A DNA stretch of 64,000 nt, taken from the NCBI RefSeq assembly GCF_002214605.1, contig NZ_CP015193.1:1897980-1961979 (forward strand). Direction: 5' to 3'. The notes under the pieces were generated by a model, which had not been told where the DNA came from, made no database searches, and saw only the letters and a program-made list of their open reading frames with translations. The translations under genes were made by a program, and so were the position numbers. Every line of letters begins with the position of its first letter. The stretch's first letter is position 1. The DNA comes from Thermococcus chitonophagus (GTDB lineage Archaea > Methanobacteriota_B > Thermococci > Thermococcales > Thermococcaceae). This document shows, piece by piece, positions 1 to 64,000 of this stretch.

Positions 1-1
1 A

Positions 2-889
2 TTTGAAATAAAAAGGCGAACACCTCAAGCCTATTTGGTTGATAGAAAGACCTTGGAGAGAGAACTTGCAAAGAAAGCTATGAGAAAGGGCGCTGAATAT
101 TATCTGGCAACTAATTTTCTAGGGTTCAGGGATGGAAAGGCCATAGTTCAGCATCTTGATTCAAAGTTTGCAATTCGGGCAGACTTCTATGTGGGGGCAG
201 ATGGCATAAATAGCACTGTCGCAAGGGAAATTAACGCCAAAACAGAAGGAGAAGTCCTAAGAGGGTGGGAACTAGAAGTGTTAGGCAACTTCAGGAGAGA
301 TAAGGTCGAAGTTTGGGTCAACAAGGAAATAAACCCAGAGTTTTTCCTCTGGGTAGCTCCGATAAACGAGGAAGAAGCTAGAGTTGGAACGTTCGGCCCA
401 ATAGATTCATTAGCTAAATTCCTCAAACTCAGGAGACTAGAGGGAGGGAAAATACTTGAATTTAAAACAGGTGCTGTAATTTTAGGATGGCGGAAACCCT
501 GGGTTAAGGAAAACGTTGCCCTTTTGGGAGATGCAGCTCTCCAGATAAAACCCACAACAGCTGGAGGGATAGTTTTTGGAGCGTATTGTGCTAGGGTTCT
601 TGCACGGGAGATATTAAAGGGGGATATCTCAAAATACGAAAAAGAATGCTCGTGGGTCAGAAACCAGATCAGCTTTGGGTTAAGAGTCAGGAAACTGTTT
701 GAGAAAATGTCCCAAGAGAGTATAGAGGAAGTTTTTGAAATTCTTGGAAGTGAAGAAGCAAGGGAAATCATAGAAAAAAGTGCTAGTTTTGATGATCATG
801 TTCAGACGATAAAAGCCATTTTAAAAAGCCCAAAGCTTTTAGCCAAGCTCATTAGGATAAGCCCAATGATACTAAGAATGCTACTATAG
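2..889 (+). CDS. Geranylgeranyl reductase family FAD oxidoreductase, C-terminal part
   Basis: The frame is open from base 2, so the N-terminal FAD/Rossmann motif lies outside the window. The visible part carries the GADGINS segment and the late FAD-contact motif LLGDAALQIKPTTAGGI, which are typical of the geranylgeranyl reductase / GG-bacteriochlorophyll reductase family. In archaea these enzymes reduce double bonds of isoprenoid chains in membrane lipids, and related family members act on other polyprenyl compounds. The substrate here cannot be told from sequence. The C-terminal roughly 90 residues are helical and basic. The gene ends with LLRMLL-like hydrophobic residues and a TAG stop. Family assignment is firm; exact function is not. 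Confidence 0.8.
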   Translation, partial: FEIKRRTPQAYLVDRKTLERELAKKAMRKGAEYYLATNFLGFRDGKAIVQHLDSKFAIRADFYVGADGINSTVAREINAKTEGEVLRGWELEVLGNFRRDKVEVWVNKEINPEFFLWVAPINEEEARVGTFGPIDSLAKFLKLRRLEGGKILEFKTGAVILGWRKPWVKENVALLGDAALQIKPTTAGGIVFGAYCARVLAREILKGDISKYEKECSWVRNQISFGLRVRKLFEKMSQESIEEVFEILGSEEAREIIEKSASFDDHVQTIKAILKSPKLLAKLIRISPMILRMLL

Positions 890-1042
890 ATGGATTCCAG
901 ACTATGAATGTGCACGTGAGAGAACATGCTCTTCTTTATCTGATAAGGATTACATAAGCCTTCTTAAAGTGCTTCTCAAGCAGAATGATCAAGCTTGGAA
1001 GAGAATATTCAGAATGGCTAAAGACCTAGGATTCCAGAGGTG
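876..1042 (+). pseudogene. Startless 55-codon remnant downstream of the reductase
   Basis: A frame opens just after a stop at 873-875 and runs to a TGA at 1040-1042. It encodes a coherent-looking peptide (RWIPDYECARERTCSS, then YISLLKVLLKQNDQAWKRIF) with two cysteines and amphipathic helices, but it has no ATG, GTG or TTG near its beginning. It overlaps the last codons of the reductase in another frame. It could be the tail of a decayed gene, or the result of a frameshift at the end of the reductase. I do not recognise the family. Confidence 0.3.
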
Positions 1043-1097
1043 ATTCCCATGGTAGTCAATATATACTCAATAGTGGCACACAAATTGGTGGGTCAAA

Positions 1098-2827
<1,730 letters not shown>

Positions 2828-2837
2828 AGACAGTAAA

Positions 2838-2849
2838 AAATTTAAATCT
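2838..2849 (-). promoter_or_regulatory. TATA box of glkA
   Basis: Read on the minus strand, GATTTAAATTTTTT is an archaeal TATA element about 32-43 bases upstream of the glucokinase ATG, which is suitable for a short leader spanning the glycolytic-motif-like palindrome. Confidence 0.6.
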
Positions 2850-2854
2850 TTGCT

Positions 2855-2916
2855 CGGTGTCAGGGGCCGATTAGCTCATCACAGCTCAGCTACCTACCCT
2901 TTCTTCATCCACCAAG
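2855..2916 (-). ncRNA. Candidate C/D box guide sRNA (second candidate, weaker)
   Basis: Minus strand, in order: a C-like box GGATGA (2905-2910, overlapping the signal peptidase stop), a 15-nt spacer, D' box CTGA (2886-2889), C' box GTGATGA (2876-2882), a 12-nt spacer GCTAATCGGCCC, and D box CTGA (2860-2863). The C'/D half is perfect with the standard 12-nt guide length. The first C box departs from RTGATGA, which is why confidence is limited. It would direct 2'-O-methylation of rRNA or tRNA complementary to the spacers. I could not identify the target. Confidence 0.5.
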
Positions 2917-3369
2917 ACCGAATATTTCCCTAAGCTTTATCGATATCCATCCTATCTTAGGAATTACGAGAAGAGCTTTAGCCTCTATCGCCTGCTGGGG
3001 CACACAATCCAAAACTCCTGCGGGTGTTGGATATAAGTCTGGAATGGGATTATTATCCCCCCATGTTACGAAACACAACTCCTCCCTACCATTAACTACT
3101 ATCTCCTTAATCTCCCTGACCCTATGGATTATTGGATATTTTGCTAGGGGGCTTTTATACACGACAACATCACCAATCTTAACATCTTCAGGCTTTACTC
3201 CCTCAAGAACGACAACATCCCCCCTATAGAAAACAGGTTCCATAGATCCACTAACCACAACTACCAAAGGCATGTTAGTATGAAGAACGAGCCTAAGGCC
3301 AGAGTAAAGCCCAAGGGCCACAAGGATTATTAGAGCCGTGGATATAACTTCCTTAACTGCCCCCTCCAT
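2905..3369 (-). CDS. Signal peptidase I (archaeal Sec11 type)
   Basis: A 154-residue membrane peptidase that cleaves Sec/Tat signal peptides at the outer face of the membrane. Residues 8-28 form an N-terminal membrane anchor. The catalytic serine is in SGSMEP (S42), the ER/archaeal-type histidine is in IIHRV (H82), and the acidic motif GDNN contains D105. Having His rather than Lys marks it as the archaeal/eukaryotic type. The start is supported by GGAGG seven bases before ATG 3369. That start lies inside the 3' end of the upstream gene (40-nt overlap), so the two are co-transcribed. A second, SipW-like peptidase occurs at 14647-15621, so this one is probably the general-purpose enzyme. Confidence 0.88.
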   Translation of the reverse strand: MEGAVKEVISTALIILVALGLYSGLRLVLHTNMPLVVVVSGSMEPVFYRGDVVVLEGVKPEDVKIGDVVVYKSPLAKYPIIHRVREIKEIVVNGREELCFVTWGDNNPIPDLYPTPAGVLDCVPQQAIEAKALLVIPKIGWISIKLREIFGLGG

Positions 3370-3902
3370 TTTAAAGCCTCCATCAGCGTTCTAATTTTTG
3401 CAGGGATTATACCTATAGCAGTACATGTTTCAAGACTGACTCCTTTTCCGTCAGTTATGTCAAGGTGATACCTTGACATCTTAAGTATTTCCTTTGGTAA
3501 ACCATGTCTTCCCAACCCTATTATCAAGAAGAAGCTTTTTCCACGGAGTGCATCCTCTGCAACTTTCAGAGCACTTATACTCTTTTCAGAGGAAGGAGAA
3601 GAGGTTGTAGCAATGGAGATCCCAAATTGAGGTGGAAAGCCCCTCCTGGGAAATTCTAAGATGTGAAATTTATTTGATTTAGAAAGCTCCAGTAAATACC
3701 TACCGCCCTCTCCTATGGTCGTAGTAGAAGCTACATTCTCCGCTATTATTTTCGGATCATCTTCATTGAAGGGAAATCCAATCAGTGCCAAATGAAAATT
3801 AAAAGCATAAGCGACAGGAGCAGCTCTAGCTATTGCCCTTATATGAGCTTCATGAAGCTTTTTTGTATCATAAGTGTTGTAAAGACCAATCGTCAGCATC
3901 AC
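3330..3902 (-). CDS. DUF531 family protein
   Basis: A conserved archaeal protein of 190 residues that I recognise as DUF531-like (opening MLTIGLYNTYDTKKLHEAHIRAIARAAPVAYAFNFHLALIGFPF). The alternating strands and helices, the late FLIIGLGRHGLP segment and the LETCTAIGIIPAKIRTLMEAL helix look like a SPOUT-type RNA methyltransferase fold. That is my inference, not a known function. A TATA-like CTTTAAGTT about 30 bases before the start (GTG 3902 or ATG 3899) suggests a nearly leaderless transcript. It is followed with overlap by the signal peptidase gene. Confidence 0.65.
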   Translation of the reverse strand: MMLTIGLYNTYDTKKLHEAHIRAIARAAPVAYAFNFHLALIGFPFNEDDPKIIAENVASTTTIGEGGRYLLELSKSNKFHILEFPRRGFPPQFGISIATTSSPSSEKSISALKVAEDALRGKSFFLIIGLGRHGLPKEILKMSRYHLDITDGKGVSLETCTAIGIIPAKIRTLMEALKWRGQLRKLYPRL

Positions 3903-3968
3903 CCATTAGTTCACAAATAGAACTTAAAGCTTACCGAAGGAGAAGTATTTAATAACTAGAACTGCCAA

Positions 3969-5009
3969 ATGAAAAGCATGGACATTAAGGAAATTGTAAA
4001 TATGATAGAGAAGGGACTTATTGAAGAGGCATTACAATACCTCGATGTGCTTGAAGACATTGAAAAAGTCATTGTCCTAGCTAAAGCAAGCATGGTAACT
4101 GGAAACTTTGAGCTTATTGATGATGCTCTTTATATTCTGGAGAAGTCTATCAAAAAACCTGATGACAAGATAATTGGATATTCTGAAATAGCGATGGCTC
4201 TGGCCAAAATGGGAGATTATGAAAGCTCAACTGAGTATTTTAATAAAGCCATCGAGCTTTTAAATAAACTTGATCAGTATAGCGCCGCAGTATCTGCAAT
4301 GCTCATTGGTAATCGACTAGCAAAAGCGGGTTTTTATGATTCCGCATTTGAAACATTTGAATATTCATTCGACCAGATAATAGACCTGGATATTGAAGTT
4401 TCGAGGAAAACAGACCTCATATTGAGCTTAGCAGATATAATAGAAAAAACTGGTGACGAATTGCCTTCAGATATTGCACTCAAATTTTATGAGAGGGCTT
4501 ATGACATATTCGATAAGCTGAAGGTAGGTCAAAGAGCAGGTGTTCTAGAGAAGAAGATAAGGCTCGCAAAGATATTTTCATTAACTAGGGATCCAGAGAT
4601 AAGGAAGCTAAGCTATGAAGGAAGATTCAAACAGGCAATTTACAAAGCCCATGAGAGGTTTAGCAGAGATAAGAGGGGTATTGTCCTTTTGGAAATGACA
4701 CTTTGGGCAAAAGAAAATAACATGCCAATAAAGCATGAACTACTCGAAATGGCGCTTAAAGAGCTTGAAAATTCAAATACTGAGGACAAGGATATGAAAA
4801 GAGCAGTTGAGATTCTTACTGAACTAGACGAATTCCAGAAAGCGATTGAATTCGCAGAAAAGATAAGAGATCCAAAGGTAAGAGATGAGGCCCTTGCAAA
4901 AATAGCTGAAAAACTAGCTGAACTAGGAGAAGTCAAGGCAGTTAGGGAGATAATAATACCAAGAATAGAAAGCGAAGAGGTTAAGAGGAGGCTGTTTTCA
5001 AAGCTTTAA
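3969..5009 (+). CDS. TPR-like helical repeat protein
   Basis: This 346-residue, all-helical acidic protein is built from tetratricopeptide-like repeats such as GYSEIAMALAKMGDYESSTE and RDEALAKIAEKLAELGEVKA. No signal peptide, membrane segment or catalytic motif is visible, so it is probably a cytoplasmic scaffold or partner-binding protein. A second, related protein is encoded at 9649-10665. Start is ATG 3969 or ATG 3978. A TATA-like TATTTAATAAC at about 3945 favours a very short leader. The next gene starts three bases after its stop, so the transporter downstream is probably in the same operon. Confidence 0.6.
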   Translation: MKSMDIKEIVNMIEKGLIEEALQYLDVLEDIEKVIVLAKASMVTGNFELIDDALYILEKSIKKPDDKIIGYSEIAMALAKMGDYESSTEYFNKAIELLNKLDQYSAAVSAMLIGNRLAKAGFYDSAFETFEYSFDQIIDLDIEVSRKTDLILSLADIIEKTGDELPSDIALKFYERAYDIFDKLKVGQRAGVLEKKIRLAKIFSLTRDPEIRKLSYEGRFKQAIYKAHERFSRDKRGIVLLEMTLWAKENNMPIKHELLEMALKELENSNTEDKDMKRAVEILTELDEFQKAIEFAEKIRDPKVRDEALAKIAEKLAELGEVKAVREIIIPRIESEEVKRRLFSKL

Positions 5010-5011
5010 AC

Positions 5012-5854
5012 ATGGAGGAGAAGACAAGAGCTTCACTAATCCTCCTTAGTCTCTCGGTAATCTGGGGTTCAACGTTTCCTATAATGAAGGTAGCTGTCGC
5101 TAGCTTCCCTCCACTTACTTTCATAGCCCTAAGATTTTGGACAGCTTCAGTAATAATGTTCATTTCCCTAAGAAAGAAGTTGAAAAGACATCAAGTAATT
5201 CCTGGGTTAATTTTGGGGATAACCCTATTCCTAGGGCATGGTTTTCAGATCGTTGGACTAAAGTACACTACAGCTTCAAACTCGGCCTTTATAACTTCCC
5301 TCTACGTCGTTTTTACCCCTTTTGTCGCTTATTTAATCCTAAGGAAGGGAATAAAGGCCGAAGATTCCATTGCTCTATCTTTAGCCATCATTGGCCTTTA
5401 CCTAATTTCCAACGCGAGGCTGTCCTTAAACTATGGGGATCTCCTTACAATGATAGCGGCATTAAGCTTCGCCTTCCAGATAGTTCTCGTGGAGTATTTC
5501 AGCAGGTATGGAATAGGAATAGCCTTTTGGCAGGTCTTTTGGAATGCCATGCTTTCGACGTCCTACGCTCTAATTGTTGAAGGCTTACAAATGCCAAAGG
5601 AGAGCGTTCTCCTTGCAATCCTTTACACCGGAATATTCGCCACGGCATTAGCGTTCTTCGCTCAGGTTAAGTACCAGCCCAAGGTTGAACCCTATAGAGC
5701 GGCAATACTCTACTCTGCCGAACCTGTATTCGGGCATTTATTCTCCCTTATAACCCTGGGAGAGGTTCTTTCAATAAAAGGCTACTTAGGGGCACTCCTG
5801 ATAATGTCGGCAATATGGATAGAATTGTACAAAGAAAAGCTTAATAGGGATTGA
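5012..5854 (+). CDS. EamA/DMT-family transporter
   Basis: A 280-residue membrane protein with about ten hydrophobic segments and the two EamA repeats of the drug/metabolite transporter superfamily. The first repeat begins with the LSVIWGSTFPIMKVAVASFPPL signature, and the second begins near YGDLLTMIAALSFAFQIVLVEYF. Such proteins export amino acids, nucleosides or other metabolites; the substrate is not predictable here. ATG 5012 follows the TPR gene stop by two bases. The 3' end overlaps the upstream leader of the peptidase gene. Confidence 0.88.
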   Translation: MEEKTRASLILLSLSVIWGSTFPIMKVAVASFPPLTFIALRFWTASVIMFISLRKKLKRHQVIPGLILGITLFLGHGFQIVGLKYTTASNSAFITSLYVVFTPFVAYLILRKGIKAEDSIALSLAIIGLYLISNARLSLNYGDLLTMIAALSFAFQIVLVEYFSRYGIGIAFWQVFWNAMLSTSYALIVEGLQMPKESVLLAILYTGIFATALAFFAQVKYQPKVEPYRAAILYSAEPVFGHLFSLITLGEVLSIKGYLGALLIMSAIWIELYKEKLNRD

Positions 5855-5880
5855 TGCAATTAGGTTTTGGTGATACCGTT

Positions 5881-7743
5881 ATGAGTGGCATCGAATGGAA
5901 TGAGAAGACCTTTACAAAGTTCGCATATTTAGGCGACCCCAGAACCAAAGGCAATCTAGCGGCCTACGTACTAACAAAGGCGAACCTTGAAAGCAACAAG
6001 TACGAGAGTACGATAGTAATTGAAGACCTAGAAACTGGAAAGAGAAAGTACATAGAGAACGCCTCAATGCCCAGGATCTCCCCAGATGGAAAGAGAATAG
6101 CGTTCATGAGAGCCAACGAGGAGAAAAAGAAAAGCGAAATCTGGGTTGCCGACATAGAGACCCTTACCGCAAAGAAAGTCCTCGAGGCTAAGAACGTAAA
6201 GTCAGTAGAGTGGAACGAAGATTCAAGGAGGCTCCTAGTTGTAGGGTTCAAGAGGAGGGACGATGAAGACTTCGTATTTGAGGATGACGTTCCGGTGTGG
6301 TTTGACAGGCTAGGCTTCTTTGATGGGGAGAAGACAACGTTCTGGATCTTAGATACCGAAGCAGAGGAGATAATAGAAGAGTTCGAAAAGCCCAGGTTCT
6401 CATTAGGAATATGGCATGGAAATTCGATAGTTGTCAACGTTCCGCACAGGAAGGGAATTCCACAGTACTTCAAGTTCTGGGACATATACATCTGGAAGGA
6501 TGGAGAAGAGGAGAAGATATTTGAGAAGGTTTCGTTCCAAGCTGTAGACTCCGACGGCAAGAGAATTCTCCTCTACGGAAAGCCAGAGAAGAAGTACATG
6601 AGCGAGCACGACAAGCTTTACATCTACGAAGACGGCAAGGTTACCGGAATAATGGAGGAGATCGACAGGGAAGCAGGGCAGGCAAAGATTAAGGATGGAA
6701 AAGTCTACTTTACGCTGTACGAGGAGGGTAGCGTTAACCTTTACGTCTGGGATGGTGAGATTAAGGAGATAGCAAAAGGAAAGCACTGGATAATGGGGTT
6801 TGATGTTGATAAGGTAGTTGTCTATCTAAAGGAAACAGCTACAAGGCTAAGGGAGCTCTACGTCTGGGACGGAGAAGAGAGACAGCTAACGGACTACAAC
6901 GGGCTGATATTCAAGAAGCTCAAAACGTACGAGCCAAAGCACTTCCGCTTTAAGTCGCTCGACCTTGAGATAGATGGATGGTACATAAAGCCGGAGATCA
7001 AGGAGGGAGAGAAGGCCCCAGTAATAGTCTTCGTCCATGGTGGACCTAAGGGGATGTACGGTTATTACTTCAAGTACGAGATGCAGTTAATGGCCAGCAA
7101 GGGCTACTACATAGTCTTCGTCAACCCGAGAGGAAGCAACGGTTACAGCGAAGACTTTGCACTGAGAGTTCTAACTAGAACTGGCCTAGAGGACTTCCAG
7201 GATATAATGAACGGGATAGAAGAGTTCTTCAAGCTTGAGCCCCAAGCCGATAGGGAGAGGGTTGGTATTACTGGAATAAGCTACGGAGGATTCATGACCA
7301 ACTGGGCCCTAACCCAATCCGAGCTGTTCAAGGCGGGAATAAGCGAGAACGGCATAAGCTACTGGCTGACCAGCTATGCCTTCTCCGATATAGGCCTCTG
7401 GTTCGACAAAGAGGTTATAGGAGAAAACCCACTGGAGAACGAGAACTTTAGGAAGTTAAGCCCATTGTTCTACGCAAAGAATGTCAAAGCTCCAATACTG
7501 CTCATACACTCCCTCGAGGACTACCGCTGTCCGCTTGATCAGTCGGTGATGTTCTACCACGTGCTCAAGGACTTAGGGAAGGAAGCTTACATTGCGATAT
7601 TCAAGCGCGGTCCGCACGGCCACAGCATCACAGGAAGTCCGAAGCACAGGATGAAGAGGTACAAACTATTCATTGAGTTCTTCGAGAGGAAGCTCAAGAA
7701 GTACGAGGAAGGCTTCGACGTGGAGAAGATAATGAAGGAGTAG
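5881..7743 (+). CDS. Acylaminoacyl-peptidase, S9 prolyl oligopeptidase family
   Basis: A cytoplasmic serine peptidase of about 620 residues that removes acylated amino acids or dipeptides from peptide N-termini. The N-terminal two thirds form a beta-propeller (repeats such as MPRISPDGKRIAFMRA). The C-terminal alpha/beta hydrolase has the oxyanion motif FVHGGPKG, nucleophile S467 in GISYGGF, D547 in LEDYRCP and H579 in GPHGHS. I prefer ATG 5881 over an upstream in-frame ATG at 5851, because GGTGAT lies seven bases before it and the protein then begins MSGIEWNEKTF, as Pyrococcus homologues do. A guide-RNA-like sequence lies immediately downstream on the other strand. Confidence 0.92.
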   Translation: MSGIEWNEKTFTKFAYLGDPRTKGNLAAYVLTKANLESNKYESTIVIEDLETGKRKYIENASMPRISPDGKRIAFMRANEEKKKSEIWVADIETLTAKKVLEAKNVKSVEWNEDSRRLLVVGFKRRDDEDFVFEDDVPVWFDRLGFFDGEKTTFWILDTEAEEIIEEFEKPRFSLGIWHGNSIVVNVPHRKGIPQYFKFWDIYIWKDGEEEKIFEKVSFQAVDSDGKRILLYGKPEKKYMSEHDKLYIYEDGKVTGIMEEIDREAGQAKIKDGKVYFTLYEEGSVNLYVWDGEIKEIAKGKHWIMGFDVDKVVVYLKETATRLRELYVWDGEERQLTDYNGLIFKKLKTYEPKHFRFKSLDLEIDGWYIKPEIKEGEKAPVIVFVHGGPKGMYGYYFKYEMQLMASKGYYIVFVNPRGSNGYSEDFALRVLTRTGLEDFQDIMNGIEEFFKLEPQADRERVGITGISYGGFMTNWALTQSELFKAGISENGISYWLTSYAFSDIGLWFDKEVIGENPLENENFRKLSPLFYAKNVKAPILLIHSLEDYRCPLDQSVMFYHVLKDLGKEAYIAIFKRGPHGHSITGSPKHRMKRYKLFIEFFERKLKKYEEGFDVEKIMKE

Positions 7744-7798
7744 CTCAGAGCGCGCTACATTCATCATTTTTTCAGACAGGGATGGAGCTCATCATCGC
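7743..7798 (-). ncRNA. C/D box guide sRNA
   Basis: Minus strand, in order: GC, C box ATGATGA (7789-7795), 13-nt spacer GCTCCATCCCTGT, D' box CTGA (7772-7775), a short linker, C' box TGATGA (7761-7766), 12-nt spacer ATGTAGCGCGCT, D box CTGA (7745-7748), GC. All four boxes are perfect and both spacer lengths are right for an archaeal L7Ae/Nop5/fibrillarin-guided 2'-O-methylation RNA. It fills the space between two convergent genes. The targets would be RNAs complementary to the spacers next to D' and D. Confidence 0.82.
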
Positions 7799-7804
7799 TT
7801 TAGA

Positions 7805-8251
7805 TTATTTTGTTTCAAGAAACTCTTCAGGCCTTAAGATTTTTATTCTATGCCCATATATTTGAACTTCCTTGTTTTCATCCCTTAAATCAAGGAGGTC
7901 ATTATCCAAGGTCACTATGTATTCAGCTTTGGCTTCATAAGCTATTTCTAAAAACTTGTTATCCTTCGGATCCCTACATAGAAGAACTTGCTCTTTTGGA
8001 TTCACTAAGATAACAGAGCTATTCACAAAAAGATACGTCAAAATTGCGATTTCCGCATTACCTCCAAGGAGCTTCAGAATCTTATTACTGAAGAGGACGT
8101 CATACAATTCTTTCATTGCCTCGTTCGAAGAATACGCCTCAAATTTTCCAGCAAACATGTGTTTCAAGATCTTCGCCGGCGCCACTTTGGGATTCCCCAA
8201 TACCGCCGAGACTATAACGCTTGTATCGACGACAACTCTCTTTCTTTTCAT
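7805..8251 (-). CDS. PIN-domain toxin (VapC-like, COG1569 type)
   Basis: A 148-residue PIN-domain ribonuclease. Acidic residues in the expected places include D9 in VVVDTSV, the glutamate in NEAMKELYDVL, the RDPKDNKFLEIA segment and the TLDNDLLDL motif near the C-terminus, which together coordinate the Mg/Mn site. Its start overlaps the stop of the upstream ribbon-helix-helix gene by four bases, the usual antitoxin-toxin arrangement. The toxin would cleave RNA when not bound by its partner. The RNA target cannot be inferred. Confidence 0.85.
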   Translation of the reverse strand: MKRKRVVVDTSVIVSAVLGNPKVAPAKILKHMFAGKFEAYSSNEAMKELYDVLFSNKILKLLGGNAEIAILTYLFVNSSVILVNPKEQVLLCRDPKDNKFLEIAYEAKAEYIVTLDNDLLDLRDENKEVQIYGHRIKILRPEEFLETK

Positions 8252-8541
8252 TTCCGGACTTCCTCCAGAATTTTAAGAACTTCTTTCTCAGAAAGTTTTG
8301 GACTTGCTTCCTCTAGTAACTCAAAGTACTTCTCAACTAATTCAGGAGTCATCTTAATCCTTACATTTGAAAGATACTCTTTCAGCGTTTCCTGAAGGGC
8401 ATAGTTAACAAAGTCACTCTTGTCTTTAAAGAAGCCAAGCTCTACCAATATCTCAATAGCCTTGACGACATTTTCCGGAACTCTAACACTCATGTGTACA
8501 GTTTTTCTTGCCGATTTTTTCTTCTTAATTAAAGTCTTCAT
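8248..8541 (-). CDS. Ribbon-helix-helix antitoxin
   Basis: The partner of the downstream PIN toxin. After a lysine-rich start, KTVHMSVRVPENVVKAIEILV and KSDFVNYALQETL form a ribbon-helix-helix DNA-binding domain, and the C-terminal helices should wrap the toxin. An upstream in-frame ATG at 8562 is possible but would sit between the TATA box (minus strand ATATAAAC at about 8574-8582) and the expected transcription start. ATG 8541, preceded by GGGGAG, is therefore the likely start. An imperfect palindrome lies between TATA and start, suggesting autorepression. Confidence 0.78.
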   Translation of the reverse strand: MKTLIKKKKSARKTVHMSVRVPENVVKAIEILVELGFFKDKSDFVNYALQETLKEYLSNVRIKMTPELVEKYFELLEEASPKLSEKEVLKILEEVRK

Positions 8542-8552
8542 CTCCCCATCAC

Positions 8553-8570
8553 TGTAGCACATGTGTCACA
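8553..8570. promoter_or_regulatory. Putative operator of the RHH/PIN operon
   Basis: TGTAGCACATGTGTCACA has a perfect CACATGTG core and outer TGT/ACA arms. It lies directly between the TATA element and the antitoxin start codon. Position and symmetry fit autoregulation by the ribbon-helix-helix antitoxin. This is inference. Confidence 0.5.
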
Positions 8571-8601
8571 CAAGTTTATATGGCTTTCGACAAAAGAATT
8601 A

Positions 8602-9606
8602 TCAGAAGAATCCAGGCTTCCTAATCTTGATGACCTCCCTGTTCACCAAGGTTGGAGGAACTTCTCCCCTCTTGAATGCTATCAAATTCCTCGCAACCAA
8701 CTCAGCCATCCCCTCTCTAGCCCCAAAGGTTGCACTTCCTATATGTGGAGTTAGAACCACGTTCTCAAGGCTGAAGAGCTCCTCATTGTAGTACGGCTCC
8801 TCCTCGTAGACGTCAAGTCCAGCCCCAGCTATCCACCCCTCCTTCAGGGCCTTTATCAATGCCCTAGTATCAACGACCTTGCCCCTAGCTACGTTCACCA
8901 GTATTGCCGTAGGCTTCATCAGCTTAAGCCTCTCCTCGTTTATCATGTACATGGTTTCCTTCGTTAAGGGAACTGCCAAGACAACAAAATCGCTCTCCCT
9001 CAAGAGTTCTTCCAAGGGTTTAAACTCTGCATTCAGTTCTTTCTCCACTTCAGGCTTCCTTGTCCTTGAGTAGTAGAGGATTCTCATTCCGAATCCTTTA
9101 GCCCTTCTCGCCACGGCCTGCCCTATCCTCCCAAAGCCTACTATTCCTATCGTTTTACCATAAACGTCGTAACCCAGGAACCATTTTGGATGCCATGCAA
9201 TTCCTTTCCTCTTCCACTCTCCCGTCCTAACGAACTTATCTCCCTTGACTAAGTGCCTTGCCGTTGCCAACAGTAAAGCGAACGCTAGATCGGCCGTTGC
9301 ATCGGTAAGGACATCTGGCGTGTTCGTTACATAAATTCCCCTCTTTGTGGCCTCCTCAACGTCGATGTTATCGTAGCCAACTGCGTAATTAGCGACTATC
9401 CTAAGCCTCGGGGCATTCTCGAACACTTCCCTGTCAATTTTCTCGCTTAACATCGTAACTAACGCGTCAACGTCTTTAACCCTCTCCAAGAGCACCTTCC
9501 TGGATATCTCCCTTTCTTCCTCCCATACCTCAACTTCGAACTCTTTCTCAAGCAACTTTATTCCATTCTCTGGAATCTCCCTCGTAATGAAGACCTTCGG
9601 CCTCAT
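8602..9606 (-). CDS. gyaR: Glyoxylate/hydroxypyruvate reductase
   Basis: A D-2-hydroxyacid dehydrogenase of about 334 residues that reduces glyoxylate with NAD(P)H. It is very similar to the characterised Pyrococcus horikoshii glyoxylate reductase as I remember it. Motifs: [14 protein letters not shown], Rossmann [12 protein letters not shown], the arginine in NVARGKVVD, the glutamate in [10 protein letters not shown] and the histidine in LTPHIGSAT. The start is ATG 9606 ([13 protein letters not shown]) rather than the upstream TTG or GTG codons, because GGTGGTG precedes it. A related but distinct dehydrogenase is encoded at 54391-55395. Confidence 0.93.
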
Positions 9607-9648
9607 CCTCACCACCAAAACATTTTATTCCTGGAGGGCAAATAAATC

Positions 9649-10665
9649 ATGATGATAGAAGATTTGTTAAAGGTAAAAGAGGCTATTGAGAGTAGAGATA
9701 TTGATAAAGCACTGTACTTATCTGAAAAAATAAAGGATCAATATTGGCGTTCCTACGCCCTAAAGTGGATCTCCCAGGAGTTAGTCAAGAGCGATCCTAA
9801 AAAGGCGAGAGAGATAGCTAGTTCAATCCCAATTACCTCACTTAGGAGCGAAACCCTCCTCTATTTATCCTATGAGCTTTCGAAGATGGAGAAGTTTAAA
9901 GATGCCGTTGAGAGCGCCAAGTTAATTCCAGATTCTTACACAAAGAAGAAAGCCTTAAAGAGGATAAGCTCCGCTATAGCCGATGCTCTTAAGAGCAGGA
10001 ATATTGTTGAGATAAAACTGAGCGATTTAGGATTAGATGAGGCAGACATTGAGTTACTCAAGCCCCTTCCAGAGGGAGTCAAGTATGAAAATGGAAAATT
10101 CCTAGTAGATGCAGAGATAATTAAAACTCCAGAAGAGTTTTTCAATGAAGTCGTCGAAGTGGGAGGAGAAAACGGGAACGTAAAAAGTCCAGAAATGGAA
10201 GAGTTGCCAAAGGAGAATCTTGCTCCTGAACACATTTCTGAACCTTTCAAATCTTCACTTTTAGAGTACATAGCTCTTGAGTACTTAGACAGGGGAGAAG
10301 TTGATAAAGCCGTTGAGATTTTGGAGAGGATAAAGGTAGGAGGGCCACTACCTAGGCTACTCTTTTTCCTGGGGAAGAACCATGATGTTACAAAGGTAGT
10401 TAGACCTATAGATAAGGTTCTTCTGGCTTATAGGCTACTACTCCTGCTCCCAGAAGAAGACTCTTTCCCAATGCTTAATCTCATATTTGAGGACTTAAAG
10501 TATAGAAACCCAGGAAAATTCATAAGATTACTAAAGTTTTTCTCCTTTGAACTTTTAGAAGAAGGAAAGAGGCTTAACAATTCAAAATTGATAGAAAAGT
10601 CAAGAAAGCTATTTAAGGAAGCTCAGCGCCAGAGCTCAAGCTTTTCTATGAACCTCTTGGCGTAG
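9649..10665 (+). CDS. TPR-like helical repeat protein, paralogue
   Basis: A 338-residue helical protein resembling the product of 3969-5009. Repeats include ALYLSEKIKDQYWRSYALKW and ARIASS-like SIPITSLRSETLLYLSYELSKM at the N-terminus. An acidic linker (roughly residues 165-200) is followed by a second helical half (EYLDRGEVDKAVEILERIK). No enzyme motif is seen. ATG 9649 or ATG 9652 could be the start. Its last 43 bases overlap the convergent CBS-protein gene, so the C-terminal residues are constrained by the other strand. Confidence 0.55.
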   Translation: MMIEDLLKVKEAIESRDIDKALYLSEKIKDQYWRSYALKWISQELVKSDPKKAREIASSIPITSLRSETLLYLSYELSKMEKFKDAVESAKLIPDSYTKKKALKRISSAIADALKSRNIVEIKLSDLGLDEADIELLKPLPEGVKYENGKFLVDAEIIKTPEEFFNEVVEVGGENGNVKSPEMEELPKENLAPEHISEPFKSSLLEYIALEYLDRGEVDKAVEILERIKVGGPLPRLLFFLGKNHDVTKVVRPIDKVLLAYRLLLLLPEEDSFPMLNLIFEDLKYRNPGKFIRLLKFFSFELLEEGKRLNNSKLIEKSRKLFKEAQRQSSSFSMNLLA

Positions 10666-11801
10666 CGGATGTCCCTCTCAAGTTCAGCTTTCTGGAGGAG
10701 CTGCCTCTCAATTGCCCTTATGGCATCGTGCACAGCTTGAATGGCACCCCAGGTTTCTCCCTTAGCCACAAAAACTCCCCTGTCGGTAACTACCCTCATC
10801 CTTGCCTGATATAGGTGGACTCCCCTGAACTTCTCGTTGAACCTCCTTATGTAGAGGTAGATTATTCCCTCGTTGCCTAAGAGGTCAGAGTAACCGTCGA
10901 CGAACCTCTTTATGTCGTTGATTATCCTCTCTCTTGTGAACTCGCTCAGGGCTGAAGCGTCACCACCTAGCTGTAAGTAGAATCTAGCCTCCTTCTCGAC
11001 CATCCTTGATATTGGTAACAGGAGATCCTTAACCGTGAGCACTCCAACGACCTTGTTGTTCTCATCCACCACAATTAGACCGTCTATGTTGTTGTCCTTC
11101 ATCGTTGCTACAGCCTCTCTAACGGTGGCATCTGGCAGTATAGTTATGACACCCTTTATCATTGCCTCCCTAAGCTTCATGCTAAAGGGAGGTATCTTTT
11201 CTCCGACTAGCTCTCCTGCCTGGGCCCTAAATCTTGGCTTGATGAACCTTATTATTAGGTCGTGGAGCGTTACGAGGCCCTCAAGCTTTCCTTCCTCATC
11301 AACCACTGGGATCCTTGAGATGCCATGATCTCTCATTGTAGCTAGGGCCTTTGCAACGGTGTCATCTGGGCTCAAGGTTATAACGTCCTTAGTCATGAAC
11401 TCCTCTACCTTCCTCTTACCGAACTCTTCAGCGACGACCCTCTCGAGAAGGGCCATATCGCTTATTACACCCATTATCTCCGCCTTGCTTTCACCAACGG
11501 GAAGGGATCTTAAATCAGTCTCAAGCATGAGCTTAGCTGCGTGGCTTAGATCATCGTTAGGCTTAACAACGGGGGCCGGCTTATACACGTCCCTAACCTT
11601 TGCCTTAGTTGGATCCCACTTGAGGTGAGATCTTATAATCAAATCCTGGGTTAGGACGCCTTTGTACACGTTACCATCGAACACAAGAATTAGATCCGGA
11701 TCCTCCTTCTCGATAATTCCAATCGCCTCAGAAAGAGGCGCGTTTATATCTATCTTGGCATACTTGTCGGTCATAACTTCCTGTACTTGTATTCCGACCA
11801 T
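10623..11801 (-). CDS. Tetra-CBS protein with hibernation-factor-like C-terminus
   Basis: A 392-residue protein with four CBS domains (roughly 5-60, 70-125, 135-195 and 210-265), the nucleotide-sensing modules that bind AMP, ATP or SAM. The C-terminal region (GVHLYQARMRVVTDRGVFVA, then GETWGAIQAVHDAIRAIERQL) resembles the strand-helix pattern of the bacterial HPF/YfiA ribosome hibernation domain. CBS-containing ribosome-inactivating factors have been described in archaea, so I infer a ribosome-binding role tuned by adenylates. The start ATG is preceded by GGAGGTGACC. The gene was formerly annotated only as a CBS protein in relatives. Confidence 0.75.
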   Translation of the reverse strand: MVGIQVQEVMTDKYAKIDINAPLSEAIGIIEKEDPDLILVFDGNVYKGVLTQDLIIRSHLKWDPTKAKVRDVYKPAPVVKPNDDLSHAAKLMLETDLRSLPVGESKAEIMGVISDMALLERVVAEEFGKRKVEEFMTKDVITLSPDDTVAKALATMRDHGISRIPVVDEEGKLEGLVTLHDLIIRFIKPRFRAQAGELVGEKIPPFSMKLREAMIKGVITILPDATVREAVATMKDNNIDGLIVVDENNKVVGVLTVKDLLLPISRMVEKEARFYLQLGGDASALSEFTRERIINDIKRFVDGYSDLLGNEGIIYLYIRRFNEKFRGVHLYQARMRVVTDRGVFVAKGETWGAIQAVHDAIRAIERQLLQKAELERDIRYAKRFIEKLELWR

Positions 11802-11900
11802 TCCTGGTCACCTCCTGACAATTATTATTTTGGTTTCTGCTCAATTTAAACCTATTGACTTCAAAGGGGTTTTAGTAAGAAAAGGTTAATAAAACTTTCG

Positions 11901-12317
11901 CTAGACGAGCTCCTTCCCAGTAGTTGTCATTACAAGTTTGCCGTGCTTAACTCCCTTTAGGCTTAGAAGCCTATCGGCAATCCTCTTTATTTTCTTGGCC
12001 TCTCCCTTAACAACCACTACCTCTAAGCAGTTGTGCTCATCCATGTGAACATGAAGACTTGCCACGATTTCGTCTAGATACTCGTGTTGCAGGTCAAGTA
12101 ACTCTTTTACAACATCGGCCTCATCGTGGTTATAAACCATTGTTATCGTTCCTGCAACTTCCTCATTTCCAACTTCCCACTCATACCTTACTATAAAGTC
12201 TCTTATTAGATCCCTTATCGCCTCGCTCCTGTTGGCGTAGCCTTTCTCCTCGATTATCCGGTCGAACTTTTCTAAGAGCTCCTCAGGTATGGAGACTCCA
12301 AATCTAACCAAGTTCAT
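11901..12317 (-). CDS. nikR: Nickel-responsive regulator NikR
   Basis: A 138-residue transcription factor with an N-terminal ribbon-helix-helix domain ([32 protein letters not shown]) and a C-terminal ACT-like metal-sensing domain. The nickel ligands are all present: H78, H89, H91 and C97, in the spacing of the characterised NikR family. It represses nickel-uptake genes when nickel is bound. No nickel transporter is adjacent in the window, so its targets are elsewhere. ATG 12317 follows GGTGGTT. Confidence 0.95.
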
Positions 12318-12513
12318 GCAACCACCATGATAAGTTTCGATAAAGGTTAAATATTTATGCGCATTAAGGTGCCTATTACATCCTCGCTCTAATGGATAAG
12401 CAAAACAGAGGACATTTCGATGTAACCCTCAAATGAGAGCCACTCAACATGGGGAAAGAAATTAGACGCTGTAACCATTCCGACGTTATAGAATACTAAG
12501 ATTTTTAGACGAT
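12318..12513. other. Intergenic stretch, no gene seen
   Basis: About 196 bases between nikR and tRNA-Leu. It contains an AT-rich nikR promoter region (GGTTAAATATTTATG on the plus strand, readable as TATA on the minus strand) and a moderately GC-balanced middle (12390-12480) without coding frames. No C/D boxes, ACA-terminated hairpin or clear palindrome could be recognised by eye. Confidence 0.4.
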
Positions 12514-12601
12514 TGGTGCGGGGGCGGGGATTTGAACCCCGGAACCCCTACGGGAGGGGATCTTGAGTCCCCCGCCTTTGACCAGGCTCGGCAACCCCCG
12601 C
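12514..12601 (-). tRNA. tRNA-Leu (CAA)
   Basis: An 88-nt minus-strand class II tRNA: acceptor GCGGGGG/CCCCCGC, anticodon arm GGGGA-CTCAAGA-TCCCC giving CAA, a long variable arm CTCCCGTAGGGG, T-loop GTTCAAATC, discriminator A and encoded CCA. The long variable arm confirms leucine rather than a class I tRNA. Confidence 0.95.
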
Positions 12602-12678
12602 TCCATCATAGAGGGCTCACTCGGGCCTTATAAATTTTAACCATCCATAAGGATACACTCAGAAGAGCAGAAATTATA

Positions 12679-12754
12679 TGGTAGCCCCGCGGGGATTCGA
12701 ACCCCGGTCGCGGGATCCAGAGTCCCGCATGCTTGGCCGCTACACCACGGGGCT
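12679..12754 (-). tRNA. tRNA-Gln (CUG)
   Basis: A 76-nt minus-strand tRNA: acceptor AGCCCCG/CGGGGCT, anticodon arm CGGGA-CTCTGGA-TCCCG giving CUG, T-loop GTTCGAATC, discriminator A and CCA encoded. A TATA-like AGTTTAAAAGC lies upstream at about 12783-12793 on the plus-strand coordinates. Confidence 0.94.
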
Positions 12755-12882
12755 ACAGCCATTTTTCTCTCGATAAGCAGGGCTTTTAAACTTTACGGTC
12801 CTATCTAGAAAGATAAAAACTGAAAGTGACTCCAAAAGGTTAATATAAGACCAAAGGGAACTTAAATGAAAGGTGAAACATT

Positions 12883-13338
12883 ATGACATTTCCAATATTG
12901 TTCGTTTATGCCCAATCCTCTAGAACTATTCTAGGTAATGAAAGAAGAATATGGGTAATTGAATGTCTAAAACAGAATCATGGAAAAGCCGAAATTGGAA
13001 AGATAGTTGATTATATTGCAGAGTTAGAAGGGAACAACACGAGAAGACATAGAAAGAGTATATATGTGAGCCTAGTTCAAACTCACCTGCCAAAAATGGA
13101 AAGAGAGGGCATAATTAAAGTTGAGAGAGGGAACGTTGAACTCCTAAAGATCCCACAAGAGGTAGAAAGATACATGAAAACAAGAGATACACTAAATTTC
13201 TGGCCAATTATTTATGTAGTGTTCTCAGGTGCAGCCCTCATCGCTTCCCTCATTAGAAAGAGCAATGACGGCGTTATAATAGCACTTCTCCTTCTTGCTC
13301 TTGCAGTTCTTCACTGGATTAAGGCTTCGGGGCAATAG
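12883..13338 (+). CDS. Membrane-anchored winged-helix regulator (DUF7344-like)
   Basis: A 151-residue protein whose first 95 residues look like a winged helix-turn-helix: NERRIWVIECLKQN, the LEGNNTRRHRKSIYVSLVQTHLPKMEREG recognition region, and the wing IIKVERGNVELL. Two hydrophobic segments (FWPIIYVVFSGAALIASLI and GVIIALLLLALAVLHWI) follow, so it is membrane tethered. It has its own promoter (GGTTAATATAAG about 12838-12849) and RBS AAAGGTGAAAC. It lies just upstream of the filament operon in the same direction and is the obvious candidate regulator of that operon. The regulatory link is inference. Confidence 0.7.
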   Translation: MTFPILFVYAQSSRTILGNERRIWVIECLKQNHGKAEIGKIVDYIAELEGNNTRRHRKSIYVSLVQTHLPKMEREGIIKVERGNVELLKIPQEVERYMKTRDTLNFWPIIYVVFSGAALIASLIRKSNDGVIIALLLLALAVLHWIKASGQ

Positions 13339-13358
13339 TTAACATCTTTTTCCTACGG

Positions 13359-13393
13359 TAACCATTGATTACTTCTTGGTTAATTTAAAACTA
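13359..13393 (+). promoter_or_regulatory. Filament operon promoter with inverted repeat
   Basis: TAACCA (13359-13364) and TGGTTA (13377-13382) form an inverted repeat with a 12-base spacer, abutting the TATA-like TAATTTAAAAC (13381-13391). The repeat lies where an archaeal activator would bind, just upstream of and touching the TATA/BRE. Binding by the adjacent winged-helix protein is a guess. Confidence 0.4.
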
Positions 13394-13425
13394 CCTATAT
13401 ACTTGTTCAGGACTACAATCAGATT

Positions 13426-13443
13426 GGACCCATATACGGGTCC
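13426..13443. repeat. Inverted repeat in the leader of the filament operon
   Basis: GGACCCATATACGGGTCC has 6-bp perfect arms with a 6-base loop and lies about 25-40 bases before the first pilin start codon. It could be an operator or a 5' mRNA hairpin. Confidence 0.45.
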
Positions 13444-13466
13444 AAGAGTATTTGGAGATGGAAAAG

Positions 13467-14060
13467 GTGAATAAATTTGGACTTGCCATATTTGGTCTAG
13501 TGGCCGTTTTCGGCCTTGTTCTTGGGGCTGGGGCCACATTTAGCGACTACAATGCCAGCAGAAGCGTACACTGGGACATAGTAACAGATGACACGGAGCT
13601 CATTGACTTAACTCCCATACAGCCCTATTCATATATCAATCAAACTACGGGAAAACTCGTCATAGATTTCTCAACGAACAATCCAAATTACCCAGGATAC
13701 GGGGACGGCATAAGCCCTGCATCAGAGTACAACTTTGATGAAGTTTTTGGAGTAAGCAACCACCTTTGGGAAGACATGGACATCGTAGTAGAAATAAAGT
13801 CAACAAACAGCCACATAGAACTATACGGGGCAGATGGTGATGTCTATTCAGCATATGATGGTGTAAAAGCATCAGCTAGCGATTCAGCAAGAGACTGGGT
13901 CTGTTTTGTAGTTCCTAACAATGCCACAGTTAAGATAGGAATTGACTTGTCAGCAAATGGTGACAGTCCAGGTGATACTTGGACCGGAGATATTGAGATT
14001 AAAGCATACAGGCTTGGCACTGAGCCTGCTTACTTGGCAGGCAAGTGCGGGCAGCCATGA
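13467..14060 (+). CDS. DUF1102 exported subunit, TasA/bundling-pilin-like (copy 1)
   Basis: A secreted protein of about 197 residues. An N-terminal hydrophobic segment (FGLAIFGLVAVFGLVLGAGA) is followed by TFSDYNASRSVHWDIV, the typical start of DUF1102 proteins. The body is beta-rich (TDDTELIDLTPIQPYSY, IDFSTNNPNYPGYGDGISP). Such proteins resemble bacterial TasA/camelysin and the archaeal bundling pilins, which polymerise after cleavage by a SipW-like peptidase; one is encoded two genes downstream. I prefer GTG 13467 (MNKFGLAIFG) because the paralogue begins MNKLFGFALFF and GGAGATGG precedes it; ATG 13458 is the alternative. Filament formation is inference from family and context. Confidence 0.75.
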   Translation: MNKFGLAIFGLVAVFGLVLGAGATFSDYNASRSVHWDIVTDDTELIDLTPIQPYSYINQTTGKLVIDFSTNNPNYPGYGDGISPASEYNFDEVFGVSNHLWEDMDIVVEIKSTNSHIELYGADGDVYSAYDGVKASASDSARDWVCFVVPNNATVKIGIDLSANGDSPGDTWTGDIEIKAYRLGTEPAYLAGKCGQP

Positions 14061-14074
14061 AGGAGGTATGAGAA

Positions 14075-14605
14075 ATGAATAAATTATTTGGGTTTGCCCT
14101 GTTCTTTGCAGGGCTAATGTTAGCCGTTGGCGCTGGAGCCAACTTCAGGTATTTCGAAGCAAGTAGAGATGTAAATGTCGCTATCGTAGCAGATGACAAC
14201 GAGCTTATTGACTTGACTCCACTTCAGCCTTATGTATATCTGAACAATGGAAAAATGACAATTGAAATCTCATCAAACAACCCACATTACCCAGGATATG
14301 GAAGTGGCCTCAGCCCAGACAGCACGTACGTATTTGAGGAAATGTTTGAGATTAGCAACGAACTATGGGAAAATGCAGATCAAGACTATCCAATTTGTGT
14401 AGAAGTGAAGGCCAGTGATGGAGTACAGGTATTTGCAGGATCATTTGATAACCCAACAGCTGGGCCTGCTGGAAACATTAGTGTTACTGTATATCATGGA
14501 AGTCCCGTAAAAATAGGGATGATATTCAACAACTATGGAAAGAACCTTGGCAGTGAGCAATTCCAGTTGGATATTAACACCGAAGCAGGTGAATGTACTA
14601 GGTGA
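14075..14605 (+). CDS. DUF1102 exported subunit, TasA/bundling-pilin-like (copy 2)
   Basis: A 176-residue paralogue of the preceding gene. The signal segment (LFGFALFFAGLMLAVGAGA) is followed by NFRYFEASRDVNVAIVADDN, then ELIDLTPLQPYVYLNNGK and SSNNPHYPGYGSGLSPDSTY, which align with copy 1 almost without gaps. The last third differs more between the copies, as expected for subunits with different surfaces. It starts 14 bases after copy 1, behind GGAGGTATGAGAA. A hairpin plus T-run follows its stop codon immediately, which would make the two pilins more abundant than the downstream peptidase. Confidence 0.75.
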   Translation: MNKLFGFALFFAGLMLAVGAGANFRYFEASRDVNVAIVADDNELIDLTPLQPYVYLNNGKMTIEISSNNPHYPGYGSGLSPDSTYVFEEMFEISNELWENADQDYPICVEVKASDGVQVFAGSFDNPTAGPAGNISVTVYHGSPVKIGMIFNNYGKNLGSEQFQLDINTEAGECTR

Positions 14606-14626
14606 GGAGCCTTTGCTCCTCTTTTT
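14604..14626 (+). terminator. Hairpin plus T-run inside the filament operon
   Basis: GAGGAGC (14604-14610), a CTTT loop, GCTCCTC (14615-14621), then five T. This is a perfect 7-bp stem followed by a U-tract, beginning within the stop codon of the second pilin. It resembles an intrinsic terminator and probably sets a high pilin-to-peptidase ratio by partial termination or by protecting the pilin mRNA 3' end. Confidence 0.65.
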
Positions 14627-14646
14627 AACTCTTGGTGGTTCAAGCT

Positions 14647-15621
14647 ATGAGGGCCTCCGATATTTTAATTCTAGCAATAATCCTTGGGCTAATAGTTCCC
14701 TCGACAATTGGATTCCTAGTTGGGAGGCCCGTCTTTGTTTCATATGTATACTCTGAAAGCATGTATCCAACTCTAAAGAAATGGGACGTGTTTTTCATAA
14801 ATCCATTTTCAAAAGGAGACATTGGGGATATAATAGTTTTCAACCTTTCTGGCAGATGGACCGTTCACAGAGTCTATGCCATAACTGAGAAAGGATATAT
14901 AACAAAAGGAGATAATAACGTCGCAACCGACCAACAAGACGGCAAAAACGCTCCTATACCAAAAAATCAGATAATTGGAAAGGTTATAACTATTGGAGGG
15001 AGACCATTAAAGATACCTGGGCTGGGGAAGTACATTACGTCCTCAGCGACCATGGTTATAGTTGGTGCATTGGGTATACTATCGATTATATCCGATACAG
15101 GTATGAAGAGAAAGAAAAGAAAGAGAATAGTAGTAACAACAGAGCAGATTTACCTAGGGCTTGCTGGGCTCCTTACAATTACAATGATCTTCATAGGTTC
15201 AATGAGCTGGGGAGAAGTAGAGATTACATACGCCTCAACACTCGCAGGAGGACAGAGGGAGGGATGGTATCTACCAGGAAGCACAATTGAAAAGAACTTA
15301 ACAATAAAGAACCCTTCAATGATTCCAATGGTCGTAATAGCTAGTGGAAAGATCATTAACACTACAACGCTTATGTTAAAAGGGCGTGAAGAAGCAACGA
15401 TACCAGTAAAGATTCTTGTACCAAAAGAAACTAGGATATATACAGATAAGGTCAGCATATCCTCATACTATCCAATTCTCCCAATTTCGGTAATAGATAA
15501 CCTTTACAGGATAAATCCTCGTCTGCCTCTAATAATTGAGGGTATGCTAGTATTCCTCCTCCTGCTCGCAATAGAACCACTCCTCGGGGATCCCGAGGTA
15601 GTATTTACAAGGAGATTTTGA
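14647..15621 (+). CDS. SipW-like signal peptidase with C-terminal surface domain
   Basis: A protein of about 324 residues. The first 140 residues are a signal peptidase I: membrane anchor at 5-27, nucleophile S38 in YSESMYPTL, H74 in WTVHRV and D89 in KGDNN, i.e. the ER/archaeal Ser-His-Asp type also seen in SipW. A further membrane segment (TMVIVGALGILSIISD), a basic cytoplasmic loop (KRKKRKR) and another membrane segment lead to an outside beta domain (residues about 195-295) and a final anchor (LIIEGMLVFLLLLAIEPLL). The extension is absent from the other peptidase at 2905-3369. ATG 14647 follows GGTGG. It presumably processes the two upstream pilins. Confidence 0.82.
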   Translation: MRASDILILAIILGLIVPSTIGFLVGRPVFVSYVYSESMYPTLKKWDVFFINPFSKGDIGDIIVFNLSGRWTVHRVYAITEKGYITKGDNNVATDQQDGKNAPIPKNQIIGKVITIGGRPLKIPGLGKYITSSATMVIVGALGILSIISDTGMKRKKRKRIVVTTEQIYLGLAGLLTITMIFIGSMSWGEVEITYASTLAGGQREGWYLPGSTIEKNLTIKNPSMIPMVVIASGKIINTTTLMLKGREEATIPVKILVPKETRIYTDKVSISSYYPILPISVIDNLYRINPRLPLIIEGMLVFLLLLAIEPLLGDPEVVFTRRF

Positions 15622-15623
15622 GA

Positions 15624-15989
15624 ATGATAAGAAAGATATTTGGTTTAGTCCTAATAGTGCTCGCCTTAACTCTCCCAACTTTTTCCACATTTAGCTACTA
15701 TAGGGCCCAAAGGAAGGTAACGATTGAGATTGGAAATGACCCAATGATAAAAGTTGATTGCCTAGGAAATGGGAGTATAAAAGTAACAAACAACATGGAT
15801 ACAATCGTTCATTTACAGGTTACTTGCAAACACTGTAAAACAGAAATTGAAACACTATATCCTGGAGAAAACATTACAATTGAGCACTGCCACAAGTATC
15901 TTGTGGTTGCAAGCTGGGAGAATGGGGGGGCAACAATTAGGGGACACTGTTGCTGTTGTCCCCATAATAAAAGGAGATGCAGAAATTGA
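15624..15989 (+). CDS. Exported Cys/His-rich small protein of the filament operon
   Basis: About 121 residues. An N-terminal hydrophobic segment (IFGLVLIVLALTLPTFSTF) is followed by SYYRAQRKVTIEIGND, echoing the post-signal segment of the DUF1102 pilins, so it may be a short, divergent filament component or cap. The mature part has a CKHC pair, a HCH motif and a C-terminal GHCCCCPHNKRRC cluster, nine cysteines in all, suggesting metal binding or disulfides outside the cell. The start is ATG 15624, nine bases after GGAG and just past the peptidase stop; TTG 15618 would be too close to that RBS. I do not recognise a named family. Confidence 0.65.
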   Translation: MIRKIFGLVLIVLALTLPTFSTFSYYRAQRKVTIEIGNDPMIKVDCLGNGSIKVTNNMDTIVHLQVTCKHCKTEIETLYPGENITIEHCHKYLVVASWENGGATIRGHCCCCPHNKRRCRN

Positions 15990-16912
15990 TTAAGAAAGAA
16001 CATGCCCTAGGGGCACTATTCCTGACTTTCCTCCTGCTGAGTGTGGCGGCGTATATGAAGGAGGAGAGCTATAAAGAGACAAAATTGGTGGAACAGATAG
16101 TCCAAAAAGGTGAGCTATCTCACTCAGCATACCTTACTAATGATACAGTCTATGGCAGGATAGCCAGCTTAGAATACTACCCAACAAGGATACTTGACAC
16201 GATATATGCTAACTACACCTATTCCATAGACCCAAGCGAAGCCGGATCATATTACATTACCGGAATGTCCTCGTACTACGTAACAAAAGGAAAAACTAAG
16301 ATTTACCTATTAAATGAGACAATATTCACAGTTAAAGGGAGATTTTCAAATGGTACATTTACCCAGGGCTTCAAAGTGAATTTGACCGAAATTAGAAACA
16401 GAAAGAGCGAGCTTGCAAAGGCGCTAGAACTTCCTAGGATATCCACCGAGGTAAAGATAATTGCAAGAATTAGAACAAAAGAGGGAGAATTTAAGCAGGA
16501 AATGCCAATTATCGAAGATACAAGTGGCCTCACGTATATAGGAGAGACGGAGCTTGAGAAAAAGAAGAACATAGTCAACACGGAGACCATTCAAAATTCG
16601 TTCCTCGGCATGAAAGTTTCAACATCACGGATTGTATTTCCATTGCTCGCATTGGCCTCAGCAGTTGCGCTTCTAATTGTGTGGAAACCGAAACCAAAAA
16701 GGAGAATTAATGCAATTGACGGGACCCCTACTGGCATAACATCTAGGGTTTTCATTGCTAATGAAGGGAGTTTAAAGAAAATTGCAAAAATTATTGGGAG
16801 TCCTATAATCCATTATACTATAGACGGAGTAGATATCTATGGCGTAATTGATGGGAATGTCATCTATGAATGGTGGGCTATGAAGACCGATGGGCCTGAA
16901 TCCAAGCAATAA
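15977..16912 (+). CDS. DUF5305 family membrane protein
   Basis: A 311-residue protein with an N-terminal membrane segment (ALGALFLTFLLLSVAAYM), a long outside beta-rich domain (residues about 35-205, with SLEYYPTRILDTIYANYTYS and YVTKGKTKIYLLNETIFTVKG), a second membrane segment (IVFPLLALASAVALLIVW) and a small cytoplasmic domain. This matches the DUF5305 layout commonly found beside SipW-like peptidase/pilin genes in archaea. It overlaps the Cys-rich gene by 13 bases, so it is in the same operon. It may anchor the filament or assist assembly. The 3' end overlaps the convergent archaellum-operon surface gene by 35 bases. Confidence 0.75.
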   Translation: MQKLIKKEHALGALFLTFLLLSVAAYMKEESYKETKLVEQIVQKGELSHSAYLTNDTVYGRIASLEYYPTRILDTIYANYTYSIDPSEAGSYYITGMSSYYVTKGKTKIYLLNETIFTVKGRFSNGTFTQGFKVNLTEIRNRKSELAKALELPRISTEVKIIARIRTKEGEFKQEMPIIEDTSGLTYIGETELEKKKNIVNTETIQNSFLGMKVSTSRIVFPLLALASAVALLIVWKPKPKRRINAIDGTPTGITSRVFIANEGSLKKIAKIIGSPIIHYTIDGVDIYGVIDGNVIYEWWAMKTDGPESKQ

Positions 16913-18818
16913 GGATGATTATTCCAGCTCCTATTAGTATCCCTAAGCCTAGACTTAATAAGCTAAACCTTGAGGTCGCTGTAAGGGTTTCAGTTACTAT
17001 GCTGGTCTTTGAGATCGGCACAGTTTTTGTTATTTGAACTGTTTTAGTTGTTGTAATTTTCTTTGTAACAATGGAACTTGATATTGTCACAGTTCTTGTT
17101 TTGACTACCGTCTTAGTAACGGTGGACACCTGGCCACTAGACGTCAGCACTGTTACATTAAAGTTCGCCCTTCCAAGGACTTTTCCATATGCTATTAATT
17201 CACCTTTTAGAACATAAGTTCCTGGAGTCACGGCAACGAGCTTCACTACAGATGTTCCCGGCCCAACAGGTACAACAACATTACCACCAAGAACATGACC
17301 ATTCGACAATAGACCCATACCATTAGGAAGGCTCAACGATAGATTTCCAAAGAATCCCTGAGGTGCTTTTATACTAACCTTAACATCAAAGGGAGACCCA
17401 GCTGGAACTTCACGTGGAGCCGTTATCGCAAAATTAACTGCAAGAGGTTTAACATTCAGCTTCGGCACATTTGATGAGAACTCCATGAATTTAAGTCCTC
17501 CACAGGCAAGGGGATACGGAATCGGAGCAACACCCTTTACTTTCCCCAAAGCCAGACTGCCCGAAGTGAGAGGAACCACAGTAAACTCAAACACTTTCTC
17601 CTTTCCAGGATCAAGAGATGGGATGTACCTCACGGCCTCATTGAGAACCCTAAATCCAGCCCCAGGAATAAACTCAACTATTCCTCCATATATTGGCCTA
17701 TTCCCCACATTTCGGACGATCACTTGAACTTTAGTTGGTACCAATGCAGTAGAGCTAGATGGAGGTATCACAGTTATGTTCAGAAGTGCCAGATACCCAG
17801 GCTTTTCTTTCGGGTTGTAGAATGTAATGAAAGTTCCCTTTTCACCATCTTGATCTTCACTGACCTCTACAAGCCCAACACTTAGGCCATCGTAGATTAT
17901 CGGGCTTATCCATACCTTACTAGCGTTCAAAACTCCAGACTCGAGCTCATCATAGCAGGAGTTTAAAATAGAGACATACGCCATGTCATCGGCTATTCCG
18001 TTTACTCGGAATATGTACGGGGAAATTACGTAGTCATGCCCCTCATAGACCGTAAACTCACGTGAAGGATCGTAGCTCACGCTGATTCCAAGGGCTCTGA
18101 GGTAGACCTCTATAAATATCCTGGGGTCACACATGTTGTTGACCATTATGCACCTGAACCCGATGTACTTCACTATGAAATCTCCAACTATAGCTGTATC
18201 TCCCTCCTCTATCCTGTAACTCTTCCCAGCATAGCCAACAGTAATAACGCTGTTCGTTTGATTATTCACTAACGTCATGTTTATGCTTTCTATCTCCAGC
18301 TTCATGTTTTCGTACGTTATATTATCCCCGATCTTTACTTCCCCCTTGAAAACCAACGGCCTTGGAATTATTGTTACAGTGTAATTTGCAAACGTGAAGG
18401 TAGAGGTCTTGAAGACCTTGCTCTCTCCACCATATGAGGCAACAACCTCAAATCCAGTAGGCGTAACATCGCTCACTTTTATTGTTAAGTTGCCCACCCT
18501 TACTTCTTGACCAACAAAAACAGGAGGAAACGAACCATTGACAAAAAGCTTTACTGGATCGCCTAAAAATACCCTGTAGATGGAAATATTTGCCATAGGG
18601 AGATTATAAATCGACCTTGGTATTAGTGAGTAGTACATAACTGAATTGTTAACCTCTTCAGCGACATAAATACTCCTCCCAGGATCAACGTCCAAGAAAG
18701 CCAGCGTTACGTTCCCATATGTAACCCTTTCCCCGATATCTATCCAACCAACAAATGAAGACGCCAAAGCCTGAGGAAGGAACATTAGCATTAGTAATAT
18801 CACAATTGTCTTCTTCAT
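16878..18818 (-). CDS. Stalked surface protein at the end of the archaellum operon
   Basis: A 646-residue exported protein. Residues 1-19 are a signal peptide (MKKTIVILLMLMFLPQALAS). Then come several immunoglobulin-like or NEW3-like beta domains (NVGNRPIYGGIVEFIPGAGF, FDVKVSIKAPQGFFGN), a Ser/Thr/Val-rich stalk around residues 555-610 with repeated VTKT/TVTKT units likely to be glycosylated, and a C-terminal membrane anchor (LSLGLGILIGAGIIILIAW). It starts three bases after the FlaJ stop with GGGGGATGA as RBS, so it is co-transcribed with the archaellum motor. A role at the cell-surface collar of the archaellum is possible but unproven. Confidence 0.65.
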   Translation of the reverse strand: MKKTIVILLMLMFLPQALASSFVGWIDIGERVTYGNVTLAFLDVDPGRSIYVAEEVNNSVMYYSLIPRSIYNLPMANISIYRVFLGDPVKLFVNGSFPPVFVGQEVRVGNLTIKVSDVTPTGFEVVASYGGESKVFKTSTFTFANYTVTIIPRPLVFKGEVKIGDNITYENMKLEIESINMTLVNNQTNSVITVGYAGKSYRIEEGDTAIVGDFIVKYIGFRCIMVNNMCDPRIFIEVYLRALGISVSYDPSREFTVYEGHDYVISPYIFRVNGIADDMAYVSILNSCYDELESGVLNASKVWISPIIYDGLSVGLVEVSEDQDGEKGTFITFYNPKEKPGYLALLNITVIPPSSSTALVPTKVQVIVRNVGNRPIYGGIVEFIPGAGFRVLNEAVRYIPSLDPGKEKVFEFTVVPLTSGSLALGKVKGVAPIPYPLACGGLKFMEFSSNVPKLNVKPLAVNFAITAPREVPAGSPFDVKVSIKAPQGFFGNLSLSLPNGMGLLSNGHVLGGNVVVPVGPGTSVVKLVAVTPGTYVLKGELIAYGKVLGRANFNVTVLTSSGQVSTVTKTVVKTRTVTISSSIVTKKITTTKTVQITKTVPISKTSIVTETLTATSRFSLLSLGLGILIGAGIIILIAWIQAHRSS

Positions 18819-18821
18819 CTC

Positions 18822-20531
18822 TCATCCCCCCAGTAGGTATAAGATTATCTCTCCCCCACCCAAGTGCATGAACTTAGCCATGAGCGTTTGTCCAACGTAC
18901 ATTCCCGCAGCAAAGACCCATAGAAGGATTACAAAGTAGTAAAGAGATCCAAGTATGTGCCCACCATCAGCAACCTTTATTGCCATAGCAGAAAGCAGTG
19001 AGTGAGCTATCATCATAACCAGCATTGAAATAGTGAGGAGCTGCATACCGCTTGGAGGAATAACGTGGATTATGTCACCGATGTACTCCGTAGGTATCTG
19101 CAACCTGCTGAAAAGGTCATTGATCGAGACGGCAACCTGGAATGAGGCAGCTAAAGAGAATGCAAACGCACCGGTAAGTCCAAGGATTATACCTATAAAA
19201 TTCGACACACTTTGCTGCCTCTTCCTCCTCAGTCTCACCAGCCTCTCAAAGTTCCTACTTATAACCTTACCAACGTAATCTGGTTCAGCACCCAATCTTA
19301 GGCTCTCCCTAAATATCTCTGAGAATATTCCAATTAACCAACTGCCAGTCTCAGCAATGAAGAAGTCCCAAGCCCTCTGACTGTCTACTCTTACAGCTAA
19401 TCTTCTGTAGAGGGCCCTTATATCCTCAGTTAGAGTTCCAAAGTCGTGAGCACTAAGGTACTTGAGTACGAGAAGTAGGGATGCACCACTTGCAGCAAGG
19501 GAAGATGCCAAGCTCCTTATGAAAGCCGGAAAGTTCTCATCTTTCCTGAATATCGATGCCTCCTCTTTCCTAATAACGTTCCCCACGTACATGAGAGGAG
19601 TTAACGTTAAGGCTATGACGAACGGGGTAGGAAGAGCGAACCTTGGCCTGATTACAACTAGGTATACAAGCAAAACTACCGGGATCAGGGCAACTGACAT
19701 TATCAGGGCTTTCTTTATCCTCTCCTGTCTGGGTGTTTTTACCTTCATCTCAGCCCAAATTGGATCTTCGGGCATCCTGTATTTTATAACCAACAGGGTG
19801 CCAATCTCCGCGGCTAAAATCAAGAAGATAAGGTAAAGAGCCAATCTACCGATGTTCTGGCCGGTAATTAGGGGCCCTATAATTATGAACGCCGCTGCAA
19901 ACACCACCGAGATTATAATTGATTCGTATATCTCCTTGAATATATCGAGATCATAGAGGGCACCTTCATAGAACGTCTGGAAGTCGTCCATAACGGTCTG
20001 TTGCTCTTGGAATAGGTAATCCTTCAGCTCAACACCACTATCCAAAGAGTACGCGAGTCTATCAAGGAAATCAGCAAAAACCCTGCTTGGAGTTCTTCTG
20101 GCTAGAAATCTAAAAGCTTCAGGCATCGAACGGTGGAGCTTGTCAACGATAATGTACACTTTTTTAAGCTCACTCGCTATTGCCCCAAGCTTTGGATCGC
20201 TCGCGAGAACCCTGAGCAGGTCACTCCTCCCAATTTCACTCGTTGAGAGTACCGCGAAATAAGTTATGAAGAACGGCAACTTTGAGTTTATGCTTATCCT
20301 CTTGGAATCAGCCATTAGATATGGATAAGCAACAACGTAGAGAGCTAGAATAATAGGAATTAAGTACATAAATAGCCTCAAACCAGTAGGGAGAGCCACA
20401 AGCCTGTTGAAGATGCTTATGGCAATAAAGATAACTGCAGAGCCAGCTAGCCCAGGTAACAATATCTTCCTAAGGTACTCCTTTGGATCAACGTCTGCCT
20501 TGACGAATATGCTGATCTTCTCCCCTGCCAT
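18822..20531 (-). CDS. flaJ: Archaellum membrane platform protein FlaJ/ArlJ
   Basis: The polytopic core of the archaellum machine, about 569 residues. It has two T2SS-F-like cytoplasmic domains (around SIGRSDLLRVLASDPKLGAI and RSLASSLAASGASLLLVLKYL) and several membrane segments, ending in FVILLWVFAAGMYVGQTL. It anchors the ATPase FlaI and the filament. ATG 20531 (MAGEKISIF) follows GAGGTGA with a five-base gap; a GTG nine bases upstream overlaps that RBS and is unlikely. It follows flaI in the operon. Confidence 0.92.
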   Translation of the reverse strand: MAGEKISIFVKADVDPKEYLRKILLPGLAGSAVIFIAISIFNRLVALPTGLRLFMYLIPIILALYVVAYPYLMADSKRISINSKLPFFITYFAVLSTSEIGRSDLLRVLASDPKLGAIASELKKVYIIVDKLHRSMPEAFRFLARRTPSRVFADFLDRLAYSLDSGVELKDYLFQEQQTVMDDFQTFYEGALYDLDIFKEIYESIIISVVFAAAFIIIGPLITGQNIGRLALYLIFLILAAEIGTLLVIKYRMPEDPIWAEMKVKTPRQERIKKALIMSVALIPVVLLVYLVVIRPRFALPTPFVIALTLTPLMYVGNVIRKEEASIFRKDENFPAFIRSLASSLAASGASLLLVLKYLSAHDFGTLTEDIRALYRRLAVRVDSQRAWDFFIAETGSWLIGIFSEIFRESLRLGAEPDYVGKVISRNFERLVRLRRKRQQSVSNFIGIILGLTGAFAFSLAASFQVAVSINDLFSRLQIPTEYIGDIIHVIPPSGMQLLTISMLVMMIAHSLLSAMAIKVADGGHILGSLYYFVILLWVFAAGMYVGQTLMAKFMHLGGGEIILYLLGG

Positions 20532-20545
20532 GAAATTCACCTCAG

Positions 20546-22159
20546 TCAGAGCCTGAAGCTCAGACCCTCGATACCCCTCTGGTAGAAGGCCTTGATCTCC
20601 CTATAAACGTCCCAGTAGTTGAATATCTTCAACTCGACCATCCTCTGTATTATCCTAGCCCTAAGGAAGAGCTCATCGTAAATATCCTTGGGATCTTCGT
20701 AACCAGCTATCTCAGCTATCTTCCTCTCAAGGATGTACGAGTTGTTCATACCTCTGAAGATGTGTTTGTCACTCACAGGATCCCACTCGAAGACGTTCCT
20801 AGTTGCGACCCCACCGAGCTCCTCATAGTACCCCTCGATCTCAACAACCGTTAGAACCCTTCTCAGGAATTTACCCCTAACGTAAACGGCCTGCTGGAAT
20901 ATGGCTATGTTGAGATTGTCTATGAACGTTATCGGAACGTTAATTGGAGAACCCGTGAAACGCTGTATCATCTTCTTAACGTCACCGGCGTGGAAAGTAC
21001 TCATCACTGGGTGACCCGTCTGCATAGCCTGGAATGCAATAGCACCCTCGGCACCTCTGATCTCACCGACTATGATGTAGTTGGGCCTTGATCTTAATGC
21101 TGCCTTAAGCAGATCGAACAACGTTACTCTACTCTCTTCAGGACCTCTCTCCCTCGTCACAAGCCTCTGCCATGTGGGATGAGGAACCTGAACTTCGGGG
21201 GTATCCTCAGCGGTGAACACTTTTGATCCGGGCTTTATGAATGGTATTATAGCATTGAGGGTTGTAGTTTTACCTGAAGCTGTCTCACCGCACACGAATA
21301 TACTCATACCATACTCTATGGCTAGCCAGAGATACGCTGCAATCTCGGCACTCATGGTTCCCCAGGCAACCAGCTGGGTAATGCTCAGTGGGGTTGCGGC
21401 GAATTTTCTTATAGTAGCACTCGGACCCTTCAATGATATGTCGGGAGAGTAGATTATGTTTATACGCGATCCATCGGGAAGGGAACCATCAACTATTGGG
21501 TTCCTGTCACTTACTGGCCTTCCAATTCTCTCAGAAAGGTTCTTAAAGTAATCAGCTAGTTCAACGTTGTCCTTCCACCTTATGTTCGTTGGTAGGTGCT
21601 CGAATATCTTGTGAACTAGAGAAACGTAGTGGGCGCCTATTATGTGGATATCCTCGATGTATGGATCTCTTGCCAAAGGTTCAAGAGGGCCTATCCCAAT
21701 GATGTCCCTCTTGATCAGGTAACGGAACTTCTCCATCTCCTCCTTGGTTATCGTGATCCCTTTCCTGCCTTTAACAAGAGAAAGAACAGCCTCCTCAAAA
21801 AGGGAGTCAAGAAATCTCTCAAACTCTTCCTGCTCCTCTGGAATATCTCTATTTGGGGCCAACTCAAGGATTCTATCTTTTATCATTCTGTACTTCTCTT
21901 CTTCCTCCCTCGTTTCTATCCTGGGCTCGATAACTATGTACTGCTTCTCGGTCTGGGGGTCACCATAGATGTGAATGAAGATTGGATCACCTACAGGATA
22001 GATTATATTTGGGTAGGGAATTTCCTTCATATCCCTACTTAGTTGAACGTGAAACTCCGGAACTTTACCATACTTCTTTCTAAACTGCTCAACGTACTTC
22101 TTTAGGTGAGGATTTCTCCTCATTGCATCCTCCAGTGTCTGGGAAACAGCCTCAGCCAT
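20546..22159 (-). CDS. flaI: Archaellum assembly/rotation ATPase FlaI/ArlI
   Basis: A hexameric type II/IV secretion ATPase that powers assembly and rotation. Of about 537 residues, Walker A is GETASGKTTT (291-300). The Asp box, the Walker B-like PNYIIVGEIRGAEG and the His box (STFHAGD) follow. The N-terminal half carries the FRKKYGKVPEFHVQL segment that docks to FlaJ/FlaX-like parts. I place the start at ATG 22159 (MAEAVSQTLED) behind GGGGTGGTGAGG. The longer frame starts inside flaH. Confidence 0.94.
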   Translation of the reverse strand: MAEAVSQTLEDAMRRNPHLKKYVEQFRKKYGKVPEFHVQLSRDMKEIPYPNIIYPVGDPIFIHIYGDPQTEKQYIVIEPRIETREEEEKYRMIKDRILELAPNRDIPEEQEEFERFLDSLFEEAVLSLVKGRKGITITKEEMEKFRYLIKRDIIGIGPLEPLARDPYIEDIHIIGAHYVSLVHKIFEHLPTNIRWKDNVELADYFKNLSERIGRPVSDRNPIVDGSLPDGSRINIIYSPDISLKGPSATIRKFAATPLSITQLVAWGTMSAEIAAYLWLAIEYGMSIFVCGETASGKTTTLNAIIPFIKPGSKVFTAEDTPEVQVPHPTWQRLVTRERGPEESRVTLFDLLKAALRSRPNYIIVGEIRGAEGAIAFQAMQTGHPVMSTFHAGDVKKMIQRFTGSPINVPITFIDNLNIAIFQQAVYVRGKFLRRVLTVVEIEGYYEELGGVATRNVFEWDPVSDKHIFRGMNNSYILERKIAEIAGYEDPKDIYDELFLRARIIQRMVELKIFNYWDVYREIKAFYQRGIEGLSFRL

Positions 22160-22179
22160 CCTCACCACCCCCTCTCGCT

Positions 22180-22878
22180 TCACACTACAGCTGCAATCTC
22201 AACTACAAGTCCTACCTTAGGCTCAACCCTGAAGGGTATAATCTTCTGAAATACACCCTTTGCATTGTTGTACTTCACAATCGTTGCCGAATTCTTTAGG
22301 TCGCCACCGAAAACTCTAACGTTAAGGCGCATAAGCAACGTTGATGCCTCTTCGAGGAGAAATAACACATCCCTGGGGAGCTCCTCTGGGTTAGCGGTGA
22401 GTATGATAACCTTACCTAAACTTGAGAGCCTCTTTATGTACATGAGGAAGTTTCTAACACTCCTAACCTCCTGCTCTCTCGAAAGGACGGATGAAAAGGA
22501 GTCAATCACAACGATATCCTGTTCCCACAATCTAGGTTCACCCAATAATCTGCTTAAGAACTTCCTCTCCTCACTAACTCCACTAAGTAGAGGGTAAAGT
22601 GATACAAATACAAGCTTTTTTCTTATGAGGAAAGGGATTACATCATAGCTAATCGACATCATCTGCTTGACATATTCAACAGTTGTATATTGAGAGGAGA
22701 TATAGCTTGCGGTATAACCGTTCATAAGGAACCCGTATAATAGTCTCTGGGAAAGTATGGACTTCCCTGTTCCCCTGTCACCTTCAATGAGCATTATTGT
22801 GCCAGCAGGAATGCCACCGCCAAGCCTCCTGTGAAGTTCATCGCCTTTTAAGTCAATCCTAAGGAGCTCCTCGACCAA
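22180..22878 (-). CDS. flaH: Archaellum RecA-like regulator FlaH/ArlH
   Basis: A RecA/KaiC-like ATP-binding partner of FlaI, about 232 residues. Walker A is GDRGTGKS (33-40) and the Walker B region is WEQDIVVIDSFSSVL. The frame is open further upstream (to 22998) but that part overlaps flaG. TTG 22878, placed after GGGGGTGATC, a full match to the 16S anti-Shine-Dalgarno, is the credible start and gives VEELLRIDLKGDELHRRLGG, as in other FlaH proteins. FlaH is thought to switch FlaI between modes by ATP-dependent binding. Confidence 0.9.
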   Translation of the reverse strand: MVEELLRIDLKGDELHRRLGGGIPAGTIMLIEGDRGTGKSILSQRLLYGFLMNGYTASYISSQYTTVEYVKQMMSISYDVIPFLIRKKLVFVSLYPLLSGVSEERKFLSRLLGEPRLWEQDIVVIDSFSSVLSREQEVRSVRNFLMYIKRLSSLGKVIILTANPEELPRDVLFLLEEASTLLMRLNVRVFGGDLKNSATIVKYNNAKGVFQKIIPFRVEPKVGLVVEIAAVV

Positions 22879-22903
22879 GATGATCACCCCCAGGTTACTG
22901 ATT

Positions 22904-23386
22904 TTAACTCTTAATCCTGAACACCAGAACTCTTCTCTTGCCGTTCTCGAGAACAATCTGAATTCTGTGGGGTACTGTTGTGTCCAATGCTGTGCCAAGT
23001 GTCACTGTAATAACTCCAACTTGGAACGGCTGAAGGCTCGTTATGGGATTGCCAGCTGTATCTGTGAATGTTAGATTTGAGGAAGGTACAAGATCTCCAT
23101 CGATGAAAACCTGAACTGAATCAGGACTAAATGGGAAAGCTATCTTTCCAATGTTTTTGACATAAAACGTGTAATTATAAGGTCCAGTACCCGTGACGAC
23201 AACAGCGTTTGGATCATTTATTATTGCAAATTCTATTTTGAGATCCTCTGCCACCATTGCTCCTCTTACTTTCATGCTGTTCGCTAGATCGTTTGTTACA
23301 TAGGCAAGAGCTCCGGCAACACTGCCGGCTATTATGACAGCAACTATGAACATTATCAGTTCACTTGCTGGTCCGCCTGCAGCCAT
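22904..23386 (-). CDS. flaG: Archaellum stator protein FlaG/ArlG
   Basis: 160 residues with an N-terminal flagellin-like membrane helix (ASELIMFIVAVIIAGSVAGALAYV) and an extracellular beta-sandwich (YNYTFYVKNIGKIAFPFSPD). This is the FlaG layout; with FlaF it forms a stator that contacts the S-layer. It begins directly after the flaF stop (stop at 23387, next start at 23386), which shows tight coupling. Confidence 0.88.
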   Translation of the reverse strand: MAAGGPASELIMFIVAVIIAGSVAGALAYVTNDLANSMKVRGAMVAEDLKIEFAIINDPNAVVVTGTGPYNYTFYVKNIGKIAFPFSPDSVQVFIDGDLVPSSNLTFTDTAGNPITSLQPFQVGVITVTLGTALDTTVPHRIQIVLENGKRRVLVFRIKS

Positions 23387-23857
23387 TCAGTTCACCTCCA
23401 CTGGACACTGAGTTGAGCTTGAGTTTACGATATAGCTGGAACCATTGTAATAGTACGTGATGATCAGGAGACATCCATTATCAAAAGCTAAAGTGGCGTA
23501 ATTTAAGCTCCCACTTGTATCTGCACCATTCGGTATTGTAACGGCGTAATCGTTTCCAGGAATTAGATATCCCAAATCAACTGAAGCAACATATGCCCCA
23601 TTATATATGACATCCACATCTCCCGGAATTGTCTGACCTAGGAATTGAAATTTAACATCAACATCAGTAGCTGAGATATTGTAAACCGAAACTTCGCCAA
23701 TCTTAAAATTTAGTTGGGAAAGCTTGAGGGAATACCAAAACTCCCTAGCCGCTTGAACCTCGTTGTAACTATTGTCCCACGCTGTATATAGTGTTCCTAC
23801 TGCTATCAAAAAAGAGATGAAGATTATCGCTGCACTCGCTGAAACACTGAACCCCAA
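23387..23857 (-). CDS. flaF: Archaellum stator protein FlaF/ArlF
   Basis: 156 residues. The N-terminal helix SVSASAAIIFISFLIAVGTLY is followed by the soluble outer domain with NFKIGEVSVYNISATDVDVKFQ, which is characteristic of FlaF. It is expected to sit in the pseudo-periplasm and bind S-layer protein, partnered with FlaG. It lies between flaD and flaG in the conserved euryarchaeal order. Confidence 0.86.
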   Translation of the reverse strand: MGFSVSASAAIIFISFLIAVGTLYTAWDNSYNEVQAAREFWYSLKLSQLNFKIGEVSVYNISATDVDVKFQFLGQTIPGDVDVIYNGAYVASVDLGYLIPGNDYAVTIPNGADTSGSLNYATLAFDNGCLLIITYYYNGSSYIVNSSSTQCPVEVN

Positions 23858-23872
23858 TAGTAATCCCTCCGA

Positions 23873-25138
23873 TCAGACACCGTAGAACTCATCCAAGGTC
23901 TTCTCTAGCATCTTGACTTCCCTTTCCAGCTTATCAAGGACATCCCTCGTGATCCTCAGACCCCTAAGCCTCTCAATGAACAATAGGCTTATTAGGTGAT
24001 CCTGAACGGTAAGCTTCTCAGCAGGCTTCCACTCTGGATCCCTGTGGTGTGGCCTTGTTCCTCTTGCAAACCTCAGCAGTTGATTGAGGACTTTTTCGCT
24101 TATCCAGCCGATCTCATAGTAGAACTCCAGAACTTTCTCGAGGTTCTGCATGCCTACCCTGTCGATGAGGAATCCAAGCCATTTTAGTGCAATCATGATC
24201 GAAACTACGTCTTCCGGTATTTCTTCAAGCCTTGCCTTCTTGGGTTCTTCCTCGAAGAGGATGCTCGCGATGTCCTCTGGGATCTTCATTTTCTCAGCCA
24301 TTCCAACACCACCCTCCTCAATCTTTTCTTCTTCAGGATGAGCGGAAACTTCAATCTCAGGTTTTTCCTCAACTTCAACTTCTTCTTCAGGCTTAACTTC
24401 CTCAACAACTTCTTCTTGTGGGATTTCTTCAATCTCAACTTCTTCCTCTTTAACTTCCTCTTCCTCAGGCTTAACTTCTTCAACAACTACCTCCTCAACC
24501 TTCTCTTCAGGCTTAACCTCCTCAACTTCAGGTTGCTCAGCCTCAGCTTCGAGTTCCTCAACCTTACCGGCAAGCTCTTCAATTTCCTCAGGCTTGACTT
24601 CTTCTCCCTTTTCGATCTTTTCTTCAAGCTCCTCAACTTTTGCTTTTGCTTCCTCAATTTTCTCGCCAGCTATCTTGGCCTCAAGCTTCTCGAGTTTCTC
24701 ATGTAGTTCCTCAATTTTCTCAGTTATCTCCTTTGGAACTTTCTCCTCCTTTGGCTTCTCTTCAAGGAGCTCCTCAATCTTCTCTATCTTCTCACTGACC
24801 TCAGCAGCTTTCTCGGCAACAGCCTCAGCCTTCTTCTCATGAACGGCAAACTTCTTCTCTTCCAAGGCCTCAACAAGCCTCGCGAGTTGAGCACTCAGAT
24901 CACTAAGCTTCTTACCAAGCTCATCAACCCTCTTGCTTATCTGCTCGTACTTTGCAGCCTGGCTTCCATAAGCATCAAGAACTCTCTTGACGATCTCGTC
25001 CAGTTGCTGTGGGGTTAATGAATCTTTCTTTGCCATGAGCTTTTCTCTGAGCTCCTCTATGACAACACTAGGAACCTTGCCCTTAAGTTCTGAAAGCTTT
25101 GCATTAATCTCTGCATCAGTGACATAGCCAACCTCCAT
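23873..25138 (-). CDS. flaD: Archaellum switch-complex protein FlaD/E (ArlD/E)
   Basis: 421 residues. The N-terminal half is coiled coil (KYEQISKRVDELGKKLSDLS), followed by a very acidic, Val/Glu/Pro-rich low-complexity stretch (roughly residues 195-285). The conserved C-terminal FlaE domain (LKWLGFLIDRVGMQNLEKVL, YYEIGWISEKV, LTVQDHLISLLFIERLRG) comes last. FlaC, D and E form the cytoplasmic ring that receives chemotaxis signals through CheF. The repeat-rich middle is coded by many GAG/GTT/CCT codons and may vary in length between strains. Confidence 0.9.
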   Translation of the reverse strand: MEVGYVTDAEINAKLSELKGKVPSVVIEELREKLMAKKDSLTPQQLDEIVKRVLDAYGSQAAKYEQISKRVDELGKKLSDLSAQLARLVEALEEKKFAVHEKKAEAVAEKAAEVSEKIEKIEELLEEKPKEEKVPKEITEKIEELHEKLEKLEAKIAGEKIEEAKAKVEELEEKIEKGEEVKPEEIEELAGKVEELEAEAEQPEVEEVKPEEKVEEVVVEEVKPEEEEVKEEEVEIEEIPQEEVVEEVKPEEEVEVEEKPEIEVSAHPEEEKIEEGGVGMAEKMKIPEDIASILFEEEPKKARLEEIPEDVVSIMIALKWLGFLIDRVGMQNLEKVLEFYYEIGWISEKVLNQLLRFARGTRPHHRDPEWKPAEKLTVQDHLISLLFIERLRGLRITRDVLDKLEREVKMLEKTLDEFYGV

Positions 25139-25141
25139 TGA

Positions 25142-25621
25142 TCACACCTCCGCAAGCACCTCGTAGAGGATCGAGTCTATATCAACACCATAACCCGCGA
25201 GCACTTTTATGTCATTCTTGACCTTGGCAAGCTCCATCTTGAGTTCGTCGATCTGCTTCTTTAACTCCTGTATCTCACTGCTTAGCGATGACTCCTGACT
25301 TAACTGTTCCTTGAAAGGATTGATTTCTTGAGATACTACTTCATAGAGCATCATGATGTCCTTTATTGTCTTATCAAGTCTCTCAATTTCCTCCCTTAGC
25401 TCCTGAATCTGCTTCTTAATGTTGTCAATACTTATCTTAACCCTCGGAAGATCGTTCTCTATCTCATTGAGTCTCTCCATAATCTGGCTGATCTGTTCAT
25501 CCTGTTCCCTGTTCTCTACCCTCTCCTCAAGCTCCTCGACAGTTACTTCCTCAAAGGTTTCTTCAGCTGGTGCTTCCTTCTTTTTCTTTTTGAATAAAGA
25601 TGAAAGGAACTCAAGAGCCAT
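25142..25621 (-). CDS. flaC: Archaellum switch-complex protein FlaC/ArlC
   Basis: About 159 residues of mostly coiled coil. A basic N-terminus (LEFLSSLFKKKKKEAPAEE) is followed by long heptads (MERLNEIENDLPRVKISIDN) and the C-terminal VLAGYGVDIDSILYEVLAEV. It forms the ring around the motor together with FlaD/E. ATG 25621 is chosen over the upstream GTG because GGGGTGA precedes it. It sits between the last flagellin and flaD. Confidence 0.85.
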   Translation of the reverse strand: MALEFLSSLFKKKKKEAPAEETFEEVTVEELEERVENREQDEQISQIMERLNEIENDLPRVKISIDNIKKQIQELREEIERLDKTIKDIMMLYEVVSQEINPFKEQLSQESSLSSEIQELKKQIDELKMELAKVKNDIKVLAGYGVDIDSILYEVLAEV

Positions 25622-25633
25622 GGGCCTCACCCC

Positions 25634-26419
25634 TCACTGCAACTCGAGTATGTTCTCTGTGTAGGTGCTTGGAGTGGTGAAGTCTATTACACCTCCAGCA
25701 CCATTCTCTGGAATTACCTTTCCTATGACTTTAGTTGCAGGCGGGAATCCAAAGCCATTGCTTGGCTTACCATCGTTGTCAAATGGTGTCAACCATAGCA
25801 ACAGCGCAGCCTTGTCGCCCCAGCTCAAGCTTGGATGCCTAGCGTCAGCAAGTGAACCATCCCCATCCTGAACAACTGCAATTCCAAAGACCATGAGGCC
25901 CTTTTCTGCAATTGCATAATACAGGTTCTCCCACACGTCTGCCACAGAGGTAACGTTGGTCCAGTTGGTTATAGGAGTATTTCCATAGGGAACCAAGCTA
26001 GAGTTGTAAGCGAATATGTTCGGAATGTCTCCCGTGTAGTGAATGTACTCAGGCTCAAGCCCCGCACTTTTGTCTGCTGCACTTCCCTCATAATATCTGT
26101 AGACCGCCATCTGCTTGCCATTACTAAGGACAATCCTCACATGTGCTAAATCAATACCTCCACTCCCTGCGTTTGGCGCAACATAGATGACAAGCCTAGT
26201 GATATTGCTTATTCCTGGGGGGCTACCATTCACATATCCACTAATTCCCAGGACCCTTATTCCACTAGCTACCTCCTGGGTTGTTTGTCTACCTGTTGCC
26301 ATTGCCTTTTGTTGGAGATAACCACTTGTAGCTATCAAAACACCCGCAGCTACTGCTGCTACTAGGACCATGGCGATGAAGACGATGAGCGTGCCGATAC
26401 CAATTGCACCCTTCCTCAT
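25634..26419 (-). CDS. flaB: Archaellin (flagellin), third intact copy
   Basis: 261 residues. A class III signal peptide (MRKGAIG before [18 protein letters not shown]), cut by the prepilin peptidase FlaK, is followed by the hydrophobic core helix and beta-rich outer domain ([20 protein letters not shown]). The conserved C-terminus [20 protein letters not shown] closes the protein. It is the longest of the three copies, with an insert around residues 90-140. It lies 11 bases after the middle copy. Confidence 0.93.
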
Positions 26420-26430
26420 ATCACATCACC

Positions 26431-27093
26431 TCACTGCAACTCTAACACATTTGTACTAAACGTTGGAGGTGTTGTAAAGTCGATAACACCTGCGGCCCCT
26501 GCATCTGGAATCACTTTTCCAATGATCTTCGTTGAAGGTCCTATCCCACGCCTGCCATCATACGTGAATATGTCAGTCTTCAGCAATAATGCAACCGTGT
26601 CTCCCCATTCTAGAGTTGGGTGATTATCTTCAATCCTAGCCCCGATGTCATTAATGACAGCTATTGCAAATGTTCCATTGGTTAGCTTGGTATTGTTCCA
26701 GACGTCTTGCACTATGTCAGACCCATTAAAGAGATCCAGGATTTTCTTCGTGTATAGGATTCCACTGTAGTTATATACCACGAGCTTAACGCCATCACTG
26801 AGGACTATCTTTACATTGCTTAGATCGATGCCCGAGCTCCCAGCATTTGGTGTAACAAAGATTGCCATCTTTACTATCGTTCCATTGCTCGGTGGTGTTG
26901 TGTTTACATATCCATATATGTTGACAATTTTTATTCCACTGGCAACCTCTTGAGTGGTCTGCCTACCAGCTGCCTGAGCTTTCTGTTGCAGGTAACCTGC
27001 TGTGCCTATGATTACTCCTGCAGCTACTGCTGCTACTAGGACCATGGCGATGAAGACGATGAGCGTGCCGATGCCTATTGCACCCTTCCTCAC
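26431..27093 (-). CDS. flaB: Archaellin (flagellin), second intact copy
   Basis: 220 residues with the same class III signal peptide and helix as its neighbours, then [20 protein letters not shown], the [20 protein letters not shown] core and the C-terminal [20 protein letters not shown]. Its N-terminal nucleotide sequence is nearly identical to that of the third copy, which suggests gene conversion among copies. A T-rich stretch separates it from the first copy. Confidence 0.93.
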
Positions 27094-27119
27094 CCTATCA
27101 CCTCCTGGAAAATTGCTAT

Positions 27120-27131
27120 AAAAAATAAAGG
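27120..27131 (-). terminator. T-rich stretch after the first archaellin gene
   Basis: Minus strand TTTATTTTTTAT lies between the stop of the first intact archaellin and the start of the second. Thermococcales terminators are T-runs, so partial termination here could make the first archaellin the most abundant. Confidence 0.45.
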
Positions 27132-27163
27132 ATTGCTAAAGGTTGATAAGGGAAAAGGAGAGA

Positions 27164-27796
27164 TCACTGAAGGCTAATGATTTCAGTGGTGTATGTGCTT
27201 GGGGTTGTGAAGTCTATGACACCAGGAGCACCAAACTCTGGAATGACCTTACCAGTTATGTGGGTCCTAACTGGGATACCGTTAGTGCCTCCATATAGTG
27301 CCTGGGTAACATTGACTAACAGTGCCGCAATGTCTCCCTTGTTCAAAGTGCTCCCACCGTTAAGGGCGGACTTATCGTAGTCCTGGATTATCAAAGCTAC
27401 ATAATGAGTTGCATTTACATTAGTCCAGTAGCTTGAGGCAAAGATGTCAGTAGTACTAGTGCCGTCGACAGTTCCTGCGAACTTTAGGTAAACTTGGCTC
27501 TCATCATTGGCAATGAGTATCTTGGTGTTCTTAAGATCAATCCCAGCACTTCCAGCGTTTGGTGTTACGTAGATGGCTATTCCGGTAATGTATTGCTTGT
27601 TGGGGTCCGTGATACCCACTACCCTCATGACTTGGATTCCGCTTGCTACCTGCTCGGTGCTCTCCCTACCAGTGCTTGAAGCCTTCTGCTGGAGGAAGCC
27701 GCTGGTGTTAATGAGCACTGCAGCAGCCACTGCAGCAACAAGCACCATAGCAATGAACACTATCAAGGTACCAATACCCACTGCCGCCTTCCTCAT
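27164..27796 (-). CDS. flaB: Archaellin (flagellin), first intact copy, probable major subunit
   Basis: 210 residues. MRKAAVG is followed by the [18 protein letters not shown] helix, [20 protein letters not shown], the [19 protein letters not shown] core, and [20 protein letters not shown] near the C-terminus. It is the promoter-proximal intact copy, followed by a T-run. By analogy with Pyrococcus furiosus, the first archaellin is the major filament subunit. Its 5' and 3' nucleotide sequences closely match the two halves of the fossil gene directly upstream. Confidence 0.93.
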
Positions 27797-27835
27797 TCTT
27801 TTTCACCTCCTAAAATCTCCTAATCATCTAGAGCT

Positions 27836-28040
27836 TCACTGTAGGTTCACTATTGCTGTTGTGTATGTGCTTGGGGTTGTGAAGTCTATGACACCAGGAG
27901 CACCAAACTCTGGAACGACTTCTCCAGTTATGTGGGTCCTAACTGGGATCGCTGAGCACTGCAGCAGCCACTGCAGCAACAAGCACCATAGCAATGAACA
28001 CTATCAAGGTACCAATACCCACTGCACCCTTTCTTGCCAC
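27836..28040 (-). pseudogene. flaB: Fossil archaellin with internal deletion
   Basis: Starting at GTG 28040 (RBS GGGGGTG), the frame reads [29 protein letters not shown], then hits a stop. In the next frame the sequence continues as [20 protein letters not shown] and ends [10 protein letters not shown]-stop at 27836. The two ends of an archaellin gene are therefore fused, with roughly 430 bp lost and the frame shifted. The junction is near 27950, where GTGCTCAGC runs into GATCCCAGTTAGG. The promoter and EarA-type sites upstream remain and now serve the intact copies. Confidence 0.88.
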
Positions 28041-28087
28041 TACCACGCACCCCCTTGGAGTTTTTTCAATAATCTCTAAAAATAGCT

Positions 28088-28098
28088 GGATATAAAGC
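28088..28098 (-). promoter_or_regulatory. Archaellum operon TATA box
   Basis: Minus strand CGCTTTATATCC, preceded by an A-rich BRE-like stretch (CGCAAAAAATCG). It lies about 50 bases before the fossil archaellin start and downstream of the TACATA repeats. Confidence 0.65.
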
Positions 28099-28135
28099 GA
28101 TTTTTTGCGTGTGGAAGTGCTTGTAAAAATTGAAG

Positions 28136-28157
28136 TACATATGTAGGTGCTTATGTA
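28136..28157 (-). promoter_or_regulatory. EarA-type TACATA sites of the archaellum promoter
   Basis: Two TACATA hexamers on the minus strand (28152-28157 and 28140-28145) stand exactly 12 bp apart in near-identical 12-mers (plus strand TATGTAGGTGCT and TATGTAGGTGCA). The second is part of the palindrome TACATATGTA (28136-28145). TACATA is, as I recall, the reported binding element of the euryarchaeal archaellum activator EarA, whose likely gene is at 29157-29483. Confidence 0.72.
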
Positions 28158-28181
28158 GGTGCACAACAAAAAAGAGACGGC

Positions 28182-29147
28182 TCAAAGCTTTTTCACAAGG
28201 AGAATAGATTTCCCATGATCCTCGAAGCTAACGTCAAAGCCTTCTCCTAATAAGTATTCTTTAATCTCAGCTTTGCTAGGATAGCCAACGAAGGAATCAT
28301 TTAGGCCTTCAAAGAACTCTAGGGCCTCAACATTCCTAAATTCGTCTTTAAAGGCATCGACGATGATCAACTTTCCTCCAGAATTCAAGCTCTCCATGAC
28401 CTTCTTCAAAACTTCTCTCCTGTTTGTGAGATATTCCAGGGTAAATGTCATTATAGCCACATCATATGATGTTCTTGGCTTTATCAAACCAATATCCATT
28501 TCTTTCAGCTCTACTGGAAGGTTCATCTTCTCAGCCCTTGATCTGGCTATCTCGAGCAGTGCTGGAGAGTAGTCAACGCCCAGGTACTTCCCATCCTCAC
28601 CCACAAACCTTCCAAAGTATGCAGGAGATACTGAACCACATCCAAGATCTAGAACGTAGCTTCCCTCTCTTAGACCCGTTAGTCTTATCACTAGCTCCCT
28701 ATATGCAGCATTAAACGATGAGGAAAGCCTCATATCCCAAAAGTCAGCATCCTTGTCGAAATCCATGAGAACGTACGGGTGATCAGGAGAAATTAGAGCA
28801 AAGTCGACCATCTTGTATATTTCTTCAAATATTGGAATCCAGTCCGGGAGCAATAGCATGTACTCATCCTTGGGGAACCTTAATTCATATGAGAAGCCAT
28901 TCAGTATTAAATTCGTTGGAGTTTCCTCAATTATGCCAAGAGCCTTTAGGTGCTCTATCAACTTCTTTAGAAGGGGCTTGTTTGGAACCCTTATCTGAGA
29001 TAGCAATTCAGAGTAGCTGGGCCTACTGGCAACTATCTTGAATATTCCATACTTTATGCCAAGCTGAGCCAGGTTAAGAACACTTAAGCTGATCATGTGG
29101 TTTATGTTTGTATCAATGACCTTGATAAGCTCTTCAGTCCTTCCCAT
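28182..29147 (-). CDS. SAM-dependent methyltransferase beside the archaellum operon
   Basis: 321 residues. The N-terminal winged-helix-like dimer domain (ISLSVLNLAQLGIKYGIFKI) is followed by a Rossmann methyltransferase with motif I VLDLGCGSVSPAYFG, a DYSPALLEIARSRAE segment and the post-motif YDVAIMTFTLEYL. This O-methyltransferase-like layout does not reveal a substrate. It starts nine bases after the EarA-like gene and precedes the archaellum promoter, so it shares a transcript with the regulator. A role in archaellum control or modification is an inference from position. Confidence 0.72.
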   Translation of the reverse strand: MGRTEELIKVIDTNINHMISLSVLNLAQLGIKYGIFKIVASRPSYSELLSQIRVPNKPLLKKLIEHLKALGIIEETPTNLILNGFSYELRFPKDEYMLLLPDWIPIFEEIYKMVDFALISPDHPYVLMDFDKDADFWDMRLSSSFNAAYRELVIRLTGLREGSYVLDLGCGSVSPAYFGRFVGEDGKYLGVDYSPALLEIARSRAEKMNLPVELKEMDIGLIKPRTSYDVAIMTFTLEYLTNRREVLKKVMESLNSGGKLIIVDAFKDEFRNVEALEFFEGLNDSFVGYPSKAEIKEYLLGEGFDVSFEDHGKSILLVKKL

Positions 29148-29156
29148 GATATCACC

Positions 29157-29483
29157 TCACATGAACTTCCTGTAATAAGCTTGGTAGTCCTTGAGCATCT
29201 CAACAACCTTCTTTCCATACTCCGTTAGTCGGTAGTACTTGAAGCCATTATTAACGATCTCTTCAACAAGGCCCAAGTACACTAAGGAGCTTTCCCCGTT
29301 GTACCGATTCCCCAACCCCACAAGGGCACCTCTAACGTTGGATGGATCAGAACCAACAACTCTTGCTATCTCACTTAAGTACGTGGCAGAAGGATAAATC
29401 TCATACAAATACTGCAATATCCTTCTCCTGAGTTCGCTCCTGTGCAAAGACCTGAGAACATGGGGATCTATCACTGGCGGCAC
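29157..29483 (-). CDS. earA: EarA-like archaellum transcription activator
   Basis: A 108-residue winged-helix protein: SELRRRILQYLYEIYPSATY, the recognition region LSEIARVVGSDPSNVRGALV, then the wing GFKYYRLTEYGKKVVEML. Length, fold and position next to the fla locus match the EarA family, which activates the archaellum operon in methanogens and has a homologue in Pyrococcus furiosus. The start is a GTG six bases after GGTGAT. Two TACATA elements in front of the archaellum operon are its probable sites. Confidence 0.78.
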   Translation of the reverse strand: MPPVIDPHVLRSLHRSELRRRILQYLYEIYPSATYLSEIARVVGSDPSNVRGALVGLGNRYNGESSLVYLGLVEEIVNNGFKYYRLTEYGKKVVEMLKDYQAYYRKFM

Positions 29484-29673
29484 TGGGCATCACCGTGATT
29501 TATTGTTGGGTCATCTCTACCAATATACCATAACGACTGCAAAACTAATAAAGGTTTCGCAGGTATATTGAAAAATCTACAATTGAAAAATTTATTAGCA
29601 AGTTGTAGGATAATTGCTAGATATCCCAGGAAGTCTTAAATAGAACATTGGTGTATCTTCAATGGGAGATAAC

Positions 29674-30666
29674 ATGTTCGGGGGAAGAAAGGAGGAAAGA
29701 GCCAACTGGGCGTTTTTTCAGGAGCACTATCCCGAAGTTGTGGAAGGCCTAAAGGAATTGAGAGAATGGGAAAGTGTAAAGAGTGCATTGGCTGATTCAG
29801 AGAGGCTTGGAGACTATTCAATTTTAGCACTAGCAGCTTTAGTAGCTATGAAGAGGGAACTAAGTCAGGATATTGATGAAATTAGGGAAAAAGTGTACTC
29901 ACTGTTTTCAAAGCTGGATGGTCTTAGGACAGATACAGATAATAACTTCAAGAAGATAGAAAAAGAGATAGAGGCCCTCAAAGAGGCTATAGACGAACTC
30001 GACAGGAGAACATTAGTTGTCTCAAATCTAGAAAGGGTTCTCCCAAGGATAACTGAGATAGAAGAAAGAATGATGTCGTATCCCCTAGAGGTGGCAGAGA
30101 GCATTGAAAAGAGAGTAAGAGAGAGAGTTGAAAGAAGGATTGAAGATATCGTGATGGAAAAGCTAAATGAGAAAGTAAAGGAGCTTGAGATGAAGGCAAA
30201 TTCAACAACCCCAGAGGTCATCAAGGAGATAATTTCAAAATACGACTCCCTCATAAAGGAGAACATTGAGCTACGGAAAAAGCTCGAAGTTAGAGAGAAG
30301 GCTATCAAGGACTTAAGGGAGAAGCTTGCCAAGCTTCAGGAGGGAGTGAAAGAAGTTGAAGCAATAGAGAGAAAAGTAGAAGAGTATGGAAAGCTCGCTG
30401 AAGAGCTCAAGGAGATAAAGATAAGGTTGGCGAAGATTACGGGAAGTTATGATGTCAAGGAGGCACTTAGAATCATAGAGAGGAACTACATTCCAAAGTC
30501 AAAGGTTGAGGAGCTTGCAAAAACCGTGAAAGCTTTAATGAAGGAAAATGAGGACCTCAAAAAGGAGAATGAAAGGCTTAAAAAGGAACTTGAAAGGATA
30601 ACTCAGGCAGTAAAAATGCTTGTAGAAGAGGGAATTATTGAGGCTGAGACCTCTCAAGAAGAGTAA
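29674..30666 (+). CDS. Long coiled-coil protein divergent from earA
   Basis: A protein of about 330 residues. A short globular start ([23 protein letters not shown]) is followed by almost continuous coiled coil from residue 60 to the end ([56 protein letters not shown]). No membrane segment or known domain is seen. ATG 29674 has a GGGAGATAAC leader; ATG 29662 is the alternative. It is transcribed away from the earA/archaellum region, with its promoter (TCTTAAATAG about 29632) in the shared gap. A structural or signalling role is likely; function is unknown. Confidence 0.6.
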
Positions 30667-31387
30667 GCCTTGAAAGTCCCTCCCTTACAGCCCTCATTAC
30701 GAGCTCACTCGGATCCTCGAACTCCTCCAGTCTCCGGATTATAACCTTTCTGAGCTTGTCATTTAGGGTTGCTAAGTGCACTAAAGCCTCAACGGCACTT
30801 GCTCTAACAATTTCATCCCTATCATGAAGCAAACTTATTATCCTGGGGAGAAAGGGGCTAACAAATCGGAAGTTATTCTCCCCCATAGCCTCTATGAAGT
30901 TTAACGCTGCAAGTTTATCTTCCCTTCTCTTGGAGGTCAGCATTTCAGCAAAATCTCTAGCTATAACACCCATAAGCTCGGGATTAGCCCGTGCAATTTC
31001 TTCTAAAGCATAGCTAACGTTTATCTTGGTCTTAGCATCTCCTATCCTATAGTTGGCAAACAGAACGGGAATCATCGACCTTATCAACTCCGGCCGATCC
31101 TTGGCTATCTGACCAAACGCCCTTGCTATTTCTTGAGTTAATGGTATAGCCTCACTTTTCTTTATCATTGCAAACAACTTCTTGATTAGAGGCTCATATA
31201 GGTCCTGCTTGCTTTTTGCAATGACTAGGATTATGGAGAGGGCATTCTTCGCTACCGTCCAGAGGTCATCATCTAACAGTTCTATGAGCTTTTTTAGAAC
31301 ATCTTCCTCGTACTTTGCAAGTATAAGTATTTTATCAAGGTTCTCGCTATTGGCCAGGGACTCCCTTATGTCAAGCTCTTCCTCCAC
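30635..31387 (-). CDS. HEAT-repeat protein
   Basis: A 250-residue, all-helical protein with HEAT-type repeats, for example [40 protein letters not shown] and [19 protein letters not shown]. Such solenoids bind other proteins. There is no signal peptide or active site. Its 3' end overlaps the convergent coiled-coil gene by 32 bases. The start ATG lies about 65 bases from the tRNA-Gly locus. Confidence 0.7.
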
Positions 31388-31442
31388 CGCCTTACACCCC
31401 TACCTCTAAACTCGAATTTCCAGGGATAAATATTTGGTGGTT

Positions 31443-31576
31443 AGAAAAGTTGTGGTGCGGTGGCCGGGATTTGAACCCGGGTCTCCACCTTGGCAGGGTG
31501 GCGTCCTAGGCCAGGCTAGACTACCACCGCACAAACCGTTATTTACTCACCATTAGTCAATTTATAAGAGTTTCGT
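31443..31576. repeat. 134-bp direct repeat, copy A (whole tRNA-Gly locus)
   Basis: Identical base for base to 34371-34504. It includes the tRNA, its 3' flank AGAAAAGTTG, and its promoter with TATA-like CTTATAAATT. The two copies are 2,928 bp apart start to start and in the same orientation. Confidence 0.97.
31453..31530 (-). tRNA. tRNA-Gly (GCC), copy A
   Basis: A 78-nt minus-strand tRNA: acceptor GCGGTGG/CCACCGC, anticodon arm CCACC-CTGCCAA-GGTGG giving GCC, T-loop GTTCAAATC, discriminator A and encoded CCA. A TATA-like element lies 25-35 bases upstream, inside the duplicated segment. Confidence 0.95.
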
Positions 31577-31875
31577 TGGTGGAGAGCTTCCATGTGATTT
31601 TATAACACACAACACCAAGCTTTAACATCTAAAAATATCCTTTTTTAGTTCTGTTTTATCAAAATCTCTGTCGTTGAATTATGCTTTCACACCCTGTTCT
31701 AATAACCACGGATAGATGCAGGAGGTCTTCCAAATCTAGTTCTTATTACCTCCTTTTTTAGAAATTAATCTATGTTATCGGGATACTCCTCGACCTTTAA
31801 GCGTCTTTATTGTGAACCTCAAGCTCCACATACGATCCCTCAGTTGTCCCTATTTTCCCGCATCTCTTTCGGAAT
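31577..31875. other. Non-coding stretch between tRNA-Gly copy A and the ATPase gene
   Basis: About 300 bases, AT-rich with T-runs on both strands. A minus-strand GGAGGTAATAAG at about 31750 precedes a 24-codon frame (TTG, then EDLLHLSVVIRTGCESIIQ) that may be a gene remnant. No convincing gene or RNA was found. Confidence 0.35.
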
Positions 31876-33138
31876 TTACACCAAAAGGAACTTCCAAAGT
31901 GGGATCACGTCCACCACAAAGGAGCCAACCTTTATTTCATCCTCTTCATCCAAGGTTACCACTTTCAAATTCCCGCACTTTAAAGCCTTTCCGGCCTTGA
32001 CCAAAGCTGAAATCTCCCTCTCGTAACTCTCCTCCAAATTTAAGGTCACCTGAATCAACTCTCTAACTTTTCCAGCCTTTGTGACGACGAAGTCAACTTC
32101 CCCTCCTCCATTATAATAATACAGGTTCATCAAGGGATCGTAGTAGTGCTTCCTCCTCAGGAGCTCCATAAAAACAACGTTTTCCATGTCCCTAGCAACG
32201 TCCTTTTTCGTGAAGAGGGAAAAACCAGTATCAATAAGATACACTTTCTTTGGGGCCCTTTGGGATTCCTTTTCAGAGTAAGCAAATTTTGGAAGAAAGA
32301 AAAAGAATAACGAATCCTCAAGGGCTTTCATGTATTCAAGGACGGTGACCTTTGAAGCACTAACTTCGGACTTTACGAAGCGGTAAATGGAGGAGTATGA
32401 TGCATACTTCGCATAGCTTGAGAGCAACAGTTTTATGATCATCTCAACCAGGGCAACGTTCTTTATCCCATGCCTCTCCACGACGTCCTTGGTAATCATT
32501 ACGGAGATGTATTCCTCAAGTATCCTGACCTTATCCTCCATCAGAACGACCTCAGGGAACCCTCCGAACTTTAAATATTCCTCAAGGAGAGCCTTTATCT
32601 TGTGAACTTTTCTACCGTAGAAATCGCGCGGTTTAATTTCAATTCCCTTAAACCTGAGGAACTCCCTGAATGAGAGCGGGAAGAGGGTGTAAATGATTCC
32701 CCTCCCCCTAAATTGCGTGGCTATTTCCTTGGAGAACAACCTTGAGGAAGAGCCAGTTAAAGCAACCTTAAATCCCTCCTCCAATAGATACCTTACTCCA
32801 ACCTCCCAATTGGTCACGTTCTGCACTTCATCAAGGAGGAAAACAATGTTCTCACCAATGTTCTCTGGATAAAGGTCAAAGTACGCATCGACTATCTTGG
32901 GAAAGTCCTTAGCGGATGTCCCAAAGAGCAGGGGATTTTCAAAGTTTAAGTAGACATGCCTTTCCTTCTCGTCAGTTATCATTGAGTAGAGGAGGTACGT
33001 TTTCCCAGAGCGCCTCGGTCCTACTATTATAGTGGCTTTCCCCTCGGTTAAGCTTGGCTTGAGTTCACGTTCAATTACCTTGGGTAGTTTTCTCTCATGA
33101 AATAATCGGATGTACCTCTTGACGTCTTCTGTATTCAT
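31876..33138 (-). CDS. DUF4143-type AAA ATPase
   Basis: 420 residues. Walker A is GPRRSGKT (40-47) and Walker B/sensor is NIVFLLDEVQNV (about 97-108). LTGSSSRLFSKEI is the sensor-1 region and LFPLSFREFLRFKG is a family hallmark. A winged-helix-like middle and a C-terminal nuclease-like DUF4143 domain (EVDFVVTKAGKVRELIQVTL) follow. This archaeal ATPase family is abundant in Thermococcales and of unknown role. The start ATG 33138 overlaps a palindrome that is repeated upstream of the TATA box. It is bracketed by the two tRNA-Gly copies and lies in front of a dead paralogue. Confidence 0.82.
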   Translation of the reverse strand: MNTEDVKRYIRLFHERKLPKVIERELKPSLTEGKATIIVGPRRSGKTYLLYSMITDEKERHVYLNFENPLLFGTSAKDFPKIVDAYFDLYPENIGENIVFLLDEVQNVTNWEVGVRYLLEEGFKVALTGSSSRLFSKEIATQFRGRGIIYTLFPLSFREFLRFKGIEIKPRDFYGRKVHKIKALLEEYLKFGGFPEVVLMEDKVRILEEYISVMITKDVVERHGIKNVALVEMIIKLLLSSYAKYASYSSIYRFVKSEVSASKVTVLEYMKALEDSLFFFFLPKFAYSEKESQRAPKKVYLIDTGFSLFTKKDVARDMENVVFMELLRRKHYYDPLMNLYYYNGGGEVDFVVTKAGKVRELIQVTLNLEESYEREISALVKAGKALKCGNLKVVTLDEEDEIKVGSFVVDVIPLWKFLLV

Positions 33139-33157
33139 GGTTCAATATTCCGAACCA
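33138..33157. promoter_or_regulatory. Palindrome 1 in the ATPase promoter (start-codon side)
   Basis: TGGTTCAATATTCCGAACCA: the TGGTTC/GAACCA arms are perfect 6-bp complements. It overlaps the ATG of the ATPase gene. It has the same length and outer arms as the palindrome at 33173-33192, and the two flank the TATA box (33160-33171). Confidence 0.65.
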
Positions 33158-33159
33158 TT

Positions 33160-33171
33160 CCTTTATAAATA
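33160..33171 (-). promoter_or_regulatory. TATA box between the twin palindromes
   Basis: Minus strand ATATTTATAAAG about 23-34 bases before the ATPase ATG. It sits exactly between the two 20-bp palindromes, so binding of a protein to both would block TBP access. Confidence 0.6.
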
Positions 33172-33172
33172 T

Positions 33173-33192
33173 TGGTCTAGTTAACTGAACCA
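33173..33192. promoter_or_regulatory. Palindrome 2 in the ATPase promoter (upstream side)
   Basis: TGGTCTAGTTAACTGAACCA: outer TGGT/ACCA arms and a perfect AGTTAACT core. It begins 35 bp from palindrome 1 and ends one base before the stop of the decayed upstream ATPase gene. Confidence 0.65.
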
Positions 33193-33193
33193 A

Positions 33194-34192
33194 CTAAAGC
33201 GCAGACACGAAGAGTTGCCAGGGATAGAAAGCAATTCTGTCCCCGATCTCATACTTCCTTCCCACTACTATTCCCCTCTCAGCCCCAACCCTTTCCATAG
33301 TCATCTTCACTTGACATTTCTCCTCCTTCCCGAGCCCAACTTCAACGACTATCTTCTCGTTCCCCAGCTCGAGCACGAAGTCAGCAACTCCTTTGCTTGG
33401 CTCATAACTTAGCCTGCCGTTCCTCTTCCTCGCAATGAGGTAGAGGTAGAAGGCAACGACATCCCCGAGGAGGGATGCGAAGACTTGCTCCTATTTATAC
33501 CCACCTTGTAGATGTAGAGCAGGGCGGACTTTATGGGAACCGTTAGGAACTTAACTTGGGCTTTTGCGGGTGACCTTGGAAATTGAACCATGAACTGGAT
33601 CTTCTGAACAATGCCTGCTTTCTCGAGGGCATCGACGAGCTTTATAACCGCCCTTTAGCCAAGCCTAAGGTCTTTGCTTTACATATTCAGTTACATCATC
33701 TAAAACAGCTAATGGCACTTCTTTAGCTCGAGAATTTGAGGCATGAGCTCCGGGAGAGAGTTGCCCGTTTTAAGCCGATGATACTCCCTGAAGGTCATAG
33801 GTCATCGGAAAGAGCTTTCTATGGAAGGCCCTTCCAGCTAAGTCGAAACTCCCCTTCAGCTTTATTGCGGAAGAGCCCATTGCAATTAAGAGGAATCTCT
33901 TTTCATCATGAAGTATCTTAAGCTTCAGATCCCATTTTTTCCTCGTACTGGACTTCATCAAGCAATATTATCGCCCTTTCAGGCTTTACGATCCTTTTAT
34001 ACGTCTCTAAAACTCTAAAAGATTTAAACCAAGGGCTTGAAGCCGATCCAAAGACAGGTAAAGGATATGATTTTGAGACATCTTTGAGGTTACATAGAAG
34101 TAGAGCTGGGCCAGAAAAGTAGTTTTACCGACACCTCCAACACCAAGAAGCAATATGGTGTCGGATCTCCCTCTCTCGATGGTACCACTCAA
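33194..34192 (-). pseudogene. Decayed DUF4143-type ATPase paralogue
   Basis: Pieces of one ATPase are scattered over three frames of the minus strand in the right order. The N-terminal GVGGVGKTTFLAQLYFYV is at 34130-34100, ILLDEVQYEEKMGSEA about 33960, FDLAGRAFHRKLFPMTYDLQ about 33850, and the C-terminal VVEVGLGKEEKCQVKMTMER ends at 33194. Several frameshifts and stops make it dead. It is arranged head to tail with the intact ATPase at 31876 and lies within the tRNA-Gly bracketed segment. Confidence 0.82.
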
Positions 34193-34370
34193 CCCTGGAT
34201 ATTACTCAACGATGCAGATCCCTCTTTTCGAGTTTGTTGTAAGGTTGGAGGAGGGACTGTTAAGTCAACAGGTATTCCCCTATAGTCATCCAGATGAACC
34301 ACAAACCCACCTGTTTGGTCATTAGAATGACCAGCTTAGAGGAATTCAACTTGCAACCCCTAACCCTCAA

Positions 34371-34504
34371 AGAAAAGTTGTGGTGCGGTGGCCGGGATTT
34401 GAACCCGGGTCTCCACCTTGGCAGGGTGGCGTCCTAGGCCAGGCTAGACTACCACCGCACAAACCGTTATTTACTCACCATTAGTCAATTTATAAGAGTT
34501 TCGT
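34371..34504. repeat. 134-bp direct repeat, copy B (whole tRNA-Gly locus)
   Basis: Identical to 31443-31576 across tRNA, promoter and 3' flank; the sequences diverge abruptly at both edges. Confidence 0.97.
34381..34458 (-). tRNA. tRNA-Gly (GCC), copy B
   Basis: Identical to copy A at 31453-31530, with its own duplicated promoter. Both copies should be functional. Confidence 0.95.
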
Positions 34505-34508
34505 CACT

Positions 34509-35146
<638 letters not shown>

Positions 35147-35260
35147 TCACCATAGTATAGTAAGTATGTTGACAATTTAAGTGTTGTTCCAGAAATAAAG
35201 TTAAAAATTCATTGTAACTATGAAAAGTTGGATGGTGTTATAATTCATTGGGAGGGGTTA

Positions 35261-35840
35261 ATGAACAGAAATACAAAAGTAATTATTGGGGTGGGCGTGG
35301 TTATCGTTGTTCTGTTGCTGTTCCTGCCAATAGTTTCCGTGACGTACACCACTACGGTGCCCCGGCAGAGAAAGTTCTTAAACCCTACGAAGTCACTGAG
35401 CAGAAGAGCAGGCTTCTTCTGCATGATAAGCCAACGGTAAAGGCAGGCACTACATTTACTACAGGGTCTACATTGACGTTTCCGACAAGAAGAACAACGT
35501 TGTAAAAGGCTATGTTGAAGAGACCGCCAGGTACGATATAAACTTTTACGTCTTTGACCAGAAGGGATTTATGGCGTGGAAAAGCGGAAATCCAGCGACT
35601 CCATATGTGGAGGCAAAGAGAGTGAAGTACTACGAATTCAGCTTCGTTCCTGATCATACGGACTACTATTTCGTCCTCGACAACGGCTATTCATGGTTCA
35701 CGAACAAAGTTCCAGAGATAGAGGTAACGTGGTACTATAAGGTCACGATAACAAAGTATAGGGAGGTTACTGAAACGAGGTACGTGAAAGTCAACAAAAC
35801 AGAGAGAGTAAGCATGATAGAGCTAATCCTGGGAGGCTAA
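35261..35840 (+). pseudogene. Frameshifted membrane-anchored protein
   Basis: The frame starts RNTKVIIGVGVVIVVLLLFLP, a membrane anchor, then loses register after VTYTTTVP (about 35358). It continues in the next frame as EKVLKPYEVTEQKSRLLLHD and shifts again near 35453, where one T seems missing, into YRVYIDVSDKKNNVVKGYVE. From there it is open to the stop at 35840, including KYREVTETRYVKVNKTERV. Restoring two single bases would give one protein of about 190 residues with a beta-rich outside domain. Function is unknown. Confidence 0.75.
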
Positions 35841-36178
35841 AGCCATACTGTATCTTCTTCCCCGCGGTAGTTCATCTTAACCACGAGCAGCTTGAAGGGC
35901 TCATCGCTTTCATTGATTACCCAATGAACCGTTCCTGGGGCTACTAAGTAGATATCCCCAGGCTTTGCCTCGAATTCTTTCTCCCCTATTCCCAGCCTCG
36001 CGGTTCCAGAAATTATGTAGAAGAGCTCGTACTGAAACTTGTGATAGTGCTTTCCCACCTCGGCCTTAGGCTTTATCTCAACTATCTGAGCATAATTACC
36101 CTCTGGGAGTTTACCCTCAAACAATGGAACCTTAACGTAGCTTCCCCTATCAATTCTTTTCTCAAGCTCGGCCCTCAT
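35837..36178 (-). CDS. Small cupin-domain protein
   Basis: 113 residues folding as a single cupin. Motif 1 is GKHYHKFQYELFYIISGTARLG with metal ligands H, H and E, and motif 2 is PGDIYLVAPGTVHWVINES with the fourth histidine. Such proteins bind a metal and act as sugar isomerases, dioxygenases or sensors; the substrate is unclear. Both ends overlap neighbours: the 3' end touches the frameshifted gene and the 5' end overlaps the dead HEPN frame. Confidence 0.82.
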   Translation of the reverse strand: MRAELEKRIDRGSYVKVPLFEGKLPEGNYAQIVEIKPKAEVGKHYHKFQYELFYIISGTARLGIGEKEFEAKPGDIYLVAPGTVHWVINESDEPFKLLVVKMNYRGEEDTVWL

Positions 36179-36497
36179 TTTTAACCACCAGCTTATTTTT
36201 CACGAAGTTAATTATCATTTCCGCGAGATATTGCCCTTTCAGCATCGTACTCATCAAAAGTCTCATGAGGAACCCTTTAAGGAGCTCATTTAGATACCTA
36301 GTGGGGATATAGTATTTATCTAGAACACCTGCCTTAAATATTTTCTTAAACTCCTCGTCGTATTTAATAGGCCCTTGCACAGATCAGAGACAGAATGCCC
36401 GAATACAACTTCTTCCCCCCATATGATATAAGTAAGATTTCAACGCTTTCTCAGCGACTTGTTAGGCTAAGAAACAGGCCAGATTGTACTTTTTCAT
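36162..36497 (-). pseudogene. Dead HEPN-domain gene
   Basis: From ATG 36497 (overlapping the stop of the nucleotidyltransferase remnant) the sequence reads KKYNLACFLA, then an in-frame TAA where the family has Gln, then QVAEKALKSYLYHMG, further stops, and an open part EEFKKIFKAGVLDKYYIPTRY. Another frame gives HETFDEYDAERAIS and the first returns with MIINFVKNKL. These are the successive pieces of a HEPN domain, broken by at least three lesions. It was once the partner of the adjacent dead MNT gene. Confidence 0.72.
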
Positions 36498-36858
36498 TAA
36501 ACACAAAACTTTACATCTTCAAGATTCCTCCCACCTGCCTTAACTACCTCATGGCTTCCTCCTTGGGACTTCTTCTTATAAATGACGACATCCTCCCTTA
36601 GGGCTTTCTTAATGATAAGGAGTATCTTCATAGCTTTAAACTCATCTGGAGTGTAAACGAATATATCAGCCGCAACTCCAGCGATTTCATAGTACTCATC
36701 CAACCTATCAAGGAACTTCTTATCGGTTTTCCTTGACTATTATCAAGTCAAGATCGCTTGTTTCTCTAACTTCTTCTCTTGCAAGGGAGCCAAAGAGCAT
36801 GACTAACCTAACGGATTCATACTTCTGAACCCCCTTAGGATCCTATTAAAGGCCCCCT
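36497..36858 (-). pseudogene. Dead minimal nucleotidyltransferase (MNT) gene
   Basis: The catalytic region VMLFGSLAREEVRETSDLDLIIV is intact (GS motif and DxD-type pair), but a frameshift follows at about 36738. The second half (KKFLDRLDEYYEIAGVAADI, VYTPDEFKAMKILLI) is in another frame. The N-terminal frame is also broken by a TAA near 36840. With the dead HEPN gene next to it, this was an MNT/HEPN toxin-antitoxin pair. Confidence 0.75.
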
Positions 36859-36860
36859 AA

Positions 36861-37586
36861 TCATTCCTTTAAAAACGCCTCCACGAGGTTTCTTGTCTCG
36901 TTCAATGCCTCCAATGGAATTCCCTTAGGCAAACCACCTATCTCACCCTTCACATCCTTGAGGACTCCCTGTCCTGCTCCCAGGAACATTCCCTCACTCA
37001 CTATCCCGAAGAAGCTCCTCGGGGGTAGTAACGCAACTGCGACCCTATTCCCTTCCTTCACGGTTAGATCGTTAGTAACGACGGTCACGGCCCTCTCCCC
37101 GATGTTCACGTTGGTAACGAGTAGCTTATCTGCATTAGGATGCTTTCCTACACTCATCACTTCGCCAACAACTATATCAACAGCAATTACGGGATCGTTG
37201 ATTTTTCCAAGCTTTAACCTCCTGTCCAGCCCCAGGATCGTGTTGAGGAAGAACTTTATCTTCGCAACCTGCTCCTCGACCTTTTCCCTCTCGTCCTTAC
37301 CGGCCTGGCTTATGAACTTGTGATGCCAGTCTTCTCCACCTAGGGCTTCAATTATTCCCTGGGCCTTCTCCTTGAGAGCCTTCATCTGGGGGGTGTCAAC
37401 CAACTCCTGGGGATCGAGGTAGCTATACCTCATGGCCTGTATCTCAGGGATCATTTCTTTAGCGAGCTTAACCGCCTTCTTCTTGTCCCACTGTCCCCTG
37501 AACTTTGCCCCCTCTATAGTTCTCAAGAATAGCTCAACGGCCTTCTCAGCAACTAGCAACCTGTAATCCTTACTGGTGTCCCACAT
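36861..37586 (-). CDS. tRNA-binding domain protein (EMAP/MetRS-beta type)
   Basis: About 241 residues. The N-terminal helical part ([40 protein letters not shown]) is conserved in Thermococcales. The C-terminal OB-fold is the tRNA-binding domain of the EMAPII/Arc1p/MetRS family ([20 protein letters not shown], then [18 protein letters not shown]). It could act as a trans tRNA-binding cofactor of an aminoacyl-tRNA synthetase. ATG 37586 follows GGGGAGCATC; the open frame extends 69 codons further but is not needed. Confidence 0.8.
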
Positions 37587-37669
37587 GATGCTCCCCTTCC
37601 CTACTTCCCTGGCTACTCTTAAAAACCTATATAAACACGTGAAGCCAACTACATATTTAGGTGTCTTCA

Positions 37670-39429
37670 ATGGGAGCGGAAAACGGTGAAAGGATCTGGA
37701 TACTGGTAACACTCGATAAATGTAGTGGTTGCAGACTTTGTGAGATAGCTTGTTCAATAGAGCATGAAGGTATGATATGGCCAGAAGCTTCACGAATAAG
37801 GATAAAGGATATATGAAATCTTAACCAGGAGTAAACATTCCACACACGTGCGTTCAATGCCCTGATTATCCCTGCGTTAACGCATGTAATTTCGGTGCCC
37901 TAAAAGTGGATGAAGTTTATCTCTTCATAAATGATGATAAGGTAGAAATTAGAGAGGCATCAAGATATTGGGGAATGGGCGGGATCGAGCTATACAAAAC
38001 GCTAGTAAAAGAAGTTCATGAGGAGTTAAAGAAGAAATCTAAGCTTTGTGGTGTACCAAAGGAACCGGCCGTTATGTATATTGGAAAAGGAGGAGAGAAC
38101 AGAGTTAGATTCGCTTCCATAATGAGTAAATGGGTACACGCTGCTGGATACGGAGGATTTGGAGCGGTTATGGGAAGCAAAAATCTAAAGGCAATTGTTG
38201 TAAAGGGAAACTGGCCATTACCAAAAGTCTACGATAGTGGAAAACTCAAATCTATGCTTAGGGAGATACAAAGGGAGCTCCTAACCCTAACGACTTTTAG
38301 GCAGTGGGGGACTGGAGCAGGAGGTTACAGTGTTGGTAGGGACAGATCGAGTCAGCCAATAAGGAACTGGCAAGAAGAGTACCATGAGGATGAAAGGATA
38401 AGCGTTGTGAATTTTGAACTCAAAGCATGGATAAAGAAGTATTGGGCAGATTATGGTTGCCCAGTAAACTGTATGAAGATATCGTACCTTAGGTACGGCG
38501 AGTACAAAGGAGCGATAACGGATGCCCCCGATTATGAATTAATGGCTTACATGGGGACTAACCTTGGAATTTTTGAGCCAGAAAAGATAGTTTACTTATC
38601 GTAACTTAGTAGATGAACTTGGCCTTGACGGTATAAATGCTGGAAATGTCTTAGGATTCGTTGCAGAACTTTACCAACGTGGAATCTTGACTGACAAAGA
38701 TTTGGGAGTTAAGGTGGAATGGGGAGATGAAAAGGCATTTGCAAAACTCTTAAAGCTGATAGTTGAAAGAAAGGGCATTGGAAATGTCTTAGCTGAAGGT
38801 ACCTACCGCGCAGCCCTTAAGATTTCCAAGGAAAAGGGAATCGACGTTACGAAGTATGCAGTTCAAGTCAAGGGGATTGGAGTAGGAGCTCACGGAATTA
38901 GGAGCAACTAGATTACACCAAGGACATAAGCTATGCCGTATCGGTTCAGGGTGGAGATCACACATCAACTGCAAGTTTACCACCGAAAAGCTACGAAGGA
39001 GAATTAATAAACGCATTCTATGACTCAGCGGTAATTTGTATGTTCACAACAAAACCAGGATTTGAAAAGATCCTTGAGTTTGGAAATGCAGTTACAGGAT
39101 TGGACATTACTCCAGAGAAGTGGATTAACGAGATAGGACTAAGGATAATCCACCTCCAAAGGATACTCTTGCTGTTGGGAGGGCCAGATGTATATTGGGA
39201 TCCAAGGAAAGATGATGAGAATCCATCGAGGTTCTATGAGCCCCTGCCCACTGGGCCCATGAAAGGTAGTGCGCCAAACAGAGAAGACGTTAAGAGGAAA
39301 GTCCTTGAGTACTATAGGCAAATCGGCTATGACGAATACGGAATTCCCAGGGAAGATATCTTAGAAAGACTAGGGCTAGAGGAAGCGAAACGAGAGGTCA
39401 AGAGAATAAGGAAGAGGCTTGGAGTATAG
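37670..39429 (+). pseudogene. Dead ferredoxin-like subunit fused to a truncated tungsten oxidoreductase (AOR family)
   Basis: The first 45 codons encode a 4Fe-4S protein start ([20 protein letters not shown]), followed by a frameshift and CVQCPDYPCVNACNFGAL. The frame then passes directly into the middle of an AOR-family protein (YLFINDDKVEIREASRYWGM), so the ferredoxin end and the first 100 or so residues of the oxidoreductase are missing. More lesions follow: a stop at 38602-38604 and another near 38910. The last parts VKGIGVGAHGIRS, YDEYGIPREDILERLG and the usual C-terminus remain. AOR enzymes oxidise aldehydes with a tungstopterin; this one is inactive. Confidence 0.88.
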
Positions 39430-39498
39430 GACTACCCCTAGAAGTTCGAGCTTCCAAATCACAAAAAAGGTAACTATGGTACAGGAGGAACGACGAAT

Positions 39499-39753
39499 AT
39501 GAGAGTAACGGTAATATTATACGGAAACCATGCCCTAAAATACGGCCCCAAGATAGAGATCAAAGTTAGAGAAGGAGAAAGGGTAGGCGAAGTGCTTCGA
39601 GAACTCAAGATAGCACCAGAAGACTACCATCTATTAATAAATGAAAGAAAGGTCGATGAGAATTACCAGCTAAAAGATGGTGACACCGTTAAAGTTCTTC
39701 CGATAGTATATGGGGGAAATAGCATAACAGATCTCACAGCTTCCTTTCTTTAA
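39499..39753 (+). CDS. MoaD/ThiS-like ubiquitin-fold protein with extended C-terminus
   Basis: 84 residues. The beta-grasp fold is clear (RVTVILYGNHALKYGPKIEI, ERVGEVLRELKIAPEDYHLL, LKDGDTVKVLPIVYGG). Family members end in a free Gly-Gly that is adenylated and carries sulfur for molybdopterin/tungstopterin or thiamin, or conjugates to proteins. Here the VYGG is followed by 13 more residues before the stop at 39753, so the tail would need processing, or the protein is non-functional. It lies directly downstream of the dead tungsten oxidoreductase and follows AGGAGGAACG. Confidence 0.75.
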   Translation: MRVTVILYGNHALKYGPKIEIKVREGERVGEVLRELKIAPEDYHLLINERKVDENYQLKDGDTVKVLPIVYGGNSITDLTASFL

Positions 39754-40069
39754 CTCTCTTATCCCACTCCTCAAGCATTTTATCCAAAGCCAACAGCTGA
39801 TTCAGCCTTATCCTTACCTTCTTGTTCTCCCAGTCTATCGAGCCCTTAAAGTCGTTCAGCAGATCAAAGACCTTCTCGGCCTCATCCTTGGGCAGGAACT
39901 TACCGTAGAACTCCTCACCGCAGTGAGGGCATTTAAATGTAAAGTCCTCCAAAGCCTTTATGAAGTCATCCTTGCTCTTAAGGAGTTCGCTAAAGTTATC
40001 GAGGGTTAGCATTTGATCAATGATATCCCTCCAGTCAAGGGGCGCACCGCAAACCGGACACTTCGCCAT
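39734..40069 (-). CDS. Zinc-ribbon protein
   Basis: About 111 residues with two Cys pairs, AKCPVCGAPLDW at the N-terminus and FKCPHCGEEFYG in the middle, which should form a single zinc ribbon, and a charged helical tail (IRLNQLLALDKMLEEWDKR). ATG 40069 follows a GGTGAGG-type RBS. The longer frame upstream overlaps the HEPN promoter and is unlikely. The 3' end overlaps the MoaD-like gene on the other strand by 20 bases. Function is unknown. Confidence 0.65.
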   Translation of the reverse strand: MAKCPVCGAPLDWRDIIDQMLTLDNFSELLKSKDDFIKALEDFTFKCPHCGEEFYGKFLPKDEAEKVFDLLNDFKGSIDWENKKVRIRLNQLLALDKMLEEWDKRVKERKL

Positions 40070-40141
40070 GACCTCACCCTGAGGAATTTCGCGGAGAACG
40101 TTAAAAACGTTATTTGACATAGGAAATTTTAGGGTGGTGGA

Positions 40142-40597
40142 ATGCACTACAAAGAGGTCGAAGTGCTGTTGAATAAATCCGCTGAGTTCATTGAACTTGC
40201 AGAAGTTGCACTGGCTAGGAAAAAATATGATAGCGCGGTGTTCCTAGCTGAACAGGGACTTCAGCTGTACCTTAAGGCCCTTATAGTGAAGTACGCAAAT
40301 ATTAAACCTAAGACGCATTCATTGAGGGAACTACTTGGATTTCTCGCCGAGGCAATAGAAGCCCAGGATAAGATAAGCGAGTTCATAAAGGAAAGCAGGA
40401 AAATTTTAAGGGAGCTAGAATCAGCATACATTCTCGCGAGGTACGAGCCCAAGGTTTATGAGAAAGACGAGGCAGAAGAGTTAGTGAAATTCGCAAAGGA
40501 CGTCATTAAATTTGTGGGGGTTCTTGCAGATGAATTCGAGAGAAGAATTAGTGAAGAATATGATAAGAAAGGGGAGAGAGAGGTACATCATGATTAA
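40142..40597 (+). CDS. HEPN-domain protein, toxin of an MNT/HEPN pair
   Basis: 151 residues of helical HEPN fold. The N-terminal helices are KSAEFIELAEVALARKKYDSAVFLAEQGLQLYLKALIVKY, then KPKTHSLRELLGFLAE, and the RYEP segment near residue 100 is where family members carry the Rx4-6H-like or Y-type active region. HEPN proteins are RNases or are modified by their partner. Its stop codon overlaps the start of the nucleotidyltransferase gene. The start ATG lies behind GGTGGTGGA. Confidence 0.82.
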   Translation: MHYKEVEVLLNKSAEFIELAEVALARKKYDSAVFLAEQGLQLYLKALIVKYANIKPKTHSLRELLGFLAEAIEAQDKISEFIKESRKILRELESAYILARYEPKVYEKDEAEELVKFAKDVIKFVGVLADEFERRISEEYDKKGEREVHHD

Positions 40598-40910
40598 AAA
40601 CTATCGGAAGTATCTTCCCGCAATAGAGAGGGCATGCAGGGAGATTTTTGGAGAGTGTGAAATGTACATTTTCGGGAGCGTCCTAATGGGAAAATTTACA
40701 GCGGGAAGTGACGTTGATGTTCTGATAAAGGTCAAAGAACTTCCAGATGAAACCGATATCAGGGAGAAAATTGAAGAGCTCGCGGAACTCCCCGACGATC
40801 ATCCTTTTGAGTTCCACGTAGTTGATGAGGAAGGATTTAAGTACTACAGGGACGTCCTAAAGGCAAGACTGGTTAAGATAAACTCTTCAAAAACTTCTCA
40901 ATCTCCTTAA
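40590..40910 (+). CDS. Minimal nucleotidyltransferase (MNT), antitoxin of the pair
   Basis: The catalytic motif MYIFGSVLMGKFTAGSDVDVLI shows the GS and DxD residues of DNA-polymerase-beta-like nucleotidyltransferases. In characterised MNT/HEPN systems the MNT adds AMP groups to a tyrosine of the HEPN toxin and silences it. ATG 40590 gives IKNYRKYLPAIERACREIFG as the start; ATG 40560 (IRKGRERYIM) is an in-frame alternative within the HEPN gene. Its 3' end overlaps the convergent DHH gene by 38 bases. An older, dead copy of such a pair lies at 36162-36858. Confidence 0.82.
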   Translation: MIKNYRKYLPAIERACREIFGECEMYIFGSVLMGKFTAGSDVDVLIKVKELPDETDIREKIEELAELPDDHPFEFHVVDEEGFKYYRDVLKARLVKINSSKTSQSP

Positions 40911-41859
40911 CAAGGAACTTCATTGCCTCACCTAAGTTCTTCTTGCCATTAGCTCCAGCAGCCCCAGCGTGGCCTCCGCCGGAACCCTCAATTATCGGCC
41001 CAACCTTCTCCATAATTTTGCCGAGGTGAAGTCCCCTCTTAACGAGGTAATCCTTGGCCCTCGCCGAGATTCTAACCCCACCTTTATCGCTACCGACTAT
41101 AGCAACGTCAGCCCCCAACTGGAGGAAGACCTTACAGGCTAGAGCCTCGTACGCAGAAACTTTTGACGTCACAACGACGAACTTTCCCACTTTGTGAATC
41201 TCCATCCTCTGGCAGGCCTTAAGAATGGCCATTCTCTTCGCCTGCTCCGTATTTTCATCGCTAACTGGAGCGACAAGCTGAGAGATTTCAGGTATTGAGA
41301 AGTCGTAGAGATTTAGTATCTCGTACACAGTCTTGAAGGTCTTAGCGTTTGCATACCTGAAGTTCGATGTATCCGAGATTATTCCGGCAAGGAGAACTTT
41401 TGCGGAATCCTCATCCCTGTACTTGAATTTTTTGAAAAGCTCCCAGACTATCTCAGCTGTAGAAGTTCTCATAGGGTCAATGACCGCTATGTCCGCGGGT
41501 ATCGGATTTTCCTTCTCGACGTGATGATCAATGATAACTATTGTGGATGATGCAGGAATTTCAATTGGCTCGAGCTGCTCAAGGGATGAGGTATCAAAGA
41601 TGAACACAATCCTTTCATCTATCTTGGGGTTCTTCTCTATTGGAACCCTTGAAAGTGCTATCAATCGCCTTGAATAACTAGCCACGCTCTGGGCGACACC
41701 AATCCTAACTCGAGTAAACCCCAAGGAGAGGAGAAAGTTTGAGAACGCTATCGCGGAACCCAAAGAATCAGGATCGGCGTTGTGATGACATAAAAGTATT
41801 ATTTCCTCATCCCTCTCTAGGTTCTTCAGTAAATTTTTCAGCTTCCTCTCCCCTTTCAT
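40873..41859 (-). CDS. DHH/DHHA1 phosphoesterase (RecJ/NrnA-like)
   Basis: 328 residues. The N-terminal DHH domain is seen in LLCHHNADPDSLGSAIAF, then IVFIFDTSSLEQ and VIIDHHVEKENPIP, with the catalytic aspartates and histidines. The C-terminal DHHA1 substrate domain ends in EGSGGGHAGAAGA. Archaeal homologues are single-strand exonucleases or nanoRNases that degrade short oligonucleotides or cyclic dinucleotide products. The start overlaps the upstream DUF3194 gene by about 50 bases, so the two are co-translated. Confidence 0.88.
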   Translation of the reverse strand: MKGERKLKNLLKNLERDEEIILLCHHNADPDSLGSAIAFSNFLLSLGFTRVRIGVAQSVASYSRRLIALSRVPIEKNPKIDERIVFIFDTSSLEQLEPIEIPASSTIVIIDHHVEKENPIPADIAVIDPMRTSTAEIVWELFKKFKYRDEDSAKVLLAGIISDTSNFRYANAKTFKTVYEILNLYDFSIPEISQLVAPVSDENTEQAKRMAILKACQRMEIHKVGKFVVVTSKVSAYEALACKVFLQLGADVAIVGSDKGGVRISARAKDYLVKRGLHLGKIMEKVGPIIEGSGGGHAGAAGANGKKNLGEAMKFLVKEIEKFLKSLS

Positions 41860-42151
41860 CTGATTTCCTCCTTAGATACCTCTCAACTGCCTCATAGGCC
41901 TTATCTATGGCCTCTTCAATTAAGGAATCAACGTCAACCTTGACAAATATTGGAACTTCGATAAAAACCTCTATCTCTAAGTCAAGGGTCTCACCATGGT
42001 TTATCCTTGCGGTAACCTCCATATCCCTAACTTCGCTCTTCGCGAGATGATCAAATATATAGTCAATTATAACCTCCTGGGCTATGCTACCCACTTCAAT
42101 CAACTCTTCTTCACTTAACTTCGGAAGGCCTATGTGAACGACCTTCTTCAT
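41807..42151 (-). CDS. DUF3194 family protein
   Basis: About 114 residues, short beta-alpha protein (KKVVHIGLPKLSEEELIEVG, MEVTARINHGETLDLEIEVF, DVDSLIEEAIDKAYEAVERY) found beside prefoldin beta in Thermococcales. It resembles Pcc1/KEOPS-like small subunits in secondary structure, but I see no diagnostic motif. ATG 42151 is preceded by GGTGGTATTG. It lies 23 bases after the prefoldin beta gene and overlaps the DHH gene. Confidence 0.65.
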   Translation of the reverse strand: MKKVVHIGLPKLSEEELIEVGSIAQEVIIDYIFDHLAKSEVRDMEVTARINHGETLDLEIEVFIEVPIFVKVDVDSLIEEAIDKAYEAVERYLRRKSDERGEEAEKFTEEPREG

Positions 42152-42174
42152 CAATACCACCAAAAATAAAGAAA

Positions 42175-42528
42175 TCAGCCGGCAGTTGGCGGCCTTAAGG
42201 CTGCCTGGATCTTCTGGGTTAACTCCTTAACCTTCTCGTTGATCTTCTGCTCTTGCCTGTTGAGAGCGTTAAGCCTGACCTCAAGGGTTTCAACTTTCTC
42301 TTTGAGCTCTTGGAGGGCTTTATCTTTTGTAGTCTTAACTATTAGAGTTCCAACGGTCTTGTAGATGACTGCATCATCTGGCAACTTCTCTATCTCTTCC
42401 AAAGCCTTCTTTGCCTCTGTAAGGTCAGCCTGAACTTTCTGCTTCTGCTGGATTACAAGCTGAAGTTGCTGCTGATAGCTCTCAAGCTGACCGAGCATGG
42501 CCTGAACCTGGGGAGGAATGTTCTGCAT
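42175..42528 (-). CDS. pfdB: Prefoldin beta subunit
   Basis: A 117-residue coiled-coil chaperone subunit: N-terminal helix QVQAMLGQLESYQQQLQLVI, the hairpin DDAVIYKTVGTLIVKTTKDK, then the return helix VETLEVRLNALNRQEQKINE. Two alpha and four beta subunits form the jellyfish-shaped hexamer that hands unfolded proteins to the thermosome. The alpha subunit gene is nearby at 47000-47440. Confidence 0.94.
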   Translation of the reverse strand: MQNIPPQVQAMLGQLESYQQQLQLVIQQKQKVQADLTEAKKALEEIEKLPDDAVIYKTVGTLIVKTTKDKALQELKEKVETLEVRLNALNRQEQKINEKVKELTQKIQAALRPPTAG

Positions 42529-42549
42529 TTTAACATCCCCCAGCCTATG

Positions 42550-43455
42550 TTAAGATTGCAACTTAAGAACCTTACCGAATTCAATGTTTATCGTCTCTGG
42601 GGACCTCCAGATGTAGGCCCCCTCACCCTTATCTATAAATGCTCTTAAACCAGCAGGAACGCCTTGGCTCTCGTATATTGCCGATTGAACGTCAGGATCG
42701 TTGTAAAGTAGTAAAGTGGGCCCAGGAATCGAGAGAACTTGATCCAATGGATACCTTGTCCCTAATATGGCAACCCTTCTCCTTGCAGGCCTCGTTAGGA
42801 GGGGCAACCCAGCATTGCCGGCCCCAGTGAAAGTTAGAACGGCAACGTCGTAAAGGCCGTAAACAACCCTCCTCTTATCTTCCATTGCCGCAGCCAGAAT
42901 AAGAAAGGCCATTCCAGTTAGCGTCACGCTGTTCAACCCGCTGAGATCTATAAGCCCACTCTCAGGGATCCTAACTGGATCTCCGGAGAAGAGCATCTCG
43001 TCGAGGTCAGTATAGCCCTCCAAGATTACCTCGCTGTAGTTCTTCTTGGCCCTGACTGCATCCGCTATGGAATTAACCTTTCCGGTTACGAAGTCAGCGT
43101 AGAGCTTATCGGTCGAAGCAGAATCAAGCTCATAAATCGTCTGGACTATTGTAACGGCCGAGTATGGATCTTTTATTATGCCCATCCTCGCCATCTTCAA
43201 GGGATCCAATCCAGCGGGATTTCCCTCTTCTATTCTAAGGACACTCTCGAAGAGTCCAGTTGGGAAGTGGCCAGAGGTGTCAAAGACAACTATAGAGTAA
43301 CCCTTCTCCTTGTACTGGGCTAAGAGGTATTCCATGACCTCCACGGGATCATCATCTATCCCTATCACCTTCAATGTTCTTCCATGGTAGATTGGGTCGT
43401 AGTACACAACACTATCATTTTCCAAGATCTTCACGGCAAGCTTAGAAACCTTCAT
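42550..43455 (-). CDS. Conserved Thermococcales protein, P-loop-like without Walker A
   Basis: 301 residues. The succession of strands (YSIVVFDTSGHFPTG, GLIDLSGLNSVTLTGMAFLI, RRVAILGTRYPLDQVLS, GPTLLLYND) suggests a RecA/VirB4-like fold similar to a degenerate HerA ATPase, but no GxxxxGK motif is present. It lies upstream of prefoldin beta in the same direction and may be part of that operon. I do not recognise a named family. Confidence 0.5.
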   Translation of the reverse strand: MKVSKLAVKILENDSVVYYDPIYHGRTLKVIGIDDDPVEVMEYLLAQYKEKGYSIVVFDTSGHFPTGLFESVLRIEEGNPAGLDPLKMARMGIIKDPYSAVTIVQTIYELDSASTDKLYADFVTGKVNSIADAVRAKKNYSEVILEGYTDLDEMLFSGDPVRIPESGLIDLSGLNSVTLTGMAFLILAAAMEDKRRVVYGLYDVAVLTFTGAGNAGLPLLTRPARRRVAILGTRYPLDQVLSIPGPTLLLYNDPDVQSAIYESQGVPAGLRAFIDKGEGAYIWRSPETINIEFGKVLKLQS

Positions 43456-43503
43456 GACGGTCCACCTAAAAAGTGTAATAAAAGAAAAATATACGGCTTT
43501 CGC

Positions 43504-44232
43504 TCAGAAGAGATCCTCGAGTTTAACATCGATCTTGTCCGGGATGAATGGAAGAACGTGCCTAGTTGTCTTAGGAGAGAACACTTCACCCTTCTTCACG
43601 AGCTCCATGACTTCCTCCTTCGTTGGGGCCTTCCTAATGAAGATGTAGTCTATCTCTCCCTTCTCCATGTCCGCCTTGGCATCTTCCTTAAGGCCGTAGT
43701 AGACAAGCTCTATCTCCCCGGCCTGATCCATCTCATCCAAAACCTTGCTTACCTTCTTCTGCTCCTCAAGCTTCCCTGGGATCGCATAGCTCTTCTCACC
43801 GACGAGGGCAAATGCTATCTCTCCTTTCTCAGCCTTTTCTTCAGCCTCAGGATCCTCAATCACCTCTAGACCCTCGGCCTTAAGCCTCTCTATTACCTTG
43901 TTAACGTCTCCCTTAAATGCAGGATACCATGTGTAGACTTTAACCCCTTCATCAAAGTAGTCCAGAATTACAGAGGGAGCCCTCTTTGCGCCGAGCTTCT
44001 GTAGACCAGCCCAGCGGTGGTGACCGTCAACTATCAAGTACTCATCAGTTCCTGGGATCTTAGCTAGAAGCATCGGCTTCCAGAATATGCCACTACCGGT
44101 AACGCTCTCTATGAAGTCCTCAAGCTCCCTCTGGACGAGCTGCTCGTGCGGCTTCATTTTGTCAAGCTCAATAAACACGTATTCAACTTTCTTAACTGGA
44201 ATGTCATACTTAGGAACCTTCTCGACACCCAT
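43504..44232 (-). CDS. serK: ADP-dependent serine kinase (SerK, ParB-like fold)
   Basis: About 242 residues. The N-terminal ParB/sulfiredoxin-like core carries FIELDKMKPHEQLVQRELED and the hallmark YLIVDGHHRWAGLQKLGAKR, which bind nucleotide and substrate. The C-terminal part ends in RHVLPFIPDKIDVKLEDLF. It matches the free-serine kinase characterised in Thermococcus kodakarensis, which makes O-phosphoserine from serine with ADP as donor, on the route to cysteine. ATG 44232 (GVEKVPKYDIPVKKVEYVF) is chosen; the 21 extra upstream codons lack an RBS. Confidence 0.85.
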   Translation of the reverse strand: MGVEKVPKYDIPVKKVEYVFIELDKMKPHEQLVQRELEDFIESVTGSGIFWKPMLLAKIPGTDEYLIVDGHHRWAGLQKLGAKRAPSVILDYFDEGVKVYTWYPAFKGDVNKVIERLKAEGLEVIEDPEAEEKAEKGEIAFALVGEKSYAIPGKLEEQKKVSKVLDEMDQAGEIELVYYGLKEDAKADMEKGEIDYIFIRKAPTKEEVMELVKKGEVFSPKTTRHVLPFIPDKIDVKLEDLF

Positions 44233-44291
44233 GACAACCACCACTATTTCAAATCTATAAAATGTATTAAAGCTTTGGGGAACATTAATTG

Positions 44292-44666
44292 TCATTTCGC
44301 GTACATCAGCTTAAGCCTGTAAGAGTGCCTCAGACACTCCTCACCCATCATCTTTAGGATATCCCTAACGCTACCGTTAGCCTGGGCCGAGAGCTCCAAG
44401 TATATTCTAGCTAACAGCTCCTCCGCAATTATGGCTTCCCTTATAAGCTCTTCAAGCGACGAAGGCCCATCCCTTATCTCGGGAAATACTAGCTCTCCCT
44501 TTAAGTTGAGATCAACTGTCGATAGGGTTTTCTGATGCCTAAGGCTTTCCTAGGCCAAGAGCTGGAAAATATCTATCAGGGGAGGATCTTCTTGATTTGC
44601 AAACATCTCTCCAAGCTTGTACAAATTGTAGAGCTTCCTCTCTATTGCCATCAGCTCGTCCCTCAT
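44292..44666 (-). pseudogene. Ferritin-like protein gene with an in-frame TAG
   Basis: A single frame of 125 codons from ATG 44666 to TGA 44292 reads RDELMAIERKLYNLYKLGEM, FANQEDPPLIDIFQLLA, then TAG at 44550-44552 (codon 39), then ESLRHQKTLSTVDLNLKG and EELIREAIIAEELLARIYLE, MGEECLRHSYRLK. The EExxxxx-H-type helices suggest a rubrerythrin/ferritin-like four-helix bundle. Only this one lesion is seen, so it is a very young pseudogene, a sequencing error, or a read-through case. Its start overlaps the phosphatase stop by four bases. Confidence 0.75.
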
Positions 44667-45457
44667 TCTACCACCTTCAGATAATCAATTAATCTTGCGA
44701 CGCTGTCTAAGACCAAATCTGGCCTTATGTTGAGCTTTTCAATATCGTTCAGGGTGTGAACTCCGGTTAGAACCATTATCGCCTTCATTCCAAACTTTTT
44801 AGCGAAAGCTATATCAGTATCAAGCCTGTCCCCAACCATCCAGATCTCCTCTACACCGAGCTTCTCCTTGACTATCTCGTACATGGGCTCATTAGGCTTG
44901 CCAATTATCAGAGGTTCTACCTCCGTGGAAGCCTTTAAAGCGGCAATTATTGAGCCTGCCCCAGGATAGATACCCTCCTCCCCTGGGAACGTTGTGTCGG
45001 GGTTCGTCCCTATGAACTTAGCCCCATTCCTTATCGCCAGGGTCGCGTACTTGAGCTTCTCATAGGTTAGCCTGGGATCGAGGCCAACGACCACGTACTT
45101 AACTTCCCTCCATCCACCCTTTCTGGCATCTTCTACCGTAACGAGACCCCAGCCAAGCTTATCCATCTCCTTAACTAAGCCCTCACCGCCAACGACGAAT
45201 ACCTTCCCTGGGTTAAAGTGCCTCTCCATGTAAAGCCTAGTGGCCAAGCCAGATGTAACAATTCTATCCGCGGGAACCTCTATCCCCATCTTAGCCAACT
45301 TTTCCCTGTACATTTCCGGTGTTTTCGTTGAATTGTTGGTTAAGAAGAGGAAAGGCACGTTATTTTCCTTCAAGAACTCCACTACTTCCTTGGCCCCAGG
45401 TATCGGCTTATTGCCCCTGTACAAAACCCCATCCATATCAAAGATTACCCCTATCAT
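44663..45457 (-). CDS. HAD-superfamily phosphatase (NagD-like)
   Basis: About 264 residues. Motif I is GVIFDMDGVLYRG with D7 and D9, motif II is LFLTNNSTKTP, motif III sits near PLIIGKPNEPMYEIV, and motif IV is WMVGDRLDTDIAFAKKFG. The cap is the NagD type (class II), as in archaeal phosphatases acting on small phosphate esters such as p-nitrophenyl phosphate or glycerol phosphate. ATG 45457 follows a GGATG-type leader; the longer frame upstream runs into the L39e promoter. Confidence 0.85.
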   Translation of the reverse strand: MIGVIFDMDGVLYRGNKPIPGAKEVVEFLKENNVPFLFLTNNSTKTPEMYREKLAKMGIEVPADRIVTSGLATRLYMERHFNPGKVFVVGGEGLVKEMDKLGWGLVTVEDARKGGWREVKYVVVGLDPRLTYEKLKYATLAIRNGAKFIGTNPDTTFPGEEGIYPGAGSIIAALKASTEVEPLIIGKPNEPMYEIVKEKLGVEEIWMVGDRLDTDIAFAKKFGMKAIMVLTGVHTLNDIEKLNIRPDLVLDSVARLIDYLKVVE

Positions 45458-45570
45458 CCTCAACTCCCAAAGCCTCTCCTTGAGCCTACTTTTAAACATG
45501 AGCATTGCGAAATACTTTTAAGTTACCCTCCGCTAAGGTGAACAGGCATTCTAATTAAGGAGGGATCAAA

Positions 45571-45726
45571 ATGGCGAGGAACAAGCCACTCGCGAAGAAG
45601 CTCAGGCTCGCAAAGGCCCTTAAGCAGAATAGGAGAGTCCCGGTTTGGGTTATAGTTAAAACCAACAGGAGAGTTCTCACCCATCCGAAGAGGAGATACT
45701 GGAGGAGAACAAAGCTGAAGGAGTGA
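45571..45726 (+). CDS. rpl39e: Ribosomal protein L39e
   Basis: 51 residues, strongly basic: [20 protein letters not shown], then [20 protein letters not shown]39e lines the exit tunnel of the large ribosomal subunit in archaea and eukaryotes. It begins the L39e-L31e-aIF6-L18a-prefoldin alpha operon. GGAGGG precedes the ATG and a TATA-like TACTTTTAAG lies near 45512. Confidence 0.96.
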
Positions 45727-45736
45727 GGTGAGGAAA

Positions 45737-46021
45737 ATGCCCATCGAGGCTGGTCAAGAGGTTATATTCACCGTCCCGATTAGGAAGATCAAGAAGATAG
45801 TGCCAAGGTGGAAGAGGGCACCGAGGGCAGTGAAGTTCGTTAGGGAGTTCGTGGCAAGGCACGCAAAGGCCCAGGAAGTTATCATCGATCCGAAGGTTAA
45901 CGAGAAGATATGGGAGAGGGGAATTGAGAAGCCACCAAGCAAGCTCAGGGTCAAAGTTAAGGTTGAGGAGGAAGAGAGGGAAGAGGGCAAGGTTAGGATA
46001 GCCTACGTAACCCTTGCCTGA
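45737..46021 (+). CDS. rpl31e: Ribosomal protein L31e
   Basis: 94 residues: [58 protein letters not shown]. It sits near the exit tunnel. ATG 45737 follows GAGGTGAGG, ten bases after L39e; an upstream GTG in frame overlaps that RBS. Second gene of the operon. Confidence 0.96.
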
Positions 46022-46050
46022 TTTCCCCTCTTTAATTTGGAGGGGAAGGG

Positions 46051-46734
46051 ATGCACATAGAGAGACTCGATTTCGAAAACTCTCCATATTTAGGCGTATT
46101 TGGGGTAGCAACTGATAGGGTAGTGTTGGTTAGGGAAGGTCTTCAGGAAAAGAAGTTAGAGGTTATTAGGGAAGTTCTGAAAGTTCCCGTTATTGAAGCT
46201 AGCATTATGAAGTCCAGAATTATTGGGATCCTCGCGGCCGGCAACTCAAATGCGATAATTGTTCCTTGGTACATCTGGGATACCGAGCTCGAAGAGATAA
46301 AGGGAAAGTTTAAGGAATATGGAATTGATACTGAGATAGTTCCCTTCGAGACCAAATACACCGCCCTCGGAAACCTAATCTTGGCTAATGATAAGGCAGC
46401 CCTTGTCAGCACTAAGTTCTCGAGGGAAGAGGCAAAGAAGATAGGGGATATTCTGGGGGTTGAGGTTGAAAGGGGAGTTATTGCTGGTCTGCATGCGGTT
46501 GGAAGCGCCGGAGTTGTAACGAATAAGGGAGGATTAGTTCACCCCGAAGCAAGCGATGAAGAGTTGAAGTGGCTGAGCGAACTCTTCAAGGTTGATGTGT
46601 ACGTTGGAACCGCAAACATGGGTGTTCCCTACGTCGGCTCATGCATGCTTGCCAATTCAAATGGCGTAGTTGTTGGTCACCTCACGACTGGTCCCGAAAT
46701 AGTTAAGATTGAGGAAGCCCTTGGCTTAATCTGA
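46051..46734 (+). CDS. eif6: Translation initiation factor 6 (anti-association factor)
   Basis: 227 residues of five quasi-identical beta-alpha repeats: [63 protein letters not shown] and [16 protein letters not shown]. It binds the large ribosomal subunit and prevents premature joining with the small subunit. The start ATG follows GGAGGGGAAGGG. Third gene of the ribosomal operon. Confidence 0.96.
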
Positions 46735-46747
46735 GGAGGTGAGGCCA

Positions 46748-46981
46748 ATGAATGTTAAGGTCTTCCGCGTCCTCGGGTACTTTGAGAAGAACGGAAAGAA
46801 GTTCAAGTTCACCAAGGAGTACAGGGCAGTTAAAGAATCTGATGTAAGAGAGCTCGTCTACTCCGACATAGGAAGCAAGCACAAGGTCAAGAGGAACAAG
46901 ATATACATTAAGGAAATCAAGGAAATAAAGCCCGAGGAAGCCGAAGACGTTATAGTTAGGAGGCTCAGCCTCGAGCTCTAA
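46748..46981 (+). CDS. rplX: Ribosomal protein L18a (LX)
   Basis: 77 residues: [59 protein letters not shown]. It is the archaeal LX/L20a/L18ae protein near the GTPase centre. ATG 46748 follows GGAGGTGAGGCC; the upstream in-frame codon overlaps that RBS. Confidence 0.94.
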
Positions 46982-46999
46982 CATCATTTTTTGGTGAGG

Positions 47000-47440
47000 A
47001 TGATGAGCCAGAAGGAGTTGGAAAAGCTAGCGTACGAGTACCAAGTGTTGCAGGCCCAGGCCCAGTTATTAGCCCAAAACCTCGAGCTTTTGAACTTAGC
47101 TAGGGCCGAAGTTCAGACCGTTAAGGAAACCCTTGAAAACTTGAAGAAGGTGGAGGAGGAGAGGCCCGAAATCCTTGTTCCCATTGGGGCTGGCTCCTTC
47201 TTGAAGGGCGTTATAGTTGACAAGAACAATGCGATAGTTAGCGTCGGTAGTGGGTACGCAGTGGAGAAGAACATCGACGATGCTATTGCATTCCTCGAGG
47301 AGAGGATTAGGGAGTATGATGAGGCTATAAGAAAGACTCAAGAAGCCCTAGCGGAGCTTGAAAAGAAGGTCGGAGAGGTTGCAAAGAAGGCTCAGGAGCT
47401 CCAGCAAAAGCAGGCAATGAGCTTCTCCGTTAAAAAATGA
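47000..47440 (+). CDS. pfdA: Prefoldin alpha subunit
   Basis: About 146 residues. Coiled-coil arms ([20 protein letters not shown] at the start, [20 protein letters not shown] near the end) connect through the two beta hairpins around [20 protein letters not shown] and [19 protein letters not shown]. With PfdB it forms the prefoldin hexamer. ATG 47000 (or the next ATG at 47003) follows GGTGAGG. It is the last gene of the ribosomal operon; a T-rich stretch at about 47444-47460 follows. Confidence 0.94.
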
Positions 47441-47478
47441 TTCTCTTTTAGTTTCATTTCTGAGGCAGTGAAATTTTT

Positions 47479-47493
47479 ATACCTGTCAGGTAT
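47479..47493. promoter_or_regulatory. Perfect palindrome 1 in the DUF234 ATPase promoter
   Basis: ATACCTGTCAGGTAT is a perfect 15-bp palindrome (7 + 1 + 7). It overlaps the TATA-like TTTTTATACC (47474-47483). Confidence 0.7.
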
Positions 47494-47494
47494 T

Positions 47495-47509
47495 ATACCT
47501 AGTGGGTAT
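47495..47509. promoter_or_regulatory. Palindrome 2 in the DUF234 ATPase promoter
   Basis: ATACCTAGTGGGTAT repeats the ATACC/GGTAT arms of palindrome 1 exactly 16 bp downstream and ends five bases before the start codon of the ATPase. The pair covers TATA and transcription start. Confidence 0.65.
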
Positions 47510-47514
47510 AAATT

Positions 47515-48810
47515 ATGAAGTTCTACGATAGGGAGAAGGAGATCGAACTACTAAGGAGGGCCTTGAGAGTCGCTATTATTGGACGGAGGAGAGTAGGAAA
47601 GACCAGACTCGTGGAAGAGGCCCTCAACCCAATAACATTATTCGTTCCCGCCGAGAAGAACGAAGCCCTTATCTGCGAGGACTGGATAAGGGAAATCAGA
47701 GAGAGAAGATACATTCCAGAGATGAGATCAATGAGAGATATCGTTGAGTTCCTCATGAGAGAGGGAGAAACAATATTCATAGACGAATTCCAGAACATTC
47801 TAAAGGTCAATCCAAGCTTCCTGTACGACCTTCAAAGGCTACTCGACAAATACAGAAATTCAAAGGTAGTAGTCGCTGGCTCCCTCATAAGCATGAGCAA
47901 AAAGCTACTTGAAGACTACAAATCCCCACTGTACGGAAGGTTTGACTACGTGATAAAACTCAGGGAGTTAAGCTTTGAAACAGTCCTTGAAATAATGAAC
48001 GACCTGGGGTATGGAGTTGAAGAGGCCGTCACGATGTGGGCATTCTTTGGAGGCGTGCCAAAGTACTATGAGACATTCGAAAGGTTTGGGGTTGAAGTTG
48101 AGGAATTCATAAGGCTCATGTTCTTTGAGGATCCTTACCCAATGTACCCAGAAGTCATGATGATGCTCAAGGAGGAGTTTGGAAAGGAGTACAAGATGTA
48201 CTTCAGCATCCTTCAAGCGATAAGTGAGGGACACATGACCCTGGGGGAGATTTCATCTTACTTATCAACTAAAAGCACTAACCTAACCAAGTACCTCCAC
48301 GCCCTGGAGAAGGACTACGAGCTGGTGTACAAGAGGAAGGACGTGTTTGGAAAGGGAAGGTATAGGTACTACATCTCCCAGAATCTTATCAACGCGTGGT
48401 TTAGGTTTCTTTACAGGAACTCATCCAAGGTAGAGAGGGGTGAGCTGAAGTTTGATAGGGGGGAAGTTATGGCCTTCATTGGAAAGAGGTTTGAGGAGCT
48501 CGTTGAGGTTTTTGTCCCCAGGATAGTAAGCTTTGAGGTTATAAGAACGGGAAAGTTTTGGGGGAAGTTCCCCGATGGTAGCCCTTTCGAAATAGATGTA
48601 GTGGCCTTAGGGAGGGATGACATTGCATTCTTCGAAGTTAAGTGGGAAGAACTGAACAGAAGAGAGGCAGAAAGAGAACTTGAACTCCTTAAAAAGAAAG
48701 GCGAAGCCATAAAGGACAGAAGAAGAAAGCATTATTACCTTGTAGCTAAAAGGATAAAGGAGAAGGTCGAGAATACTTACGAGTTCAGCGAGTTACTGCA
48801 ACTATCTTGA
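47515..48810 (+). CDS. DUF234-type AAA ATPase
   Basis: 431 residues. Walker A is GRRRVGKT (23-30), Walker B is TIFIDEFQNIL (about 87-97) and sensor 1 is VVVAGSLISMSK. A winged-helix domain follows at about 225-290 (YFSILQAISEGHMTLGEISS). The C-terminal DUF234 domain looks like a PD-(D/E)XK nuclease (FEIDVVALGRDD, then IAFFEVKWEEL). The role of this archaeal family is not established. Palindromes in the promoter and the internal winged helix suggest autoregulation. ATG 47515 is close to the TATA box, so the leader is very short. The 3' end overlaps YchF on the other strand by 26 bases. Confidence 0.85.
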   Translation: MKFYDREKEIELLRRALRVAIIGRRRVGKTRLVEEALNPITLFVPAEKNEALICEDWIREIRERRYIPEMRSMRDIVEFLMREGETIFIDEFQNILKVNPSFLYDLQRLLDKYRNSKVVVAGSLISMSKKLLEDYKSPLYGRFDYVIKLRELSFETVLEIMNDLGYGVEEAVTMWAFFGGVPKYYETFERFGVEVEEFIRLMFFEDPYPMYPEVMMMLKEEFGKEYKMYFSILQAISEGHMTLGEISSYLSTKSTNLTKYLHALEKDYELVYKRKDVFGKGRYRYYISQNLINAWFRFLYRNSSKVERGELKFDRGEVMAFIGKRFEELVEVFVPRIVSFEVIRTGKFWGKFPDGSPFEIDVVALGRDDIAFFEVKWEELNRREAERELELLKKKGEAIKDRRRKHYYLVAKRIKEKVENTYEFSELLQLS

Positions 48811-49978
48811 TTATATCGTTGAACTGCAACTCATAGTCCTCCCCGATCCTCCTCTTCGTCCTTGCATTTATCGCGTAGAGGAAGCCCTTGCCGAGATCTG
48901 TGTGAACCTTAAATGCCAAGTCCCTTGGCGTTGAACCCTTCTTCATCAGGAACACGTGGGGTAGAACGTTACCGAACTGGTCGGTCAGCTTATTCTCATC
49001 TTGAACCGGATAAACTGGGATTAGCTGGAGGAGCTCAAAGACGGCCCTGTTTATGACCTCCTGAACCCCAGTAGAGCCAAACCTGTCTAGCACCTTTTCC
49101 TTGATCATCTTAAGAGCCCTCTCCTGCTTGCCGCTCATCGGCTTTAGAATCTTGAAATCGGAGCTCCCCGGGATGTAGTCAATGAAGCCCGCCTTTGCAG
49201 CTTTCCTCAGTGTAAGTTCAGCTGCAGCGGATGTTGGAACCACTATGTAGCCCCTCTTCTCTCCCTCCTTCTTTAGCCTCTCGATCTGTTCATCGCTCGC
49301 GGCATCAGCCTTATTCGCCGCTATTATCATGGGCTTGTTTATCTTCCTTATTTCACTCGCAAACGAAAGGAGGTCTTCCTCACTCCACTTAGTGGGGTCA
49401 TCGCTCAAGCCAAGCCTGTGCATGGCCTCCCAAACATCATTTTCCGTAACTCCTATTCCGCTTAAATGCTCAGCTATGGCCGTCTCAAGCTTCATCTTCT
49501 GCAACTTTATCCTCTTAGCGAACTTATCCCATCCCTTGCTGAGTATCCCATAGATCCAGTAGTCTATCTCCTTCCCAAGGAACTCTATGTCCTCAACGGG
49601 ATCATGATAATCCGTGGGCTGTCCCTCCGCATCGGTCTTCCCGGTGGCGTCGACGACGTGGATTAGGGCTGAGGCCATTCTCAGATCATCGAGGAACTTG
49701 TTACCGAGCCCCCTGCCCTCGTGAGCCCCGGGGACTAGACCGGCAACGTCAATCATCTTTACTGGAATTAGTGCTTTCCCGTCCCTGTACTCGTAGTTCT
49801 GAGGATTTGGGGTGCAGTTCAGCTCTTTGCATGGGTGATCCGCTATGGCGTACGTAACCCCAACGTTTGCGTCTATAGTAGTGAATGGATAATTCGCTAT
49901 GTCAACGTCAACTAACGTTGCCGCCGAGAAGAAAGTTGACTTCCCAACGTTTGGCTTACCGACGACACCTATCTCCAT
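48785..49978 (-). CDS. ychF: YchF/Obg-family translation-associated NTPase
   Basis: About 397 residues. The P-loop is EIGVVGKPNVGKSTFFSA at the N-terminus, MIDVAGLVPGAHEGRGLGNK is the switch II region, and NKADAASDEQ is the base-specificity motif, which in YchF has lost strict guanine selectivity so it hydrolyses ATP as well. The C-terminal TGS domain ends in DYELQFNDIIKIVAVTR. It binds ribosomes. ATG 49978 (MEIGVVGKPNVG) is preferred over the upstream ATG because the family begins there. Confidence 0.93.
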   Translation of the reverse strand: MEIGVVGKPNVGKSTFFSAATLVDVDIANYPFTTIDANVGVTYAIADHPCKELNCTPNPQNYEYRDGKALIPVKMIDVAGLVPGAHEGRGLGNKFLDDLRMASALIHVVDATGKTDAEGQPTDYHDPVEDIEFLGKEIDYWIYGILSKGWDKFAKRIKLQKMKLETAIAEHLSGIGVTENDVWEAMHRLGLSDDPTKWSEEDLLSFASEIRKINKPMIIAANKADAASDEQIERLKKEGEKRGYIVVPTSAAAELTLRKAAKAGFIDYIPGSSDFKILKPMSGKQERALKMIKEKVLDRFGSTGVQEVINRAVFELLQLIPVYPVQDENKLTDQFGNVLPHVFLMKKGSTPRDLAFKVHTDLGKGFLYAINARTKRRIGEDYELQFNDIIKIVAVTR

Positions 49979-50017
49979 TTTATCCCCCTTCAAGAATTAA
50001 CGTGGAGGTATAAAAGG

Positions 50018-50974
50018 TTAGAGCACGGGGCACCTTCTCAAAACAACACCAACTGAAATCCCCACGACAAGACCTATTATCAGGGCGAGAATTGAATACT
50101 GGTAGCCGTAGGAAGTTTCCCTAACTACGATCTTCCTCTCCTTAGTTAGCGCGCTTATAACTGATTTAGCGTTCTCGGTGAGAACTTGTGTGTAGGGCTT
50201 GTCAACCCATAGGACGGTTATGTTTGCGACAGGGAGTCCAAGCCTCTCCGAGAGCTTGAAGGCAGCGTTCTTTAAGGTTTCTGGAGTGCCTTGGTCATAG
50301 ACTACGATGTCTGCTTTAACCGAGGAAAGCTCATCAACGCTCTTCGCAGGAACTTCTGCTTCGGGCTTTATTGAGGATACTACTCTAATGCCAAGCCACT
50401 CCAGTGCATACTGCTGGGAGGGGAGCTCTATGACGGCTTTCGTGCCGTTGAGAACGCCAGCGTAGGCATCCATTATCGCCTCGACTTTAAGCTTGAACTC
50501 ATCCAAGCTCCTTGGATGAAGGTTTAGGGCATCTGCGGTGGCCTCGGCCATTGCCAAAGCGTTCACGGGATCGAGCCATATTCCGTGGGGATTGTTCTTG
50601 CCAGTGTACCACCTTTCAGGGAGGTAGCGGAAGCCGTACCTCCTGTAATCGTCAATAGTGAGGACTACCCCAGGAATTTCCCCCTCCTTTTTGAGCTCGA
50701 CTATCTTCATCTCGGCTGGAAGGTGGCCCGTTGTTACGATAACGGCTGCTCTCTTGAGTAGCTTAATTTGATCGGGCGAAAGCTGGTATTGGTGGGGTTC
50801 AACTCCTGGAGGAACAAGGTAGATCACATCGACGCTGTCGCCAAGGGCTTCCTTGATTATTGAGGCTAGGGGAGGGAGGCTTGTCACTACGAGAGGCTTT
50901 TCCTGGGCAGTTACCGGCGTGAGGAGAACAAAGATCAGCATGAGGATTAACGCTTTCTCCTTCACCTTCACCAC
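50018..50974 (-). CDS. Metal-binding ABC substrate protein, membrane anchored (ZnuA-like)
   Basis: 318 residues. A signal peptide (ALILMLIFVLLTPVTAQ) is followed by a cluster 9 solute-binding fold: VVTSLPPLASIIKEALGD, the metal ligand histidine in VPPGVEPHQYQLSPDQ, TTGHLPAEMK, NNPHGIWLDPVNALAMAEA and DIVVYDQGTPETLKNAA. A C-terminal membrane helix (ILALIIGLVVGISVGVVL) anchors it outside the cell. Zinc or manganese is the likely ligand. No permease or ATPase gene is adjacent, so the partners are elsewhere. The start is a GTG (50974, or 50962). A DtxR-like palindrome overlaps its promoter. Confidence 0.82.
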   Translation of the reverse strand: MVKVKEKALILMLIFVLLTPVTAQEKPLVVTSLPPLASIIKEALGDSVDVIYLVPPGVEPHQYQLSPDQIKLLKRAAVIVTTGHLPAEMKIVELKKEGEIPGVVLTIDDYRRYGFRYLPERWYTGKNNPHGIWLDPVNALAMAEATADALNLHPRSLDEFKLKVEAIMDAYAGVLNGTKAVIELPSQQYALEWLGIRVVSSIKPEAEVPAKSVDELSSVKADIVVYDQGTPETLKNAAFKLSERLGLPVANITVLWVDKPYTQVLTENAKSVISALTKERKIVVRETSYGYQYSILALIIGLVVGISVGVVLRRCPVL

Positions 50975-50979
50975 CTGAG

Positions 50980-50993
50980 TTAGGTTGACCTAA
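50980..50993. promoter_or_regulatory. DtxR-like metal-regulator palindrome
   Basis: TTAGGTTGACCTAA is a perfect 14-bp palindrome (6 + 2 + 6). It matches the TTAGGT/ACCTAA arms typical of DtxR/IdeR-family sites, though it is shorter. It lies between a TATA-like CCATATACC (50996-51004) and the start of the metal-binding protein gene. Confidence 0.6.
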
Positions 50994-51034
50994 TTGGTAT
51001 ATGGGACTTTCGGATCTGATAGAGGAAAGGGGTA

Positions 51035-51280
51035 TCACGGCGAGTTCCTAGGCTCATGGAAGGCTAAATCGTGCCTAGACAGGAGGATTTTCTCCCTGAT
51101 TGGAACCCTAGGGAAGTCGGAAGGAGTAACGGTAGACTGCCACTTAATTTCGACGCCAAAATACTTGGTCACGAAATCAACTTCTTTGCGTGCTACCAGA
51201 TAGTACGTTGGATAAGCCCGGCTCAAATGCTCACCAACTATGCCCTCAACGATCTTTGAAGTAGACTGTTCTCTGGGTGC
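51035..51280 (-). pseudogene. C-terminal fragment of a DUF4143-type ATPase
   Basis: Minus-strand frame to a TGA at 51035-51037 encodes REQSTSKIVEGIVGEHLSRA, then PTYYLVARKEVDFVTKYFGV and EIKWQSTVTPSDFPRVPIRE. This is the nuclease-like C-terminus of the DUF4143 ATPase family. The rest of the gene is missing at the edge of the TnpB element, so it was cut by the insertion or an associated deletion. Confidence 0.72.
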
Positions 51281-51414
51281 TGTCTTTAGAAAGGTTTAAA
51301 TATTTTCGTTGCATGTTCTTACTTAAGCGTCATTAATGTTCAGGTTTACAAACCTTCAGAAGTCATAGAACTTCTAACTATAATAAAAAAACTCCTCACG
51401 GAGATTGAGAACGA

Positions 51415-52728
51415 TTGAAACTGAGCAGAACAGTAGTCCTCGAGAGTTATCCACTAACGAGGAGAAAGTTCAAAGCAGTGAAAGAAATTTATGAGGATTA
51501 TTCTGGATTATTACTAATTCTGACTGAGTACGCTTTTGAAAATAAGATTAGGAATCCAATCAAGCTCAGGAGTTCAATTCCAGATGAAGTAAAAGAGGAG
51601 TATGAACTGCCGAGTCACTACTATTACACTGCCTGCCAGGATGCTGTGACGAGGGTGAAGGGTTTTCTTGAAAAGAAGAGGAAGGGTAAAGCTAAAACAG
51701 AAAGGCCAGTAGTTAAAAATGTTTCCTTGTGGCTGGATGACGTCCTGTGGGACTACAAGAGGTTCCCCCAATTCAATACCCTCAAGAACGGTAAGAAAAT
51801 ATTAATAATCCGGTTAACGACCAAAAGAAGACCAATAAAACTTCCACTAAAACCACACAAACTCTTCTTCAAGTATTTGAGTGAGGGGTGGAGGGTCAAG
51901 GCGGGAGTGAAACTCAAGTTAGTTGAAGAGGAGAGGAAAGTCCTCGCCTACTTTACCTTTGAGAAGGAGTTTGATGAACCCGAAGTTACGGGAAGCTTTA
52001 TTGCAGTGGACTACAATGCTGACAACATCTCCTTTGGCAATCACGACTTCCTAGTCCAAGTTAAAACTGGCTTGGGTAGAATGACCAGATTTTACTCCGA
52101 CGTTAGGAGGGAAGTTCAGAGAACGCACTTGACTGGTTGGAAGAAGAAACTTCCCTCAAGAAAAGGAAGAGAACTCCTCAAGAAGTTTGGTCAAAGGAAA
52201 ATGAACAGGAAGGTTGACTTGCAGAGAAAGCTCGCCTTAAGACTCGTTGAACTTGCCGGAGAGTTGAACGCTACAATAATCCTTGAGGCAATTCCAAAGA
52301 ACTTCAACCAGAAAGTGGTTAAGAGGAGAAGGAAGAGAGAGAAGAAGTTGAGGAATATTCTGCACAATATTGGGATGAATAGTTTTCAGCGGTTTGTTTT
52401 TGAAAAGGCGGTCGAGCATGGTGTTCCCGTTGTTTTTATAAATCCTGCATACTCTTCACAAGTTTGCCCTAATTGTGGAGCGTTTAGGGTTAAGCCCAAT
52501 GACGACGCACTGCGTCAGAGGGCTTTCACTTGCCCTGTCTGTGGATTCACTGCGGACAGGGATTTTGCTGCTGTGTTGAACTTGCTGGGGCTGTTTCCGT
52601 TCAGCCCAAAGGCTGATGAACCACCAGCTGAGGGCTCGGTGAGTCCCGTGACGCTGGTGGCTGAAGCCAACCTCCTGCACCAAAAAAACTCCTTGGTAAT
52701 AATTAGTCAGGGATTGAAACGACAGTAG
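51415..52728 (+). CDS. tnpB: TnpB, RNA-guided nuclease of an IS605/IS607-type element
   Basis: A complete 437-residue TnpB. The helical N-terminus is KLSRTVVLESYPLTRRKFKA. RuvC acidic residues are D199 in FIAVDYNADN, E291 in IILEAIPKNF and D383 in TADRDFAAVLNL. The zinc ribbon has C351/C354 (CPNCG) and C373/C376 (CPVCG). TnpB uses a right-end RNA (omega RNA) to cut the donor or target site and favours retention of the element. No TnpA transposase is present. The start is TTG 51415, overlapping the end of a short upstream frame (VYKPSEVIELLTIIKKLL, stop 51416-51418). The last 35 codons are the variable right-end region, so the protein tail and RNA share sequence. Confidence 0.93.
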   Translation: MKLSRTVVLESYPLTRRKFKAVKEIYEDYSGLLLILTEYAFENKIRNPIKLRSSIPDEVKEEYELPSHYYYTACQDAVTRVKGFLEKKRKGKAKTERPVVKNVSLWLDDVLWDYKRFPQFNTLKNGKKILIIRLTTKRRPIKLPLKPHKLFFKYLSEGWRVKAGVKLKLVEEERKVLAYFTFEKEFDEPEVTGSFIAVDYNADNISFGNHDFLVQVKTGLGRMTRFYSDVRREVQRTHLTGWKKKLPSRKGRELLKKFGQRKMNRKVDLQRKLALRLVELAGELNATIILEAIPKNFNQKVVKRRRKREKKLRNILHNIGMNSFQRFVFEKAVEHGVPVVFINPAYSSQVCPNCGAFRVKPNDDALRQRAFTCPVCGFTADRDFAAVLNLLGLFPFSPKADEPPAEGSVSPVTLVAEANLLHQKNSLVIISQGLKRQ

Positions 52729-52738
52729 GTGCAGGAGG
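52575..52738 (+). ncRNA. Candidate omega RNA / element right end of TnpB
   Basis: The 3' part of tnpB contains stem CCACCAGC (52621-52628) with GCTGGTGG (52653-52660), enclosing GAGGGCTCGGTGAGTCCC. A second perfect 11-bp inverted repeat, CCTCCTGCACC (52671-52681) and GGTGCAGGAGG (52728-52738), straddles the stop codon. This is where TnpB-associated right-end RNAs are made. If the RNA ends near 52727, the guide would be the flanking host sequence beginning in the broken ATPase gene. Confidence 0.6.
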
Positions 52739-53358
52739 AAACGGAGCTTAGGGTTTACTTTTCAATTCTAAAAGCGATCTCTGAGAGAAATAGGAGGCTT
52801 AAGGAGATCGCCAACTATCTCGGGCTTCCCGCCAGGAGCGTTTATCCCTACATCGACACCTTGATGAGGCTCGGTCTCGTTGAGAAGGAAACTCCTACAC
52901 TGGGTAGCAGGAAGGTTAGCCTGTACAGAATAGCCGATCCGGTATTGCTAACTTGGTTCACCTTTAACGTACCCTCAACTTGAGAAGATATCCCGGGAAA
53001 CTGCAAGCCTTGCGAATCTGTACAAGGTTTTCTCGAGAAGATTTGAGGATTTAGCAAGGGAGTTCTTGATATTGAGAAGCCCCATAGAGTTCAAGAAAAT
53101 TGGAAGGTGGTGGTTCAAGGGAGAGGAGATAGATATCGTTGCGTTGGACAAAAACGTTGCCTATCTAATTGAGGTTAAGTGGTCAGATTTAAGGGAGAAA
53201 GACGCTAAGAAAGCCCTATCTCCTTAAAGGAGAAAGCCAAGAAAGTCAGGTTTAGGGGTGACATTAGACTTGGGCTGATTGCAAGGAGCGTGGAGAATAA
53301 AGATGAGCTTAGGAGCGAGGGCTTCCTTGTTTGGGATCTCTCTGATGTAACTCCTTAA
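52729..53358 (+). pseudogene. C-terminal half of a DUF234-type ATPase, cut at the TnpB element
   Basis: Directly after the tnpB stop a frame reads QEETELRVYFSILKAISERN, then LRLKEIANYLGLPARSVYPY, the winged-helix domain of DUF234 ATPases, ending at a frameshift near 52975. Another frame continues LEKISRETASLANLYKVFSR, GEEIDIVALDKNVAYLIEVK, shifts again at about 53225 and ends VWDLSDVTP-stop. The P-loop half is missing. It resembles the corresponding half of the intact ATPase at 47515-48810. Confidence 0.82.
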
Positions 53359-53518
53359 GCTTCTTGCTGTAGGCTTTCCATTCTATGTGGTCATCCCACG
53401 CCTCGAATGACTCTTCCCTTGAGCTTTCAAGCCATCTTTCAAATTCCTCGAACGTCATTCCGTACTTAGTTTCAAAAGCCTTTATCTTCTCTTTAATCTT
53501 TGATGCCTCCATCTTCAT
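53309..53518 (-). CDS. Small antitoxin-like protein
   Basis: About 69 residues from ATG 53518: KMEASKIKEKIKAFETKYGM, TFEEFERWLESSREESFEAW, DDHIEWKAYSKKLKELHQRD. Charged helices of this type, with the WDDxIEWKAY segment, are antitoxins of archaeal type II pairs. No toxin gene follows; the 3' end overlaps the broken ATPase remnant instead. The frame is open upstream to 53623, but that part is the tail of a TnpB right end on the same strand and is unlikely to be native to this protein. Confidence 0.6.
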   Translation of the reverse strand: MKMEASKIKEKIKAFETKYGMTFEEFERWLESSREESFEAWDDHIEWKAYSKKLKELHQRDPKQGSPRS

Positions 53519-53675
53519 CGTTCGCCCTACGCTTGTTTTCCTAATATCTGTTTCCGCTACCTGTTGTAGTGCAACAGGTGCGGTTGGTCTCACGCTCCCG
53601 CCCACATTGGGGCCACCGACCACCTCAAACAGGAGGTCATGGGCCTCAAGGCAGAACGGAAACGGCCCTGGAGAG
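53519..53675 (-). mobile_element. Solo TnpB right end (orphan omega RNA-like remnant)
   Basis: Minus strand sequence around 53654-53663 (GTTTCCGTTC) and its flanks matches the RuvC-end/right-end region of the TnpB element at 52593-52602 (GGGCTGTTTCCGTTCAGCC there, GGGCCGTTTCCGTTCTGCC here). Its frame gives EVVGGPNVGGSVRPTAPVAL, a TnpB-type C-terminal tail, and it holds a perfect 8-bp hairpin ACCTGTTG-TAGTG-CAACAGGT (53559-53579). No TnpB body precedes it, so only the right end remains, fused in frame to the antitoxin gene. Confidence 0.65.
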
Positions 53676-53810
53676 ATTACACTAAAAACTTCAAAAAACT
53701 TACGACCACAAAAACAAACAAAAATACCAATCAGAGAACAGCCTGTCGATGAACTTCATCTAATCACCATTATATCTAATCAAGACTATATATAAAGAAG
53801 TTTCGAAAAG

Positions 53811-54320
53811 TCACTCACGGGCATGCTTGAGGACGTGGAAAACCTCTGCCTTTATTATCTCAAGGCCGGTCTTTACTGCGTTAACGCTCCCTGGGAGGGC
53901 AAACACTACGACAACCCTGTTTCTGCCCCTAATAATGCCTGCGGTAGCCCTCGTCAGGATTGCCGCACTCCCTATCTCCTCATAGCTCTTCAGCCTGAAT
54001 ATCTCGCCAAAGCTAAGTTCCCTGTCAAATAACGGCCTTACGGCCTCTATGGTTACGTCTGTAGAAGTAATTCCAGTCCCTCCTGTCGTCACGACGACAT
54101 CTGCTCCCTTTCTAATGGCTTCAAATAAGGCCAACAAGATCTCAAGCTTGTCATCTGGGACTATCTTGTAGTGGACGTTTTCACCAAGCTTAGAAAGCTC
54201 CTCCACGATTAGTGGGCCTGCCTTATCTTCCCTTTCTCCCCTAGCTCCCTTATCGCTGACCGTTATTACTCCGAACTTAAACGTCCTGGGGGCCTCTTTT
54301 TTGTGCTCTTCAACTCCCAT
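53811..54320 (-). CDS. moaB: Molybdopterin adenylyltransferase-like protein MoaB/MogA
   Basis: About 169 residues: FKFGVITVSDKGARGEREDK (signature start), VVVTTGGTGITSTDVTIEAV (pterin-binding TTGGTG motif), and VFALPGSVNAVKTGLEIIKA. It adenylates molybdopterin before insertion of tungsten or molybdenum, needed by the tungsten oxidoreductases of Thermococcales. ATG 54320 (GVEEHKKEAPRTFK) is preferred. A TATA box (GACTATATATAAAG at about 53785) belongs to the opposite direction or to the antitoxin region. Confidence 0.92.
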   Translation of the reverse strand: MGVEEHKKEAPRTFKFGVITVSDKGARGEREDKAGPLIVEELSKLGENVHYKIVPDDKLEILLALFEAIRKGADVVVTTGGTGITSTDVTIEAVRPLFDRELSFGEIFRLKSYEEIGSAAILTRATAGIIRGRNRVVVVFALPGSVNAVKTGLEIIKAEVFHVLKHARE

Positions 54321-54390
54321 CATATCACCAAAATCCCTTCATCAAAACCTTCTTATATCTCTTTTCGATGAATATCTTAACGGTGATCTC

Positions 54391-55395
54391 ATGAGGCCTA
54401 AGGTAGCCGTTCTTTTCAAGATGAAGAGCAAGCCACTTGAAGAGTTGAAAAGGTACACTGATGTTGACGTTCTCCTCTATCCTAGCGAGGATGAGCTCGC
54501 CGAGAGAATAAAGGAGTACGACGCGATAATAGTTTCACCCCTCAATAGGATTACAAAGAGGGTTTTGGAGAGAGCTAAGAAGCTGAAGGTGATAAGCTGC
54601 CACTCTGCGGGCTACGATAACGTTGACGTTGAAGAGGCAACGAGAAGGGGAATATACGTGACCAAGGTTTCTGGAGTTCTCAGCGAGGCCGTAGCGGAGT
54701 TCGCCGTTGGTCTAATCATAAACCTAATGAGGAAGATACACTATGCAGATAAGTTCATCAGGGAAGGCAGGTGGGAGAGCCACAGGGTAGTCTGGAGCGG
54801 GTTCAAGGAGATAGAAACGCTCTACGGCAAGAAAGTTGGTATAGTTGGAATGGGAGCCATCGGAAGGGCCATAGCAAAAAGGCTGATTCCATTTGGGGTT
54901 GACCTATACTACTGGTCGAGGCACAGAAAGGAGGACGTGGAAAGGGAGGGTGTGAAGTACCTGCCCCTAGATGACCTCTTAGATGAAGCCGACATAGTAA
55001 TCCTAGCTTTACCACTCACTAAAGAGACGTATCATATAATAAACGCCGAGAGAATCGAGAAACTAAAAGGGAAGTACCTTGTCAACATTGGAAGGGGAGC
55101 CCTGGTAGATGAGAAAGCACTAGTGAGGGTGTTGAAGGAAGGAAAGCTGAAAGGCTATGCAACTGACGTCTTCGAGGAGGAACCCGTTAAAGAGCATGAA
55201 CTATTTGAGTATGAATGGGAAACCGTCTTAACACCGCACTACGCCGGACTGGCAAAGGAGGCATTGGAAGATATGGGCTTTCAAGCAGTCAAAAACCTTC
55301 TCGCTATTCTAAGGGGGGAGATTCCCAAAGACTTGGTGAATAAGGATGTTGTTAAGGTCAGGCCCATAGAAGAAGTCAAGATGCTGGAGGGATGA
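54391..55395 (+). CDS. D-2-hydroxyacid dehydrogenase
   Basis: 334 residues: AGYDNVDVEEATRRGIYVTK, Rossmann GIVGMGAIGRAIAKRL, arginine in NIGRGALVDEKALV, glutamate in TDVFEEEPV and histidine in LTPHYAG. The final motif is LTPHYAG rather than LTPHIGS, which suggests a substrate different from glyoxylate reductase (8602-9606). ATG 54391 follows GGTGATC; the frame upstream has no RBS. It overlaps the next gene by four bases. Confidence 0.88.
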   Translation: MRPKVAVLFKMKSKPLEELKRYTDVDVLLYPSEDELAERIKEYDAIIVSPLNRITKRVLERAKKLKVISCHSAGYDNVDVEEATRRGIYVTKVSGVLSEAVAEFAVGLIINLMRKIHYADKFIREGRWESHRVVWSGFKEIETLYGKKVGIVGMGAIGRAIAKRLIPFGVDLYYWSRHRKEDVEREGVKYLPLDDLLDEADIVILALPLTKETYHIINAERIEKLKGKYLVNIGRGALVDEKALVRVLKEGKLKGYATDVFEEEPVKEHELFEYEWETVLTPHYAGLAKEALEDMGFQAVKNLLAILRGEIPKDLVNKDVVKVRPIEEVKMLEG

Positions 55396-56390
55396 AGATG
55401 ATAGAGTTATTGAAAAAGCTAACCCAAACCCCAGGGATCTCCGGCTACGAGGAAAAGATCAGGGAAGTAATTATAGAGGAGCTAAAAGACTTCGCCGATT
55501 ACAAGGTCGACACCATTGGAAACCTGATAGTGGAGCTCGGAGAAGGAGAAGAAGAGATTCTCTTCATGGCGCACATGGACGAGATTGGCCTCTTAATTAC
55601 GGGCGTAACCCAGGATGGGAAGTTGAGGTTTAGGAAGATCGGGGGCATAGATGACAGGCTGTTGTATGGAAGGCATGTGGATGTCATAACCGAAGATGGA
55701 AAGGTAGACGGTGTCATTGGAGCTATTCCTCCCCACCTAAACGTCAGAGGGGACAAGGGAACCAAGCCTTGGTATGATCTAGTCATTGACGTTGGGGCGG
55801 AAAGTAGAGAAGAGGTTGAGGCATTAGGAATTAAGCCTCTCGACTACGCTGTATTCAAGAAGCACTTTGCTGTCTTAAACGGCAAGTACGTTTCAACTAG
55901 ATCGCTTGACGATAGATTCGGGGTTGTTGCATTGATAGAGGCAATAAAAGCCCTTGTGGATCATGAATTCGAAAGGAAAGTTATCTTCGCATTTACGGTT
56001 CAGGAAGAGATAGGACTTAAGGGGGCAAAGTTCCTAGCGAACACCTACAGCCCTAAGTACGTCTTTGCCATAGATTCCTTCGCCTGCTGTAATGAACTAA
56101 CGGGTGACGTTGCTCTTGGCAAGGGTGCAGTTATAAGGGCAGTTGATAATTCCGCAATATACTCAAGGAGCCTTACTAGAAATGTGCTTAAGATAGCACA
56201 GAATAACAGCATTCCAATACAGATCGGTGTCACAGGGGGAGGGACAGATGCCTCAGCCTTTCAGCATAAGGCAGAAGTCTTAGCTTTAAGCGTTCCAATA
56301 AAGTACCTCCACAGCGAAGTTGAAATGCTCCACCTAAAAGACCTTGAAGCACTGATAAAGCTCATAGAGGCAATAACATTCGAGCTCTAG
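55392..56390 (+). CDS. M42 family aminopeptidase
   Basis: 332 residues of the tetrahedral TET-aminopeptidase family. Metal ligands are in MAHMDEIGLL (H and D), LDDRFGVVALIEAI (bridging Asp), FTVQEEIGLKGAKFLA (catalytic Glu pair), AIDSF and LHSEVEMLHLKD (H). The protein forms large dodecamers that degrade peptides from the N-terminus with cobalt or zinc. The start is ATG 55392, overlapping the previous stop (ATGA), or ATG 55398 behind GGAGGG. Confidence 0.9.
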   Translation: MKMIELLKKLTQTPGISGYEEKIREVIIEELKDFADYKVDTIGNLIVELGEGEEEILFMAHMDEIGLLITGVTQDGKLRFRKIGGIDDRLLYGRHVDVITEDGKVDGVIGAIPPHLNVRGDKGTKPWYDLVIDVGAESREEVEALGIKPLDYAVFKKHFAVLNGKYVSTRSLDDRFGVVALIEAIKALVDHEFERKVIFAFTVQEEIGLKGAKFLANTYSPKYVFAIDSFACCNELTGDVALGKGAVIRAVDNSAIYSRSLTRNVLKIAQNNSIPIQIGVTGGGTDASAFQHKAEVLALSVPIKYLHSEVEMLHLKDLEALIKLIEAITFEL

Positions 56391-56401
56391 GAGGGCCATC
56401 C

Positions 56402-57166
56402 ATGATTGAGTACTTGGGCTACTTTGGAGTTGGAATTCTCGTTGGAACCCTCGCAGCGTTATTTGGCCTCGGTGGGGGTTTCCTCCTAGTTCCAATATTG
56501 AACATAGTCGGTGTTGAAATTCATCACGCGATAGGAACTTCAAGCGCAAGCATAGTGTTTACCGCGTTAAGCTCCTCCTACGCCTATCATAAGCAACGAA
56601 GGATACACTACAAGGCAGGCTTACTACTTGCAAGCACCGCCATAGTAGGAGCATATATAGGGGCGTGGCTCACCTCATTCATACCGGCAAGACAGCTAAA
56701 GGTCATCTTTGGGCTTGCACTTATCCCTGTGGCCTACAGAATTTACAAGAAGAAGCCCGTAGAGCCAACCCAAATTAAACTTGAAGATGTTAGGATAAAC
56801 GAGAAGGTAATCCCACTAGGAGGCTTCTTTGCCGGAATTCTAAGTGGTCTCCTTGGAGTCGGAGGAGGGATAATAAATGTTCCTTTCTTGACTTGGCTTG
56901 GGATGCCGATACACTACGCCGTTGCCACCTCAAGCTTCGCAATAGTTTTCACCTCGACAAGTAGTGCGATAAAGCACTACTTCCTCGGCAACGTTGAAGT
57001 CCACTGGTTGCCTCTTCTGGTCCCGGGACTCATAGTTGGAGCACAGCTTGGGGCTAGGATAGCAAAGAGGATTAAGGCCAAAAGCTTGAAGAATGCCTTT
57101 GCTGTTGTAATGGTGATCCTAGCCTTGAGAATGATACTGAAGGGGCTCGGATTTGAGGTGCCGTGA
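56402..57166 (+). CDS. TauE/SafE family membrane transporter
   Basis: 254 residues with about eight membrane segments and the paired repeats GTLAALFGLGGGFLLVPILN and GILSGLLGVGGGIINVPFLT. The second half of each repeat carries IGTSSASIVFTALSSSYAYH and VATSSFAIVFTSTSSAIKHY. Family members export organosulfur or sulfite compounds; the substrate here is unknown. It follows the M42 gene with 11 bases, so probably the same operon. Confidence 0.9.
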   Translation: MIEYLGYFGVGILVGTLAALFGLGGGFLLVPILNIVGVEIHHAIGTSSASIVFTALSSSYAYHKQRRIHYKAGLLLASTAIVGAYIGAWLTSFIPARQLKVIFGLALIPVAYRIYKKKPVEPTQIKLEDVRINEKVIPLGGFFAGILSGLLGVGGGIINVPFLTWLGMPIHYAVATSSFAIVFTSTSSAIKHYFLGNVEVHWLPLLVPGLIVGAQLGARIAKRIKAKSLKNAFAVVMVILALRMILKGLGFEVP

Positions 57167-57167
57167 G

Positions 57168-57959
57168 ATGTTCAGTAAGGAGGATATCGAAGGGTTAGTC
57201 GTTCAAATAAGAAGGGAGCACGGACTGCCGGTTACTCCCTTTGAGATAGATGAGGTAAGGTACGACAAGGAAGAGGATAAGATGTTCATAATAGCCCACG
57301 ACAGAACGGACAAGAGTGTCATAATCGGGAGTAGCCTAGTTATAGGCAAGCTCAAGGAGATCCTAGGCGTAAAAATGGTCAGCGTTTACACGACCTTGGA
57401 CTTAACTCTCAAGAAAATGCAACTTGAAGAGAGCTTAAAGTTTGCCGAGGAATACGGCCTCGACTTCCTTGTCCCATTTATAAAGGCCGAATTCAACTTT
57501 CCTCCCAGGAAGTGGCCCTCTCGGAAAGAGAGCGTTAAGGGTCTCGTATTTCTGAGTTTTAATGCGAAAGCGTTGCTCGGTTTCGCCGATGCATTTGGAA
57601 TAGAAAGTCAAGTTTATGGTGTTAGATATTCATTCCCCAAGCTGTCATTTACACCTGTGGACAGACCAGTAAGAGAAATCTTTTTCCCAGATGAGGAGTT
57701 TTTGGAAAGTTTGGTAGAGGATGAAGAAATAATATTCTCGGAGTTTACATTTCCAGCAAAGTTTGATAAAGTGGCATTAATAAATCCTATAAGATTTCTG
57801 AGAATAGGATACTTCGAGCTTAAGTATCTGTTCGGCGAATCTAGGCCAGCTGTCTTCAACAAGGTCGACTTAGTTGATTATGTCGTTAAGATGGTATCAG
57901 AAGGTCTCATGGAGGCAACTGATGGAGCAAGAATAATCAGGTGGGGCTGGAAGAGATGA
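57168..57959 (+). CDS. Conserved Thermococcales protein of unknown function
   Basis: About 263 residues. The first 80 residues look like a small alpha/beta domain (RREHGLPVTPFEIDEVRYDK, FIIAHDRTDKSVIIGSSLVI); the remainder is mixed alpha/beta with SVKGLVFLSFNAKALLGFAD. No catalytic motif is recognised. ATG 57168 follows GAGGTG; the frame opens 15 bases upstream. Its last bases overlap the kinase gene (ATGA), so they are co-translated. Confidence 0.5.
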   Translation: MFSKEDIEGLVVQIRREHGLPVTPFEIDEVRYDKEEDKMFIIAHDRTDKSVIIGSSLVIGKLKEILGVKMVSVYTTLDLTLKKMQLEESLKFAEEYGLDFLVPFIKAEFNFPPRKWPSRKESVKGLVFLSFNAKALLGFADAFGIESQVYGVRYSFPKLSFTPVDRPVREIFFPDEEFLESLVEDEEIIFSEFTFPAKFDKVALINPIRFLRIGYFELKYLFGESRPAVFNKVDLVDYVVKMVSEGLMEATDGARIIRWGWKR

Positions 57960-58528
57960 TAGTGGGAATAGCCGGCAAGATAGCTGCAGGTAAAACAACG
58001 GTAGCGAAGTTCCTTGAAGAGAAGGGATTCTGCAGAATAAGCTGCAGTGAGCCTCTTATCGATCTGCTAACGGGCAATACTGATAAGTATTCATGGGTTC
58101 CCAAAGTAGACTTCAAAGGAGAGCAAACTCGAGAGAATTTAATCAAGCTAGGCAGAATATTGAAGGAAAAATACGGAGAGGACATCCTAATACGGCTTGC
58201 AATAGACAAGCTTAGGCACTGTAAGAATATAGCGATAGATGGGGTTAGATCTAGGGGAGAAGCAGAGAAGATTAAAGAAATGGGAGGGATACTTATCTAC
58301 ATTGAGGCAAAACCAGTGATAAGGTTCGAAAGATTGAAGAAAAGAAATGCAGGTAAAGACAGGGAAATAAAAACACTCCATGATCTTCTGAAGTTTGATG
58401 AATGGGAGGAGAAGCTATATCAAACATCAAAACTAAAAGAAATCGCAGATTTCGTTATTGTAAACGAGGGATCACTTGAAGATTTAAAGGAGGAAGTTAA
58501 GAAGATTCTTCGCGAAGTATCCTTGTGA
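57956..58528 (+). CDS. Dephospho-CoA kinase-like P-loop protein
   Basis: 190 residues. Walker A is GIAGKIAAGKTTVAK at the N-terminus. LGRILKEKYGEDILIRLAID and AIDGVRSRGEAEKIKEMGG are the lid/NMP regions of the archaeal AAA/dephospho-CoA-kinase-like family (UPF0200 type), and VIRFERLKKRNAGKDREIK follows. It likely phosphorylates a nucleotide or coenzyme precursor. It starts at ATG 57956, inside the previous stop codon. Its 3' end overlaps the convergent DUF835 gene by 32 bases. Confidence 0.7.
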   Translation: MIVGIAGKIAAGKTTVAKFLEEKGFCRISCSEPLIDLLTGNTDKYSWVPKVDFKGEQTRENLIKLGRILKEKYGEDILIRLAIDKLRHCKNIAIDGVRSRGEAEKIKEMGGILIYIEAKPVIRFERLKKRNAGKDREIKTLHDLLKFDEWEEKLYQTSKLKEIADFVIVNEGSLEDLKEEVKKILREVSL

Positions 58529-59558
58529 GGAGAACCCATTGCCTATCATCCCAGACTTCCCTCTCAGTTACCACCACAAGAGTTCCCCTATGAACTATCA
58601 CCATGTCCCTAAGAGTCGCTAAGAACTTTAGAAGGGCATCAAAGCCATTGTACAGGGCTAAGTACTCAGGACAGTCTACTATCACTACGCCACCTTCGGA
58701 GGCCTGAAGATATCTTTTTGACAATTCCAACATTCTAGGGAGATCCGTTGGACTTATGTCACTCTCATAGTCAGAAATAGCCCTAGTAACAAAGTATTTG
58801 TACCACGCTTCAGGCGTCTGTATATTCCTAACAAAAGCTAATGCAGGAAAGTTTTCTAATTTCTGATAAATATTTTTCTTGAATTCCTCCACTGTAACTA
58901 GAAGAGAGCCAGACTTAAGTTCAGAAGCCTTATGGGGAGTTAGTCTAAAATACATCTCACTTCTGAAAACTTCAATAACCCCATATAATAATGTTAGAGT
59001 GAGGATAGTAGCTATCGTGAATCCAATAGGAGCAAACCACTTTATTGGCCTCAGAAATGGATAATCCATTTGATGAAGGCCAAGAAGGACAAGGGAGGAT
59101 ATTAGAAAGAGACTTTTTCTACCAAAAACTTCTTTTAATTTGATAATCATTATTCCGGAAAATGCCATGAAAAATCCAGAAACTCCATGAACTATACTTT
59201 TTACCACTAACCCTCCTGAATTCATATAATGGGCCAGGGCAAGTGTATAGCCGGCCAGAATAATCGGCGTTAATGACAGTAACCAAAATACGTAGAGAGA
59301 GGGCATTTCCCCTTCTTCCTCTATAAGAAGCGTTGTTGACGTTAGAAGAAGCAGTGTTGCTGTTAATGCCGTTGATATGTTGCTTAAGATATCAGAACCT
59401 AAAATATCACTGAGCGTATGCATGGCATATACAAGCAGGCCAACTCCTAAAATTACCGCAGAGGTTCGTCTAATTTTAAGGTATATCACGAAAAGCCATG
59501 AAGCAGCGATTATTTTAGCAAGTGTTGTTATTACCCTTGCAAGGGTAAGGATGTCCAT
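58497..59558 (-). CDS. Membrane protein with C-terminal DUF835 domain
   Basis: 353 residues. The N-terminal half has about seven membrane helices (VITTLAKIIAASWLFVIYL, ALTATLLLLTSTTLLIEEEG, SLLFLISSLVLLGLHQMDYPFL). The C-terminal DUF835 domain (SLLVTVEEFKKNIYQKL, GGVVIVDCPEYLALYNGFDA, LVVVTEREVWDDRQWVLLTR) resembles a KaiC/RecA-like sensor output found in Thermococcales signalling proteins. It may sense a membrane-related signal. The start ATG lies near a TTTGGTATGG leader. Exact role is unknown. Confidence 0.72.
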   Translation of the reverse strand: MDILTLARVITTLAKIIAASWLFVIYLKIRRTSAVILGVGLLVYAMHTLSDILGSDILSNISTALTATLLLLTSTTLLIEEEGEMPSLYVFWLLSLTPIILAGYTLALAHYMNSGGLVVKSIVHGVSGFFMAFSGIMIIKLKEVFGRKSLFLISSLVLLGLHQMDYPFLRPIKWFAPIGFTIATILTLTLLYGVIEVFRSEMYFRLTPHKASELKSGSLLVTVEEFKKNIYQKLENFPALAFVRNIQTPEAWYKYFVTRAISDYESDISPTDLPRMLELSKRYLQASEGGVVIVDCPEYLALYNGFDALLKFLATLRDMVIVHRGTLVVVTEREVWDDRQWVLLTRILREESS

Positions 59559-59627
59559 ACCAAATCACCCCATCATATACAACATATGTACAATAAATAT
59601 TTAATCCCTCCTAGAGACTTGGTCACG

Positions 59628-60587
59628 ATGGTTAGTAAACTCTTAGCTCTCGAAGCATACCCTAGGCTCAAAGACATAGACTTTAGACTACTTAGGGCTG
59701 TAGAGCTTAAGATGAGATACTATAAATGGGTTCCGTTAGAGGAAATAGCAAAATTCGCAAGAATGGACGTTGAAAGCGCAAGCCACCGATTAGGGAGGCT
59801 AGATAACTGGGGGCTGATAATTAGAAGAAGTGACATGGGATACATAGGTTACCAGCTAACAATACATGGATACGATGCCCTTGCAATAAGGGCATTTGCA
59901 AAGAAAGGGGTAATTGAAGCAATATCTACCACCCAAATAGGAGTTGGGAAGGATGCAGACGTGTACGTTGCTTTAACTCCCTCAGGAGAGAAGGTTGCAG
60001 TGAAGTTTAACAGGATTGGAGAGAGAACTAGCGCAAGGAAAGCGGGTTATCACAGTGATGTATTTGCAGACAAGCATCACAAGAGCTGGTTATACGTTTC
60101 TAGGTTAATAGCAAAGAAGGAACACGAAGCCCTTGTTTTGCTAAGCTCATTCGCTAAAGTTCCAAAGCCGATAGCTTGGAACAGGCATGCAATAGTAATG
60201 GAGTTCATTAGAGGGGTTGAGCTAGCAGAATTAAGGGACACGGACCTTACGAGAGAAGAAGCAAGTGAAATCCTGGGGAAAGTGTTAGATGAATACGAGA
60301 AGATAGTCAAGTTCGGAATAGTTCATGGGGACATGAGTGAGTTCAACATAGTATTAACCGAAGACAATGATATTTTGATAATAGACTGGGCCCAGTACTT
60401 AAGCTGTGCAAATCCCGAAAGCCTAAACTTACTGAAAAGGGACATAACTGTCCTTTTAAACGCCTTCCGGAGAAGGTGGGGCGTAAAGAGAGACTTTGAT
60501 GAAGAATGGAAAAGATTTTATGAAGCATGGCTAGTTGGAAGAAAAGAAGTCAGCGAAGAAGAAGAACAAACTCCCCAGGATGCCTAA
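59628..60587 (+). CDS. rio2: Rio2-type atypical protein kinase
   Basis: About 319 residues. The winged-helix domain (LEEIAKFARMDVESASHRLG) at the N-terminus precedes the RIO kinase domain: IGVGKDADVYVALTPSGEKV (nucleotide loop), VAVKFNR, FIRGVELAEL hinge, VHGDMSEFNIVLTED (catalytic loop) and ILIIDWAQY (metal-binding Asp). Rio2 acts in 30S ribosome maturation. ATG 59628 (VSKLLALEAYPRLKDIDFR) is chosen; the ORF opens 42 bases upstream. It overlaps glmA in convergent orientation by 38 bases. Confidence 0.93.
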   Translation: MVSKLLALEAYPRLKDIDFRLLRAVELKMRYYKWVPLEEIAKFARMDVESASHRLGRLDNWGLIIRRSDMGYIGYQLTIHGYDALAIRAFAKKGVIEAISTTQIGVGKDADVYVALTPSGEKVAVKFNRIGERTSARKAGYHSDVFADKHHKSWLYVSRLIAKKEHEALVLLSSFAKVPKPIAWNRHAIVMEFIRGVELAELRDTDLTREEASEILGKVLDEYEKIVKFGIVHGDMSEFNIVLTEDNDILIIDWAQYLSCANPESLNLLKRDITVLLNAFRRRWGVKRDFDEEWKRFYEAWLVGRKEVSEEEEQTPQDA

Positions 60588-62895
60588 TGACCAACGTTGT
60601 AACTTCGCCCTCCTGCTTCTTCTCTACGACTTCACCGTTTTCAACGCCCTCAACGTCTCCCTTAATGGCGACCTCTGCAGTGTTGCTTAAGTGGTTTCTG
60701 AACGTTATCTTGCCATCCTCATACCGAGTAACTGTGGCCGTTGAGTAAACTACCTCCACACTTCCATATTTGACGTTTACCGGCAGGAATAGAACTCCTC
60801 TATTCTTCATTTCAAGCTCTATAAGCTTAGGGAACTCAATTCCATTATAGCTTATCCTGCCCTTTACTGCATGGCCCCTTGGGTTGATGACAGCTAAGTA
60901 GTTGCCCCTCGGGATAACTATCATGTCCCTGTCGGTAACTTTGAAGTCCCTCTCGACTCCCTGCAACTCCAGAATCTTGTCAACGAACTTCCTGTGCATG
61001 TCGTGATAGCTTGAGAAGTACTGAAGCCTGAATCCCAAGATTACGGCAGAGCCCTTACCCTTCCTAACAATAGCTCCAACGACCTTGTCCTCAACCCACG
61101 CTATTGGCTCACCGCCCTTGACTTCCCTCACGACGTTTCTGACTATCATTCTATCAATCCCATCGGCATCAACGCTGACAAATGGAATTAGCCTGACATT
61201 ATCTCTAGCAGGCTCTCCTTCAACTTTAACCCCCAAGAACTCTTCAAGCTTTCTGTACTCATTCAGGTTCTCATCCAAGTAGGGCAACATTGGAAGGATT
61301 ACCAGGTTTCCTCCCTTCTCAACGTACTCCGCAAGCTTGTCTTGGACTTCCCTGCCCATGAAGTCTAAACTGTAAACCCAAATCTGCTCGTACCTGAGCA
61401 TCTCCTCGACTGTAGTGTTCTCCAGATCAATTACATCAAAGGGAACATTGCTCATCGCCAGCAATGTGAGGAGACCCCTCTCTCCGAAGAGGTACTCATT
61501 GAGATTAACGCTCTCCTTGAAGTTCTCCGGCCTATGGCCCCAGAGGTTTAGGGCTTCATAGGGCTCGTACATCGCGAAGGCGACCTTTGCATTGAACGGC
61601 GAATACGCAAAGTCCTTATTAGCCTTAAGGAACTCGCCAATCCACTTTATTGGCTCTACATGTTGCCTTTCACTTCCATCAAGACCTATTGGAGAATATA
61701 CATCCCAAGTAACACCGTTGTGAGATTCATAGCCTCTCGGATTCTCACCGCCGACATAGAGATAGTAGTTTATGTTGTGGATTCCCAGGGAGGGTAGCAG
61801 ACCATAGAGGAGCTCGGCTTCATCTTTTTCTATAACATTGGCCAGTGATGACTGTGTTTCTATGCTTAAAGGAGGAGTGTTCAGCTTGTTTACATAGTAC
61901 CTATACGTCCCTATCTTGTAGTACACATGGCCAAGCCTGTCTTCCTTAAAGTCAAAGCTCCTGTAGAAGGAGTACCAAAACTCAGTCCAAAGATGTATGT
62001 CCAGATTATTCTTCCTTATGTAGTTGTAGAAGTGCCTCCATGCCGCCAAAAGGAGGTATGGGTCGAGTATGCTTACAGGAACATCAACATACTCCTGAAT
62101 CTTATGATATAGAGTTTTTACATACTCATTAGTCATCCAGATCTTGAAGTGGTGCCAATCGATAATCTTTGGCAGTGGCTCAGAGAAGTCCTTAGGTGGA
62201 GCTATCTCTGTGTAGTCCGAGAACTTGCCTTTGTACCTCTCCTCAAGCTGATCTAAGGAGAATGTTTCCCTGAGCCACTTGTGCCAGAGACCGTTCGGCT
62301 TAACTACAACATCATTGTAGTCCGTAAGAAACGCCTGGAATATCGTCTCCCAGTACGATGGCTCATCATCTATCGTGACGTTGATTATCGGTCCTCCCTT
62401 TGTGTATAGATAGTCCTTGATTATCGGGAACACCTGCTCGTACCACTTCATCACGTACCCCAGATAAGTGGGATGAAGGTATGTGATAGGGGGATAGTAG
62501 ATGTCCCTGGGTAGGGGACCGTTTGGGCCTCTAGCAAGTATCTCAGGATGCTTGTTAATTAGCCACTCTGGAATGCCACCATTCTTCCACTCACCGCAGA
62601 TGTAGGGACCGGGTCTTATGATAACGTAAAGACCAAGATCCTGTGCTAGCTCCAGAAAACCAATTAGATCCCTCTGAGGGTGAGTTTCCCCGATGAAGTC
62701 AAACTTCCCTTCTTCTGGCTCATGCCAGTTCCATGCAACATACGTGTCAACGGTATTAAGGCCGTGCTTTTTCATCTTCTCTAACCTGTCTCGCCAAGCA
62801 TCTCTAGGAACTCTAAAGAACTGGAGGGTTCCACCATAGACAACGATTTTCTCGCCCTCAACAATGTAAAGCTTACCATCATGGGTGACCTTCAT
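60550..62895 (-). CDS. glmA: Exo-beta-D-glucosaminidase, GH35 family
   Basis: About 781 residues. The N-terminal TIM barrel of GH35 shows GLNTVDTYVAWNWHEPEEGK, VIIRPGPYICGEWKNGGIPE and IINVTIDDEPSYWET with the proposed acid/base E178; the nucleophile region is SIETQSSLA. The C-terminal beta domains complete the fold. It removes glucosamine from chitobiose or chitosan oligosaccharides inside the cell, after deacetylation. ATG 62895 (KVTHDGKLYIVEGEK) follows GGTGATACCT. It overlaps the stop of glmD at the 5' side, so both are in one operon with the ABC transporter. Confidence 0.94.
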   Translation of the reverse strand: MKVTHDGKLYIVEGEKIVVYGGTLQFFRVPRDAWRDRLEKMKKHGLNTVDTYVAWNWHEPEEGKFDFIGETHPQRDLIGFLELAQDLGLYVIIRPGPYICGEWKNGGIPEWLINKHPEILARGPNGPLPRDIYYPPITYLHPTYLGYVMKWYEQVFPIIKDYLYTKGGPIINVTIDDEPSYWETIFQAFLTDYNDVVVKPNGLWHKWLRETFSLDQLEERYKGKFSDYTEIAPPKDFSEPLPKIIDWHHFKIWMTNEYVKTLYHKIQEYVDVPVSILDPYLLLAAWRHFYNYIRKNNLDIHLWTEFWYSFYRSFDFKEDRLGHVYYKIGTYRYYVNKLNTPPLSIETQSSLANVIEKDEAELLYGLLPSLGIHNINYYLYVGGENPRGYESHNGVTWDVYSPIGLDGSERQHVEPIKWIGEFLKANKDFAYSPFNAKVAFAMYEPYEALNLWGHRPENFKESVNLNEYLFGERGLLTLLAMSNVPFDVIDLENTTVEEMLRYEQIWVYSLDFMGREVQDKLAEYVEKGGNLVILPMLPYLDENLNEYRKLEEFLGVKVEGEPARDNVRLIPFVSVDADGIDRMIVRNVVREVKGGEPIAWVEDKVVGAIVRKGKGSAVILGFRLQYFSSYHDMHRKFVDKILELQGVERDFKVTDRDMIVIPRGNYLAVINPRGHAVKGRISYNGIEFPKLIELEMKNRGVLFLPVNVKYGSVEVVYSTATVTRYEDGKITFRNHLSNTAEVAIKGDVEGVENGEVVEKKQEGEVTTLVIRHPGEFVLLLR

Positions 62896-62900
62896 AGGTA

Positions 62901-63884
62901 TCACCACCTGACGACTTTGTCAAGGAATCTCGGGTTATCTGGGTTCATTCCTCTCTTTACAGCCTTGTAATATGCCAGAAGTTGAATCACTGGAAGGGCC
63001 GCAACTGGGACTAGTAGTGAATCAACCTGGGGCACTTCTACATGGTAATTAGCATTTAGGCTTTCCTTTCCGACCACGAGAACTTTTGCTTCCTGGCCCT
63101 GAAATTCCTTGACTAACTTCTCATGCCAGTCAAAGGGATCGTTGACAAGCATAACTACAAGGGAGTTCTCGTCAGCTATGGACTTGAACCCGTGTCTTAC
63201 CTCGAACATTTGATAGGCCTCGCTCCAGAAGATTGCCATTTCCTTCATTTTGAGCATCGCTTCAAGGGCCACTGGATACAGAATTCCAGAACCCAGGAAT
63301 ATAACATTAGAGAAGTCAAATTCATCAACTATATCCTTAATATACTCCTCCTTCTCAAGGACTCCTCTGGCAAGCTCTGAAACTTCTTCGGGGTTGAAAG
63401 TTGGATGACCATAGGACTCCCTCAGGAGCTGAAGGTATGCGAAGTAGAACGCAACGAAGGAGTGCGTCATTACAACGCTGTCCTCAGGGGTATTAACTAT
63501 CAAGGCATAGTCAGCCTTCTTTGAGAGGCTACTCTCATAGGCCGTAAGTCCGAGCTTCTTAATATTTAGGACATCCATAGCCTTTAGTACTTCGGTTGTT
63601 TCACCTGACCTCGAGATTGCTACCAGAAGCTCTGGAGAGTCTATTGCATAGTACTCTTTGGAGTACATGAGCTCAGAGCATGGAAGGGCAAACCCTTTAC
63701 CCCCAAGTGCATTGGTGGCCATTGCTAATAATTGAGAGAGGAAGTGAGAAGAGCCACAACCGATGTATAATATGTTCTTTGGTAACTTGACCTCATTCTT
63801 TATTAGTTCAAATGCCTCTTGAGCCTTAACTATTCCCTCAGGAGCCTTCCTAATCTCCTTTAGCGTTGCGTGCATTTTAGCCAC
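62901..63884 (-). CDS. glmD: Glucosamine-6-phosphate deaminase, SIS family
   Basis: 327 residues with two SIS domains: [20 protein letters not shown] (first sugar-phosphate loop), [41 protein letters not shown] and [19 protein letters not shown]. It matches the archaeal GlmD that deaminates glucosamine-6-phosphate to fructose-6-phosphate, the step after GlmA and a kinase. ATG 63884 follows GGAGGTGGC. It lies between glmA and the ABC transporter gene. Confidence 0.93.
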
Positions 63885-63892
63885 CTCCTAAT

Positions 63893-64000
63893 TTAAGCCT
63901 TAGCATAGAGCCAGCATGCTACCCAATGGTTTTTTTCGGCTTCAACCATTGGGGGTCTCAACTTGAAGCACTTGTCCATTGCCTTCTCACACCTAGGAGC
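63893..64000 (-). CDS. ABC transporter ATP-binding protein, C-terminal end (oligopeptide/sugar type)
   Basis: The minus-strand frame from the window edge to TAA at 63893 encodes APRCEKAMDKCFKLRPPMVE, then EAEKNHWVACWLY. This is the characteristic C-terminus of OppD/OppF-like ATPases, with the Cys residues of the oligopeptide-type domain. It lies eight bases upstream of glmD in the operon, so it very probably energises uptake of chitobiose-like oligosaccharides. The rest is outside the window. Confidence 0.85.
   Translation of the reverse strand, partial: APRCEKAMDKCFKLRPPMVEAEKNHWVACWLYAKA

Follow-up and report, generated by a model that had tools for sequence, protein, structure and literature searches.

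Six reading frames lie on the + strand between positions 12883 and 16912 of the window (the whole stretch of 64,000 nucleotides of Thermococcus chitonophagus DNA that was analysed), encoding in turn a DUF7344 winged-helix protein (wHTH), two DUF1102 proteins designated subunits A and B, a SipW-like signal peptidase, a Cys/His-rich protein designated X and a DUF5305 protein. A preliminary description of this DNA had read them as one operon behind the winged-helix protein; all of the frames were found in place and their domains were confirmed by profile search. The spacing of the genes is operon-like: A and B are 14 nt apart, a gap of 26 nt separates B from the peptidase gene, and the genes further downstream overlap, the peptidase and X genes sharing 4 nt. 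The features are as follows:

12883..13338, +, wHTH gene, DUF7344 (62.1 bits), transmembrane (TM) segments 106-124 and 130-148
13357..13383, +, repeat of GGTAAC/GGTTAA type ahead of the A promoter, a candidate site for a regulator
13391..13402, +, BRE/TATA-like element CTACCTATATAC of gene A, nearly identical in sister loci L033-L038
13424..13445, +, hairpin TTGGACCC-ATATAC-GGGTCCAA, presumed 5' leader of A; sister loci have similar inverted repeats of different sequence
13467..14060, +, subunit A, DUF1102 (189.5 bits), with signal peptide, F..Y.A.R donor motif and two conserved Cys
14075..14605, +, subunit B, DUF1102 (177.4 bits), mature part from about 14141
14604..14621, +, RNA hairpin GAGGAGC-CTTT-GCTCCTC at the B stop codon, with TTTTT at 14622-14626
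14632..15621, +, SipW-like signal peptidase, an S26-type domain carrying S.SM.P and a His, followed by more TM segments that flank a second exported segment
15618..15989, +, X, exported, short form of a putative tip- or initiator-like subunit, 9 Cys and 6 His
15977..16912, +, DUF5305 protein (30.3 bits), two TM segments, ectodomain and conserved cytoplasmic tail

For gene A the most likely start codon is GTG 13467 and not TTG 13452, with a ribosome-binding GGAGATG just upstream and a conserved upstream sequence. The two exported DUF1102 proteins named in the preliminary description both exceed the family cut-off of 22.2 bits, and the membrane winged-helix protein that it placed at the head of the operon does carry two TM segments, both C-terminal, making it a candidate membrane-bound regulator of the operon. 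The identities given to the peptidase and DUF5305 genes also held: the former scores 70 bits against the archaeal signal peptidase I profile TIGR02228 (cut-off 51.85), and the latter passes its own cut-off of 29.

The housekeeping signal peptidase is a separate copy (G000:C1:1900905-1901336, 150.8 bits), about 11 kb away from the operon copy at 1912644. The operon enzyme retains its Ser and His motifs (S.SM.P, H[RK]) in 61/61 loci and, being distinct from the housekeeping copy and adjacent to its putative substrates in all 61, is probably a dedicated SipW-like peptidase; assignment to the Bacillus SipW equivalog (NF046067) was rejected, the score being 22.4 bits against a cut-off of 190. The DUF5305 protein is likely an anchor or assembly partner of this peptidase. 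Some Thermococcales possess a second operon (L106, L107, L111), in which TasA-type N-termini resembling 'WAYFSDTETS' are followed by a SipW-like peptidase and a DUF5305 protein, and a further family of the class (L108, L109) combines DUF1102-like genes with the same two partners. Because the pair recurs with different subunit families, we regard peptidase and DUF5305 as the constant core and the subunits as exchangeable.

Conservation of the cluster and its RNA hairpin

Comparisons were made over 61 loci from six genera (60 fetched Thermococcales loci and the window), with genes assigned by profile. The order wHTH, A, B, (C), peptidase, X, DUF5305 is identical in 61/61, the wHTH gene standing first and being detected in 57 of them, and A and B are always adjacent, with a median gap of 13 nt. 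DUF1102 proteins are found in 87 of 94 Thermococcales genomes, or 72 of 74 when near-complete genomes are considered. The bracketed gene C encodes a third DUF1102 protein, which occurs in 23/61 loci and has the donor motif in 0/23, a point against the pilus scheme proposed below.

Upstream of gene A, a TATA element is present in 55/57 loci, and GGTAA or TTACC occurs within 75 nt upstream of it in 55/55. The leader hairpin of A, in 45 testable loci, has a mean of -11.4 kcal/mol vs -7.6 for shuffled sequences, which is weaker evidence than that for the hairpin behind B.

The same cluster occurs, in most loci in the same order, in Archaeoglobus, Geoglobus and other Archaeoglobi, with pilin identities of 36-62%; these assemblies are mostly metagenomic and binning errors are possible in single cases, yet many independent cases agree. 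In five Archaeoglobi loci the DUF5305 gene lies upstream on the opposite strand. In a tree of 118 subunits A, B and C each form a separate group in which members from Thermococcales and Archaeoglobi stand together (support values: A 0.97, C 0.88, B low), and because of this clean grouping the three positions are taken to be orthologous, the duplications predating either the split of Thermococcales and Archaeoglobi or a transfer between them. Three close genomes appear, from match counts and inspection of one locus, to be without A, B and C yet to retain X, peptidase and DUF5305, and since the subunits are apparently missing there X may also act without a filament.

Between the subunit genes A-B and the assembly genes lies the second RNA hairpin. 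Its strict form (GGRGC-NTTT-GCYCC or a close variant) follows B in 47/61 loci, and a stable hairpin follows B in 60/61 if other loops are allowed, with a mean of -9.2 kcal/mol vs -4.4 for shuffled sequences. The position is always behind B, and the strict form is never found behind A or C. Double-sided changes affect four of the five stem pairs, and the covariation score is reached by 0/500 shuffles and lost when the pairings are slid, with the reservation that the rows were chosen beforehand as hairpins, which biases the percentage paired and, in part, the double changes. An Rfam search of the operon region brought two tRNAs to the gathering score and nothing at the hairpin, and in the Archaeoglobi loci the hairpin is mostly absent. 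Its pattern occurs once in the genome (1.96 Mb), and the T-run is missing in many genomes, on which grounds a generic terminator of the genome was rejected. In P. furiosus, terminators inside the archaellum operon have been proposed to tune it (PMC10665913), and on this parallel the hairpin is proposed to give many subunits and few enzymes.

N-terminal motif, predicted folds and known filaments

The matching N-termini noticed earlier in the two DUF1102 proteins proved to be general and to extend to the Cys-rich X: the motif F..[YF]..R was found in A in 61/61 loci, in B in 61/61 and in X in 55/61, as opposed to 2/1035 other ORFs, a background drawn from the fetched loci. Together, the constant gene order, the spread of DUF1102 and this motif go well beyond what chance would give. 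After the conserved Arg, positions R+2, +4 and +6 are hydrophobic and R+1, +3 and +5 polar in A, B and X alike, an alternation that would be expected if one face of the strand were buried. The conserved F2 and R9 lie, in B and X, inside tails that the models leave unfolded.

The preliminary description had named pilin models lacking the sandwich or donor strand as grounds for refutation; this check was run on mature B and did not refute it, the model being an all-beta sandwich (pLDDT 81) with an unfolded but conserved N-tail (residues 1-19, pLDDT <50) and a pilus match. A Foldseek search of this model against 350,542 chains placed the bundling pilus chain 7ueg_A at the top (E 7.7e-4), the only PDB match below 1e-3, and in the VIA comparison three archaeal filaments of the strand-exchange type were within the nine best neighbours. 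Z values of 7-8 are middling and can also arise from the common sandwich fold, unrelated MSP-like domains in the same VIA list reaching 6-7.4; the kinship with pili is persuasive because of the three filaments in the top nine together with the independent match of the DUF1102 profile to Tafi, and not because of Z alone. Searches of PDB sequences with single pilins gave chance matches only, while the DUF1102 profile found the Tafi pilin as its best match (E 0.041), spanning signal peptide and donor motif. A Haloarcula plasmid protein is matched end to end by the DUF1102 profile (97.6%), and the same protein, so matched along its length, reaches TafE at 6.5e-20 and TafA at 5.8e-9, both under the curated cut-offs; because it matches both, DUF1102 and the Taf families are tied together. 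As modelled, B would be a sandwich subunit with a free N-terminal strand behind the presumed cleavage site, as in the AbpA, Tafi and thread pili.

The AbpA pilus of Pyrobaculum calidifontis (7ueg; VIA Z 8.2 over 113 residues, 2.7 A), the best structural match of B, likewise has a beta-sandwich after a loose N-strand, whereas identity is about 10% and no sequence-level link was found; compared with AbpA, the operon has two orthologous subunits, an X with variable stalks and an RNA hairpin. Second in VIA is the Tafi pilus of Natrinema sp. J7-2 (9p0a; Z 7.7, 118 residues, 3.5 A; NCBIfam TafA, TafC, TafE, TafF), and haloarchaeal relatives match both DUF1102 and TafE/TafA weakly. Naming the pilins TafA (NF052520) was rejected, as they score 16.5 and 19.2 bits against an equivalog cut-off of 190 and no match at E 0.001 was obtained in the 94 Thermococcales genomes. 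The thread of Sulfolobus acidocaldarius (7pnb; Z 6.8, 113 residues, 3.5 A) is also a strand-complemented archaeal fibre, but is encoded by the cluster Saci_0406/0405, is isopeptide-linked (PMC9715654) and shares 4% identity.

The TapA-SipW-TasA system of Bacillus subtilis has in common with the operon a dedicated SipW-type peptidase, and differs in gene order and accessory genes, the archaeal cluster having a wHTH, a DUF5305 and two DUF1102 genes. The fit to TasA and bundling pili put forward in the preliminary description was supported, with the refinement that the subunits group with AbpA, Tafi and DUF1102 and fall outside the TasA sequence family. Searched as TasA/camelysin (PF12389, Peptidase_M73), the operon gave no match, the sole match in the genome being an orphan gene (G000:C1:1759351) that resembles the pilin profile at the N-terminus only, with a probability of 13%. 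TasA is absent among the matches listed for the B model, which does not speak against a fold common to both.

Protein X has no family match in the profile search, and had been described as a Cys/His-rich protein of no known family. This view was abandoned: its profile aligns with that of the pilins at 98.6%, the N-domain being homologous to the pilins, and X is a short form of a wider subunit family rather than a new one. In the seven sister loci it is short (124-148 aa), as in some Archaeoglobi, whereas at the same position in other Thermococcales genera it is mostly 290-481 aa long, with one or two extra domains that are a DUF11-like stalk where any family matched; this genus has no such stalk. 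Across the alignment of short and long forms F2, R9, C25, N35, G80 and C88 are invariant. X is the fastest-changing protein of the operon (about 30-48% identity within the genus, vs 76-91% for A) and the richest in cysteine, with 4-16 Cys per protein; A and B always have two each, and the peptidase and DUF5305 none or one. At least six Cys and His fall within the last 40 residues of 23/61 X proteins, and of no A or B. The X model shows seven strands in an Ig-like fold, residues 1-15 being unfolded (pLDDT <50), and its structural matches are generic Ig/FN3 folds, from which no function was named. TapA has a C92-C188 disulfide and a loose N-strand, initiates TasA filaments and donates a strand but cannot accept one (PMC10151520). 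X is predicted to share with it a complete Ig fold, a Cys pair near the domain ends and a loose N-strand, and because of this parallel in anatomy we infer that X may be the initiator or tip of a filament.

A proposed filament and competing explanations

Strong comparative evidence, from sequences and models, supports the assignment of the operon to the donor-strand-exchange pilus kind, among which AbpA and Tafi are closer to it than TasA, and it very probably produces a surface filament of the archaeal bundling-pilus/Tafi type. What was observed is the order of the genes, their homologies, the folds predicted for them, the conservation of catalytic and N-terminal motifs and the covariation in the RNA; from there we propose how the subunits are cleaved and polymerise, what X and the hairpin do and how the operon is regulated. 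After export, A and B would stay tethered through their signal peptides; a cut by the SipW-like peptidase just before the invariant Phe would then free an amphipathic N-strand, which may slot into the groove of the neighbouring beta-sandwich. X would be cut likewise and, with a complete and presumably disulfide-closed Ig domain, could donate a strand but not accept one, so that it would start or tip the filament in the way TapA serves TasA. Next to the peptidase, the DUF5305 protein, tethered by two membrane segments, would anchor or guide assembly. Through the hairpin after B, the A-B message would become more abundant than that of the machinery genes downstream, and the A promoter may be under the control of the membrane wHTH.

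It is very improbable that A, B and X, as surface proteins processed by the SipW-like peptidase, remain unpolymerised and form an exported coat or an S-layer-associated complex. Archaeal surfaces commonly carry Ig-like domains, and the genomes in which A, B and C are apparently missing while peptidase, X and DUF5305 are kept would suit such an explanation, processed X being useful there alone; against it are the three strand-exchange filaments among B's nine best structural neighbours and an N-tail which is unfolded in the monomer model and yet conserved and amphipathic. A different question is whether A and B share one filament. They may instead be two homopolymers or alternative pili, which would alter the architecture and keep strand exchange, as their separate orthologous groups in both Thermococcales and Archaeoglobi could suggest; given that the two genes are always adjacent, apparently under one promoter and both before the hairpin, the two-polymer arrangement seems rather unlikely.

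For X, a role as a membrane-proximal anchor, or as a free protein with a metal-binding or redox function that the operon also encodes, is possible if on balance unlikely. The cysteine content and the C-terminal Cys+His clusters, which A and B do not have, speak for such a role, while the donor motif and the fold family common to the pilins, the gene overlap with the peptidase and a rate of change that would be expected for an exposed end all count against it. The proposal of a strand-exchange filament can be carried further, to an A+B filament with a TapA-like X tip whose fast-evolving Cys/His clusters would let it attach to metal or metal sulfide on the walls of vent chimneys, with the ratio of subunits to machinery set by the hairpin and the whole being ancient in Thermococcales and Archaeoglobi; this extended version we consider distinctly doubtful.

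Meaning for Thermococcales and related archaea

A literature search found no mention of DUF1102, and we found no description of a TapA-like X with loss or gain of stalks, of A-B(-C) paralogues strictly retained in two archaeal groups or of the internal hairpin. The operon offers a testable function for DUF1102, and genetics works in both Thermococcus kodakarensis and Pyrococcus furiosus. Its peptidase and DUF5305 would constitute a SipW-DUF5305 core separable from two different subunit families, and the hairpin is a candidate RNA element setting the ratio of pilins to machinery in an archaeal operon. The results also link the Tafi pili of haloarchaea to proteins of hyperthermophiles, and predict that nearly all Thermococcales have a second type of filament in addition to the archaellum, a prediction that homology extends to Archaeoglobi.

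The operon's leader and neighbouring genes

Window 13424-13445: inverted repeat ahead of gene A, in what is presumably its 5' leader
Window 16878-18818: gene convergent with the operon; its exported product is large (646 aa) and has a weak CARDB match
Window 18822-22183: type IV pilus-like assembly genes, following that gene

Sister loci also carry an inverted repeat in the leader of gene A, of different sequence, and the repeat may protect the 5' end of the message. The 646-aa protein gene adjoins the operon in 8/8 loci of the genus.

TasA-type and DUF1102-like genes elsewhere

L055:7244-7933 (G000:C1:1759243-1759932, same genome): orphan TasA/camelysin-type gene, assigned by its Peptidase_M73 match
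L105:5932-7243: unannotated tandem DUF1102-like genes, Haloarcula rara plasmid

The orphan gene (28.2-28.8 bits; product N-terminus LGAFRDVSRSEDN) is adjoined by neither a peptidase nor a DUF5305 gene, and the SipW-like enzyme of the operon may have its product as a second substrate. Some Thermococcales possess a second operon (L106, L107, L111), combining TasA-like WAYFSDTETS-type N-termini with a SipW-like peptidase and DUF5305. The TafE profile matches the Haloarcula genes at ~1e-19, under the TafE cut-off.

Protein C and the reduced operon

L041:6105-6617, plus 22 further loci: C, third DUF1102 protein
L110:3123-6673 (genome G080): reduced operon, with wHTH, peptidase, X and DUF5305 intact and A, B and C missing

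The donor motif F..Y.A.R was found in 0/23 C proteins; C could be a cap which accepts a strand and gives none. Hit counts indicate that G081 and G082 probably share the reduced form. Because this form keeps the Cys/His-rich protein X without A, B or C, X may have a role independent of the filament.
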